Assembly: GCA_016871495.1 (NCBI GenBank) | Contig: VHDF01000033.1 | Span: 1 to 49,544, forward strand | Origin: Verrucomicrobiota bacterium | Lineage (GTDB): Bacteria > Verrucomicrobiota > Verrucomicrobiia > Limisphaerales > VHDF01 | Length of the DNA: 49,544 bases | Reading direction: 5' to 3' | Shown: positions 1 through 49,544 of the stretch, piece after piece | How the letters are laid out: the number at the start of each line of letters is the position of its first letter | How positions within the stretch are numbered: position 1 is the stretch's first letter | The notes under the pieces: generated by a model | The model's input: only the letters and a program-made list of their open reading frames with translations | Told to the model about the DNA's origin: nothing | Database searches by the model: none | Position numbers and translations under genes: made by a program

Positions 1-510
1 TTGCGTGCGGGTGTAGAGCGTGACGTTGGGGTAAATGTGGCTCTCCTCGCCGATTTCGCAGTGGTCGCCAACGACCACTCCGGGGTGGAGCACCACACGG
101 GGGCCGACCAGGGTGGCGGCGCCGATCACACAACGGGCTCCCACATGGGCCGAGGGATGAATCGACGCCGAGGGGTCCACGGCGGCGGTTGGATGAATGC
201 CGGGCGGAATGGCCGGTTCGGGAAAGAACAGCGGCAAGATCTTGGCAAACGCGATGCGAGCGTTCTTGACCTGGATGACGATCTTCTTTTCGGATTTGAA
301 CGCGCCATCGACCATGATTCCGGCGGCGGCGCTGCGTTCGGCTCGATCGAAGTAGGTCTGGTTCTCGGCGAAGGTGAGGTCCCCTGGCCGGGCGGACCCT
401 GCGGGGGCGAACCCGGTGAATACGAAGGCGGGATCCCCGCGCACTTCGCCATCGAGATGGCGGGCGATTTCAGCGGCGGAAAGAGGCATCATGGGAGTGG
501 GCTTAAGCAT
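1..510 (-). CDS. lpxD: LpxD, UDP-3-O-acylglucosamine N-acyltransferase (3' end outside window)
   Basis: Lipid A synthesis enzyme that adds the second acyl chain to UDP-3-O-acyl-glucosamine in the cytoplasm. Seen: 170 codons open to the window edge, beginning MLKPTPMMPLSAAEIARHLD. Residues about 8-110 match the uridine-binding LpxD N-terminal domain (GDLTFAENQTYF, then IVIQVKNARIAFAKILPLFF). From about residue 112 the left-handed beta-helix hexapeptide repeats start (IHPTAAVDPSASIHPSAHVG, ARCVIGAATLVG). The catalytic histidine and the C-terminal helix lie beyond the window. The start at 510 is preferred because its ATG shares bases with the panD stop (TGATG), implying coupled translation; ATG at 516 and 492 are alternatives. 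An lpxD gene means the host has a lipopolysaccharide outer membrane. Confidence 0.9.
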   Translation of the reverse strand, partial: MLKPTPMMPLSAAEIARHLDGEVRGDPAFVFTGFAPAGSARPGDLTFAENQTYFDRAERSAAAGIMVDGAFKSEKKIVIQVKNARIAFAKILPLFFPEPAIPPGIHPTAAVDPSASIHPSAHVGARCVIGAATLVGPRVVLHPGVVVGDHCEIGEESHIYPNVTLYTRTQ

Positions 511-872
511 CAACATCCCCGGCGGGAGGCCACCGCGTTGCGTTCGCCGAGGGTTAAGATCTTGGGTGACCAGGAGGAGGCTCGTGGAGAGTCGATCCAG
601 GCGAAACTCATGATGGTCAACCGGTCACCCGTTTGTCCCAGGTGCGCGGTGGCGCCATTGAGGATGATTTCGCCGGAACTCGGCTTTCCGGGGATGGCGT
701 AAGTCTCGAATCGCTCTCCGTTGGCGAGGTTGCTGACGAGGATACGTTCGTGGGGAACGAGGCCGGTCAGATTCATCAACTCGGAATCGATGGTAAGGCT
801 TCCTTCGTAGTCAAGGCTCGCTTCGGTCACGGTCGCGCGGTGAATTTTCGATTTTAGGATTTGGATCTGCAT
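510..872 (-). CDS. panD: PanD, aspartate 1-decarboxylase proenzyme
   Basis: Decarboxylates L-aspartate to beta-alanine for pantothenate and coenzyme A. The 120-residue length is normal for the family. Seen: MQIQILKSKIHRATVTEASL at the start, Lys9, and the self-cleavage site Gly24-Ser25 in DYEGSLTIDS, where Ser25 would become the pyruvoyl cofactor. NGERFETYAI (residues 51-60) and the NGATAHLGQTGD turn (72-83) also match the family. The reading frame stays open far upstream (to 2318) but that part is the antisense of the oxidoreductase gene, so the start is placed at the family N-terminus. It overlaps lpxD by TGATG; the pair is probably one transcript. Its 5' side faces the oxidoreductase gene across about 170 bp holding divergent promoters. 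Confidence 0.93.
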   Translation of the reverse strand: MQIQILKSKIHRATVTEASLDYEGSLTIDSELMNLTGLVPHERILVSNLANGERFETYAIPGKPSSGEIILNGATAHLGQTGDRLTIMSFAWIDSPRASSWSPKILTLGERNAVASRRGC

Positions 873-966
873 GAACGGCGCAATGCTCTCCACTGTGACG
901 GCTCGGGACGATGCCGCCTTCGGCTTGGCGAAGCCCGGAGTCGCGAGAGGGATTTGGAGTCCTTCA

Positions 967-995
967 TTGACTCGAAAATCGGCGGTCACTATAAG
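967..995 (+). promoter_or_regulatory. sigma-70-type promoter for the Gfo/Idh/MocA oxidoreductase
   Basis: TTGACT at 967-972 and TATAAG at 990-995 are separated by exactly 17 bp, five of six matches to each consensus box. Transcription would begin near 1002, about 40 nt before the ATG at 1044. This is the clearest housekeeping promoter I saw in the window. Confidence 0.6.
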
Positions 996-1043
996 AGCCG
1001 CAGATCCTGTTTCAATCTCAACTTTACCAAGCATTTTCACGAT

Positions 1044-2207
1044 ATGGGCACCACGCTGAGAGTCGGTATGATCGGTTATCGTTTCATGGGCAAGGCGCAT
1101 TCCAACGCCTGGCGCCAAGCCTCCCATTTTTTCCCACTCAAAGCCGGAATCGAAATGAGCACGATCTGCGGACGCGATCCCCAAGGGGTCGAAACTGCCG
1201 CGGCCCAGTTGGGATGGAAATCCGCGTCCACCGACTGGAGGAAGGTTGTCGAGGACCCGAACATCGACATCGTGGATATCAATACTCCCAATGATTCCCA
1301 TGCCGAGATTGCGATCGCCGCGGCTCGGAACGGCAAGCACATCCTTTGCGAGAAGCCCCTGGCCCTGACGGTCGCTCAGTGTGAGCAGATGCTGGCCGCT
1401 GCGAAAAAGGCCAAAGTGGTCCACATGGTGTGCCACAATTACCGCCGCATTCCGGCCATCGCCCACGCCAAGCGCATGATCGAGGAAGGCGCGCTGGGCG
1501 CGATTTACCATTACTACGCCCGCTACGCGCAGGACTGGATCGTGGATCCGAATTTTCCCCTGGTCTGGCGGTTGCAGAAAGGCGTCAGCGGCAGTGGCAC
1601 GCATGGCGACATCAACGCGCACATCATCGATCTCGGGCGCTATCTGGTAGGTGAATTCAGCGAGGTTTGCGGGTTGATGCACACCTTCATCAAGGAAAGA
1701 CCCATCGAAGACGGCGGCGGTAAAGGCGACGGTTTGGGCGGGAAAGGGGGGAGGAAGATGGGCAAGGTTACCGTGGATGACGCGGCGATGTTCATCGGAC
1801 GCTTTAAGAATGGCGCCCTGGCAAATCTCGAGGCCACGCGTTTCGCCCTGGGAAGAAAGAACCACATTACGATCGAGATCAATGGGAGCAAAGGTTCTCT
1901 CAGCTTTGACTTCGAGGACATGAACCGGCTCAAGTTTTTCAACAACGAAGATCCAGGCGATCGCCAGGGATTTCGCGACATCCTCGTGACTCAGCCCGGC
2001 GGGGCGCATCCGTATGTGGGTGCCTGGTGGCCTCCCGGCCATATCCTCGGCTACGAGCACACGTTCGTTCACACGGTCGCAGACTTCGTGAACGCAGTCG
2101 TGGATGGCAAGCCGGTCCAACCCACCTTCGAAGACGGTCTTCGCAATGAACGCGTGCTCGAAGCGGTCGAGGCATCCGCCAAGTCCCGTCAGTGGGTTAA
2201 GGTGTAG
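1044..2207 (+). CDS. Gfo/Idh/MocA family NAD(P)-dependent oxidoreductase
   Basis: A 387-residue cytoplasmic sugar or inositol dehydrogenase-like protein; the substrate is not readable. Seen: N-terminal Rossmann fold with GMIGYRFMGKAHSNAW (residues 8-23), the family signature CEKPLALT around Lys104, which is the usual catalytic or cofactor-contacting lysine, and the second domain with the HGDINAHIIDLGRYL segment that carries the conserved Asp/His pair. A Gly/Lys-rich insert (EDGGGKGDGLGGKGGRKMG) sits in the second domain near residues 222-240. ATG 1044 gives a normal N-terminus directly before the beta1 strand; the frame is open further upstream without family similarity. It stands alone, divergent from panD-lpxD, and is followed by a hairpin terminator. 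Many such genes in PVC bacteria act on unusual sugars. Confidence 0.9.
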   Translation: MGTTLRVGMIGYRFMGKAHSNAWRQASHFFPLKAGIEMSTICGRDPQGVETAAAQLGWKSASTDWRKVVEDPNIDIVDINTPNDSHAEIAIAAARNGKHILCEKPLALTVAQCEQMLAAAKKAKVVHMVCHNYRRIPAIAHAKRMIEEGALGAIYHYYARYAQDWIVDPNFPLVWRLQKGVSGSGTHGDINAHIIDLGRYLVGEFSEVCGLMHTFIKERPIEDGGGKGDGLGGKGGRKMGKVTVDDAAMFIGRFKNGALANLEATRFALGRKNHITIEINGSKGSLSFDFEDMNRLKFFNNEDPGDRQGFRDILVTQPGGAHPYVGAWWPPGHILGYEHTFVHTVADFVNAVVDGKPVQPTFEDGLRNERVLEAVEASAKSRQWVKV

Positions 2208-2234
2208 TTCTCCGCTCTTGTGATTTGCACTGAA

Positions 2235-2258
2235 AGCGGCGGTCGCAAGGCCGCCGCT
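2235..2258 (+). terminator. hairpin terminator after the oxidoreductase gene
   Basis: AGCGGCGG at 2235-2242 pairs perfectly with CCGCCGCT at 2251-2258 around an 8-nt loop, 27 bp past the stop codon. Only a short TTTGT follows, so it is a strong stem with a weak U tract. The same eight stem bases open the terminator at 18255. Confidence 0.55.
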
Positions 2259-2312
2259 GCTTTGTCGTTCTGATCGGCAGGTCTGCGAAGGACGGTGACG
2301 ATTACCCTCGCG

Positions 2313-2369
2313 ACTCACTTGATGCTGAAGTTACTCACCGTTCCGCACCACGGCCCGACGGAGTTTTTT
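2313..2369 (+). repeat. Intergenic repeat B, copy 1
   Basis: About 57 bp beginning ACTCACTTGATGCTGAAG and ending in a T6 run. It matches 46952-47008 in the same orientation with roughly five differences. It has no coding potential and lies in the 445-bp space between the oxidoreductase and the FG-GAP gene. The rest of that space holds repeat D and otherwise only unrecognised GC-rich sequence. Confidence 0.75.
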
Positions 2370-2375
2370 GGCTGA

Positions 2376-2463
2376 AATGGCGATTCAGCAGCGTCGAGAT
2401 GCGCAAAAGTTGGGGCGCCAGAGGGCTGGCGCACTCCAAGACCTTGCGGATTCTCCACCCGCC
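2376..2463 (+). repeat. Intergenic repeat D, copy 1 (with hairpin)
   Basis: Two joined modules. 2376-2411 recurs inverted at 8112-8147 with two mismatches. 2414-2463 recurs at 42769-42818 with only a few differences and carries a perfect 7-bp hairpin, GCGCCAG (2415-2421) with CTGGCGC (2426-2432) around the loop AGGG. The modules occur apart elsewhere, so this is a mosaic of smaller repeat units. Confidence 0.75.
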
Positions 2464-2652
2464 CGGTTCGGAGGGATGGGCGAGGTTCTATCCCTCGTCC
2501 CTACCCCTCTGGACATTTGCGGATGCTCCGGGGTGGGGCTGAGCGGCGAAAAGCCCTTTGACCTTCTACCCGGAAGAGGGGAGAGTGTTCTGGTGGATCG
2601 AGCGTTTGCCTCAAGCAAGCGCGAGCCACACCTAAATCCATTCTGTTGTTCT

Positions 2653-4443
2653 ATGGACGCTCGTTCCCAATTCCTTCTGAGCCTGCTGCTTGGTTTCACT
2701 TTGTGGTCTGGCCCAGGTATCCCTTGCGCTCTCGCCGTCGATCCCCAAGCTCCCACGTTGGGTTTGATCCCGGATCAATCCACCAGCCAGGGTGTTCCGT
2801 TGGAAATTTCCCTGGAGGTGCGCGATGCCGATACTCCTTCGTCCGGCCTCGCCCTTTCCGCCGCGGCGGATAACACCGCTCTATTGCCTGCCGGGTCCCT
2901 GCGCATTTCGGGAGGGCTGGTTTCACCGCGCCTGGAGATCCGGCCCGCGATCACTCAGCGCGGAGTCTCCGAGATTACGGTGGTGGCGCGAGATTCCGAC
3001 GGGTTGTCGGCCGTCCGCCAATTTCGACTGACGGTGACGGCCCGGAATGTTCCGCCCGAAACGACGGGCATTCCCGATCAGTCCATCCGCGAGAATGAAT
3101 CCACCTCCGAGCTCAAGTTTTTTGTGGCGGACGAGGAGAGTTCCTTTGAAAGCCTGAAGCTTTCCGGACAATCCTCCAATCCGGTGCTGGTCCCCTCCAG
3201 CGCGTTCGTGTTCGCCGGTGCGGGCTTTCAACGGTCCGTGGTCATTCGTCCCGCCCCGGGTCAGTCCGGCGAGGCGGAGCTGGCTGTGCTGGTGACCGAT
3301 CCCGATGGCGGCACGACACCTATCCGATTCAAACTTCGGGTGATCCCGATTCATCAGAAGCCCACGGTGAGCGAAGTGCTGGATGTCACCCTGGAATCGA
3401 CGACTGGCGCGGTGGTGGCCATTCCCTTCACCGTGGGTGATCCTGATTCTCCCTTGGAGAAGCTGAAGGTTTCGGCTCAATCCTCGGATCCTTCGTTCTT
3501 GCCGAATGGCGCGCTGCGACTCGACGGTGAGGGTGCTCACCGCGTTCTCCGCATCGAGCCCCGGGCGGGCAGGGCGGGTTCGAGTCGGATCGAGTTGACG
3601 GTGCGGGATGATCGTGACGCCACCGTCTCCACCTCCTTCGAGTTCCGGGTTTTGTTGGACGCGGAGAATGCAGTTCCGGCGGACTTCAACGGAGACGGTT
3701 TTCCGGACATCGTCCTGGAGGACCGGGATGGATTTCTCGCCTGCGCGTTTTTGCAGGATCGTTTTCTGGTGGGCAGCGCCTTCTTTGATCCGTCGCACAT
3801 CGGCGACCGTGCCTGGCGTTTGATCAACACGGCGGACTTCAACCAGGATCGAAAGCCCGATCTTTTGTTCCAGCACCGGGACGGTGATCTGGCGGCGTGG
3901 ACGATGGACGGGGTGCGGATGAAGGGTGTGTTGAATTTTTCGCCTGCACGTCACAATGAACCGGGGTGGTTTTTGATCACGATGGCGGATATTTACGGCG
4001 ATGGCACACGCGATTTCTTTTTCCAACACGCGGACGGAAGACTTTCGGCCTGGTTAATGAACGGCACGACGCTGTCCGCCAGCGCTTCTTTGAATCCGGG
4101 TGCGGTGCAGGACGCGCGGTGGCGCTTGGTCGGCAGTTCTTATCTGAATTCGGATGGGCATCCCGACCTTCTTTTTCAGCATCAGGATGGGACATTGGGT
4201 TATTGGAAGTTATCGGGGCTCCGGTTGATCGAGCCGGGGCTGTTGCAGCCGAGTCATCCCGGCAGCGGATGGCGGGTGGTGGTCGTGCAGGATTTTGACC
4301 AGGACGGAACACGCGACTTAATGTTCCAGCACGACGATGGGTCCCTCGGGATTTGGTACCTGAAGGGCACGACCCTGCGCGAAGCCCATTTTGTGGACCC
4401 CTCGAATCCGGGCATCCATTGGCGAGTTGCGGGGCCACGGTAG
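2653..4443 (+). CDS. Exported protein with Ig/cadherin-like repeats and FG-GAP (VCBS) repeats
   Basis: 596 residues, function unknown, probably outside the cytoplasm. Seen: signal peptide (FLLSLLLGFTLWSG core, cleavage near residue 28). Residues about 30-325 hold three similar ~97-residue beta domains, each beginning like PTLGLIPDQSTSQGVPLE, ETTGIPDQSIRENESTSEL or PTVSEVLDVTLESTTGAVV. Residues about 340-596 hold five ~52-residue FG-GAP-type units, each with a calcium-loop-like aspartate string (DFNGDGFPDI, DFNQDRKPDLLF, DIYGDGTRDFFF, NSDGHPDLLF, DFDQDGTRDLMF) and a recurring FQHxDGxLxxW. ATG 2653 is chosen because it places the signal peptide at the N-terminus; the frame is open upstream into repeat sequence. 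The next gene begins 21 bp downstream, so the two may be co-transcribed. Confidence 0.85.
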   Translation: MDARSQFLLSLLLGFTLWSGPGIPCALAVDPQAPTLGLIPDQSTSQGVPLEISLEVRDADTPSSGLALSAAADNTALLPAGSLRISGGLVSPRLEIRPAITQRGVSEITVVARDSDGLSAVRQFRLTVTARNVPPETTGIPDQSIRENESTSELKFFVADEESSFESLKLSGQSSNPVLVPSSAFVFAGAGFQRSVVIRPAPGQSGEAELAVLVTDPDGGTTPIRFKLRVIPIHQKPTVSEVLDVTLESTTGAVVAIPFTVGDPDSPLEKLKVSAQSSDPSFLPNGALRLDGEGAHRVLRIEPRAGRAGSSRIELTVRDDRDATVSTSFEFRVLLDAENAVPADFNGDGFPDIVLEDRDGFLACAFLQDRFLVGSAFFDPSHIGDRAWRLINTADFNQDRKPDLLFQHRDGDLAAWTMDGVRMKGVLNFSPARHNEPGWFLITMADIYGDGTRDFFFQHADGRLSAWLMNGTTLSASASLNPGAVQDARWRLVGSSYLNSDGHPDLLFQHQDGTLGYWKLSGLRLIEPGLLQPSHPGSGWRVVVVQDFDQDGTRDLMFQHDDGSLGIWYLKGTTLREAHFVDPSNPGIHWRVAGPR

Positions 4444-4464
4444 CGAGCGAGTGGATTCTCCCTC

Positions 4465-6153
4465 ATGACCTTGAGGCGTTTGGCGCTGGTGCTGGCGTGC
4501 GTCTTTCTCGCGGCCGGCTGCTCGACTTATTCTGTCAAGCCCCTCACCGTTCCGTTGGTCAGCAAGTGGGATCGCTTTGAGATGACCCTGCAAAGCCGTG
4601 CTGCTTATGTGAATCCCGTGCAGGATACTGGACTCGAGGCCGTCTTCATTGGGCCGAGCGGTGAAGTCCACAAGGTGGATGGCTTTTGGGATGGAACAAA
4701 CACCTGGCGAGTCCGCTTCTCTCCCAATGAAATCGGGTCTTGGAAGTATGAGACCTATTGTGCCAATCCGGCCGATGGCGGTCTCCATTTGCAGACGGGA
4801 CGATTCCTGTGCACCGCGCCCAAGCATGAACATCGGTTCGCCCGGCACGGCCCGGTTCGAGTCCATCGATCGGGCCGTTATTTCGAGCATGAGGACGGCA
4901 CTCCGTTTTTTTGGATGGGAGACACCGCTTGGAGCGGCCCGTTGAAAGCGGAGGATCACGAATGGGACCTCTATCTGGGGGAGAGGAAGCGGCAGGGTTT
5001 TACGGCGGTGCAATGGGTATCCACGCAGTATCGAGCCTCACCGGATGGGGACCAGAACGGTGAATTGGCCTACGCGGGGGATCACCGCATCATCCTTAAT
5101 CCGCGTTTCTTCCAGCGTCTGGATCGCCGGGTGGAAGCGATGAATCGGGAGGGGTTTTTGAGCGTGCCCGTGATGCTGTGGGACAACCCGGGCCGCGCGG
5201 GTTCTCGGAGCAGTCCGGGTTCGGCATTGCCGGAGGATCAGTTGATTGTCCTGGCGCGGCATCTCGCGGCGCGCTGGAGTGCGAACCATGTGATCTGGTT
5301 GGTGAATGGCGACGGGGACTATCGGGGAGGGCGCGCGGAACGCTGGAAGCGGGTTGGGAGGGCTGTGTTTGGAAACATTTCCCACGCTCCTGTTTCCCTG
5401 CACCCGGGCGGAAGGCAGTGGGTTTGGGACGAGTTTCAAAGCGAGCGTTGGCTCGACATTTGCGGATACCAAAGCGGCCATAACGAACGGGAGGACAACG
5501 TGCGATGGATACATTCCGGGCCTCCCTCGACCGCGTGGCGGAGGCCGCCGTTCCGTCCCTTCCTCAGTCTGGAAGCGCCCTATGAGAATCATGGGGGTGC
5601 GGATCGCAAACCGATGGGAGCGTTTGTTGTTCGCCGGGCACATTACTGGTCGCTTCTGAACGCGCCGACGTGCGGTGTGGTTTACGGCGGGCATGGGGTT
5701 TGGGGTTGGGATGATGGATCGGGGCCGCCTTTCGATCATCCCGATACCGGGACACCATTGCCGTGGTTTCGAGCGATGCGGATGGAGGGAGCCGAGCAAA
5801 TGGGGTTCCTGGCGCGCTTCTTCACCAGCCTTGATTTTAACCGTTTGCGTCCCGCCCCGGGGATCCTGCGAGGCCAACCTGGCGAGCGCTCGCCGCACCA
5901 GTTCATTTCATGCAGTCAATCGGAAGACCGTGCTTTGACGGTGATCTACACTCCGGAGTCCACCGACATTTTGTTGAGTCCAGCGGGCCTGCCCCATGAT
6001 TTTCGAGCGAACTGGTTCAATCCACGGCATGGCGGCTACCATGCGGCGAAGGCCGAGTTTCGCGGTGAAGCCGTTGGCTTTTCGCCGCCGGGCGGTGGAG
6101 ACTGGCTCTTGAAAATCGAAGCGGACCGTTCACTTGAACGGCAGAATCGTTGA
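4465..6153 (+). CDS. Lipoprotein glycoside hydrolase with DUF5060 and DUF4038 domains
   Basis: 562 residues. Seen: lipoprotein signal with lipobox LAAGC (Cys19). Residues about 25-105 match the DUF5060 beta-sandwich (KWDRFEMTLQSRAAYVNP, WRVRFSPNEIGSWKYET). Residues about 120-470 match the DUF4038 apiosidase-like TIM barrel (HEDGTPFFWMGDTAW, GFTAVQWVSTQY, ANHVIWLVNGDGDY). A C-terminal beta domain (about 480-555) contains FRANWFNPRHGGYHAA, typical of the collagen-binding-like tail of these proteins. The family includes apiosidases and other pectin or rhamnogalacturonan side-chain hydrolases; the substrate here is inferred only loosely. Its last 24 bp overlap the last 24 bp of the convergent permease gene, so both stop codons lie inside the partner. 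Confidence 0.85.
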   Translation: MTLRRLALVLACVFLAAGCSTYSVKPLTVPLVSKWDRFEMTLQSRAAYVNPVQDTGLEAVFIGPSGEVHKVDGFWDGTNTWRVRFSPNEIGSWKYETYCANPADGGLHLQTGRFLCTAPKHEHRFARHGPVRVHRSGRYFEHEDGTPFFWMGDTAWSGPLKAEDHEWDLYLGERKRQGFTAVQWVSTQYRASPDGDQNGELAYAGDHRIILNPRFFQRLDRRVEAMNREGFLSVPVMLWDNPGRAGSRSSPGSALPEDQLIVLARHLAARWSANHVIWLVNGDGDYRGGRAERWKRVGRAVFGNISHAPVSLHPGGRQWVWDEFQSERWLDICGYQSGHNEREDNVRWIHSGPPSTAWRRPPFRPFLSLEAPYENHGGADRKPMGAFVVRRAHYWSLLNAPTCGVVYGGHGVWGWDDGSGPPFDHPDTGTPLPWFRAMRMEGAEQMGFLARFFTSLDFNRLRPAPGILRGQPGERSPHQFISCSQSEDRALTVIYTPESTDILLSPAGLPHDFRANWFNPRHGGYHAAKAEFRGEAVGFSPPGGGDWLLKIEADRSLERQNR

Positions 6154-7914
6154 GGCCAGCCAGCACACCAGCAGGCCGGAGACGGAATTGACCGTGACGA
6201 CCACGGTCCAGCTGCGGAGGGTTTCCTTTTCGGTAAAGCCGCTCAACTTGCCGACGACCCAGAATCCGCTGTCATTCATCCAGGAGAGGAACATGGCGCC
6301 AAATCCGATGGACATGAAGATGTAGATCGGATGAAAGGGAAGTCCGTCTCCGGAACTCATGATCGGGTAGACCATCGCGGCGGTGGTGAGCATGGCGACG
6401 GTGGCCGAACCTTGAGCCACCCGGATGACCGCGGCGATGGCCCAGGACAAAAGGATGAGATTCACGTTCTTGCCTGCCACGAAAGCCTGGACCGCTTCAC
6501 CCACGCCGGCATTCTTGAGCATCAGTCCAAAGGCGCCGCCGGCGCTGGTAATCAAGATAATCACGCCACCTGTCGCGAACGGGCCCTCTGAGAGTTCGCC
6601 GATTTTGGCCAGGGTGAAACCCCGTTGCTTCATCAACACGCCCACGGCGAGAAGAGCGCCAATGAAGAGGGCGATATTGCGGTTGCCGGCGAATTCGCCC
6701 CAGCGATACAGCGCCGGATTCATGCCGTGGGTGGGGCGCAGCTCGGACGGAAATCCGTCTTCGATCGTCATGCGATTGAATCGCGCGAGATTCTCGCCTT
6801 CCAAGCGATAGGTCTTCATTGCGGTTGTCTCCGCTCGCAATTGAAGACCCGCGAACGTGTTGGTCAGCAGAACCCGGTCCGTGTCCATGACCCGGTTGAG
6901 TTCTCCCACCATTGATTCCACCAACACCCGGGACAGGGGCCCCTTGTCCCCGTGTTCTTCCAACTGACGGCGGGCTTTGGAACTGAACTGCTGGTAAACA
7001 TGTTTGGAGATCGGGCCCTCACCGGTCCTCAGTTTTCGGGAGAGCGCCTGAGGATCCTTCAAATCCGGCGCGTCGAAGGATTTGCCTTGGATGGCCGTCA
7101 AGGTTGAGGCGAGCGAGATGAGAAAGATGGGCAACAGGACCGGCAGGATGGACCAGAAAAAGGGCGGCAGCTCGGACTCGGGACGATCGGCGGTAGCCTT
7201 GAGTTGGGCGAAGTTCACTCCGGAGTTTTCCCGCAAGGGGATGTCCATGCGGGCATTGATCCAATTTGCGACCAGCCAGGAACAAGTCGCGGGGATGAAT
7301 CCCACGACGGTTCCCACCATGATTGTCAAACCCAGGTCGAGTTTGAGGCTTTCGGCCATGGCGAGTGGACCCGGGTGCGGAGCGACGAGTGAGTGGGTCA
7401 CCGTGCCGCCGCAGCAGATGGCCATGATGTAAAGCAGGTAATCTTTGCCTGTCCGCATGCGCATGGCCACGGCGAGCGGAAGCAACAACATGAAGAACGT
7501 ATCGAAGAATATGGGGATGGAGAGAATGTAGCCGCTGATGAAGATGGCCGCGCCCGCCCGCTTTTCTCCGAACACGCCGATAAAGCGCCGCACCACTTTA
7601 TCCGCCGCGCCACTTTCCATCAGGCACATGCCGATAATGGCGGCGAGCGCGATGACCACGCCGATCTTGCCTGCCGTGACTCCGAATTCCGTCGCCGTCA
7701 ATTCGACGGCTTGGACGATATGGCTGCGGTCCGGCTCGCCCGGCAATTTGGTGGAGAGCATTCCGGCCGTGATGGCGGCCAGGATCAAGGCCATGAAAGC
7801 ATGGACCTTGAGGACGGTAATGAGCGTGATGATGACGCCGACGCTGATCAACAGGACGATAAACGGCCAGTAGTCTAGGGTGGGCGCCGCCGCTTGAGCG
7901 AGGTGAGCGATCAT
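6130..7914 (-). CDS. GntP family permease (gluconate / organic acid transporter) with large soluble insert
   Basis: 594-residue inner-membrane transporter, likely a proton symporter for gluconate or a related hydroxy acid. Seen: many hydrophobic helices and GntP motifs such as IPIFFDTFFMLLLPLAVAM (133-151), GGTVTHSLVAPHPGP (169-183) and, near the C-terminus, RVAQGSATVAMLTTAAM and WMNDSGFWVV. The family is usually about 440-460 residues. The excess is a hydrophilic stretch of roughly 130 residues at about 275-405 between two membrane segments, rich in charged residues and without motifs I know. ATG 7914 starts just before the first helix. No partner gene is adjacent; the convergent overlap with the hydrolase gene may affect expression of both. 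Confidence 0.85.
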   Translation of the reverse strand: MIAHLAQAAAPTLDYWPFIVLLISVGVIITLITVLKVHAFMALILAAITAGMLSTKLPGEPDRSHIVQAVELTATEFGVTAGKIGVVIALAAIIGMCLMESGAADKVVRRFIGVFGEKRAGAAIFISGYILSIPIFFDTFFMLLLPLAVAMRMRTGKDYLLYIMAICCGGTVTHSLVAPHPGPLAMAESLKLDLGLTIMVGTVVGFIPATCSWLVANWINARMDIPLRENSGVNFAQLKATADRPESELPPFFWSILPVLLPIFLISLASTLTAIQGKSFDAPDLKDPQALSRKLRTGEGPISKHVYQQFSSKARRQLEEHGDKGPLSRVLVESMVGELNRVMDTDRVLLTNTFAGLQLRAETTAMKTYRLEGENLARFNRMTIEDGFPSELRPTHGMNPALYRWGEFAGNRNIALFIGALLAVGVLMKQRGFTLAKIGELSEGPFATGGVIILITSAGGAFGLMLKNAGVGEAVQAFVAGKNVNLILLSWAIAAVIRVAQGSATVAMLTTAAMVYPIMSSGDGLPFHPIYIFMSIGFGAMFLSWMNDSGFWVVGKLSGFTEKETLRSWTVVVTVNSVSGLLVCWLASTILPFK

Positions 7915-7998
7915 GGTTGCGGGAACTGGCGTAGTGCATCCTCAAACCCGCTGCCGGGTCAACCTCGAAACGGCGGATCGAGAATTTCGACTAGGAAG

Positions 7999-8095
7999 AG
8001 GCCATGGATCCGCAGCGATCCATGGCAAGATCCTGGCCGCAGAATTCCTTCTCAACTTTTGATGGATCACCCTGCGGATACCCCTCCACGGTCGG
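7999..8095 (+). repeat. Intergenic repeat C, copy 1
   Basis: The run from GGCCATGGATC to the stretch TCTCAACTTTTGATGGATCA resembles 47018-47110, and its core occurs inverted at 42875-42900. Similarity is diverged, best in the last 40 bp. It also contains an internal GGATC...GATCC inverted pair. It opens a gene-free kilobase (7915-8912) between the GntP and dienelactone hydrolase genes. Confidence 0.5.
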
Positions 8096-8111
8096 TCGGC
8101 CTTTGACGCTC

Positions 8112-8147
8112 AAACTTTTGCCCATCTCGACGCTGCTGAATTGCCAT
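8112..8147 (-). repeat. Inverted copy of the first module of repeat D
   Basis: The 36 bp are the reverse complement of 2376-2411 with two mismatches; they contain CATCTCGACGCTGCTGAA. The module is found here without the hairpin half of repeat D. Confidence 0.7.
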
Positions 8148-8425
8148 TGCCAGGTTCAAACCTGCTTGCGGGAAGCTGCTTTGACGTTCCACCGTCCCTG
8201 GATGGGTCGCGGAGTCTGGATCATCTGGCAATCCGGTTCCGGACGGCGACGATACCACCGGTCCACCGGGTCGCCCAAGCCTGTGCATCCGGGAGGGATG
8301 CCAGCGTCGAAGGTGCCCATACCCGGCGTGTGCGGGTTTCAGGTCTGCAGGGCGGATTCTTCATGGGCAAGGGGCGGACCGCTCGTCCCTGAGCTTCCCG
8401 TGTATCCCGAAGTGGTCTTTCGTGT

Positions 8426-8573
8426 GGCGCAGGCTGCCCAGCCTGCCGTATCGCCGACTGCCAGTCGGCCCGGCGGGTGAAGAACGAGGCCCTTCCATGC
8501 GCTCCACGCGCCGGGTTTCCTTCGTCGCCCCGCAGGCTGGGCAGCCTGCGCCACAGCAGACAGGGCTGTCTGC
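8426..8573. repeat. Cluster of four perfect short hairpins within a 21-bp inverted repeat
   Basis: 8426-8446 and 8532-8552 are exact reverse complements, each itself a palindrome (GCAGGCTG, two bases, CAGCCTGC). Between and beside them lie CCGACTG-C-CAGTCGG (8454-8468) and GCAGACAG-GG-CTGTCTGC (8556-8573). This REP-like array occupies the middle of the 1-kb gene-free region. Just upstream, 8398-8410 (CCGTGTATCCCGA) resembles the end of the 134-bp mobile element. The remainder of 8150-8912 shows nothing I recognise. Confidence 0.75.
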
Positions 8574-8912
8574 GTTACAGCGACAACCCGGTCACCGACA
8601 ACCTCTGGAGGCACCGCTGAGCTTCAGGCCTCCTGCCTTCTTGCAGCGAACATCTGCGGAGACGGGAATATGCTTGAGACCACTGCAGCCGATTCCCCCT
8701 ATGCAGGCCGTTGATCATTCGGAGCTGATACTCCCGTGGTGGCTCAAGAGACAACTCGAACGCATTGCATCTCAGGTCATGAGTGCTGGAGATTGGACCT
8801 GCCAGGCGCACTGGCCCCGCTGCGACCCCTTCCGGGGTCGACGACGCTGTCGTGCTCAGGATCCGGGGGTGGGGCTCGTGCCTCACGCCACCCCGGGCCA
8901 GGACGTCTGATC

Positions 8913-9833
8913 CTACGCGGATCCGAGGTGTTGTTTGAAGAATGCGAGGGTGCGTTCCCAGGCGAGTTGCGCGTTCTTTTCGTCGTAGCGGCCGGTGGAG
9001 TCGTTGTGGAAGCCGTGGTTGCACTTCGGATACATGTGCATGGTGTAGTTCACTCCGGCTGCCTTCAGGTCCGCCTCATATTCAGGCCAAGTGTCATTGA
9101 TGCGTTGATCCAGTTCCGCCAACTGGATGAGCAATGGAGCCTTGATGTGCTTGCGCACTTCCCTGGCCGCGGGCGTGCCGTAGAACGGGACTCCCGCATG
9201 GAGCGTATCGGGCACGACGGCGGCAAGCATGTTCACGATGTAGCCGCCGAAGCAGAAACCCACCGCCCCCAGCTTGCCGTTGCACAACTCGTGCGATTTC
9301 AGAAATTTCGCGGCCGCAATAAAATCCTGCTCGATCTTCGCCCGCTCCATTGAACTTTGAAGCGTCCGGCCTTCGTCGTCATTGCCGGGATAACCCCCTT
9401 TCGGGTGAAGGGCGTCCGGCGCGAAGGCCACGAAACCCGCTTTGGCGACGCGCCTGGCCACGTCGGCGATGTAGGGATTCAACCCGCGGTTCTCATGGAT
9501 GACCAGCACGGCTGGGGCCTTCCCTTTGATCGATGCGGGAACGACCAGGTAGCCGCGTCCTTCCCCGTGACCGTGCGGGGAGGGGAAGACGGCAAAGCGG
9601 GCCTTGATGTCCGGATCGTTGAAGGACACCTGCTCGGCGTTGGCGTAATTCGGCATCAACGCGGAGAGAAGGATGTTCATGGAGAACCCAGCCGCAGCGA
9701 GGGTGGAAAGGCGGTTCATGAACGTGCGCCGGTCGATGATGCCATGCGCGTATTCGTCGTACCAATCAAAGGCTTCCTGAGGGATTGGCGGGTGGGGGAT
9801 GGGTTTGGGTTCCTCAACGGGTATTGGGTTCAT
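8913..9833 (-). CDS. Dienelactone hydrolase family protein (YghX-like), probably exported
   Basis: 306-residue alpha/beta hydrolase. Seen: the cysteine nucleophile in GFCFGG (Cys194), the acid in ELDQRI (Asp242), the histidine in CNHGFH (His273) and the supporting IHENRG (Glu114), which together form the dienelactone hydrolase catalytic set. A leader of about 65 residues holds EYAHGIIDRRTFMNRL and then an Ala-rich hydrophobic stretch, a twin-arginine-like signal set back from the N-terminus, as in YghX-type members of the family. The physiological substrate of this subgroup is unknown; hydrolysis of a lactone or ester is likely. ATG 9833 precedes a Pro-rich start. No operon partner is evident. 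Confidence 0.87.
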   Translation of the reverse strand: MNPIPVEEPKPIPHPPIPQEAFDWYDEYAHGIIDRRTFMNRLSTLAAAGFSMNILLSALMPNYANAEQVSFNDPDIKARFAVFPSPHGHGEGRGYLVVPASIKGKAPAVLVIHENRGLNPYIADVARRVAKAGFVAFAPDALHPKGGYPGNDDEGRTLQSSMERAKIEQDFIAAAKFLKSHELCNGKLGAVGFCFGGYIVNMLAAVVPDTLHAGVPFYGTPAAREVRKHIKAPLLIQLAELDQRINDTWPEYEADLKAAGVNYTMHMYPKCNHGFHNDSTGRYDEKNAQLAWERTLAFFKQHLGSA

Positions 9834-9880
9834 GGTGGATTCAGGGGTGGCAGGGTTGGCTTGGAGGGTTTCTTCGCGGG

Positions 9881-10180
9881 CTAGGGCGCTGCGGAACAGA
9901 GTTCCAAGGCCCAGAGTTCATTGCGCCATCGTTCAACCTCGGCTTGTGGCAACGGACGAAGAGGACGGTGGAAATGGGGAGTGGAAAGCTTGCCCATCAG
10001 CCTGCGGCACACGTTCAGGCGTCGCTGAGTTCTGCGACCTGAATCTCCGAAGTTGTGAACGATTCGAGCCAGCGGAGCGAGCCGTGGCTGGGTTTTCTTG
10101 GCGTCAATCGACGCGTCCTTGTGAAAGGCGCACAGCGTTGCCGGGGGGACGCCGGACCCTGCGTGTTCTTTCCAGTTCAT
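9881..10180 (-). CDS. Possible small protein, or C-terminal remnant of a larger gene
   Basis: 99 codons directly upstream of the dienelactone hydrolase (47 bp gap). No signal peptide or membrane segment. The tail (about residues 55-95) has a plausible protein-like pattern, with MGKLSTPHFHRPLRPLP and an Arg/Glu-rich helix ending ELWALEL, faintly like the C-terminus of dihydrodipicolinate synthase family proteins. The resemblance is weak and I would not name it. The frame could also be chance in GC-rich DNA next to the mobile element at 10248. Confidence 0.25.
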   Translation of the reverse strand: MNWKEHAGSGVPPATLCAFHKDASIDAKKTQPRLAPLARIVHNFGDSGRRTQRRLNVCRRLMGKLSTPHFHRPLRPLPQAEVERWRNELWALELCSAAP

Positions 10181-10247
10181 GGCGGAAGGATGACGTTAGC
10201 TGAGTACCGGACCCGGACAACGAAATTCCGATCCCCCGCGTCCATGG

Positions 10248-10381
10248 CCGTGCATCCCGATGTCGTTGGTAGGGCGGGCCTGTCCCAGCCCGCCGCCCAC
10301 GGGATGCAAAACATCATGCTCCGGCGGCGCGCCGGGACGGACGCGCCCTACCTGCATCACCGGCAACATCGGGATGCGCCG
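10248..10381 (+). mobile_element. 134-bp MITE-like element, copy 1, with 9-bp direct repeats
   Basis: Ends are imperfect inverted repeats: CCGTGCATCCCGATGT at the left and ACATCGGGATGCGCCG at the right (12 bp match exactly, 10252-10263 with 10366-10377). Immediately outside lie identical 9-mers CGTCCATGG at 10239-10247 and 10382-10390, as expected for a target-site duplication. Inside, TAGGGCG (10270) pairs with CGCCCTA (10344), and two GC-rich hairpins stand between. No open reading frame. Copies at 42041 and 49425 are nearly identical. Confidence 0.85.
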
Positions 10382-10484
10382 CGTCCATGGTCGGTGAATG
10401 GGCGGTTGGCCGGACCTCGCCTTTCCCGGCGTGTTCCACGCGCAAGTGAGTCGGCGGCGCTGTTCTCCCGTTGCGGAGTCGATC

Positions 10485-10518
10485 CGAGGTGAACGGGTTC
10501 GCTCTGGCATTCACCTCG
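10485..10518. repeat. Hairpin of 9-bp perfect stem upstream of the flavin reductase gene
   Basis: CGAGGTGAA (10485-10493) pairs with TTCACCTCG (10510-10518) across a 16-nt loop. It could be a relic repeat or a terminator; no T tract follows. The remaining upstream sequence to 10687 shows no glycine-riboswitch core or clear promoter that I can recognise. Confidence 0.4.
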
Positions 10519-10687
10519 CGCGTCGAACAAGGCAAGCGCGCCTGCAGCCACTCCTGGAAGCGACCTGAAGGCCGCGCGCATGCCGCGCGCGTCGCCGGCA
10601 GCCGGCGGACGCACACTCTGTCCGGGGTGCTCGTGCTTTACACCCCTCGTCCACCCCCGGTAAGGTCAACGCAATAACTCACAACGC

Positions 10688-11404
10688 ATGGCAAAAGCAG
10701 CTGTTGAAATGGCGGTGGAATCGGCGTTCATGGATTTGCCGGACACGAAGACCCTAAAACTCCGTTGGCCCGAGGGTTACGAAATCGATTTCAAGACGGG
10801 ACAATTCATCACCCTTTCGTGGCCGGATACTCCCGGCTACCGGCGCGCCTATTCGCTTTCCTCCTGCGCGCTCGACCGCGGTTTTTATGAAGTGACCGTC
10901 AAACGGGACGGCAAGATGGGGACGAGAATCGTGGATTGGGCCAAGGATGGCGACCGGATGCTGGTGTTGCCGCCGGCGGGCAAGTTCCTGCCGGTTTACG
11001 AGCCTCAAAAACATCTCATCTGCATCGCGGGAGGCTCAGGCGTGACGCCCTTTCGCGGTTTCGCACGGGAGGCGACACTGCGCGAATTGGAGACCGAGAT
11101 TACGGTCCTCTACAGCGTGCGCACCACCAACGACATCATTTTCCGCGACGAATTCAAGCAACTTGACCAGGACAATCCGCACTTTCGATTTGAAGTCACC
11201 TGCACTCGTCTGCATCCGGACGATCCCTGGACGGGGCGACGCGGGCGCATCACGGCGGAATGGATCAAGGAATATGTCCAGAATCCTGCCGAAACGGTCT
11301 TTTATGCCTGCGGGCCCAATGCTCTGGTCGACTCCATTGAAAAGGTGGTGCTGGGCGATTTGGGCATTCCGAAAGCACAAATGCGGACCGAGAAGTGGGG
11401 TTGA
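10688..11404 (+). CDS. FAD/NAD(P)-binding oxidoreductase (ferredoxin-NADP reductase type)
   Basis: 238-residue soluble flavoprotein reductase. Seen: FAD-binding beta-barrel with RAYSLSS (53-59), then the nicotinamide-binding domain with GGSGVTP (115-121) and the CGP motif followed by the C-terminal helix (FYACGPNALVDS, about 205-216). There is no 2Fe-2S cysteine cluster, so an external partner must accept or give electrons. It lies 21 bp before gcvT and is probably co-transcribed with the glycine cleavage genes; a role in electron transfer connected with one-carbon or lipoamide chemistry is only a guess. ATG 10688 directly follows a short spacer and fits the family N-terminus. Confidence 0.85.
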   Translation: MAKAAVEMAVESAFMDLPDTKTLKLRWPEGYEIDFKTGQFITLSWPDTPGYRRAYSLSSCALDRGFYEVTVKRDGKMGTRIVDWAKDGDRMLVLPPAGKFLPVYEPQKHLICIAGGSGVTPFRGFAREATLRELETEITVLYSVRTTNDIIFRDEFKQLDQDNPHFRFEVTCTRLHPDDPWTGRRGRITAEWIKEYVQNPAETVFYACGPNALVDSIEKVVLGDLGIPKAQMRTEKWG

Positions 11405-11425
11405 GTCCGGCCGTGCGAGCAGACC

Positions 11426-12553
11426 ATGTTGAAACGAACGACACTTTTTTCCCAGCACCAGAGACTCGGCGCGAGGCTGGTGGATTTCGGCGGTTGGGAA
11501 ATGCCGGTTCAGTATTCGGGCATTCTCGACGAGCACCAATGTGTTCGGCGCCACGCCGGGTTGTTTGACATCGCGCATATGGGACAAGTCGCGGTGTCGG
11601 GTCCGAAGGCGGAACCTTTTCTCCAGGCGCTGTTGACCAACGATGTTGGGCGATTGCAGATCGGCCAGGGACAATACACCTTGATGTGTCTTCCGGATGG
11701 AGGTGTGGTCGATGATTTGTATTTGTACCGGCTCGAACAAGATCATTATTGGCTGGTGATCAACGCGTCGAGGGTGGAGCCCGATCTGGTTTGGATGCGT
11801 GGTCGGCAGCAGGAATCGAATTGGGGTGATGGAGTGACGGTGCGAGATGAGTCCGGCACGTGGGGAGCGGTGGCGATCCAGGGACCTCGTTGCCGGGAAG
11901 TGTTGGAACGCGCTCTGGGTCGATGGAACGGAGAACGGATCGTTGAACTGTCGAAAAATCGCATTGCGACTGGGACATTCGATGGACATCCTCTGCGAGT
12001 GGCCTGCACCGGCTATACTGGAGAAGATGGATTCGAAGTGATGGCGCCGCATGCCGCGCTGCCCGTTCTCTGGGAAAACTTTCTCGCTCAAGGAACGGAC
12101 GCGGGAATCAAGCCTTGCGGACTCGGGGCTCGCGATTCGCTGCGATTGGAGGCCTGTTATCCACTTTACGGACACGAACTTTCGGAAACGATCAGCCCCG
12201 TGGAAGCGGGCTTGGGCTTTTTCGTGGCGTGGAAGAAGGGCAGTTTTACGGGGGCCGAGGCCTTGCGGGCTCAAAAGGCGGAGGGAGCACCGAGAAAGAT
12301 CATCGCGATCAAGATGGTGGCGGGATCCGCGCCGCCGAGGGGAGGATACAAGGTCTGGAGCACGGGACCGGCGTCGCGTCCGATCGGTGAACTGACCAGC
12401 GGAGGGGTGAGTCCGACCCTGGGCACGGGCATCGGTTTGGCCTTGGTAGAGAGGGCATCGGTTGAAATTGGAGGTCCGGTTGGCGTGGAGATTCGAGGCA
12501 AGCGGTACGGGGCGGAAGTCGTAAAAAAGCCGTTTTATCGAAAACCGGTTTGA
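11426..12553 (+). CDS. gcvT: GcvT, aminomethyltransferase (T-protein) of the glycine cleavage system
   Basis: Transfers the methylene group from lipoyl-bound aminomethyl on H-protein to tetrahydrofolate, releasing ammonia. 375 residues, normal length. Seen: [20 protein letters not shown] at the N-terminus, the folate-site loop [33 protein letters not shown] in the middle domain, YTGEDGFEV, and [20 protein letters not shown] with the conserved Arg. The C-terminal barrel contains [13 protein letters not shown] and the closing KPFYRKPV. gcvH follows at once; gcvP is not in the window. Confidence 0.95.
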
Positions 12554-12585
12554 CCTTCGCAAGGTCGAGGCTGCAATTCTTACTT

Positions 12586-12969
12586 ATGTCGAACGTTCCG
12601 GACGGATTGAAATACGCCAAATCCCACGAATGGGTGAAGGTGGAGGGTGGGGCGGCGGTGGTGGGGATTACCGACCATGCGCAGCACGAGTTGACCGACG
12701 TGGTGTTTGTGGAACTTCCCCCGCTGGGGGCGAGTGTGAAAGCCGGCGCGCCCTGCGCCGTGGTCGAGTCCGTCAAGACCGCGAGTGACATTTACAGTCC
12801 GGTGACGGGGGTTGTCCGCGCCGTGAACCCCGCCCTGACCGGAAACCCGGCGTTGGTGAACAGTGATCCTTACGGGGAAGGGTGGTTTTTTAGAGTGGAA
12901 TTGGCATCGGCGGACGAAGTCGCGGGATTGCTTTCTTCCGACTCTTACCGCGCGCAAATCGGGGGTTGA
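12586..12969 (+). CDS. gcvH: GcvH, lipoyl carrier H-protein of the glycine cleavage system
   Basis: Carries the aminomethyl group between P, T and L proteins on a lipoyl arm. 127 residues, family length. Seen: [20 protein letters not shown] near the start and the lipoylation segment [13 protein letters not shown] with Lys64; [15 protein letters not shown] forms the conserved C-terminal part. ATG 12586 gives the standard N-terminus 32 bp after gcvT; a TTG at 12550 would overlap gcvT and is less likely. Confidence 0.95.
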
Positions 12970-13034
12970 TCGCGCGGGTCTTTGGGGGTGCTGATGATTT
13001 GGGTCAGTTGCGAAAGCGCGCGGCTTGTGCGTTA

Positions 13035-14375
13035 ATGGAAGCCATGAAATGCAGGTCATTGGCGGGGATTCTTCTTATTTGGGGTTGGGCTCTGGCCTTG
13101 GGCGGGGCTTTCACCGAGGTTCGAGCGGGAGCGGTGACTGCGGAGATCTTCCAGAACCCGAGCGGTGTCTCTGACCTTTCGACCGCAGCCGAAGAACGAG
13201 GTGCCCGTCTCGCGGATCAGCGATCCCGGGTCTTGGGTGGGGCGGCGGTGATGCTGGCTGCGAACAAGGCGGTGGACACTCCGAGCCGGGGGGGCGGTCC
13301 GCCTGGAGTGATGATGGCGGAGGCTCTCTCGACGATTACGGGGATCGCCATCTCGCCTTTGCTGGGGGTTGGGGCTGTTGGGGCCTGGCACTATTTTCAA
13401 ACTCCGTCTGAAAAACGCGGCCGTCTATCGTGGTACGCCCAGCCTTGGTTTTGGATCCCGGCGTTGATTTTGGTTTCGGTTTGTATGGCCAAGGATTCGC
13501 TGGGTCCGGTGGTTCCCACCGCCTTGAAAAAGCCGTTGGACGTCGCGGAGGTGTTCGAGAACAAGTTCAGCGCATTGATCGCGACCGGAGCCTTGATTCC
13601 GATTCTGGGCACGGTTTACCGGACGTTTCAGATCGATGCGGCGTTCGCGGGGTCCGGTCTGGCCTTCATCGACGGGGCGCAACTGTTCAGCATTCTCATG
13701 GCACCGGTCGCTTTCACCGCGTTCGTCGTGGTGTTCCTGGCCTCTCACGTGATCAACGTCCTGATCTTGATCAGCCCTTTTGCCACGGTGGACGCGGGGC
13801 TGAAGGTTTTCAGGGCGTTCCTTTTAGGCACCGTGACGGCGACATCCTTCGCGAGTCCGAAAGTCGGCGCCATCTGGTCACTCGTCCTGGTGGTGTTGTG
13901 TTATGGACTGGCGGGGTGGTCGTTCCGGGTTTTCATCTTCGGCACGGTATTTTCATGGGACATCGTATCGCGTCGGCGCCATTGGTTTCGTCCATCGGGC
14001 GAGGCTGCCTGGGCCTTTCTCTCGCGTGAAGTTGAGAAAGTGCCGGTGCGAACCTTCGGCAAGCTGACGCCGCGCGAGGGTGGCGGACTGGTGTTCGCTT
14101 ATCGTCCCTGGCTGGTCTTGGCGGAACGGCGGCTGGAGTTGACGGAAGGCGAATGGCGGGTGGGTCGGGGTGTGTTTCATCCTGAGATTCAGGACCGGCG
14201 GGACGGTGAATTCGAGACGCTGTTCAAACTTCCACCGCGCTACAAGGGCCACGAGGATTTGGTGGCGCAAGCGTGCGGGCTGCGCGGTTACGAGGAGATC
14301 GGGCTCATGGCCGCCTGGGTCTGGCTGAAGGAACTTTTTGGTTTTCGAAGTGCTCGGAATCGAGTGCCAGCCTGA
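13035..14375 (+). CDS. Unknown exported/multi-pass membrane protein
   Basis: 446 residues with ATG 13035 (13044 also possible; the open frame starts at 12966 inside gcvH). Seen: N-terminal signal-like helix (LAGILLIWGWALALGGAF), an Ala-rich soluble segment, then about six to seven membrane helices between residues 95 and 310 (for example WFWIPALILVSVCMA, VAFTAFVVVFLASHVINVLIL, WSLVLVVLCYGLAGWSFRVFIF), and a soluble C-terminal domain of about 130 residues ending with VWLKELFGF. I do not recognise a named family. It starts about 65 bp after gcvH on the same strand, so it may share that transcript. No motif suggests the transported substrate or an enzymatic activity. Confidence 0.7.
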   Translation: MEAMKCRSLAGILLIWGWALALGGAFTEVRAGAVTAEIFQNPSGVSDLSTAAEERGARLADQRSRVLGGAAVMLAANKAVDTPSRGGGPPGVMMAEALSTITGIAISPLLGVGAVGAWHYFQTPSEKRGRLSWYAQPWFWIPALILVSVCMAKDSLGPVVPTALKKPLDVAEVFENKFSALIATGALIPILGTVYRTFQIDAAFAGSGLAFIDGAQLFSILMAPVAFTAFVVVFLASHVINVLILISPFATVDAGLKVFRAFLLGTVTATSFASPKVGAIWSLVLVVLCYGLAGWSFRVFIFGTVFSWDIVSRRRHWFRPSGEAAWAFLSREVEKVPVRTFGKLTPREGGGLVFAYRPWLVLAERRLELTEGEWRVGRGVFHPEIQDRRDGEFETLFKLPPRYKGHEDLVAQACGLRGYEEIGLMAAWVWLKELFGFRSARNRVPA

Positions 14376-14563
14376 CGGATCAGAATTGAAATTCCTGGCC
14401 TGCCCTTCAATCCCTGGAGAAGAGTGCAGGAATCCTGGCCTTGGGCCCCACTCCGCCGGGTTCGAAGCACAGATCGAACCCCACGTTCAACCGGCGTTTT
14501 AAGGTTAAATCAGTCGTTTTGTTGACATGATTGCTGTGGAGATGTCTGCATTGAGGCATCCCT

Positions 14564-17500
14564 GTGACCTTTTTGCGGAATGCCAAGCCTGCGTTGAGTG
14601 GGAGTCGTCGGTTCAAAGCAGGCTCAATCTTTTCAGGACACTCGCCAACGAGAGATCTGCTTGGCTTCGTTCTCGCCGTTCTCCTGAGCTCGGAAGGCTG
14701 CCGGCCCGAACTGCAGTCGGCGGAACCGCGGATTCGTGCACTGCACGTTCCGGTTGCGGGGAAGGAAGGATTTCAGTCGCTCGATCCGATTTCCTTGGGC
14801 GTGAACTTCACCAATCGGCTGAGTCCGGCGCTGTTGGCGAAGAATGCGAACCTCATGAACGGATCCGGCGTGGCCTTGGGCGACGTGGACGGGGATGGCT
14901 GGTGCGACGTGTATTTCTGCAACCTCGAGGGCAAGAACGCCTTGTTCCGAAATCTCGGGAACTGGAGATTCAAGGAGGTGACCCGTGAAGCAGGAATCGA
15001 AATCTCCGGCCAACTCTCGCGCGGCGCGGTCCTGGCGGATGTCGACGGTGATGACGACCTGGACTTGCTGGTGACCTTCAACGCGCAAGGGCTGAAGCTT
15101 TACCTGAATGACGGGCGGGGCCGCTTTGAAGATTCCACCTTTGCCGCGGGGCTCAGTTCAAGAATGGGAAGCACGAGCGTGGCGCTCGGTGACGTCGATG
15201 GTGACGGATTGCTGGATGTGTATTTGTGCAATTTCGGCGAAACCTCGATTCTTCGGGACGGGGGGGGGCGTGCATTACCGTATGGTCGACGGGCGTCCGG
15301 TCCCGGTGGGCCGGTTTGCCAACCGACTGCGTTGGATCGAGGGGAAGCTGGTGGAGTTGGGCGAACCGGACACGCTCTATGAGAATCGCGGCCAGGGCCT
15401 GTTCAAGGCGGTTCCGTGGGGCACACCGAGGTTTCGAAGACGCGATGGCACCGCCCTGGAAGCGCCGTGGGATTTTGGCTTGAGTGTGCAGTTGCGGGAC
15501 TTGAACGGGGACCGCGCTCCCGATTTGTACGTCTGCAATGATTTTCAAACGCCGGATCGCATCTGGATCAACGATGGACGGGGCGCGTTTGTGGAAGCCG
15601 GTCCGGAGGCGTTTCGCCGAGTGCCGTTTGCCTCGATGGGAGTTGATGCCGCGGATATCGACCGCGACGGGCGGCCTGACTTGTACGTGGTGGAAATGCT
15701 GGCCACGGACCCGGTCCGGCGATTGCGCCAGACTCAAGGCGGGAGCCTGAAACCGCCGATGCCGGGGCCGCGACAAGCCATGCTTCAAGTTGCGAGAAAC
15801 ACTTTGTTTTGGAATCGAGGGGATGGAACCTGGGTGGAGATTGCCCATTATGCGGGGTTGGAGGCCTCCGATGGGTCGTGGATGCCTGTTTTTCTGGACG
15901 TGGATCTCGACGGTTACGAGGATATTATGGTGACAAACGGGCACACGCACGACGTGAACGATCGCGACATGGCTGCGAAGCCCAAGGCGGAACGGCCGAA
16001 TGTTTTGTCCTATCCGAGCCTGCAGACTCCGAATTTGGCGTTTCGGAACCAGCGTGACCTTACTTTTCGGACCGCCGGACCGGAGTGGGGGTTTGATTCC
16101 AAGAAACTTTCCCACGGCATGGCCCTGGGCGATTTGGATGGGGATGGAGATTTGGATGTGGTCATCAACTGTTTGAATGACGCCCCCTTGATTTATCGCA
16201 ATGAAACCAGTGAGCCGCGAGTGCACATCCGCTTGAGGGGACGTGGGGGGAACACTCGCGGGGTGGGTGCCAAGGTCACGGTCCGAGCCGAAGAATTGCC
16301 GCCGCAATGGCAGGAGATACTCGCGGGCGGTCGTTACCTGGCTTCCGACGATCCGGCGCGGGTTTTTGCGGCGGGCAAGGCGGGAGCCGCTGTGGAGATC
16401 GCGGTGGCTTGGCGGGGTGGGGGAGAATCGTTGCTCAAGGGGGTGCCGGCAAACAGCGCGGTGGAAATCGATGAACCCGAGACTGCTTCGGAGGGACAAG
16501 CGTCCAGCGCGGGTGAGTCAAGCGCGGCGGGACTCTTCGAGGAACGCCGGATTAACCTGGGGCGGAACACCACGGCGGAGGTTCCATTCAGTGTGGATGG
16601 GAATCCGGGATGGCCTTGGCAAGCGGAGCGGATTTTACCTTCGGTGGGGCTTGTGGATTTGAATCGGGAGGCACCTTTCCGTTTGTGGCATGGCGAGAGC
16701 GGCCCAGGATCAAAGGCCGTTTGGGAGCGGTCAGGATCGGGGGCCTGGCAGCGCGCCTCGGAGAATGCGACCACGGGTCCGTCGAGCGGAACGGAGGTAG
16801 TCGCGATTTTGGAGTGGGCGAGCCAGACCGGCTTGAGTTGGGCCGAAGCCCGGGTGGTGAATTCGGGAACGGATTCACCCCGAACCGAAATTTGGGTGAG
16901 TGAGCATGCGGGGCCGCCCCGCTGGCTGGCTGAGCTCGAAACGCGGCAGGTTCGATTTGCGGTGGGCGATTTTAACCGCGATGGAGTTTTGGATTTGTTT
17001 TGTGGAGCGGGATTTCGCGCGGGGCGTTATCCGCTCTCCGCGCGCTCGAAACTATTTGCAGGCGGGCGGACTGGTGAAGGTTTCGCGACGACCCTTGGGC
17101 CTTGGGAGTGGGACGCGGGTTTAGTTCGCGGCGCGGTTTTTTCGGACCTGGATGGGGACGGGCATGGGGAGTTGGTTTTGGCCACGGAATGGGGGTCACC
17201 GCGAATCTTCGGCTGGAGTGGGAACGGCGTGGTCGAACAAACCTCACGGTGGGGGATCGATCGGTTAACGGGGCTGTGGTCCTGTGTGACGTCGGGAGAT
17301 TTCGATGGCGATGGCCGGATGGATTTGGCGTTTGGGAATTGGGGATTGAATTCAGAGTTGCGGACCCTGCCTGATCGACCCTTGCGATTGGTTCATTTCG
17401 AAACTCCCGCCGGCGGGATGAACTGGGTGGGTGTGGCTTCGTTGCACGCCGAGGGGACCTATCCCTTGTTTTCATTGAAAGAAGCCACGGACGGGGCACT

Positions 17501-18272
17501 GTGGATTTTGGGCAAGTTTCCCACTCATCGAGCTTACGCCGAAGCGGGGTTTGACCGCGTGGTGGCGGCGGAACCGGGGGAGGGCAGAGCATTTCAGGCC
17601 TCCATTCTGTCGAGCCTCGTGCTCCACAATCGGGGGAGTCGATTCGAGGCTCAAGCGCTCCCTCGCGAAGCTCAACGGACTCCGGTAAACGGGCTCTCGG
17701 CGGGAGATTTCGATGGCGACGGCTAGGTCGATTTGGTTTTGGCGCAAAATCATTTCGGCAGGAAACTGGAATCGGATCGCGAGGATGCCGGGCGCGGGTT
17801 GTGGTTGCGGGGAGATGGGAAGGGAGGGTTTAAAACCATGACTTCGACGGAGTCGGGCATGCGCTGGGATGGAGAACAGGCCGGGTTGGCCGCCGGCGAC
17901 TGGGATCGGGACGGACGCCTTGATCTGGCGGTGGCCCAGACTGGAGACGAGGTCGTTTTGTTGCGCAATCGCAGAGGTGCGGCCGGCTTGCGCGTGCGGT
18001 TGGAAGATGGTCCCGGGAATCCCTGGGGAATTGGCGCGAGTGTTCGATGGACCGACACCCTGGGCATGTCGCCCCGCCACGCGGTGCGGGTTGGCCACGG
18101 ATCCGGCGGCCAAGATGCGGCGGCGTTGATTTTAGCCATGCCCGCGGACGGAGGGTCGATGGAGGTGACTTGGCCCGGGGGTGAGCGCACGATGGCGCTG
18201 ATTGAGAAAGGCACGCGGGAAATTCATTTGCGCCGTCCTCCGGGCAAAAAGGAAAGCGGCGGCCCAAAGTAG
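14564..18272 (+). pseudogene. FG-GAP / ASPIC-UnbV (CRTAC-type) protein, disrupted by frameshift and amber codon
   Basis: If restored, about 1236 residues: a hydrophobic leader (about 30-46) ending at a cysteine, FG-GAP repeats with aspartate loops (ALGDVDGDGWCDVYFCN, DVDGDDDLDLLV, DLDGDGDLDVVIN), an ASPIC/UnbV domain (GRGGNTRGVGAKV, AGGRYLASDDPARVF), then a second FG-GAP set and a second ASPIC-like end. GTG 14564 is the first usable start. Lesion 1: a run of nine G at 15260-15268; eight would keep the frame (SILRD-GGG-VHYRMVDG). Lesion 2: TAG at 17724-17726 inside the repeat DFDGDG*VDLVLAQNHFG, with the same frame continuing to 18272; TAC or TAT (Tyr) would suit. Codon use and similarity are unbroken on both sides, so the damage is recent, or the base calls are wrong. 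Confidence 0.8.
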
Positions 18273-18282
18273 GGCCGCCGCT
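18255..18282. terminator. Bidirectional terminator between the ASPIC gene and amtB
   Basis: AGCGGCGGCCC (18255-18265) pairs perfectly with GGGCCGCCGCT (18272-18282) around the loop AAAGTA. Read on the minus strand it is followed by CTTTCCTTTTT, a good U tract for ending amtB. The stop codon of the plus-strand gene falls in the loop. Confidence 0.7.
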
Positions 18283-18326
18283 GTGGGTTTGGAATAAAAA
18301 CTCCGGGTCTCGTTCGGGGAACGGAA

Positions 18327-19736
18327 TTAACCGTGATACCCTTCTTCGCCGTGTTCCGTGAGGTCGAGTCCCATGGTTTCGACTTCCTCGGTCGGCCGCA
18401 AACCAACCACGGCCTTGACGATGAAGGCAATGACGGCGGTTGCCACCACGGGCCAGACGATCGCGACGCCAATGGCCTTGAGTTGCGACAGCAGCAATCC
18501 ATCCGCCAACCCTCCCACGACCGGATTCGCGTCTTTGGTTGCCAGGAGTCCTGTCATGAGGGCGCCCAAGGTTCCGCCCACGCCATGAACACCGAAGGTA
18601 TCGAGGGCATCGTCGTAACCCAGGATTTTCTTAAGATAAGCGCAGGCGAGGAAGGGGATGACACCCGCGACGACGCCGATGATCATTGCGCCCTTCGGGG
18701 TGACGAAGCCGCACGCGGGGGTAACCACCACCAGGCCGGCGACGATGCCAGAACAGAAGCCAAGGATGCTGGGCTTGCCTTTCAGGACATACTCCAGCAT
18801 GCCCCAAACGAATCCCGCCGTGCCGGCGGCAAGCGTCGTCGTGGTGAACGCATTGGCGGCGATGCCATCCGCGGCCAGCGCGCTACCGGCGTTGAATCCG
18901 TACCAACCGACCCACAGCATGCCGGTGCCGACCATACAGAGCACCATGCTGTGTGGAGGCATCGGGGTCTTGCCGTAACCCAGGCGCTTCCCGAGGATGA
19001 TGCAGAGGACCAGCGAGCTCCAGCCTGAGGTCATATGCACAACCGTTCCGCCGGCAAAATCAAGCGCTTTGATCTTGGCGTTCGGATTGAGAGGGCCGCA
19101 CATGAGTCCGTCCGTCGCCCAGACCATGTGGGCGAAGGGGAAATAGACGGCGAACATCCAGAGGAGCACGAACAGTATGATGGCGGAGAACTTCATGCGT
19201 TCGGCGATGGCGCCGACGATCAACGCCGGAGTGATAATCGCGAACGTGAGCTGGAAAATGGCCCAGACGTTATTGGAGATCCAGTGGTAGCCTTGCCCGA
19301 CCCCATTGCCATCGACGCCTTTGAAGAAGGCCATGTCGAGATTGCCGAGGAAAGGCGAGCCCGTGGAGAAAGAAAGGCTGTACCCGCAAATGAACCAGAG
19401 GATGGTCACCAGACCCGCGATGCCGAGACATTGCGCCATGACGGAGAGCACGTTCCGTTTGCGGACCAAGCCGCCGTAGAAAAGGGCGAGGCCGGGCAGG
19501 GTCATGAACAGCACGAGTGCCGTCGCGGCCATTTGCCAGGCATTGTGGCCGGGTCCAGGGCCGGCGACTTTGCTGGGCGCGTTGGTTTGCCGGGCGACGT
19601 TGTTCATGTACGACTCGAGGTCGGCAAGGCGGTCCTCGACCGTCGGTTCTTTGGCCGGGGCATCGGCGGCCAGGCCGATCATGACGGGGAGCAGGAGCAA
19701 GGCGAGCGAGAGGGAATAGAGGAAAATCTTTTTCAT
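18327..19736 (-). CDS. amtB: AmtB-type ammonium transporter
   Basis: 469-residue ammonium/ammonia channel of the inner membrane. Seen: cleavable signal (MKKIFLYSLSLALLLLPVMI, to about residue 24), a short coiled periplasmic stretch, then eleven membrane helices beginning AWQMAATALVLFMTLPGLAL. The GGLVRKRN loop, the pore histidine in GGTVVHMTSG and the second in DTFGVHGVGG match the twin-His channel. NAGSALAADGIAANAF is the usual helix-VII region. The cytoplasmic tail ends EHGEEGYHG, where PII docks from below. It is the second gene after glnK, 39 bp downstream, the reverse of the enterobacterial family picture only in having a long N-terminal extension. Confidence 0.95.
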   Translation of the reverse strand: MKKIFLYSLSLALLLLPVMIGLAADAPAKEPTVEDRLADLESYMNNVARQTNAPSKVAGPGPGHNAWQMAATALVLFMTLPGLALFYGGLVRKRNVLSVMAQCLGIAGLVTILWFICGYSLSFSTGSPFLGNLDMAFFKGVDGNGVGQGYHWISNNVWAIFQLTFAIITPALIVGAIAERMKFSAIILFVLLWMFAVYFPFAHMVWATDGLMCGPLNPNAKIKALDFAGGTVVHMTSGWSSLVLCIILGKRLGYGKTPMPPHSMVLCMVGTGMLWVGWYGFNAGSALAADGIAANAFTTTTLAAGTAGFVWGMLEYVLKGKPSILGFCSGIVAGLVVVTPACGFVTPKGAMIIGVVAGVIPFLACAYLKKILGYDDALDTFGVHGVGGTLGALMTGLLATKDANPVVGGLADGLLLSQLKAIGVAIVWPVVATAVIAFIVKAVVGLRPTEEVETMGLDLTEHGEEGYHG

Positions 19737-19775
19737 GATAGGATGGAGAGAGATGTTTTTCGGGGGGGCGGAGAA

Positions 19776-20162
<387 letters not shown>

Positions 20163-20243
20163 TCAAGGCGAACCCATCGGACTCGTTTTCGGAACGGCGA
20201 GAGGCTTTGAAAACCGAGGTTCGACGATCGCGGATTCTCCTTT

Positions 20244-20260
20244 AGCAACCCGTCTGCCAA
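20244..20260 (-). promoter_or_regulatory. sigma-54-type promoter for glnK-amtB
   Basis: Minus-strand TTGGCAGACGGGTTGCT carries the GG and GC dinucleotides of the -24/-12 consensus (TGGCAC-N5-TTGC) with correct spacing and one mismatch. Transcription would start near 20233, giving a leader of about 120 nt before glnK. I did not find a convincing NtrC enhancer site upstream. Confidence 0.6.
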
Positions 20261-20483
20261 CTCGCATGAATGCTGGACATGGAAGGGGTTAACTCGTTGC
20301 CAACACGGGTTTTGAGAAGTTGGAATGAAAACCAACCCCAGGCGGGATGATGGCGCGATTTGAACAGTCTGTGTTTTTTTAGCCAGGAGTGGGTCTGAGG
20401 AAGCAGGACAAATCGAAACAGACCCGGTCGGCGATCCATCGTACTGTTGAAAAATTTGGAGTCTTCCGACCTGTCCGCGCGCT

Positions 20484-20507
20484 GCGGCTGGTCTCCGACA
20501 CAGCCGC
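20484..20507. repeat. Intergenic hairpin between glnK and ridA genes
   Basis: GCGGCTG (20484-20490) pairs with CAGCCGC (20501-20507) across GTCTCCGACA. It sits in the 500-bp space between the divergent glnK and RidA genes. Apart from this and the sigma-54 site, that space holds nothing I recognise. Confidence 0.5.
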
Positions 20508-20617
20508 GCTCCTCAAAATGAGAGTGGCGGCGTAAAATGGGCTTGCGTGGAGAATTCGGGCGACGCGAGCATTCCCGGGTCACGAACTGACCTCAACACC
20601 ACTCCCACTTTATCACC

Positions 20618-21079
20618 ATGAGCGCCGAATCCCGTCTTGCCGAATTGAAACTCGAACTTCCTCCAGCGCCCAAGCCCATTGGGGTTTACAAGCCCTTGGT
20701 GATCTGCGGTCACCTGGCCTATGTCTCGGGCCATGGACCTCTGCGTTCCGACAAGAGTTTGATCGCGGGCCGCATCGGGGAAGGTTACGACCTGGATTAT
20801 GGACGCGCGGCGGCGAGGCAGACCGGCTTGGCGATCCTGGCGACCTTGCGCGAAGGCCTCGGCAGCCTCGACCGGGTCAAACGAGTGGTGAAAGTCCTGG
20901 GCATGGTGAACTCGGTGCCGGGCTTCATGGATCACCCCAAGGTCATCAACGGATGCAGTGAGTTGTTCGCTGAGATTTGGGGGGCTGACCTGGGCGTGGG
21001 CGCCCGCAGCGCGGTGGGAATGGGATCTCTTCCGGGCAATATCACCGTCGAAATCGAAGTCATCTTCGAATTGGCCTGA
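20618..21079 (+). CDS. RidA family (YjgF/UK114) protein
   Basis: 153 residues; trimeric cytoplasmic deaminase-like fold. RidA proteins hydrolyse reactive enamine/imine products of PLP enzymes. Seen: LVICGHLAYVSGHGP near the start, AARQTGLAILATLREGLGSL in the helix region, and MGSLPGNITVEIEVIFELA at the end, which matches the strand containing the family's Pro-x-x-x-x-Glu element. The arginine that binds the carboxylate in RidA proper may be replaced here (GARSAVGMGSLPG), so it belongs to a longer YjgF subgroup. Its TGA overlaps the ATG of the next gene. Confidence 0.88.
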   Translation: MSAESRLAELKLELPPAPKPIGVYKPLVICGHLAYVSGHGPLRSDKSLIAGRIGEGYDLDYGRAAARQTGLAILATLREGLGSLDRVKRVVKVLGMVNSVPGFMDHPKVINGCSELFAEIWGADLGVGARSAVGMGSLPGNITVEIEVIFELA

Positions 21080-22182
21080 TGAACGTCTGGCCTCGAATTG
21101 CCGGACTGGAACGGGTTCCTTCTCCCGCTCTCTTGCTCGATCGGGAACGCGTCGAAGCGAACCTCGATCGCATGGTGGACATCGCGGGCGGTCCCGACCG
21201 GTTGCGTCCGCACGTCAAGACTCACAAGATGGTTGAGTTGATCGGGATGCAGCGCAAGCGAGGCATCCGTCAGTTCAAGTGTGCCACCGTCGCCGAGGCC
21301 GAATTGCTGGGGCAAGCGGGAGCGGCCCATGTGCTGATCGCCTATCCGCTGGTGGGGCCCACCGTGTCCCGGATTCTGGAATTGCGCCAGGCCTATCCCC
21401 AGACCCGTTTCGCGGGGTTGGTGGACGATCTGGAAGCCTCCCGATCGGCCGCCCGGCAATCCTTGAGTTCCGGGGTTCCGCTCGAGATCTTGATCGATCT
21501 CGACGTGGGGCAACACCGGACGGGGGTTTCGGTGGAGTCGGCTTTGGATTTTTGCCGATCGGTGGCGGGCATGCCGGGGTTGAAGTTGGGTGGCTTGCAT
21601 GCTTATGACGGCCACCTCCACCAAACGGATTTGAAAGAGCGAACACTGGCCTGCCACGCGGCTTTTGCGCTGGTGGAAGGGTTGAAAGACGCGCTCCTGA
21701 AGGCGGGTTATTCCGTGCCGCGCGTGGTGGCTGGCGGGACTCCGACGTTTCCGATTCATGCTCGTCGTCCCGGGGTGGAGTGCAGTCCTGGCACATGCGT
21801 GTTTTGGGACGCGGGATACGCGAAGGCCTTCCCGGATCTGCCGTTTGAAATTGCGGCGATGGTTCTCGCCCGGGTGATCAGCAAGCCGGCGGCGGACCGG
21901 CTTTGTTTGGATTTGGGCCACAAGGCGGTGGCCAGCGAGATGCCCCATCCCCGGGTGATTTTCCCCGAACTCCCCGACGCCGTTGCCGTGGGGCACAATG
22001 AAGAACATCTCGTTCTCCAAACGGAACGCGCGGGCGCATTCCCGGTCGGGAGCATGCTCTTGGGTGTGCCATGGCACATTTGCCCCACCGTGGCTCTTCA
22101 TCAGGAAGTCTGGGTTGTCGAGCATGGCCAAGTGAAGGGGACCTGGCAGGTGCCAGCGAGGTCTCGTCGCATCGGCGTCTGA
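21079..22182 (+). CDS. D-threonine aldolase / D-serine dehydratase-like PLP enzyme (DSD1 family)
   Basis: 367 residues with an alanine-racemase-type barrel and a metal-binding C-terminal domain. Seen: VPSPALLLDRERVEANLDRM at the start, PLP lysine in RPHVKTHKM (Lys47), EILIDLDVGQHRTGV, and the metal-site His/Cys pair in VPWHICPTVALH near the end. Members either cleave D-threonine-type beta-hydroxy amino acids or dehydrate D-serine; sequence alone does not decide. Start overlaps the RidA stop (TGATG), so translation is coupled; a RidA partner would suit an enzyme that releases 2-aminoacrylate. Confidence 0.87.
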   Translation: MNVWPRIAGLERVPSPALLLDRERVEANLDRMVDIAGGPDRLRPHVKTHKMVELIGMQRKRGIRQFKCATVAEAELLGQAGAAHVLIAYPLVGPTVSRILELRQAYPQTRFAGLVDDLEASRSAARQSLSSGVPLEILIDLDVGQHRTGVSVESALDFCRSVAGMPGLKLGGLHAYDGHLHQTDLKERTLACHAAFALVEGLKDALLKAGYSVPRVVAGGTPTFPIHARRPGVECSPGTCVFWDAGYAKAFPDLPFEIAAMVLARVISKPAADRLCLDLGHKAVASEMPHPRVIFPELPDAVAVGHNEEHLVLQTERAGAFPVGSMLLGVPWHICPTVALHQEVWVVEHGQVKGTWQVPARSRRIGV

Positions 22183-22335
22183 CTCCGTCAGGCCTTGGCC
22201 CGGATGGGACGCCGGGTTGGATGGCGTGCGCTTCAAAAAGTTCAGAGGGATTGATCAGGAGAATATTCTATTTCTTGTTTTCCCGAGGCATGCTAGGTAA
22301 ACAGCCGTCCACTCCCTCAACGTCTCCACCGAATT

Positions 22336-23463
22336 ATGAATCGACTTCATTCCCCCTGGATTCGGATTCTGCCGGCGCATCGGTTCCAGTCCGTTCCCTC
22401 TCTCCTCGTTTTTGGCAAGCGTTGCCTTCTGCTGCTGTTGTCCGTCGTCTGGTCGATGGATGCCGGCGTCGCGAGGGCGGCCGAGCCGATCATCCCGCCG
22501 GGCGCGAAACTCGAAAAACTCTTCGAGGGCATCACGCTGACTGAAGGAGTCGCGGTGGCGATGGACGGTCTGGTTTACTTCAGCGACATCACTTTTTCGC
22601 ACGTGTCGCGGAACGATCGGGGACAAATCCATGCCGGCCACATTTGGCGGTTCGATCCCGCGACGGGCAAGACGACGATTTTCCGTTCGCCCAGCGGGAT
22701 GTCGAACGGCATCAAATTCGACGCGGCGGGCGACATGATCGTTTGCGAAATGGCCGACTTCGGCGGCCGCCGGGTGACCCGCACCGATATGCGGACGGGC
22801 ATGAGCTACATTCTCGCCGCGATGTATGGAGGGCGCCCGCTCAATTCCCCCAACGACGTGACCCTGGACGAAAAGGGCCGCATTTACTTTAGTGATCCGC
22901 GCTATCTGGGTCATGAGCCGATTGATCAACCGGTGACCGGTGTTTATCGCATTGATCTGGATGGGTCGATCCACCGCATTATTTCCGACGCGGGCAAGGC
23001 GAATGGGGTCTGCGTTTCACCGGACCAGAAGTCGATCTATGTCGTCAGCAACGAGAATGGAGCGACCGGTTTTGAGCGGCTTGACCAAGGCGTGAAGTCG
23101 CCGGGAGATAAAATCACCTCGCCGCTTCGCAAGGGCTTGATGGCACTCCTGGCTTACGACCTGCACGCCGATGGAACGGCCACGTTTCGAAAGACCCTCG
23201 TGGACTATTCCCCCCAGGACGGTCCGGATGGATTGGTCTGCGACCGGGAGGGTAATCTCTACGTCGCGGTGCGCGCCGAAAACCGGCCGGGCATCTGCGT
23301 CTACTCGCCCGAGGGGAAAGAGATCGCCTACCTCAAGACCGAAATTCCGACGAATGTCGGATTCGGTCGCGGCCGAGATGAAAATCTGCTCTACATCACG
23401 GCGGGCAAGAGCCTCTATCGGATTCGTCTGAATAGCCGGGGCTACCATCTGCCCTCACGATGA
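22336..23463 (+). CDS. SMP-30/gluconolactonase family protein, exported
   Basis: 375 residues, beta-propeller lactonase. Seen: a long leader (hydrophobic core CLLLLLSVVWSMDAGVA, cleavage near residue 48), then the propeller: TEGVAVAMDGLVYFSD with the metal-site Glu, SNGIKFDAAGDMIVCEMADF, NSPNDVTLDEKGRIYFSDPRY with the catalytic-site Asn-Asp, KANGVCVSPDQKSIYV and DGPDGLVCDREGNLYVAV. It probably opens a sugar-acid lactone in the periplasm. First gene of a four-gene run in which each stop overlaps the next ATG (ATGA here), so the product of lactone hydrolysis is likely taken up and degraded by the following proteins. Confidence 0.88.
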   Translation: MNRLHSPWIRILPAHRFQSVPSLLVFGKRCLLLLLSVVWSMDAGVARAAEPIIPPGAKLEKLFEGITLTEGVAVAMDGLVYFSDITFSHVSRNDRGQIHAGHIWRFDPATGKTTIFRSPSGMSNGIKFDAAGDMIVCEMADFGGRRVTRTDMRTGMSYILAAMYGGRPLNSPNDVTLDEKGRIYFSDPRYLGHEPIDQPVTGVYRIDLDGSIHRIISDAGKANGVCVSPDQKSIYVVSNENGATGFERLDQGVKSPGDKITSPLRKGLMALLAYDLHADGTATFRKTLVDYSPQDGPDGLVCDREGNLYVAVRAENRPGICVYSPEGKEIAYLKTEIPTNVGFGRGRDENLLYITAGKSLYRIRLNSRGYHLPSR

Positions 23464-24782
23464 AGGGCAGGGGGCCAATGCAGGAATCGGAAGCAGCCCG
23501 ACCGTCCGGGCCGACGCGGACGCGTTACTGGGTGATCGTCTTCGCGATCACGCTGGCGATCATCACCTACGTGGACCGCGTCTGCATGTCGCAGGCCAAG
23601 CCGGACATCCAGGGAGCGTTTGCGCTGACCGACAAGCAGATGGGACTGGTGTTTTCAGTTTTCGGACTCGCCTACGCGCTGTTCGAAATTCCCATGGGCT
23701 GGCTGGGGGATCGTGGCGGGCCGCGCCGGATCCTGATGAAGGTGGTCGTCTTGTGGTCTGTCTTCACGGCGGCCACCGGGGTGGCGACGAATTACGTTTC
23801 CCTCCTGGTTTATCGATTTCTGTTCGGCTTGGGCGAAGCCGGAGCCTTTCCGAATATCACCAAGATTTTCACCCTCTGGCTTCCGGCGGTCGAGCGTGTG
23901 CGCGCGCAGGGCATCATGTGGATGAGTGCGCGCTGGGCTGGCGCTTTCACGCCGTTGTTGGTGGTTTGGATGATAGGGATCATGGGGTGGCGCTGGACGT
24001 TTGTTTGTTTCGGCATGGTGGGCGTGGTTTGGGCTGTAATCTTCTACCGTTGGTTTCGCGACAACCCCCGGGATCATCCGTCCATCAACCAAGCTGAACT
24101 GGCGCTGATCGGGACCCCAGAGGCCAACCTCGCCGGCCACGCAGCGGTCCCTTGGAAACGATTCCTATGGAATCGCACCGTTTGGATGTTGTGGCTTCAA
24201 TACTTCTGCATGGCCTACGGTTGGTATTTCTACATCACATGGCTCCCAACCTATCTCAGGGAGGCCCGGCAGTTGGATGTGGGCAAGAGCGCGCTGCTTG
24301 CCGGGCTGCCCCTGTTTTTCGGTGGAATCGGCTGTCTCGTCAGCGGCCTGATTCTGAATCATGTCGCCCGCTGGCTGAAAAGCACCGCCGCGGCCCGGCG
24401 TTTTATGGCTTACTTCGGGTTGACCGGTGCGGGCGTGATGTTCGTCCTGGCCGCTTACCTTGAGAATCCAGTCCTGGCCATGATTGCGATGGGACTCTCC
24501 AGTTTTGGAAATGATTTGGTGATGCCCGGCGCGTGGGGTGCCTGCATGGATGTCGGCGGCAAGTTCGCCGGATCGCTCTCCGGCAGCATGAACATGATGG
24601 GCAATTTTGCGGGTTTCCTGGCACCCATGCTGCTCCCTTGGATTCGGGAAGCCGCCGGTGGCCGCTGGGAACCAATCTTCTGGGTCTCCGGGATCATTTA
24701 CCTGATCGGCGCCATTTCGTGGGTTTTCATCGATCCGGTCACTCCGCTGGACCGGGATGAACCGTCCCGAGCGACCGGATGA
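23460..24782 (+). CDS. MFS transporter, anion:cation symporter type (sugar acid uptake)
   Basis: 440 residues, about twelve membrane helices. Seen: TYVDRVCMSQAKPDIQGAF in helix 1, GWLGDRGGPRRILM in the loop 2-3 signature, YRFLFGLGEAGAFPNITKIF of hexuronate and glucarate transporters (helix 4), and RWFRDNPRDHPSIN after helix 6. The family carries glucarate, galactonate or hexuronates with protons. It overlaps its neighbours by 4 nt on both sides. A short Ser/Pro-rich N-terminus precedes helix 1; ATG 23460 is favoured by the overlap. Confidence 0.9.
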   Translation: MKGRGPMQESEAARPSGPTRTRYWVIVFAITLAIITYVDRVCMSQAKPDIQGAFALTDKQMGLVFSVFGLAYALFEIPMGWLGDRGGPRRILMKVVVLWSVFTAATGVATNYVSLLVYRFLFGLGEAGAFPNITKIFTLWLPAVERVRAQGIMWMSARWAGAFTPLLVVWMIGIMGWRWTFVCFGMVGVVWAVIFYRWFRDNPRDHPSINQAELALIGTPEANLAGHAAVPWKRFLWNRTVWMLWLQYFCMAYGWYFYITWLPTYLREARQLDVGKSALLAGLPLFFGGIGCLVSGLILNHVARWLKSTAAARRFMAYFGLTGAGVMFVLAAYLENPVLAMIAMGLSSFGNDLVMPGAWGACMDVGGKFAGSLSGSMNMMGNFAGFLAPMLLPWIREAAGGRWEPIFWVSGIIYLIGAISWVFIDPVTPLDRDEPSRATG

Positions 24783-25678
24783 AGACCCAGGCTCTCCAAC
24801 GGCTTCGGGAAAAGCTCCAAGCGGATGAACCGATCTTTGGACTCTGGGTCACTCTGGAATCCGCGAGCATTTCGGAAATGGCCGTGGCGCTTGGACTCGA
24901 CTGGATTGTCGTCGATGCCGAACACGGGCATTTGGATTGGAGAGAGATCCTTGAGCACGTTCGCGCCGCGGTGCGCAGCGAGACCGTGGTGCTGGTGCGC
25001 GTGGCCGAGTTGAACGGCGGCCTGATTAAGCGTGCCCTCGACATCGGCGCCGATGGCGTCGTGGTTCCCTGGATTGAGACCGCGGATCAACTCAGGCAGG
25101 CTCTGGCCTTTTGCCATTATCCTCCGCAAGGCGTTCGAGGAATTGGGGCGGAACGCGCGACGGCGTGGGGACAATGCCTGGCGCAACACACCCGGGAAGC
25201 CAACGACCACTTGCTGGTCGTGCCCATCGTCGAATCCGTCACTGCGGGAAGCAATATTTCGGCTCTTGCCCAGGTGGACGGCGTGGAAATGGTCTTTTTC
25301 GGTCCGGCGGATTACTCCTCCACGGCCGGTTTTCGCGGTCAATGGGAGGGGCCGGGAGTGGCGGAGGAACTGCTTGCCATCAAGGACACCTTGCGGGCTC
25401 ATGGCAAGCACTGCGGCATCCTTGCGACCAGCCACGAAGACTTGATCGAACGGCGGTTTCAAGGCTTTCGCATGTTGGGGCTTGGGACGGATAGCGGGCT
25501 GTTCCTGCGCGGACTCCATGCGGCGCTCGGGATGGTGGGCCGCGACCGGGCTATGTCTCCGTCGTTTTTCCCGGAGGAAGAGTCTCTGCCCATGACGCCG
25601 TTGCCGCGACCACCGGAGCCTTTGCGTGTTGCCGGCTCGGAAGAAACGAGGGTGACCGGGAAAAGTCCGCCCGCATGA
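24779..25678 (+). CDS. HpcH/HpaI family aldolase
   Basis: 299 residues, class II metal-dependent pyruvate aldolase. Seen: EPIFGLWVTLESASISEMA, the catalytic DAEHGHLDW (His49), VLVRVAE (Arg74), GADGVVVPWIETADQLRQAL, and the metal site EMVFFGPADYS late in the barrel. Family members cleave 2-keto-3-deoxy sugar acids or 4-hydroxy-2-oxoheptanedioate to pyruvate and an aldehyde. Between a lactonase-transporter pair and a hydroxyacid dehydrogenase, a 2-keto-3-deoxy sugar-acid substrate is the natural inference. The C-terminus (about 275-299) is a Pro-rich tail of unknown use. Starts inside the preceding stop (ATGA). Confidence 0.9.
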   Translation: MKTQALQRLREKLQADEPIFGLWVTLESASISEMAVALGLDWIVVDAEHGHLDWREILEHVRAAVRSETVVLVRVAELNGGLIKRALDIGADGVVVPWIETADQLRQALAFCHYPPQGVRGIGAERATAWGQCLAQHTREANDHLLVVPIVESVTAGSNISALAQVDGVEMVFFGPADYSSTAGFRGQWEGPGVAEELLAIKDTLRAHGKHCGILATSHEDLIERRFQGFRMLGLGTDSGLFLRGLHAALGMVGRDRAMSPSFFPEEESLPMTPLPRPPEPLRVAGSEETRVTGKSPPA

Positions 25679-26733
25679 ACTCCGGGCCATTCATCGTCGC
25701 TCTGACCTCCGACTTTTACGACAGCAGCGGCGCGCCGAGATATGCGGACATCGGCTTGTCGGTGCTCGCAGAGCATCCGCGCATCAAGACACGCGTTTTC
25801 GAGGAGCATCGCAAGCAGATCGGCGCGGACCAAATTGGCGATGCTCAAGGGGTGATGGTGCTGACGCCGGCGGTCACGGTCGATAGCGTGTCGAACGCGG
25901 ACAACCTGCTCGTCATGGCGCGGTTTGGGGTGGGCTATGACGCGGTGGATGTGAAGGCGTGCACCGCCGCCGACGTGCTCGTGACCATCACTGCGGGCGC
26001 GGTGGATCGACCCGTGGCGGAGGCCGTCATTGGCTGGATGATCGCGCTGAGCCATCATATGCGCCGCAAGGACGCGCTGGTTCGTGGCGGCCAGTGGGAT
26101 GAACGCTCGAAGTACATGGGACGCGAGTTGCGAGACCGAACCCTTGGGGTGATCGGCCTCGGAGGCATCGCTCGCAAAGTCATCGAACTGCTGCGCGGCT
26201 TTGGCATGAAGATCCCGTTGGCCTACGACCCGTTTGTGAGTGAGGCGAGCGCCGCGGACCACGGTGCGCGCCTGGTCAGTCTGGAACAGTTGCTCCGGCA
26301 ATCGGACTTTGTTTCCATCCATTGCCCCCTGACCGCCGCGACGCGCGGCCTGCTTGGCTCCCGGGAACTGGCCCTGATGAAACCGGACGCGTATCTGTTG
26401 AACACGGCCCGCGGCGGGATCGTGGATGAGGACGCGCTCTATGCCTGGCTCGAGAACCGCCGCATCGCGGGGGCGGCCCTGGACTGTTTTGTGGAGGAAC
26501 CGGTCAACGCGCCGAGTCGCTTCCGCGATCTGGACAACGTGTTGCTCGCTCCGCATAGCATTGCGTGGACTGACGAATTGTTCCGCGACATGGGCCGCGC
26601 CGCGTGCCAGGTGATGGTGGATCTTTCACACGGCGTGAAACCGAGCGGGGTGCTGAATTCCGAGCTCTTGGACCGGCCCTCGTTCAAGGAGAAGTGGGCG
26701 CGTCATGTGAAAGGCTCGCCGATCCCAGGGTAA
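25675..26733 (+). CDS. D-isomer specific 2-hydroxyacid dehydrogenase
   Basis: 352 residues. Seen: NLLVMARFGVGYDAVDV before the catalytic domain hinge, NAD-binding GVIGLGGIARKVIELLRGFG, FVSIHCPLTAATRGLL, NTARGGIVDEDALYAWL with the substrate-binding Arg, ALDCFVEEP with the Glu and APHSIAWTDE with the catalytic His. Resembles phosphoglycerate dehydrogenase and glyoxylate/hydroxypyruvate reductase relatives. In this operon it could reduce the aldehyde- or keto-acid made by the aldolase, or oxidise an incoming acid to its keto form. Last gene of the run, ATGA overlap with the aldolase gene. Confidence 0.9.
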   Translation: MNSGPFIVALTSDFYDSSGAPRYADIGLSVLAEHPRIKTRVFEEHRKQIGADQIGDAQGVMVLTPAVTVDSVSNADNLLVMARFGVGYDAVDVKACTAADVLVTITAGAVDRPVAEAVIGWMIALSHHMRRKDALVRGGQWDERSKYMGRELRDRTLGVIGLGGIARKVIELLRGFGMKIPLAYDPFVSEASAADHGARLVSLEQLLRQSDFVSIHCPLTAATRGLLGSRELALMKPDAYLLNTARGGIVDEDALYAWLENRRIAGAALDCFVEEPVNAPSRFRDLDNVLLAPHSIAWTDELFRDMGRAACQVMVDLSHGVKPSGVLNSELLDRPSFKEKWARHVKGSPIPG

Positions 26734-26798
26734 ACCGGGACCCCGAACCATCGGCTGCATCTCAACAGGGCGGTTGTCCGCTCTTGCCGGGGTGGGTC

Positions 26799-29591
26799 AT
26801 GGAGTCCAAAATCCGGTCTCAATCCATGGTCATGCAAATGGCGCATTTCTTTCGCACCGCCTCGACCCTGATCCTGTCCGGTGGGTTGGGGGTACTCCTG
26901 GGGCAGATACCCGAGCCCACCGACGCGCCGAAACCCCGTTCTCCCGAGGAAAGTGCCGCGTCGTATCGCATGCCGGAGGGCTTTCGCATGGAGTTGGTGG
27001 CGGCAGAGCCGATCATTGCTTCGCCTTCAGGTGTGGCTTGGGATGAATACGGTCGTTTGTTCGTCACCGAACTCCATGGTTACAATCTCGAGGGCCAGCT
27101 TGACATCGAGGAACTGAACAAGAGCGGGAAGCTCGATACCGTGGTCCGGCGAGTGCAAGCCGAGGAGCGTTTCAAGAAAGCCGCCGACGCGGGCACCTAC
27201 GGGGCTGTCAAGTTGCTTCGCGACACCGATGGCGATGGCCGCATGGACCGGGCCGATCTGTGGTCCACGAATATGCCTCCCGCGTACGGGTTGGTTCCGG
27301 CGCGGGGCGGGGTCATTGTGGCCTGTGCTCCCCACATCCTTTTTCTCGCGGACCCAGATGGTGATGGCCGCGCGGAGGTGCGGGAGATTCTGTTCACGGG
27401 ATTTAAGACCGGGGCGTTGGAACGTGGCATCAACGCTCCTCAATGGGGATTGGACGGATGGATTTACTTCGGACGCGGCGCGGGCGGGGGACGCATCGTG
27501 GGACCGCGACTGGCCGAGCCCGTGGAGTTGCCAGGGACTGATTTTCGCATTCGAGCCGACGGCACCGCCATCGAGCCGGTCACCGGCGCGACGGGCACTT
27601 TCGGATTCGCGATGACGGAAAGTGGCGACCGTTTTGTGATGTCCACGGTGGATCCGGGGCGTCAGGTCGCGCCTTTGCCATGGAGATACCTGGCGAGGAA
27701 TCGAGAGGCGGCGTTTACGGGTTTGGAGGCGGGCGGTGCGGACCGGCGTGTTTTTCCTCTGGCTCCAGCGCATCCTTGGAGGACCAAGCGCGCCGGGGAT
27801 GCCGCTTACTTCAAGTTCTACCGAGACCGGTATGGTCCTTCCGACAGTGACGCCGCGGGGTGGTTCACCTCGGCGTGCAGTCCGATGATTTATCAGGACC
27901 GGGCGCTGCCAGGCTTGCACGGCCATTACTTTGTTTGTGAACCCTCGGGAAACTTGATTCATCGGGCGGTGATCGAACCCGACGGAGTGCTTCTCAAACT
28001 TCGGCGTGCCCCGAATGAGGCGGGCGCCGAATTTGCCGCTTCGAACGATTCCTGGAGTCATCCCATGAACCTGGCCCATGGACCGGACGGGTGTCTTTGG
28101 GTGGTGGATTATTATCGCGAGATTATCGAGGATTACTCGGCGATTCCCCGGCATTTGCAACAGCAATACGGACTGTACGCGGGACATGATCGGGGGCGGA
28201 TATACCGGGTGACTCATCGAGACATGCCCCGGCCCGATCCCGCCGACATGAGTCGACTGGATCTCCCGGCCTTGGCCAGAGAACTGGGCAGTCCTTCGTT
28301 TTGGCGGCGTGGCACGGCGCAACGTCTCCTGGCCGAGCACGGTCGCGGCGGTCCGGAAGAGCCCGTCACGATCCTGCGACGGTTGTTGAAAGACCCGCGT
28401 TCGACGTCGGTCACCATCATTGCCGCCCTGCGCACGCTTGAGATGTGGGGCAAACTTGGCGAATCCGACCTGATCGAGGGGATGTCGCATCCCTCCGAGC
28501 CCGTTCGAGTACACGCCTTGGAACTCGCCGAAAGCGGGTTGAGATCGATGGTGGACGCTCAGCTTCTGAAGGCGGTCCTGGCGTCCGCAGCCGTCGAACG
28601 GAGTCCGCGCGTGTGTATTCAATTGGCGTTGACACTTGGGGAGTCCAGAAGGGCGGAGGTGGTGCCCGCGCTGGCGGCGCTCTTGCGAAAGCACGGTTCC
28701 GTTCGCTGGATCGAGGCAGCGGTGTTGTCTTCGTTATCCGGGCGCGCCCTGGAAATGATGGTGGAATGGGTGAAAGACCCTTTGTCGCCCGCTGGATTTC
28801 TGACCCCTCTGGCGCAGTCCTTGGCGGCTCGCCGCAACGACGGAGAACTGGAGCAAGCCCTGTTGACCTTGCGCCAGGCGCCACCCGCCATGCAAGCGGC
28901 GGCCTTGAAGGGATTGGCCCAAGGCCGGAAGAACGCGCCGCGCCGTCCCACCACTTTGGTGATGGCACGAAATCAATCCGCGCCCTTCCTCTCAAGCGAT
29001 TCCGAGGAGGTCAGGACGGCGGTTCGCGAATTGGAGGAAATCCTGCGTCCGGAAAGCTGGCGAGCCGCAGCGCATGGGCCCGGGCCTGGGTCTGGGGCAT
29101 TGGAGAAGATTTCGGAGGATCGCTTTCGCCAATTCACCGGTGCGTTGCAGGGTGCGCGCGACTTGAATCGTGGACGAGAGGTTTTTCGGCAGGCCTGCGC
29201 AACGTGCCATCGCGTGGGCGAGGAAGGCCACGAGGTGGGGCCGGACTTGTTGGGCCAGTCGGCCATGGCGGAAGAGAGTCTGCTCAAGGAGATCCTCCTG
29301 CCGAGCGAGCGAATTCGGCCCGGCTACGAAACCACGGTGCTGGAGTTGAGAGAGTCATCCGCCCTCACGGGAATTTTGAAGGAAGAAGGCGCGACCAGCC
29401 TGACGTTGGTCCTGCCGAATGGAGTCGAGCAGACGATCCTGCGAAAGGAGATCCGTTCCGTGATGATTTCAGCCGGTTCGCTGATGCCTTCCTTTGCGGA
29501 GACCCTCGCGCCGTCCGATGCCGCCCATCTTCTGGCGTGGTTGAAACAGCAGAAACCGAGCGGGACTCCGGATGCAACGCCGCGGCAGTGA
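26799..29591 (+). CDS. PVC-type membrane-bound dehydrogenase-like protein with heme-binding CxxCH domain
   Basis: 930 residues. Seen: hydrophobic leader (FFRTASTLILSGGLGVLLG), a beta-propeller region about 45-470 (MPEGFRMELVAAEPIIASP, VAWDEYGRLFVTELHGY, LLRDTDGDGRMDRADLW, LAHGPDGCLWVVDYYREIIE), a helical HEAT-like region about 480-760, and a C-terminal cytochrome-c module with CATCH at residues 800-804 and LPSERIRPGYETTVLEL, as in proteins defined from planctomycetes and verrucomicrobia. Likely periplasmic and electron-carrying; the substrate is unknown. Several in-frame starts exist (26799, 26826, 26832); 26799 leaves a full leader. It follows the dehydrogenase by 65 bp and may belong to the same transcript. 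Confidence 0.88.
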   Translation: MESKIRSQSMVMQMAHFFRTASTLILSGGLGVLLGQIPEPTDAPKPRSPEESAASYRMPEGFRMELVAAEPIIASPSGVAWDEYGRLFVTELHGYNLEGQLDIEELNKSGKLDTVVRRVQAEERFKKAADAGTYGAVKLLRDTDGDGRMDRADLWSTNMPPAYGLVPARGGVIVACAPHILFLADPDGDGRAEVREILFTGFKTGALERGINAPQWGLDGWIYFGRGAGGGRIVGPRLAEPVELPGTDFRIRADGTAIEPVTGATGTFGFAMTESGDRFVMSTVDPGRQVAPLPWRYLARNREAAFTGLEAGGADRRVFPLAPAHPWRTKRAGDAAYFKFYRDRYGPSDSDAAGWFTSACSPMIYQDRALPGLHGHYFVCEPSGNLIHRAVIEPDGVLLKLRRAPNEAGAEFAASNDSWSHPMNLAHGPDGCLWVVDYYREIIEDYSAIPRHLQQQYGLYAGHDRGRIYRVTHRDMPRPDPADMSRLDLPALARELGSPSFWRRGTAQRLLAEHGRGGPEEPVTILRRLLKDPRSTSVTIIAALRTLEMWGKLGESDLIEGMSHPSEPVRVHALELAESGLRSMVDAQLLKAVLASAAVERSPRVCIQLALTLGESRRAEVVPALAALLRKHGSVRWIEAAVLSSLSGRALEMMVEWVKDPLSPAGFLTPLAQSLAARRNDGELEQALLTLRQAPPAMQAAALKGLAQGRKNAPRRPTTLVMARNQSAPFLSSDSEEVRTAVRELEEILRPESWRAAAHGPGPGSGALEKISEDRFRQFTGALQGARDLNRGREVFRQACATCHRVGEEGHEVGPDLLGQSAMAEESLLKEILLPSERIRPGYETTVLELRESSALTGILKEEGATSLTLVLPNGVEQTILRKEIRSVMISAGSLMPSFAETLAPSDAAHLLAWLKQQKPSGTPDATPRQ

Positions 29592-29655
29592 ACGTCCAAC
29601 TCCGGGCCTCTTCGATCCGATCGGGAGGGTTTCCGGGAACCAGCGGTTGGGGTTC

Positions 29656-31850
29656 ATGAACGTTGGGTGGCGCCTTTTTCTTGTGGGATGGATGTTTTGG
29701 AGTGGGAGCTTGGCGGCCCAGATTTCACGAGAGATCCAAGCAGTTGAATCGATCCCGGACATGCTGGAGCGATTGGCAGACCAGGCCGATCCAGAGCAGC
29801 ATCCATTCTTAAATGAGTTGCGGGTGGAGCGTTACGAGTCGAGCCTCCGCCAGATGAGGCAATCGGGGTTTGAGTATGCGCGAACCCTGGAATCGTGGGC
29901 GGAGGAATTGCTCCGATGCGGACGGGCGGAAGAGGTGGCGGTTCGCTGGGGGGAAGTGGCACGCTTGCGCGTCCAGGGCATGCCGGGCCGGGATGGATCG
30001 AGATCGGTTTCCGGTCCGAGGCTAGCGGAAGCCGTGGCCTGGATGCGTCTGGGTGAACAGGAGAATTGTCTCGCGGGGCACTCGCCTTCCGCTTGCATCC
30101 TGCCCTTCGACGCTGAGGCTGTGCATCGCCGCCGGCGCCCCATGCAGGAGGCGATTCGGATCTTGCAAGTGCAGTTGGAAGCGGACGCCTCGGATCTTTC
30201 CGCCCGCTGGCTGTTGAATCTGGCGTGGATGGCGGCGGGCGGTTATCCGGATCGAGTGCCGCGAAAACATTTGATTCCGCCCGAGGTTTTCCGTTCGTTC
30301 CGGGATGTGCCGGGATTCACGAATCGAGCGGCGGCTTTGGCATTGGACGACGCGAGGCTTTCCGGGAGAGCGGTTGCGGAAGATTTTGACGGGGATGGAG
30401 ACATCGATTTGGTGGTGACTTCGCTCGGAATGCGCCACCCGATAAAGTATTACCGCAACAACGGGGATGGCACTTTCACCGAAAGAGCCAGGGAAGCGGG
30501 GTTGGATCGGGAGTGGGGAGGATTGAATGTTCAGCAAACGGACTACAACAACGACGGTTTGCCGGACCTATTTGTGTTGCGGGGGGGATGGTTCGGAGAG
30601 GATGGCCGGTTGCCGAAGTCATTGCTCAAGAATCTGGGGGGCGGCGTGTTTACGAATGTGACACGTGAGGCGGGGCTGTTGAGTCTGCATCCGACGCAGA
30701 CCGCGGCCTGGGCGGATTTTGATGGGGACGGCTGGCTTGATGTGATGATCGGTCATGAAACGCGGGGCGGGCATGCTCATGCGTGCCAGCTTTTTCGGAA
30801 TCGTGGAGACGGCACGTTCGAGTCGTGTGGAGAAAGTGCAGGGGTGGGAGTGAGTGCCTGGGTCAAAGGCGTGGCCGCGGGCGACTATGACAATGATGGA
30901 AAGCCGGATCTCTATCTGAGCGTGTTGGGCGGGAAGAACGTGCTTTTTCGTAATCGATGCCGTCCCGGCCTGATGCGGTTCGAGGACGCCTCCGAGGCTG
31001 CGGGAGTTCAGGAGCCTTGGCATAGTTTTCCCACCTGGTTTTTCGATTTTGACCAGGATGGGTGGGAGGATTTGTTTGTGGTTATCAGGCGGCGCACGTC
31101 GGTGAAGTGGCGGCGGATTATTTGGGGCTTCCTCATGGAGGCGAGAAACCGCGCTTGTATCGCAACGGAGGCCAGGGCCGATTCCAGGATGTGACCAGGG
31201 CGGCGGGGCTGGACCGTCTGTTGCTGGCCATGGGGGCGAATTGGGGGGACTACGACAACGATGGATGGCCGGATCTTTATCTGGGCACGGGCGAGCCTGA
31301 TTTATCGTCCCTCATGCCGAACCGGCTGTTTCGCAACGGAGGCGGTGGACGGTTCGAGGATGTGACGACTGCGGCGCGAGTGGGGCATTTGCAGAAAGGG
31401 CACGGGGTCGCCTTTGCCGATTTTGATGAAGATGGTGATCTGGACATCTACGCGGTGATGGGCGGTGCCTTTTCGGGGGACACGGCGGCCAATGTATTCT
31501 TCGAAAACCCCGGGGCTGAGGGAGCATGGGTGGAAATCGAACTGCGCGGGATCAGCGCGAATCGTCCCGGGTTGGGTGCGCGATTGCGGTGTCACGTGCA
31601 AGAGGGGCGGGAAACGCGGGTCATTTATCGGACCGTGACGACGGGTGGTTCGTTTGGGGCCTCGCCGTTTCGGCAATGGATTGGCCTGGGCAAAGCAGGG
31701 AAGGTGGATCGGTTGGAGATTGATTGGCCGGGCAGCGGGACGCGACAAGTGGTGCGGGAAGTCCCGGTGAGAAGGCGCATCACGATAACGGAAGGAGACG
31801 GCACGCCGGTGGTGGTGGTCCCCGCCAGGTGGGGAAGGGCTCGCGAATGA
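29656..31850 (+). pseudogene. FG-GAP / ASPIC-UnbV protein with single-base frameshift
   Basis: If joined, about 731 residues: signal peptide (LFLVGWMFWSGSLAAQ), a helical TPR-like region about 30-225, FG-GAP repeats (DFDGDGDIDLVV, DYNNDGLPDLFV, DFDGDGWLDVMI, DYDNDGKPDLYL, DYDNDGWPDLYL) and a final ASPIC/UnbV domain (GISANRPGLGARLR to VREVPVRRRITI). Near 31078 the frame of DFDQDGWEDLFV must move to reach GYQAAHVGEVAADYLGL: one G is missing in TTTGTGGTTATC. The upstream frame runs on to a stop at 31194 and the downstream frame opens at 31062. ATG 29656 is chosen for the signal peptide. The gene lies 64 bp after the heme protein. Either a true mutation or a base-call error; both halves look otherwise intact. 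Confidence 0.8.
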
Positions 31851-31865
31851 GGAGACCTTTGACGG

Positions 31866-34766
31866 TCAAAGGTTTCGCTTCTGGGCGCGGCGCTTCGCGG
31901 CGAGAAGCTTGCTGGTCGTGCCCGCTTCTTCGCCGGCTTGCTCCGGTGCCGAGACGGTTGCTTGACCTGTCGGGGTGGAGGGCTGGGCGGTGGGTTCCGA
32001 GCGCGGCGTGGAGAAATCCCCCAGGACGGAGGCGTTCGAGCCGGCAGGATCCCGGGGTTTGAAGATTTCAGGATCCGCCGCGGTGGAGGCGGGACGGCGG
32101 GCTCGCACTTCATCGCGACGGGCGAGCAGGGCTCCCAAAGATTCCTCCGCGTCGGGAGTGACGGCGGGTTTCTCCCAAAAGAATAGAAATCGCCGCAACG
32201 AGCGCGTTGCCTTTTTCCATTCTTCCCAGTCGGGCTGGATGCGGCGAACGGCGATGTCGAGCGGGAAGAGGACGATGGCGAGTTTCAGGAGCCATTCCCA
32301 AAGGTCGCGGGGTTGATGGGTTTTCTTGCGATCATGGAGGAATGGGCTGTCCTCCGGACGTTCCAGATCCAGCATTTTTCCGCCGGTCGTTTCGGCGAGG
32401 CGGCCGAGCAGGGGGGTGTTGGGTTCGGAAGCGTTGAATTCCGGGGAGTAATTGACGCTGGTGCCGAGGCTCTGGCGCGAGCGCACGACGCCGTCTTTGA
32501 AATCGAGCAGGTTGAGCAGATACATGCCGACTTCTTTCGTGGGGAATCGGGCTTCATAGTGACCCGGGCCGGATTGTTGGAGCCGGACGGTTTGTTTTTC
32601 CCCTTTGGGGCCGACCACGACGGTTTGCAGGTTCAGGAAATTGCGGAAGTTGCCCTGGCTGTCCACGGCTTCGACGGTGAGGATGCCTTCTCCTTTCTCG
32701 ATGGAAATGTCGGTGTTGAACTCGGAGTTCTCGAGGCGACGCAAGCTCCATTGCGCCACTTGGATCCAGAACTGACGGTAGCGATCCCAGGAGAGCCACG
32801 GCGCGGCCCAGCGGGCTTTGGCGTCGGAGGTGAAGGCCACGGCACGTCCAAGCCCGAACTGCCAGTGTGCGAGGACCGGATCGCCCTTGTCGGACACGAG
32901 CGGCACCTCGGCCCTGGGTTTGGGGGAAGTGGCGACGTAGCCGCGGAGCATGGGAAACTCCGCGCCGCCGATGCCGCGGGTGAGTTCGGAAGAGGAGGCC
33001 AGTCGAGGCTTGAATGGCTCTTCAAAAATGGCGGATTTGAGGATGACCGCGGCTTCTTTGACGAAGATTTGGGGCAGTGACGCGGGAGAACGGACATCGT
33101 AGAACTGGCCTTTTCCCTTGGTCGCCAAGTCCATCATCGTGTCGGGATTGACATGTCCCCCGATCATGACGGTGCTGAGGGTAATGCGATTGCCGACGAT
33201 TTCGGACATGAGTTTGGCGTCGGGAGCGCCAGGATCCCCGTCACTGAAGACCACCATGTGTTTGATGCTGGCGTTGGATTTCTTGAGCCCCTCGTTGGCC
33301 ATTTCCATGACCCGCTGGAAATTGGGCATGTCGCCAGGATTCATTCCCGCGATGGCTCTTCCCATGGCTTTCTTGTCCGCGACTTTGGCCAGTTCGAAGA
33401 GCCAGCGGTCGGTGCCGTCCCACATGACGATGCCCATCTCGTCCTGGGGACCGAGCGCGTCGAGGGCGGCGAAGGCGATATCGCGCGCCCATTGATTGCC
33501 GTTGGGGAATTCGGTGGCGTGGCAGACAATGACCATGGCGCCGCTCGGCAGCACCTTCTTGCTGCTGAGTTCCATGTCGAGGGGAAGCGCGCTTTCCAAG
33601 GGGGTTCCACGATAGCCGCCGGCGGCGAAGGCCTGGTCTCCGCCGATGCAGACCAATCCGATGCCGAAGTCCCGCACCGCACTTTCCAACAAACGCATGA
33701 GATCGAGGCCGAGATCTCCCGCGGCGACGTTCGAGAGGAAGATCGCGTCATAACTCTGCATCTCCGCCAGATTGCCCGGAAATCCGTTGATGCCGGCGAC
33801 TTTGAGGTCGAACTGAGCCGAGCGCAGGACGTCGGCGAGGTTGGCGTCCTGTTCCGGGGCGGAAGAAACGAGCAGGATGCGAGGATCTCCTTTGACGCTG
33901 GTGAAACTGGTGGCGCGGTTGTTCTGCGGGACCATGTCGCCGGGCGCGTCGAGTTGCACTTCGTAACTGTAGAAACCGGGTTCGGTGAGCGTTTGAGGGA
34001 AGGAGAAGAGATTCTTTCCGGCATCGAGTGTGACTTGCTGCTCCCCCAGCAACTGGTCGTTGCGGTAGAGGCGGACCTTGCCCGACTGCAGGCGGTCGGC
34101 TTGAGCAAAGATTTTGACATCGAAAGTTTGTCCCTTCTTCAACTGCGGCGGGAGGCTGAGCTTCTGAATGGATGTATCATTCTTTCTTGCCGCGCCTAAA
34201 GGGAGGACGTCGATGCTGATGCCGAGAGGCCCTGCCGCATAAGCGGCGGCGGCGGCGTCTCCTACATTCTCATTCCCGTCCGAAATGAGGACGATGCGCT
34301 TTTGTCCGGTCTCGGGGAAGGCGGCGGCAGCCAGCCGGATGGCGCCAGCGAGATCCGTCCGCTCCGTCGAAAGGACGGAGTGAATCTTCTGCAAGTGGAC
34401 GACAGGATTGGCGGACGATTCGATGCTGGCCGAGCTGCCAAAAACCACGACCCCACCGCGATCCTCCTTTTTCTTCAACGCGGAAGTTTGGTTGACGAAT
34501 TGCCGGGCTGCCTCCTGCTGGGGAGAAGGCACGCTGTCCGAACGATCCAACACGAAGAAGACGTTCATGCCCTCCACCGGTTTGAGGTGCTGCAGACCAG
34601 CGATGGACAGCACGGTGAGGGTGACAATGAAGAGCCTCAGGCCCAGGGCGAGCCACTTGCGGAAGGCGCTCATGCCGACATCCGACCGGAAGTGGAAGTA
34701 CAGCGTCCAAGGCACGGCGACGAGCCAGAGGAGCAACCACCAGGGATCGGTCAAGCGGAAGTTCAA
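31866..34766 (-). CDS. Large membrane protein with two VWA-type regions
   Basis: 966 residues, last gene of the six-gene run. Seen: two N-terminal membrane helices (10-25 and 40-58), then a first VWA domain with the metal-site motif DRSDS (74-78) and IVLISDGNENVG. Next a beta-rich carrier-like stretch, a glutamine-amidotransferase-like segment (ILLVSSAPEQDANL, GIGLVCIGGDQAFAAGGY), a second VWA-like region (WDGTDRWLFEL, MVVFSDGDPGAPDAKL), a further beta domain, one membrane helix (WLLKLAIVLFPLDIAV, about 825-840) and a Pro/Ala/Ser-rich basic tail. Such proteins are common near MoxR genes and are thought to display periplasmic VWA domains; the role is unproven. Starts inside the stop codon of the permease-NHL gene (4-nt overlap). 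Confidence 0.85.
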   Translation of the reverse strand: MNFRLTDPWWLLLWLVAVPWTLYFHFRSDVGMSAFRKWLALGLRLFIVTLTVLSIAGLQHLKPVEGMNVFFVLDRSDSVPSPQQEAARQFVNQTSALKKKEDRGGVVVFGSSASIESSANPVVHLQKIHSVLSTERTDLAGAIRLAAAAFPETGQKRIVLISDGNENVGDAAAAAYAAGPLGISIDVLPLGAARKNDTSIQKLSLPPQLKKGQTFDVKIFAQADRLQSGKVRLYRNDQLLGEQQVTLDAGKNLFSFPQTLTEPGFYSYEVQLDAPGDMVPQNNRATSFTSVKGDPRILLVSSAPEQDANLADVLRSAQFDLKVAGINGFPGNLAEMQSYDAIFLSNVAAGDLGLDLMRLLESAVRDFGIGLVCIGGDQAFAAGGYRGTPLESALPLDMELSSKKVLPSGAMVIVCHATEFPNGNQWARDIAFAALDALGPQDEMGIVMWDGTDRWLFELAKVADKKAMGRAIAGMNPGDMPNFQRVMEMANEGLKKSNASIKHMVVFSDGDPGAPDAKLMSEIVGNRITLSTVMIGGHVNPDTMMDLATKGKGQFYDVRSPASLPQIFVKEAAVILKSAIFEEPFKPRLASSSELTRGIGGAEFPMLRGYVATSPKPRAEVPLVSDKGDPVLAHWQFGLGRAVAFTSDAKARWAAPWLSWDRYRQFWIQVAQWSLRRLENSEFNTDISIEKGEGILTVEAVDSQGNFRNFLNLQTVVVGPKGEKQTVRLQQSGPGHYEARFPTKEVGMYLLNLLDFKDGVVRSRQSLGTSVNYSPEFNASEPNTPLLGRLAETTGGKMLDLERPEDSPFLHDRKKTHQPRDLWEWLLKLAIVLFPLDIAVRRIQPDWEEWKKATRSLRRFLFFWEKPAVTPDAEESLGALLARRDEVRARRPASTAADPEIFKPRDPAGSNASVLGDFSTPRSEPTAQPSTPTGQATVSAPEQAGEEAGTTSKLLAAKRRAQKRNL

Positions 34767-37228
34767 AACGTCTTCGTCAGGTTGGTGAGACTCGAATCCG
34801 CAGTGGAAGGCCTCGCGACTGGGGCGAGAGGGGTGGAGCTGCGACGTGAGAATTTTTGGAGCCGATGATTGAGCGCATCCGCGACGTAGAGGTTGCCCTC
34901 GGCGTCGAGGGCGATGGACCAGGGATTGTTGAACTGTCCGGGGCGCGATCCGGCACCGCCCAGAATTTCCACTGACCGATACTGGGAATCGAAGATTTGC
35001 ACGCGGCTATTGCCAAACTCGCACACGAAGATCATGCCTTCCGCGTTCACCTTCACATCGTAGGGGTAACTCAGCTTTCCGGGGGCGGTCCCCGCTCCGC
35101 CGAATGAAGCCAGGGGTTGACCGTTCGAGTCGAAGACCTGGATTCGATGGTTGCAGGAATCCGCCACGAAGAACCGTCCATCAGGTGCCACAGCCAACCC
35201 CTCGGCACGATTGAATTCTCCCGTCGCGGCGCCACCCTGACCCCAGGACCGGACGAGGCTTCTTCCGTCGTTGGAAAAGACCTGCACACGCTCCACCCGG
35301 CTATATTCGGAAACAGCCAGCTCGCCTTTCGGCGTCAGGGCGATGGACCTGGGAAACGCGAGTTGGCCCGCGTTTGTGCCTTCCACACCCCAAACCTCCA
35401 CCTTGCTTCCCAAAGCGTCGAATCGTGTCACACGGGTATAATGAGGTTCCACCACCCAAACACCTCCCTGGGCGGCGGCCGCCATGCCCTTCGGCTTGCC
35501 TTTGTCCGTGACTTCCAACTCCCAAAAACGCTCAAACGCTCCATCTTGGGCAAACTTCACGATGCGACCGGTCATGTCCGCCGCATAGACGCAACCCATG
35601 GAGTCCACCGCCAGGGAGCGGGGTTTGTTGAACTCGCCCGGTCCCGTGCCGCGTTTTCCCATGATCTGGACGGATTCAAAAAAGCGGCTGCGCCACTGGA
35701 CCTCGTCAGGATTGGCCGAGCCGCAGCCTGTTCCAGCGGTGACTCCACTCAGCAAGAGCAACAGCGCCGTCCGCGTGAAAAACGCTGAACCCAGCCATCC
35801 CAGGTATTTTCCGAGGGCGCCGAACACGAGCGGAGCCAGCGCCATCATGAGCAGCATGGCGCAAATCGAATAGACTTGGGTGTTGTGTCCATAGTGGAGC
35901 AAGTGGAACACACGGAGAGCGAGGGTTTCACCTCCCGGCGGCACAATCAGAACGCCTGTTTCCACATCCCAGAGCGCGAGAAGGAAAACCAGCGTCCAGG
36001 CTGCTCCGGCGCGCGATCGCCATTGCGGCCATTGGATCTTGTGAAAATGCAGCCACCCCCTGAGCCCGTCGAGCTTTGCGGCATCCAGCAGGTCGCGGTC
36101 CTCCGTTCGCCGCGCTTCCACAAGCATCAAGATGGGCCAGCCGGCGTAGCGAATCACCATCAGGAGTCCGATGAGGAGATTCGACGGATACCATCCATCG
36201 AATCCGGGACGATTGAATGCGGCGATGCTTGTGATTCCAAAGAGGAAGCCGGGCATGAGGAAAAACACGATCCAAGCCGAGCAGACTTTCCACCGGGACA
36301 GGATCCAGCCCAAACCGGTGGCACAGGTGGCCGTGGCCGCCGCCAGAACGAAACTTTGTTTGGCCGCTTCAGCACTCGCCTGCCCTGTGGCGGGCAACTC
36401 GATCCACGTCCTGGCATCGAACATCAATCCGCCGAGTGGAAGTCCAATCGAGACGAAACCCAAGGCGGCGCAGAACACCGCCGCGCCCACTTTTTCGGGC
36501 GAATGCAAACAGCCGCGAAGCCACGCTCGCAGCGGATTCCAATTCGATTCGGATCGTTCAGCACCAGACGTTGACCGGGCCGTGTGGTGCCGCTGAGCTT
36601 CGAGAGGTTGTGCGAAGGTGCGCCACTTCAAAAAAGGAGCAAGAGTCAACCCCAGGAGGACCAGCGGAAGGGAGTGGAGCAAGGCGGTGCCGGTGTCGAA
36701 GCGGGTGTTGAAAGCGATCCAGGCCGCTTCGGGCAGAACCTTGATCTGCAGCACGGTGGGGATGGTGAATTGATTCAATGCCAGGATGGCGGTCAGTCCC
36801 GCCGCGGTCCACCACGCCCCGCGAGCACAGGGCCACAACATCGTCCGGAACTGAATCCACCCTTTGATGGCCGGATCTTGTTCAAGCAAACCCGGGCCCA
36901 AGCGCGTCCACGCCGCCCGCACCGCCAGAGTGGTGATCGGCCAGAGCCAAAGGGAGAGCAGGAAGACGCCTCCCGGAAGCGAGAACAGATAGGACGTGCC
37001 ACCTCGCACACCGGGCACGGTCCCTCCGGTTTGCCCGATCCAATAGGAGAGCAACAGAAACGGAGGCATGGCCAGGACGAGCAGTGCCAAAACATGCATG
37101 GCGTTTTGAACAACGCGCGGCAGGGTGCGCGTCGCGAGCGCGGCGGCGAGTCCCAGACCTCCAGCGGAGACGGCCGTCCCGGCGGCGACCGCCAGGCTGT
37201 TCGCGAGAATGGCGCCCGTCGGGGTCAT
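34763..37228 (-). CDS. ABC transporter permease fused to NHL-repeat beta-propeller
   Basis: 821 residues. Residues 1-480: iron(III)-type ABC permease with about twelve helices in two halves; the second half has the ATPase-contact loop DAAKLDGLRGWLHFHKIQWP (382-401). Residues 483-502: FFTRTALLLLLSGVTAG then TGCGS, which reads like the lipoprotein leader and lipobox of a once separate protein. Residues about 510-800: six NHL repeats (GPGEFNKPRSLAVDSMGCVY, GEFNRAEGLAVAPDGRFFVA, GKLSYPYDVKVNAEGMIFVC, GQFNNPWSIALDAEGNLYVA). The frame is continuous, with no stop or shift at the junction. An added helix would put the propeller in the periplasm. It sits between the binding-protein gene and the double-VWA gene with 4-nt overlaps each side. 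No ABC ATPase gene is nearby. Confidence 0.85.
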   Translation of the reverse strand: MTPTGAILANSLAVAAGTAVSAGGLGLAAALATRTLPRVVQNAMHVLALLVLAMPPFLLLSYWIGQTGGTVPGVRGGTSYLFSLPGGVFLLSLWLWPITTLAVRAAWTRLGPGLLEQDPAIKGWIQFRTMLWPCARGAWWTAAGLTAILALNQFTIPTVLQIKVLPEAAWIAFNTRFDTGTALLHSLPLVLLGLTLAPFLKWRTFAQPLEAQRHHTARSTSGAERSESNWNPLRAWLRGCLHSPEKVGAAVFCAALGFVSIGLPLGGLMFDARTWIELPATGQASAEAAKQSFVLAAATATCATGLGWILSRWKVCSAWIVFFLMPGFLFGITSIAAFNRPGFDGWYPSNLLIGLLMVIRYAGWPILMLVEARRTEDRDLLDAAKLDGLRGWLHFHKIQWPQWRSRAGAAWTLVFLLALWDVETGVLIVPPGGETLALRVFHLLHYGHNTQVYSICAMLLMMALAPLVFGALGKYLGWLGSAFFTRTALLLLLSGVTAGTGCGSANPDEVQWRSRFFESVQIMGKRGTGPGEFNKPRSLAVDSMGCVYAADMTGRIVKFAQDGAFERFWELEVTDKGKPKGMAAAAQGGVWVVEPHYTRVTRFDALGSKVEVWGVEGTNAGQLAFPRSIALTPKGELAVSEYSRVERVQVFSNDGRSLVRSWGQGGAATGEFNRAEGLAVAPDGRFFVADSCNHRIQVFDSNGQPLASFGGAGTAPGKLSYPYDVKVNAEGMIFVCEFGNSRVQIFDSQYRSVEILGGAGSRPGQFNNPWSIALDAEGNLYVADALNHRLQKFSRRSSTPLAPVARPSTADSSLTNLTKTF

Positions 37229-38154
37229 CGGGTGAACAGTTGCCGGAGGAAATCCATTCCCGACGTCGCATCAGCACCGGTTGGCCGGACGGTGGACGCG
37301 GCCAGGACGGCGACGGTGCGGGAGGGTTCGTTGCTTTCGACCTCATCAAACCCTCCGCTCGCCACGAGAGCCCTCGCCACCTCTTCGCCGCCGAGGAAAT
37401 CGGCAAGACGTCGAGCGGCGGGGGATTCTGGACGTCCCGAAACGATTCCGACGAAGGCTCGCAACTTCATGGGCACGTCCTCGATGGGCACTTCCCCGAC
37501 CGGCAACCCTTCGCGTTGTCCGGCGCGTATGTCATCCGAGTCGGTCAAGCCAGCCGCGGCGCGTCCGAGTCCGACCATTTTCACGACCATGGAATTCCCG
37601 TCGAGCACGAGTGGCTTCTGGGCCGCGAGCGTGCTGGCCCAAGCCCTCCAACCGGCATCGCCCATGGCGGTGCGGGCGGCGAGGAGGTGAGCCCCGGTGG
37701 TTCCGAAAAGCGGATAGGCCAGGGCTAATCGCCCTTGCCACTCGGTGTTGGTTAGAGAAGCGAGGAAGCGGGGCGCCTGGTGCCGAGCCACGAGATTCGT
37801 ATTGATGACCAAGGCTCGATGTCGGCAGGCGGTGTGGGAGCCCTTGAATTCGGCGAGGATGCCTTGGCTTGCGAGTTCGAACGCGCGGTGGGATTCGTTG
37901 CTCCAAAAGACATCGCAGCGAGGATGGCTCCTCTCCGCCCGTAATCGATTGGCCAATCCGACGGTCTTGACGGCTTCACTGTCGAACACGGTCCGCACCC
38001 GGATCCCGGTGGATTGCTCGAACCGCTTGAGGAGGGGTTCAGCATAGATCCGATCCTGCGAGGTGTAGAGAGTCACGGATGATTCCGGCCCGTGGCTGCC
38101 GGAACACCCGGCGGCAAGCCACGCGGCCAGAGCCCATGTGAGGATCCATGGCAT
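37225..38154 (-). CDS. ABC substrate-binding lipoprotein, iron(III) type
   Basis: 309 residues. Seen: lipoprotein leader ending LAAWLAAGC (Cys17), then the periplasmic binding fold: SSVTLYTSQDRIYAEPLLKR at the first strand, FEQSTGIRVRTVFDSEAVK, CDVFWSNESHRAFELASQGI, GRLALAYPLFGTTGAHLLA. Similar to FbpA/AfuA-like proteins that bind ferric ion, though some relatives bind other ligands. ATG 38154 gives a proper lipobox; the frame is open upstream inside the next gene. It precedes the permease with a 4-nt overlap and forms, with it, two thirds of an importer lacking its ATPase. Confidence 0.85.
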   Translation of the reverse strand: MPWILTWALAAWLAAGCSGSHGPESSVTLYTSQDRIYAEPLLKRFEQSTGIRVRTVFDSEAVKTVGLANRLRAERSHPRCDVFWSNESHRAFELASQGILAEFKGSHTACRHRALVINTNLVARHQAPRFLASLTNTEWQGRLALAYPLFGTTGAHLLAARTAMGDAGWRAWASTLAAQKPLVLDGNSMVVKMVGLGRAAAGLTDSDDIRAGQREGLPVGEVPIEDVPMKLRAFVGIVSGRPESPAARRLADFLGGEEVARALVASGGFDEVESNEPSRTVAVLAASTVRPTGADATSGMDFLRQLFTR

Positions 38155-38165
38155 GGAGCGGCAGT

Positions 38166-40007
38166 TCACGCGGTGCGTTTGTTGAAATACCACCATTCGC
38201 AGCACATCAGCACGAGCGCGGCTGCGGCAATCCAGCGCCAAAGTTCGAGGCTGGCCTTTTTCAGCGTCGTGGCGGACACCTCGCCGTATTTGCCGAGTTT
38301 GATCTCCTCGCGCGGCGCGATGTCGCTCTCGGGAGAATCGAGTAAATTCACGGCAAACAGGGTTTCTTGGGTGCCCGCCTTGAGGTGATAGACGCCTTGC
38401 CGGGAGGTGTCGCCCACGACGATGTCGCGGGACTGGGGTTCCAAATCCAGGGAACGCGTGGTTCCGTCGGGGAAAGTTACTTCTGCCTTTGCGACGCCCT
38501 CCGGCTTCGGCAGTCGGAACGGCTCGCCGGCGCGAATCGAGAGTGGACTGCCTGAAAAGGGATTGAGCCACTCCACCGCGTTGACCATGAAAATGATGAA
38601 GGACGGGCGTCGCGGCCATGAGCTTTTCAACACGTCGAAGCCCACCCAGACAATCCTTTGGCGCTCCCGTTCTCCAGCGAGAATCAACGGCGATTGCTGC
38701 GAATCGAGGATGGACACCGCCCAATCCGGCGTCCGCACCGCATTCGCCTGGGCGATCTGGACGTTGTCGAAGCTGACAAATCGCATCAGCGTGTGGCTGG
38801 TTTTCCAGTCCACAATGGCCGGGGCTTCCAGGGGCGCGGGGGGCGCAGAAAACCAGGCCGGGTTCGAGGTGTGAATCGCCAGGACGTTCTGTTCCGGCCA
38901 TACCGAGGGCGTGAGATCGTCCAGCACCACCAAGTCCGTCTGAGGCGGCGTTTTGATGTCTTCCACGATGGTCAATTCAACCTGGCCCGCGGCACGGAGG
39001 GCCTTCTCCAGAAAACGGTTGCCGCGGGTGACGAGAAGCACCCGGACCGGCGAGGGCAACTTGCTGATCACGGAAGCGGAGTTATCCACCGCGAGGTCGT
39101 CGGTCGTTTTCAGGCTGACCGTGAACTTGCCGATCGGCACTTCAGGCGATTGAGCGGCGACGAAGACGACGGGTTCGGACCTCCGCGGATCGAGGGTAAT
39201 CGGTTTCGAGTCGAGCACCTGATCGTTGAACCTCAACTCGAGCTCGGCTTGCAGCGCGTTTGAGGAGTAATTGGCGATGCCCGCGAAGATGGCGCGCTGA
39301 GCGGGATTCTCCGGGTTGGCCTTCACGTCCAGGGCCACCACGCCCGCGTTATGGTTGGTCGTTCCGACACGGTGATAGACGAGCCGCATGCCTTTGCTCT
39401 CGAAGTCCGCCAAGTCGGAGGCGGCGCCATCGCTGAAAAGGTGCGTTTCCGCGTCTGCCTGCTGGTCGCGGGTCAAGGTGTCCGCCAGTTTGAAAGCATC
39501 TGAAAGCCGCGTGGGTCCGTCACTGACGTGGCAGGCTTGCAGGGCGCGGCGCAGCGCGGATTTATCGCTCGTCTTGGATTGCTTGAGCTCCGTCACGGAC
39601 CCCGCCAGCACGATCACCATTTCGCTGGTGTCCTCCAGGCCGTCCACCCATTTCAACGCCTCCTGTCGGGCTTTTTCGAACCGGTTGGGCGCGACGTCCG
39701 TGGCTTGCATGGAGGCCGAGGCGTCGAGAATGACCACTTGAAGGCGTCCGCCGCGAACATCCTGGCTGAGGAACGGACGAGCCAACGCGAAGATGGCCAG
39801 CAGCAGGAGGAGAATTTGCAGCAGCAGCAGGAGATTCTTGCGGAGTTTTTGAAAAGGGGCGTTGGCCTGGTTTTCAGCCAGAAACCGCTGCCACAGGATG
39901 GTGCTGGGAACGAGTCGAACCTGTCGCTTGCGTTTGAGCAGGTAGAGAACCACCACCGCGGGGAGGGTGGCGGCGAACCAAAAGGCGGAGGGGTCGAGGA
40001 AATTCAT
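38166..40007 (-). CDS. BatA/VWA-domain membrane protein
   Basis: 613 residues. Seen: N-terminal BatA-type membrane region (two helices, about 8-24 and 57-78, with ALARPFL), then a VWA domain with the metal-site motif DASAS (95-99) and SDGAASD. The rest is beta-rich (TDLVVLDDLTPSVWPEQ, ERQRIVWVGFDVLKSSW), with a C-terminal helix (IAAAALVLMCCEWWYF) anchoring the tail. Third gene of the run after MoxR and DUF58, the usual order of these clusters; its job is probably as a periplasmic scaffold controlled by the ATPase. Confidence 0.87.
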   Translation of the reverse strand: MNFLDPSAFWFAATLPAVVVLYLLKRKRQVRLVPSTILWQRFLAENQANAPFQKLRKNLLLLLQILLLLLAIFALARPFLSQDVRGGRLQVVILDASASMQATDVAPNRFEKARQEALKWVDGLEDTSEMVIVLAGSVTELKQSKTSDKSALRRALQACHVSDGPTRLSDAFKLADTLTRDQQADAETHLFSDGAASDLADFESKGMRLVYHRVGTTNHNAGVVALDVKANPENPAQRAIFAGIANYSSNALQAELELRFNDQVLDSKPITLDPRRSEPVVFVAAQSPEVPIGKFTVSLKTTDDLAVDNSASVISKLPSPVRVLLVTRGNRFLEKALRAAGQVELTIVEDIKTPPQTDLVVLDDLTPSVWPEQNVLAIHTSNPAWFSAPPAPLEAPAIVDWKTSHTLMRFVSFDNVQIAQANAVRTPDWAVSILDSQQSPLILAGERERQRIVWVGFDVLKSSWPRRPSFIIFMVNAVEWLNPFSGSPLSIRAGEPFRLPKPEGVAKAEVTFPDGTTRSLDLEPQSRDIVVGDTSRQGVYHLKAGTQETLFAVNLLDSPESDIAPREEIKLGKYGEVSATTLKKASLELWRWIAAAALVLMCCEWWYFNKRTA

Positions 40008-40017
40008 GGCCGGCGCG

Positions 40018-40911
40018 TCATTTCCAAACCTCCGCCCGCCTCAATTCTTTGAGGAGAAACGCGCCCAAATCGGTGTCGGATCGCGCGAGGAACCAGCCCA
40101 TGCCGCGTGTCTGGCAATACTCGCGCAAACGCAGGCAGTATCCCTCAACCATTTTCCGGTATTCGGAGAGCCGGTACTTGCCGAAGGTGACTTCCTGCAC
40201 GGCGCCCGTCTCGGAATCCACAAGGCGCAGATCCCCGAAATAATCGGGCTCGATTTCCTCGGCCGCCAGGATTTGCATGGCATGCACTTGGAAGCCGCGT
40301 CCGAGCAGCGCGGTCAGTCCCGGTTCGTAGCCCTCCGGATCCAGAAAATCGCTCAACACGACCGCCAGGCCCGCGTGCGGCGATTGAAGGGCCGCCTGCC
40401 GGAGTGATTCGTTGAGTCGCCCCGGGCCTTTCGGTTGCAACCGCCCGAGGGTTTCGAGAAAACGCAGGGAACTCTTGCGTCCGCGAATGCCTCGCAAGGC
40501 CATGCGCGCGCCCGCGTTCTCGGGCACTTCCGGAAAGGGCATGACCGTGACGCGATCGAAACCGCAAAGTGCGACATGGCCCAGGGCCGCGGCGACTTTG
40601 AGGGCGAAGTCGAGCTTGCGCGCCGCCCCGAAGCTCATGGATTCGCTCGTATCGATGAGCAGGAGCAGGGGCAGTTCGCGCTCTTCCTCGTACAGCTTGA
40701 CGAATAACCGGTCCAGCCGCCCAAAAAGATTCCAATCCAGATAGCGAAGATCGTCGCCGGTGGCGTAATTGCGGTGATCGGCAAACTCCACCGATTGTCC
40801 GCGGGCCTTGCTCCGGCGTTCCCCGCGAGCCGCGCTCTGCGATTTGCGGCGGGCCAGCAACTCAAACTGTTCAAGCCGGCGCAGAGTTTCAGGCGATAGC
40901 AGCGCGCTCAT
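40018..40911 (-). CDS. DUF58 domain protein
   Basis: 297 residues, cytoplasmic. Seen: [20 protein letters not shown] followed by [20 protein letters not shown], the signature of DUF58, then a VWA-like core with [14 protein letters not shown] (metal-site DTSES) and [11 protein letters not shown]. Members are always paired with MoxR ATPases and are thought to be their substrate or partner. It starts 4 bp after the MoxR gene and stops 10 bp before the BatA gene. Confidence 0.92.
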
Positions 40912-40915
40912 GCCC

Positions 40916-41917
40916 TCAGGCGGTGACAGGCTGGGGATCTCGCGGCACTTCCTTGAGGACTTGGGCGAGCACGTGATCGGTGGTTATGCCTTCCGCCTCG
41001 GCTTCGAAATTGACGATCAAGCGGTGGCGCAGGGCTGGCGCCACGACCGATTCCAGATCCTCGAAACTGACGTTGAACCGTCCTTGAGCCAGCGCCCTGA
41101 CTTTGGCGCCCAAAAGCAGGGTTTGCGCTCCGCGCGGACTGCTGCCGAAACGCAAATACTGATTCGTGATCGGCAGGGCGGTGTCGGTTTTAGGATGCGT
41201 GGCCAGAACCAGCCGGACGGCAAAATCTTTGACATGCGACGCCACCGGGACTTCGCGCACGAGCCGTTGCAATTCCTTGAGGCGCGCGCCTTCGATCACT
41301 TTGCTCAACTCCGCCCGGCCTCCCTCGGTGGTTCGATTGAGCACTTCCGTCAATTCGGAGGCCGAGGGATAGTTGACGACCAGTTTGAAAAAGAAGCGGT
41401 CGAGTTGGGCTTCTGGCAGCGGATAGGTTCCTTCCTGATCAATGGGGTTTTGCGTGGCCAGGACGAAGAAAGGGTCGGGTAACTTGCGAACTTCACCTCC
41501 GGCGGTGACGTTTCTTTCCTGCATGGCCTCGAGCATGGCGGACTGAGTCTTGGGGGTGGCTCGATTGATTTCGTCCGCCAGCACGATGTGCGCGAAAATC
41601 GGGCCCTTCTGGAATTGGAACTCGCGGCGGCCATCCGGAGATTCCATGACGAGATTGGTGCCGAGGATGTCGGCAGGCATCAAATCGGGGGTGAATTGAA
41701 CCCGATTGAAGGAGAGGTCGAGCACTTCACTCAACGTGCGGACGAGGAGCGTTTTTCCCAGGCCGGGCACCCCTTCGAGGAGCACGTGGCCGCCTCCGAA
41801 GATGGCGGTCAGAGTGCCCTCCACAATGGCATCGTGGCCCACAATCACTTTGGCGATTTCCTGGCGGAGCCTCGTGTAAGCGTCGCGAAAGAGGTCGATT
41901 TTTGCGTCCTGATCCAT
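40916..41917 (-). CDS. MoxR family AAA+ ATPase
   Basis: 333 residues, first gene of the six-gene run. Seen: Walker A GVPGLGKT (49-56), Walker B with [10 protein letters not shown], sensor-type segment [20 protein letters not shown] and the MoxR lid region [16 protein letters not shown]. MoxR ATPases act as chaperones that remodel VWA-domain partners, here DUF58, BatA-like and double-VWA proteins. A weak promoter (TTGCCA, 17 bp, TACTTT) lies about 90-115 bp upstream on the same strand. Confidence 0.95.
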
Positions 41918-42040
41918 GGCGTCGAGTGTTGATGTGACGACGCGCCGCTCCGGTTCCCCGGTCCTTACGCGTCTGAGTGTGCTGCGGGGTCAAAGTAGAC
42001 TTGCTCCTGACAACTGGCAAGTTGGGAATCCCCGTGTGCG

Positions 42041-42174
42041 CGGTGCATCCCGATGTTGCCGGTGATGCAGGTAGGGCGCGTCCGTCCCGGCGCGCCGCCG
42101 GAGCATGATGTTTTGCATCCAGTGGGCGGCGGGCTGGGACAGGCCAGCCCTACCAACAACATCGGGATGCACGG
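42041..42174 (-). mobile_element. 134-bp MITE-like element, copy 2, with 9-bp direct repeats
   Basis: Reverse-complement of copy 1 with only a few differences; also exactly 134 bp. Its ends read CGGTGCATCCCGATGTTG and CAACATCGGGATGCACGG. Flanking 9-mers CCGTGTGCG at 42032-42040 and 42175-42183 are identical, and differ from those of copy 1. It lies upstream of moxR. From 42184 to 42960 no gene is seen; a solo motif GCATCGGGATGCC at 42641-42653 resembles the element end. Confidence 0.85.
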
Positions 42175-42768
42175 CCGTGTGCGAGGAGTGGGAACTCGCC
42201 CCACGCCTGACTCGATGAGATCATCTCCTTTGGGTCGCTCGACTTCGGAGGCGCATGCCCCGGATCGAAGGCCCTCCATCCGCCCCATGCAAGCACGCCG
42301 CGTTGAAAAGACGTTGTCCGTGGAGGACGTCATCACTCTACGCGAGACTCCATTTCGCCGCGGCGAGTCTGTCGAATCATCGTCCGCGCATTTTTGGCTG
42401 TCGCTTCATCAAGTTCCCGCCACCCGCTTGTCGGCACTCCGACGGATTACCACCAAGCCATGCGCTCGACACCTTCTTTGCCGTCTTCGCGTCTTTTGCG
42501 TGAGGAACCTCATCTGCCTCGCGCAAAGGTCGCAGAGGACGAACCGTGCCTGGCATGAACATCGCAGGACGACCTTTCCCGGTCCTTCTGCCGATTGCCA
42601 TCGACCAAGTTGACTTGGTGGCTGCGCCACTCTGCCGACCGCATCGGGATGCCAGGTATGGGTCCAGCGTCCAATTGGAACGCATCGCTGGACTGAACTG
42701 TCCGTGATGCGATTTAAGTTCCAGTCTCCTCGACCCAACCACGTCGCCTTGCTCGACCACGCCGGAAA

Positions 42769-42818
42769 AGCGCCAGAGGGCTGGCGCCCTCCAAGACCTG
42801 GCGGATCCTCCACCCGCC
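42769..42818 (+). repeat. Intergenic repeat D, copy 2 (with hairpin)
   Basis: Close match to 2414-2463, including the hairpin GCGCCAG (42770-42776) with CTGGCGC (42781-42787). It is followed by another small inverted repeat (CCTCTACCGGTAGAGG, 42853-42868). Confidence 0.7.
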
Positions 42819-42874
42819 TCGCCGTCGCGAAGCGTCTTGGACTGCGGTAGCCCTCTACCGGTAGAGGTAGGTCC

Positions 42875-42900
42875 CCGGGGTGATTGATCGAAACTTGAGA
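42875..42900 (-). repeat. Inverted core of repeat C
   Basis: The reverse complement reads like TCTCAAGTTTCGAT plus CACC, matching the core of repeat C at 47070-47093 and 8048-8073. It follows repeat D here, whereas at 8 kb the order is C then D, indicating mosaic shuffling. Confidence 0.5.
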
Positions 42901-42960
42901 TGGGCCTTAGCCGCCCAGATCTAGCGAGAGATCGATGCTGATCAATGGCCGTTTCCAGAG

Positions 42961-43206
42961 TTACTGCCGCTCGTACTCCCCTTTGCCGGTTTTCTTGAGC
43001 ACGGTGAATCCGGCTTTCTTGGCGTCGATGATGGACAACGGCTTGAGTTTCATGGGTGAAAACACGTTGGAAATGATTTTCCGCACCGGCTTGCGGCAGG
43101 CCGGGCATTGTTTCAGTTCCGGCGCGCTAAGAGGACGGCGGAGCGTAAATTTTCCACCGCAAACCACGCAGTTGCCGTCGCAAAGTTCGTATTCGTAAAG
43201 AGGCAT
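42961..43206 (-). CDS. FmdB family zinc-ribbon protein
   Basis: 81 residues. Seen: MPLYEYELCDGNCVVC start with cysteines at 9, 13 and 16, and CPAC at 34-37, the zinc ribbon of FmdB-type putative regulators. The C-terminal half is basic. Family function is not established; some members affect expression of formamidase or amidase genes. It lies downstream of the small membrane protein and CobW genes on the same strand. Confidence 0.9.
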   Translation of the reverse strand: MPLYEYELCDGNCVVCGGKFTLRRPLSAPELKQCPACRKPVRKIISNVFSPMKLKPLSIIDAKKAGFTVLKKTGKGEYERQ

Positions 43207-43433
43207 GTTACCGTTCGTTCAGTGTTAGGTGTCAATCTGCTCCTGCTTCCCTGGAAACGCAATCGATCAACGGCTGCCCTCATCTACTCAGAAGGAGATT
43301 CAAGGCCGCGGCTTTTAGATGAGCACGAATCGGGACGGTCCTCCTGACGCGCTGGAACTCTCTTCCGATTCTCGACCGCCTGGATGAAACGACTCATTTG
43401 CAAAAATTCCTCGGTCGATCTGTGAAATCCGTA

Positions 43434-43739
43434 TCATCCGTGGTTTCGCAGCCCCGAGCGTATCAGAGCGCGCAACCCTCGCCAGCCTAGCCAAATGAAA
43501 AAGGGATGAGCGACGACAATCAGCCAGGCGATCCAAAACTCCAAAGGTCGATCACCGAATTCCCGCACGGGTCGTTCGGTGCCGTCCGTTCGAGCCAGCA
43601 ACCAGCCCGCGCCCAACGACGGAAACACCCAAAGAATCGACATGACGGCGAAAAACAGCGAGCGACGCTCTTCGGGTGAAAATTCCCCTGTCTTCAAACT
43701 GAAACCCTCCCGTTGACCGTGGGCCGATTGAATTCCCAT
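43434..43739 (-). CDS. Small two-helix membrane protein, unknown
   Basis: 101 residues. Seen: a short hydrophilic start, helix about 28-48 (FFAVMSILWVFPSLGAGWLL), charged middle, helix about 68-88 (WIAWLIVVAHPFFIWLGW) and a basic tail. No family recognised. ATG 43739 is the first start; a later one would remove the N-terminal 33 residues. It lies 78 bp downstream of the CobW gene on the same strand and 227 bp before fmdB; that spacer holds no gene I can support. Confidence 0.6.
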   Translation of the reverse strand: MGIQSAHGQREGFSLKTGEFSPEERRSLFFAVMSILWVFPSLGAGWLLARTDGTERPVREFGDRPLEFWIAWLIVVAHPFFIWLGWRGLRALIRSGLRNHG

Positions 43740-43817
43740 CGGAACGAATGACGATGGCGCGGCACCCGAAAGATCAAGTTGCGAGGAAGGTGCATGGGTG
43801 GAACTCCGCCATCCGGA

Positions 43818-44891
43818 TTAAGCCACGCAAGCCAGAAGGCCTTCGGCAAGTTCCTGACGGTCGAGATCCCTACCGATGAACACCAACTGGCTTCGGCGCG
43901 GTTCACTCGCGTTCCAAAATCGATCGGGCATGGCTTCAAAATGCGTTTGCACGCCGTGAAAAACGATCCGTTTTCCTTGTCCTTCGATGTGAAGGATGCC
44001 TTTGCTTCGGTATAAATCCCCGCCCTTGTTCGTGAGCAATCTGCCGAGCCATTCCTCTGTCTTCTTCAGATCCAGCGCCCGCTCCTCGAGCAACGCAATC
44101 GAGCTGACCCGGTCGTCGTGACGAGCGGTCACAGGCTCATGTTCGTGTTCGTGATCATCATGAGCATGATCATGATCATGCCCGCAACCGCAATGCTCTC
44201 CGTGCTCGTGATCGTGGTCGTGGTGATGTTCGTGCGTCTCCGCCTGGGCAGGCGCGGAATGAATTTCGAGCGGCTTCGACAAACTTCGGGCTCCGAGGGC
44301 GAGGAGCGACCCGACCTCGACCTGGGATCGAACGGTGCGGCGGATGGCAGCCAGCGAGTTCATCGCCCGCAACCTCCGTTCGATGGATTCCAATTGGACG
44401 TTCGAGACGAGATCGCTTTTGTTGAGGAGAAGGAGATCGGCATAGGCGATTTGGGCGGACGCCTCCGGAGCATCGTTCAGCTCTTTCTCGATATGCGGCG
44501 CGTCCACCACGGTGACGATGGCGTCCAATTCGATGCGATCGGCAAGATCCTCCCCTTGGAAGGTGGCGGCGATGGGACCGGGGTCGGCCAGTCCCGAAGT
44601 TTCGACCATGATGTAGTCGAAGCTCTTTTGATTCCGGAACAGTTCGGTCAGGCTGCGGATAAGATCGCCGCGCACTTTGCAGCACAGGCAGCCGTTGCTC
44701 AACTCCACGACCTCCTCCTCGGCCCCCACGACCAGTTGATGATCGATGCCGACCGAGCCGAATTCATTGATGATGATGGCGCATTTATAGCCGTGAGGCT
44801 GGGTCAGCAGGTGGTTGAGAAGCGTGGTCTTGCCCGCGCCGAGAAACCCCGTCAGAAGGGTGACCGGAATTCGATTGCGTTGCGTCTTCAT
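43818..44891 (-). CDS. CobW/COG0523 family GTPase with His-rich metal-binding segment
   Basis: 357 residues. Seen: Walker A GFLGAGKT (15-22), the metal-binding CxCC motif in NGCLCCKVRGD (68-71), VETSGLADPGPI, LLLLNKSDLV as the guanine specificity motif, then a His/Asp/Glu-rich stretch at about 218-255, and a C-terminal CobW domain (IVFHGVQTHFEA). Family members are metal chaperones (zinc, cobalt) that deliver metal by GTP hydrolysis; the long His-rich loop fits zinc or nickel handling. Preceded by an AAGGGG ribosome site. I found no clear Zur box upstream. Confidence 0.92.
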   Translation of the reverse strand: MKTQRNRIPVTLLTGFLGAGKTTLLNHLLTQPHGYKCAIIINEFGSVGIDHQLVVGAEEEVVELSNGCLCCKVRGDLIRSLTELFRNQKSFDYIMVETSGLADPGPIAATFQGEDLADRIELDAIVTVVDAPHIEKELNDAPEASAQIAYADLLLLNKSDLVSNVQLESIERRLRAMNSLAAIRRTVRSQVEVGSLLALGARSLSKPLEIHSAPAQAETHEHHHDHDHEHGEHCGCGHDHDHAHDDHEHEHEPVTARHDDRVSSIALLEERALDLKKTEEWLGRLLTNKGGDLYRSKGILHIEGQGKRIVFHGVQTHFEAMPDRFWNASEPRRSQLVFIGRDLDRQELAEGLLACVA

Positions 44892-45097
44892 TGTCGTCGA
44901 GCCCCTTTCTTATCGAGGAGGGGGCAAGGTGGCGAGGAATTTGCAGTGAGTTGGCCGCGAATCAGACGAAGCTGCGGATCACCGACCTTGGGTGACCTCA
45001 TCATGTCTTGACCCCATTGCGTCACCGTCATCAAGCAATGTGTCGCGGTAAAGGAGGGCGAGTTGAACGCAACAGGCGGGATTCGTGAGGCTGGTCA

Positions 45098-45559
45098 TCA
45101 TTTCTCCAGCACCCATTCCAGCGGGAAGCGCGCAAAGACAAGGCCGGCGGTGTCGCCGCTTTCGTAAAGGATGCCGATGCGCCCGTCGCGCAGCACGGTC
45201 ATGCACGAATACATCGAGAAGCCAGGATCGAGCAGCTTCCCATCGCTCCAGGTCTGCCCGTTATCCGTGCTGTGGCGAATGGTCAGGTGGTCCCGGCGTT
45301 TCGGGTTGTTCGGATTGGAAAGCAGGAGTTCGCCGTGCGGATGGCGAATGAGGCTGGCCTGACAGGTCGGATCGGTGACAGCCAGCCGGGGTTCGCTCCA
45401 CTTGCCGTCCTTCCATCTTGCCCACGCGCGCTGCCCGGCACGGGCTTCATTCCGCATGGAGAGCAGCAGTGAGCCGTCGCTGCATTCGGCAAGCTGCGCT
45501 TCGCTGGTCGGTGGCTTCGCGGGAATCGCGGGCGGCGAGATTCTCCACGTCGCGCCCGC
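45098..45559 (-). pseudogene. Sialidase / BNR-repeat protein, C-terminal fragment
   Basis: Readable homology covers about 154 residues: GATWRISPP, SEAQLAECSDGSLLLSMRNE, DPTCQASLIRHPHGELLLSN, HLTIRHSTDNGQTWSDGK (Asp-box S-x-D-x-G-x-T-W), FSMYSCMTVLRDGRIGILYE with the catalytic-region Tyr/Glu pair, then FARFPLEWVLEK at the normal C-terminus. Intact family members are about 350-500 residues, so the N-terminal two thirds are missing. The frame stays open upstream to 46105 but that sequence is the antisense of the neighbouring gene. The break lies near 45560 where the opposite-strand gene begins. Confidence 0.75.
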
Positions 45560-45565
45560 AGCGCG

Positions 45566-46930
45566 TTGGGCGGTGTGCTCCGAGGATTCTGGCGGAGCCA
45601 AGCCTACCTCTGGCTGGGCGTCTTCTACGTGATCTACCTCGCGATGGACATGGCTTCGCGCCGTAAACGACTGTGGCGGCTTCGAAATCCAGAATCCACA
45701 CCTCAAACCTCCCAGGGGCGAGCGGAATGGGGCATTCCAGTGATCGGGGCCGTCCTCGGTCTTGCGGTTGGCAGTGGTTTGGATCACGTGGCAAACATTC
45801 TCCTGACGCTCGCCTTCCCCGGTGTCGGTCTCGTCTGGGCGGTCTTTTTCGGGGGGAACCCCTGGATCGGCGCGGCGCATCTGGCCCTCCTTCTGGTGGC
45901 GTGTGGTTTTTTCTTGGAGTGCGCCGCCACAGAACTGGATCTCTTGCGTTGGAGCGGAGGGCTCAACGACGCGGCTGCCGGTGAAAAGCTCACCGAAGCC
46001 ACCCGACCCGAGGTTCTCTCCGACCCAGAACCCATCCCAAACACCGCACCCCCGGCTCTCCTGCCCAGTCCGCATGTGGAGGTCCGACGAGCCGCCGCGC
46101 CGCATTCGTCTCGATCAACCTTCTCTCCCATCCCAGGACCTGCCTCGGCGTCTGGTTCTTCCGAACCTCCTGCCTCTGTGCTCAAGCACGAACTCATGGC
46201 GAAGCTGTTGCGCATGGATTCTTCAGCCCTGGCATTGACTTGGAGTGCCGTTGCATTTTTTGCACTCCGTCCCTTTTTCCTGAGTGAAACCAGTCCTGCG
46301 AGCATCCCCACCCATTGGCTTCTGTGCGAGTTTGACGTAAGGAGGCTGTTCACGGCGCTCGTCTATCTCGGAACGATTTGGCATGTGTGTCGCGCCGCGC
46401 TCAAACTGCAAAGGTCCGGAGTCTGGGAGTTGATCCGAGTGAGTCCGATGGAGAATCGTGACTACCTCGAGCTCACGCTGCACCAGGCTATTACTCGATC
46501 TCTGCTGAAACCGCTCCTCTATACTCAACTCGCCGGACTGGTCCTGCTCGGACTGCTCCAAGGAGCCGGGCTTAATCCGCGAGGCCCCTTGGAAATCGTT
46601 TTCTATGGCTGGTGTTCGATCCGGTCGCTGATTCTGGCGAAGATTGTTGGATGGGCGAGCCTTTCTGCGTCCATGCGAACTCAAGCGGAAACTCAGGCCG
46701 CTGCGGGAGTTTTCTGGAAGACGCTGGTTCTGCCTTGGCTCGCCATGTTGGCCTGCGCCGCCGTCACGGGACCATGGGGAACGGCGATTCTTGGGTTTCT
46801 CCTGGATTTAGCTCTTTGGCACCATTTCCGAAATCAAGCGCTGTTCCGGATGCGCCGCCCCATGGAACCCGCCTCAACTCCTGCCGCCTGGAATCAATCG
46901 GCGCTCGCCATGGGCGGGCGCGCTTGTTAG
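45566..46930 (+). CDS. Unknown multi-pass membrane protein, possibly 5'-truncated
   Basis: Up to 454 residues from TTG 45566 (ATG 45644 would give 428). Seen: about seven hydrophobic helices (for example WLGVFYVIYLAMDMA, VIGAVLGLAVGSGL, LVWAVFFGGNPWIGAAH, LIVLLG-like LAGLVLLGLLQGAGL, WLAMLACAAVTGPW), with a Pro/Ser-rich stretch at about 150-205 separating two halves. The second half, with its helix pairs and LIRVSPMENRDYLEL, recalls ABC-2 type permease proteins, but I cannot name it. The lack of an ATG at the left edge and its position directly against the sialidase break suggest the 5' end is missing. Confidence 0.6.
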   Translation: MGGVLRGFWRSQAYLWLGVFYVIYLAMDMASRRKRLWRLRNPESTPQTSQGRAEWGIPVIGAVLGLAVGSGLDHVANILLTLAFPGVGLVWAVFFGGNPWIGAAHLALLLVACGFFLECAATELDLLRWSGGLNDAAAGEKLTEATRPEVLSDPEPIPNTAPPALLPSPHVEVRRAAAPHSSRSTFSPIPGPASASGSSEPPASVLKHELMAKLLRMDSSALALTWSAVAFFALRPFFLSETSPASIPTHWLLCEFDVRRLFTALVYLGTIWHVCRAALKLQRSGVWELIRVSPMENRDYLELTLHQAITRSLLKPLLYTQLAGLVLLGLLQGAGLNPRGPLEIVFYGWCSIRSLILAKIVGWASLSASMRTQAETQAAAGVFWKTLVLPWLAMLACAAVTGPWGTAILGFLLDLALWHHFRNQALFRMRRPMEPASTPAAWNQSALAMGGRAC

Positions 46931-46951
46931 GGAAGGTCTTCGAACCTCCCG

Positions 46952-47008
46952 ACTGACTTGATGCTGAAGTTACTCGCCGTTCCGCACCCCGGCCCGGCGG
47001 AGTTCTTT
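46952..47008 (+). repeat. Intergenic repeat B, copy 2
   Basis: Same orientation and near-identical to 2313-2369. It starts 22 bp after the stop of the membrane protein gene. Confidence 0.75.
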
Positions 47009-47017
47009 TGTTTAACC

Positions 47018-47110
47018 CGGCCATGGATCATCCTCAACCTATCGCAAGATTTTGCGGCAGGGGCTTTCTCAAGTTTCGATGGATCACCTGGCGGATTCGC
47101 CCTGAGGCGG
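47018..47110 (+). repeat. Intergenic repeat C, copy 2
   Basis: Diverged match to 7999-8095: GGCCATGGATC start and the stretch with TTTCGATGGATCACC. Fills the gap to the protease gene that ends at 47132. Confidence 0.5.
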
Positions 47111-47131
47111 AGGCGGTCAAGCGGGGGGACT

Positions 47132-49363
47132 TCAGTTGGCGCCGGTTGAAGCGGTGCCCTTTCTCAGTTCGAGCAGCTTGATGTAGTCGGTCAGGATCGA
47201 GACCGTTTCTCCGAGGTGCGGGTCGAGTTTGGTGACATCATCCAGTTCTTCCTCGTCGGCCTCTTCCTTGGGCAGGGGTGTTTCGTTGGAGGCGGTAAGG
47301 GCTTCGGTGGTCCTGGCGGAGGACAATTTCAGGGGTTGATCCTTGTCGACCATGGCGAGGCTGAGATCGAAGATCTTCACGGGGTTGTTCTTGCGGGCGG
47401 CGCGTTCCTTCTTGCGCGCTTCGTCCCGGTCGCGGATTTCCTGAAGTTCCTTGAGCCGGGTGGCTTCATTGAGGGAGATGGTGCGGTCGGCCAATTGCTT
47501 TTTGAGCAACTCGATGTCTTCGTTCAGATAAACGAAGTCGGTGCTCTTGCGAACGCGATCCGCCGAGGCGATTTTGAGCGGCTCGAGAAAGGGGGTGACA
47601 CGGTCCTGGCGGGCGAAGGGGACTGGAGTGGTTCCATCGGCCGGCAATGCATCGGGCAGGCTCGATTCCCCCAGTTCCATATAATCGTATCGTGACGGGA
47701 GAATAATATCCGGGGTCACACCGATCTTTTGGGTGGTGGTTCCCGCGACGCGATAGAACTTGGCAACCGTCAGCTTGAGTTTGCCCGGGTCGGGACCGAA
47801 GTCGTCATCGACGAAGGATTTCAAGGAGAGAAGTTTTTGCACCGTGCCCTTGCCGTGGGTGGCCTGGTCCCCTACCACGACGGCGCGTCCGTAATCCTGG
47901 AGCGCTCCCGCCGCAATTTCGGAGGCTGAGGCGCTCAAGCGGCTGACGAGCACGACGACCGGGCCTTCGTAGGCGACCTTGGAATTGGTGTCGGGATAGA
48001 CTTGAGCACGGGCTGGGAGGGGCTTGTCGCGAACTTGGACCACCGGGCCTTTGGGGATGAAGAGTCCGGTCAGGGACACGGCTTCCTCGAGAATCCCGCC
48101 ACCGTTGCGGCGAAGATCGAGGACAATGCCCGTGACATCCTCTTTCTTGAGCCGTTCAATCAGTTTTTCAATATCGCGGGAGCAGTTCTCATAAAACTGG
48201 GGCAGGGTGATGACCCCGACACGGGCGGTCTTGCCGTCGGGACCGGGTTGCTCGATCACGCGTGCTTTCGCGAATTGTTCGGTCAATTTGATCTCGTCGC
48301 GGATGATGGTCACCACCTTTTTCTCGGAACCGCCGATGGAATCAGCCGGAATAATGGTGAGGCGGACTTCGGTGCCGCGCGGCCCTCGAATGAGTTGAAC
48401 CACATCCTTGAGGGGCATCTCGACGACATCGACGGCTTCACCGGCGCCTTGGGCAACGGCGACGACGCGGTCACCGGTCTTGATCTGTTTGCTGAGGTCG
48501 GCGGGCATGCCGGGGACGAGGCTGACGATTTTGGTGTAGCCGTCCTCCGATTGGAGAGTGGCGCCGATGCCGGTGAGGGAGAGCTTGATGCTCTTGATAT
48601 CGAACTCCGCGGCGTCCGAAGCGCTCATATAATCGGAATGAGGATCATAGGCTCGTGACAGGGCAGTCAGGTAAAGCTGCAGAATATCATCGTTCTTGAG
48701 TTTCTGCATATTCTTGAGCTGCCGGTCATAACGCTTCGAAATCGTTTTGAGGGTCTCGGCCGGATCATAGGCGGGCGGTGTTTCCTCTTTGGCTCCTGAT
48801 TTCTTACGTTCCTCGGCCTTCTTCCGCGCCTTGTCCAGAAAGGCGAGGCGGTCCTGCAGCAATTCAAATTTGATCCGCTGCCGCCAGAGCATTTCCGCCT
48901 CGGCTTCGTCTTTGGGCCAGGGCGCTTTGCTTCGAGTGATCAGAAATTTTTCGTCGCCGGTGAAATCGGCAGTGGCCGGCTCTTTGATCAGCCTCTGGGC
49001 GAGTTGATTTCGTTCCGTGAGACGGGCCAGGTACTGGTCGAAAATCTCGAAGGCAGGCGCCGCATCCCGCCGTAGGGTGTGCTTGTGAAGGACGCTGCCG
49101 TACTTCGCGTTCAAGGCGTCCACCTCCGATTGGAGGAGCACCATGTGGGTGAAATCGAGGGCGTCGAGATAGTTTTTGAGAAACGTCTTCGAGATGTTCT
49201 CGTCGAAAATGGCGTGTTTGTAATGCGCCTGCTCGAGGATGCGGCCCACCCACTGGGCGATGCGTCCGGAATCCGCGCGGTTGAGATCCTCCGCGGCGCT
49301 CAAGGGGGCCAGTGAAACCGCGGCGAGAAGAAAGACGGCAAGGACGTGGCGCATGAAAACCAT
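47132..49363 (-). CDS. prc: Carboxy-terminal processing protease (tail-specific protease, Prc type)
   Basis: 743 residues, S41 family serine protease in the periplasm. Seen: signal peptide (MRHVLAVFLLAAVSLAPLSA), an N-terminal helical region with DALDFTHMVLLQSEV, PDZ domain about 245-335 (TGIGATLQSEDGYTKIVSLV, GDRVVAVAQGAG), then the catalytic core with VLDLRRNGGGILEEA, SRLSASASEIAAGAL holding the Ser and THGKGTVQ holding the Lys of the Ser-Lys dyad, and finally the Lys/Glu-rich DUF3340-type tail. It trims C-termini of envelope proteins in relatives. MVFMRH gives two starts; ATG 49363 is used, and 49354 is equally good. Alone on its strand here. Confidence 0.93.
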   Translation of the reverse strand: MVFMRHVLAVFLLAAVSLAPLSAAEDLNRADSGRIAQWVGRILEQAHYKHAIFDENISKTFLKNYLDALDFTHMVLLQSEVDALNAKYGSVLHKHTLRRDAAPAFEIFDQYLARLTERNQLAQRLIKEPATADFTGDEKFLITRSKAPWPKDEAEAEMLWRQRIKFELLQDRLAFLDKARKKAEERKKSGAKEETPPAYDPAETLKTISKRYDRQLKNMQKLKNDDILQLYLTALSRAYDPHSDYMSASDAAEFDIKSIKLSLTGIGATLQSEDGYTKIVSLVPGMPADLSKQIKTGDRVVAVAQGAGEAVDVVEMPLKDVVQLIRGPRGTEVRLTIIPADSIGGSEKKVVTIIRDEIKLTEQFAKARVIEQPGPDGKTARVGVITLPQFYENCSRDIEKLIERLKKEDVTGIVLDLRRNGGGILEEAVSLTGLFIPKGPVVQVRDKPLPARAQVYPDTNSKVAYEGPVVVLVSRLSASASEIAAGALQDYGRAVVVGDQATHGKGTVQKLLSLKSFVDDDFGPDPGKLKLTVAKFYRVAGTTTQKIGVTPDIILPSRYDYMELGESSLPDALPADGTTPVPFARQDRVTPFLEPLKIASADRVRKSTDFVYLNEDIELLKKQLADRTISLNEATRLKELQEIRDRDEARKKERAARKNNPVKIFDLSLAMVDKDQPLKLSSARTTEALTASNETPLPKEEADEEELDDVTKLDPHLGETVSILTDYIKLLELRKGTASTGAN

Positions 49364-49424
49364 GTGCCCAATGTGCCTCGAAAATCCGCGGAATCAACCC
49401 AGAAAGAGGGATTGCCAGGCCTGC

Positions 49425-49544
49425 CCGTGTATCCCGATGTTGTTGGTAGGGCGGGCCTGTCCCAGCCCGCCGCCCACGGGATGCAAAACATCATGCTCCG
49501 GCGGCGCGCCGGGACGGACGCGCCCTACCTGCATCACCGGCAAC
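49425..49544 (+). mobile_element. 134-bp MITE-like element, copy 3, cut by window end
   Basis: 120 bp of the same element as copies 1 and 2, differing from copy 1 at only about two positions; begins CCGTGTATCCCGATGTTG. The right end and its flanking 9-mer lie outside the window. The left flank is CAGGCCTGC. Confidence 0.8.

Follow-up and report, generated by a model that had tools for sequence, protein, structure and literature searches.

The 134-bp repeat of this window is, judged by its sequence features, a MITE: it is short and gene-less, has TIRs and target duplications, and shares its ends with an autonomous element found elsewhere. We conclude that it very probably has DruA-ISKra4-type ends and would be moved in trans by an ISKra4-family transposase with end-recognising targeting. 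The element is a new family, and its insertion habit is uncommon. The window is the whole of contig C33 (49,544 bp), from a draft genome of 5.06 Mb in 201 contigs. Its coordinates are collected in Table 1. The contig breaks inside copy 3 at the window end, so the genome assembly breaks in the repeat at least once, and the repeat probably limits the assembly.

Table 1. Positions of the MITE copies and their target duplications in the window.
Feature	Position	Strand	Basis
Left 9-bp target duplication CTGAGCTTC, older MITE	8389..8397	.	
Older related 219-bp MITE, family E2, ends CCGTGTATCCCGAAGTGG / CGGTGCCTCCAGAGGTTG, same end class	8398..8616	+	
Right 9-bp target duplication CTGAGCTTC, older MITE	8617..8625	.	
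Left 9-bp target duplication CGTCCATGG, copy 1	10239..10247	.	sequence
134-bp MITE copy 1, TIRs 10248-10265 and 10364-10381	10248..10381	+	
Core of copy 1, two inverted GTAG-tagged palindromic arms (~10268-10297, ~10323-10352)	10268..10353	+	
Right 9-bp target duplication CGTCCATGG, copy 1	10382..10390	.	sequence
Left 9-bp target duplication CCGTGTGCG, copy 2	42032..42040	.	
134-bp MITE copy 2, inverted vs copy 1	42041..42174	-	
Right 9-bp target duplication CCGTGTGCG, copy 2	42175..42183	.	
134-bp MITE copy 3, first 120/134 bases, contig ends inside	49425..49544	+	

The earlier note had described copies 1 and 2 as equal in length, about 97% identical and each flanked by its own perfect 9-bp repeat, and copy 3 as almost identical to copy 1. 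Its coordinates were right, both repeats are perfect and distinct, and we measured 97.0% identity for copy 2 and 98.3% for copy 3 against copy 1, the latter over the 120 bases before the contig end. The layout of the unit is C(C/G)GTG(C/T)ATCCCGATGTTG...CAACATCGGGATGCAC(C/G)G. The inverted ends are present, although at 18 bp (C(C/G)GTG(C/T)ATCCCGATGTTG) they are slightly longer than had been claimed. No gene lies within the element, and its size is inside the MITE range of 70-300 bp. Its interior holds two inverted arms that start GGTAGGGCG(G/C)G, and each arm looks like a GTAG-tagged palindrome. Two internal GC-rich hairpins had been proposed from the sequence; the two palindromic arms are there, but the best fold on either strand is a single long hairpin (-86 to -90 kcal/mol, z ~ -7). 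Searches of Rfam and of a plasmid collection gave no match to the element.

We then searched the genome for the end 15-mer TGCATCCCGATGTTG, allowing up to two mismatches and using the reversed pattern as a control. The 15-mer was found 194 times in forward and 204 times in reverse orientation, versus 1 and 3 times for the control. Because each element contributes one forward and one reverse end, the genome-wide search that the earlier note had recommended yields about 200 copies, or one per 25 kb. From the stretches around the listed end sites we extracted 88 distinct complete copies. Copies were examined if they lay off the contig edges and had one or both ends exact or nearly so, which biases the sample toward intact copies. 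All were exactly 134 bp long except one of 133 bp. At the exact element boundaries, the 9-bp duplication was perfect in 68 of the 88 copies; 13 more matched at 8/9 positions and 2 at 7/9. Thus, 81/88 copies (92%) have a duplication of at least 8/9, a match that would arise by chance at one site about once in 9,000. None of the 88 copies had a perfect 8-bp repeat at these boundaries, and we conclude that the true duplication length is 9. The duplicated 9-mers showed weak base preferences. Taken together, the end counts relative to the control and the rate of duplication indicate that the repeat is not a chance pattern. Mean pairwise divergence among the 88 copies was 2.3%, the median copy differed from the consensus at one position, and 24 copies were mutually identical. 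The family amplified recently, and the case for a recently mobile MITE is stronger than the note had made it.

The element lands nearly always between genes. We rejoined the flanks of each copy by script and scored the reconstructed empty sites with a simple codon model trained on the window. A coding-like site was obtained for 1 of the 88 copies, versus 277 of 400 random window positions; the latter figure is optimistic because the model was trained on the same window, but the contrast is still very large.

Other repeats were seen in the window. Two families of short, diverged direct repeats (71 nt, 87%; 49 nt, 94%) at 2306-2463, 42770-42818 and 46945-47015 are common to both window halves, and repeated GATTT(C/T)GATGG(C/G)GATGG motifs at 15108-17736 and 29572-31850 are suggestive of FG-GAP/calcium-binding repeat proteins.

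The head-to-head GTAG-tagged palindromes of the core could also be explained if a RAYT tyrosine transposase had spread a REP/BIME-type palindrome, the 9-bp repeats being incidental. Palindrome pairs of similar type that lack these outer ends are indeed abundant in other genomes of the order, and GTAG-tagged REPs have been described for the verrucomicrobium Opitutus terrae and others (PMC3733652). However, the boundaries and the duplications, present in 92% of copies, fall at the outer 18-bp ends and not at the palindromes, and in 250 kb sampled from the MITE's own genome the core is almost confined to the 134-bp unit. Nor would RAYT-type enzymes generally be expected to produce duplications of 9 bp. 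We consider spread by a RAYT enzyme highly improbable.

The ends point to a different enzyme. We compared 320 genomes of the order, none of the same genus or family, and found the end pattern C(C/G)GTG(C/T)ATCCCGA(A/T)GTTG in 31 of them; the carriers with named records are mostly Verrucomicrobia MAGs. In genome G109, two inward-facing ends (CGGTGCATCCCGAAGTTGTGGGTGATG) bracket a 2.2-kb element of two genes, and these ends match the right end of the MITE at 24/27 positions, the best agreement among insertion-sequence ends. One gene codes for a DruA-domain protein (PF14236, 4e-23) and the other for a transposase whose best family is ISKra4 (NF033572, 4e-45); the latter score is under the strict cut-off, so the transposase is a divergent member. 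The same ends recur in related elements (G013, G080, G117, G126 and others), where they lie about 30-110 bp past the transposase stop codon. The G117 element, which is of the same make, also has a perfect 9-bp duplication (GTCCGCAGC), with boundaries equivalent to those of the MITE. The earlier note had thought of an IS4- or IS1-type enzyme, an assignment that finds no support, given that same-ended elements in the order encode an ISKra4-family transposase and DruA.

The link between these ends and the transposase extends across the order. Among the 320 genomes, the end pattern was present in 7 of 9 that have a close DruA-ISKra4 transposase, versus 24 of 311 others (p = 1e-6). The ends accompany DruA-ISKra4 copies, whereas they are absent from distant ISKra4 transposases without DruA. 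The p-MULT4/ISKra4 elements are reported to have inverted repeats of 18-39 bp with a terminal C and duplications of 8-9 bp (PMC3942029), and the MITE fits with ends of ~18-25 bp that start with C and a duplication of 9 bp. At one site the MITE ends carry T and most of the insertion sequences A (CCCGATG vs CCCGAAG), and a recognisable duplication was missing at most full-length insertion sequences examined. In G305, an internal deletion has left a 781-bp version of the two-gene form, with the start of DruA joined to the end of the transposase, and this shows a route by which non-autonomous forms arise. Gene-less elements that combine these ends with 9-bp duplications are also present in relatives, at lengths of 97-492 bp; 24 of them have a duplication of at least 8/9. 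A repeat in G036 (CAACATCCGGATGCTACTGAT), at many contig starts (L069, L080) and ~125-143 bases in, was considered and set aside as a high-copy element ending with unrelated boundaries.

Inside the MITE we found no remnant of an ISKra4 transposase gene, the interior being the palindrome pair. Because only the end sequence is shared, we class the element as a MITE with ISKra4-type ends and not as an ISKra4 copy. A protein search of its own incomplete assembly found no ISKra4 transposase, a first scan of named genome contigs with a paired-end pattern found nothing, and the end-pattern and protein searches together found no full-length element or unpaired end of this class in that assembly. The full-length insertion sequence that the earlier note had suggested looking for therefore exists in other genomes of the order but was not found in the MITE's own assembly. 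A draft genome can miss a multi-copy element, so absence of a resident DruA-ISKra4 source is not proven; the source copy would be either absent from the assembly or lost. With no such transposase in the assembly, it is the similarity to ends in other families of the order that leads us to infer an ISKra4-type transposase as the probable mover.

We also considered an IS4/Tn5-like (IS50-type) transposase as the mover, because such enzymes too can leave 9-bp duplications. In the genome of the MITE, one gene (C15:2404-4605) fuses DruA to an IS4/Tn5-like transposase in a protein of 734 aa and is flanked by MITE-end-like sequences, and a 9-bp duplication accompanies a related fusion in G138. The flanking sequences, however, are the halves of an older ~215-bp MITE that encloses the gene, the ends of DruA-IS4 fusions elsewhere are different (for example CTGATCGTGTCCCACATCTT and CTGTGCATTACCCACATCTT), and the fusion stops before the C-terminus of the family model (353/405 positions). 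This fusion is the one IS4/Tn5-like transposase found in the genome, and its ends are unlike those of the MITE. This enzyme type is thus a very unlikely mover. At the fusion itself (L242:2404-4605, C15), the next frame seems to continue the model match.

The end-like flanks of this gene had prompted the idea that DruA is an end-reader common to ISKra4- and IS4-type elements. We rejected it because an older MITE encloses the gene and fusions elsewhere have unrelated ends. DruA, whose name comes from an anti-phage system, is placed by these results inside both ISKra4- and IS4-type transposons, and it appears to be an accessory of several transposase types. At the start of contig C117 (L243:1-350), a DruA fragment seems to run on into a transposase segment of IS66-like type, identified as IS66 by eye. 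One weak Pfam match ties DruA to the Mom DNA-modification family, and DUF4338 has been called a GNAT-like domain in one paper.

The 134-bp family is the youngest of three MITE waves that followed one another in this genome with one end class. The 219-bp MITE of the window has a perfect duplication and a core formed by a long palindrome (TGTGGCGCAGGCTGCCCAGCCTGC...), and its relatives elsewhere in the genome differ from the window copy by 8-14% in most cases. A third family of ~215 bp is diverged further than the 219-bp family. The end sequence GGTGCCTCCAGAGGTTGTCGGTGA belongs to an older family.

Young copies are often found beside these older ends. In 23 of the 88 copies, an older MITE end, facing away, lies 5-16 bp outside the edge of the young element, whereas 5 older ends were found at 17-290 bp of flank, which amounts to an approximately hundredfold excess near the edge. 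A second scan with longer reference ends and other motifs gave the same picture. The most frequent distance was exactly 9 bp (12 of the 23 cases), such that the duplication of the older element was reused and the order is old element, 9-mer, young element, 9-mer; L013 is an example (GATTTGTCG, GATTTATCG, GATTTTTCG). One end of the 219-bp family, which keeps GTTGTCGGTGA as insertion-sequence ends do, accounts for 11 cases, versus 2 clear cases for the other end (4 at the loosest threshold). Among 48 flanks of MITEs with duplications in relatives, none had an adjacent older end, and the adjacency therefore rests on one genome. Tandem pairs of young elements would escape assembly, so their absence carries no meaning.

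We infer that the adjacency reflects a transposase that recognises end-like target sequences, which is to say end-directed target choice. The main rival, which concerns the targeting alone, is that preferred 9-mer targets are used again without any recognition of older ends. Reuse of the older duplication at a distance of exactly 9 in 12/23 cases speaks for it, but the base preferences of the duplications are weak, reuse of an identical site does not explain the cases at 5, 8, 10, 11, 12 or 16 bp, and the bias to one end of the 219-bp family (11 versus ~2-4) is left over. We regard 9-mer reuse as unlikely. It is possible, although we would stop short of calling it probable, that recognition of end-like targets by the DruA-ISKra4 system makes successive MITE families stack in tandem with a 9-bp duplication in common, so that layered non-coding islands build up and genes are avoided.

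Our model for the element is as follows. The non-autonomous transposon consists of DruA-ISKra4-type ends around an inverted pair of GTAG-tagged palindromes. Acting in trans, a DDE transposase of the ISKra4 family (Mutator-like) would bind the ~25-bp ends and excise or copy the element, which would insert at 9-bp staggered breaks in non-coding DNA, with gap filling giving rise to the 9-bp duplications. The same system would have spread the 219-bp and ~215-bp families earlier. Because the transposase would recognise end-like target sequence, new copies would often come to lie 9 bp beyond an older end, the width of a single staggered cut. An abundant Verrucomicrobiota repeat is thereby linked, through its ends, to a definite transposase type. 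What most deserves to be followed up is the insertion habit: should end-adjacent targeting prove true, it would be a tractable example of small elements nesting without gene destruction.

Among known systems, the DruA-bearing subgroup of the ISKra4 family (p-MULT4, Mutator superfamily) is alike in its near-identical, C-starting TIRs (up to 24/27) and 9-bp duplications, whereas the MITE is gene-less, has a palindromic core and shares ~25 bp per end. NEMIS (Correia), RUP, Nezha and MITEAba12 are also short, gene-less, TIR-bounded, hairpin-forming and intergenic in many copies; the 134-bp MITE differs from them in its ends, its host phylum, its ISKra4-type 9-bp duplication and the frequency with which it inserts next to older relatives. 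GTAG-tagged REP dimers (BIME-like) of Opitutus and others resemble its core of two inverted GC-rich palindromes, but here the pair is cargo within transposon ends, and the unit that moves comprises all 134 bp. Finally, IS30 and IS911 insert beside inverted-repeat-like targets; they are alike in choosing end-like sequences, although their transposase families are unrelated and their duplication lengths differ.
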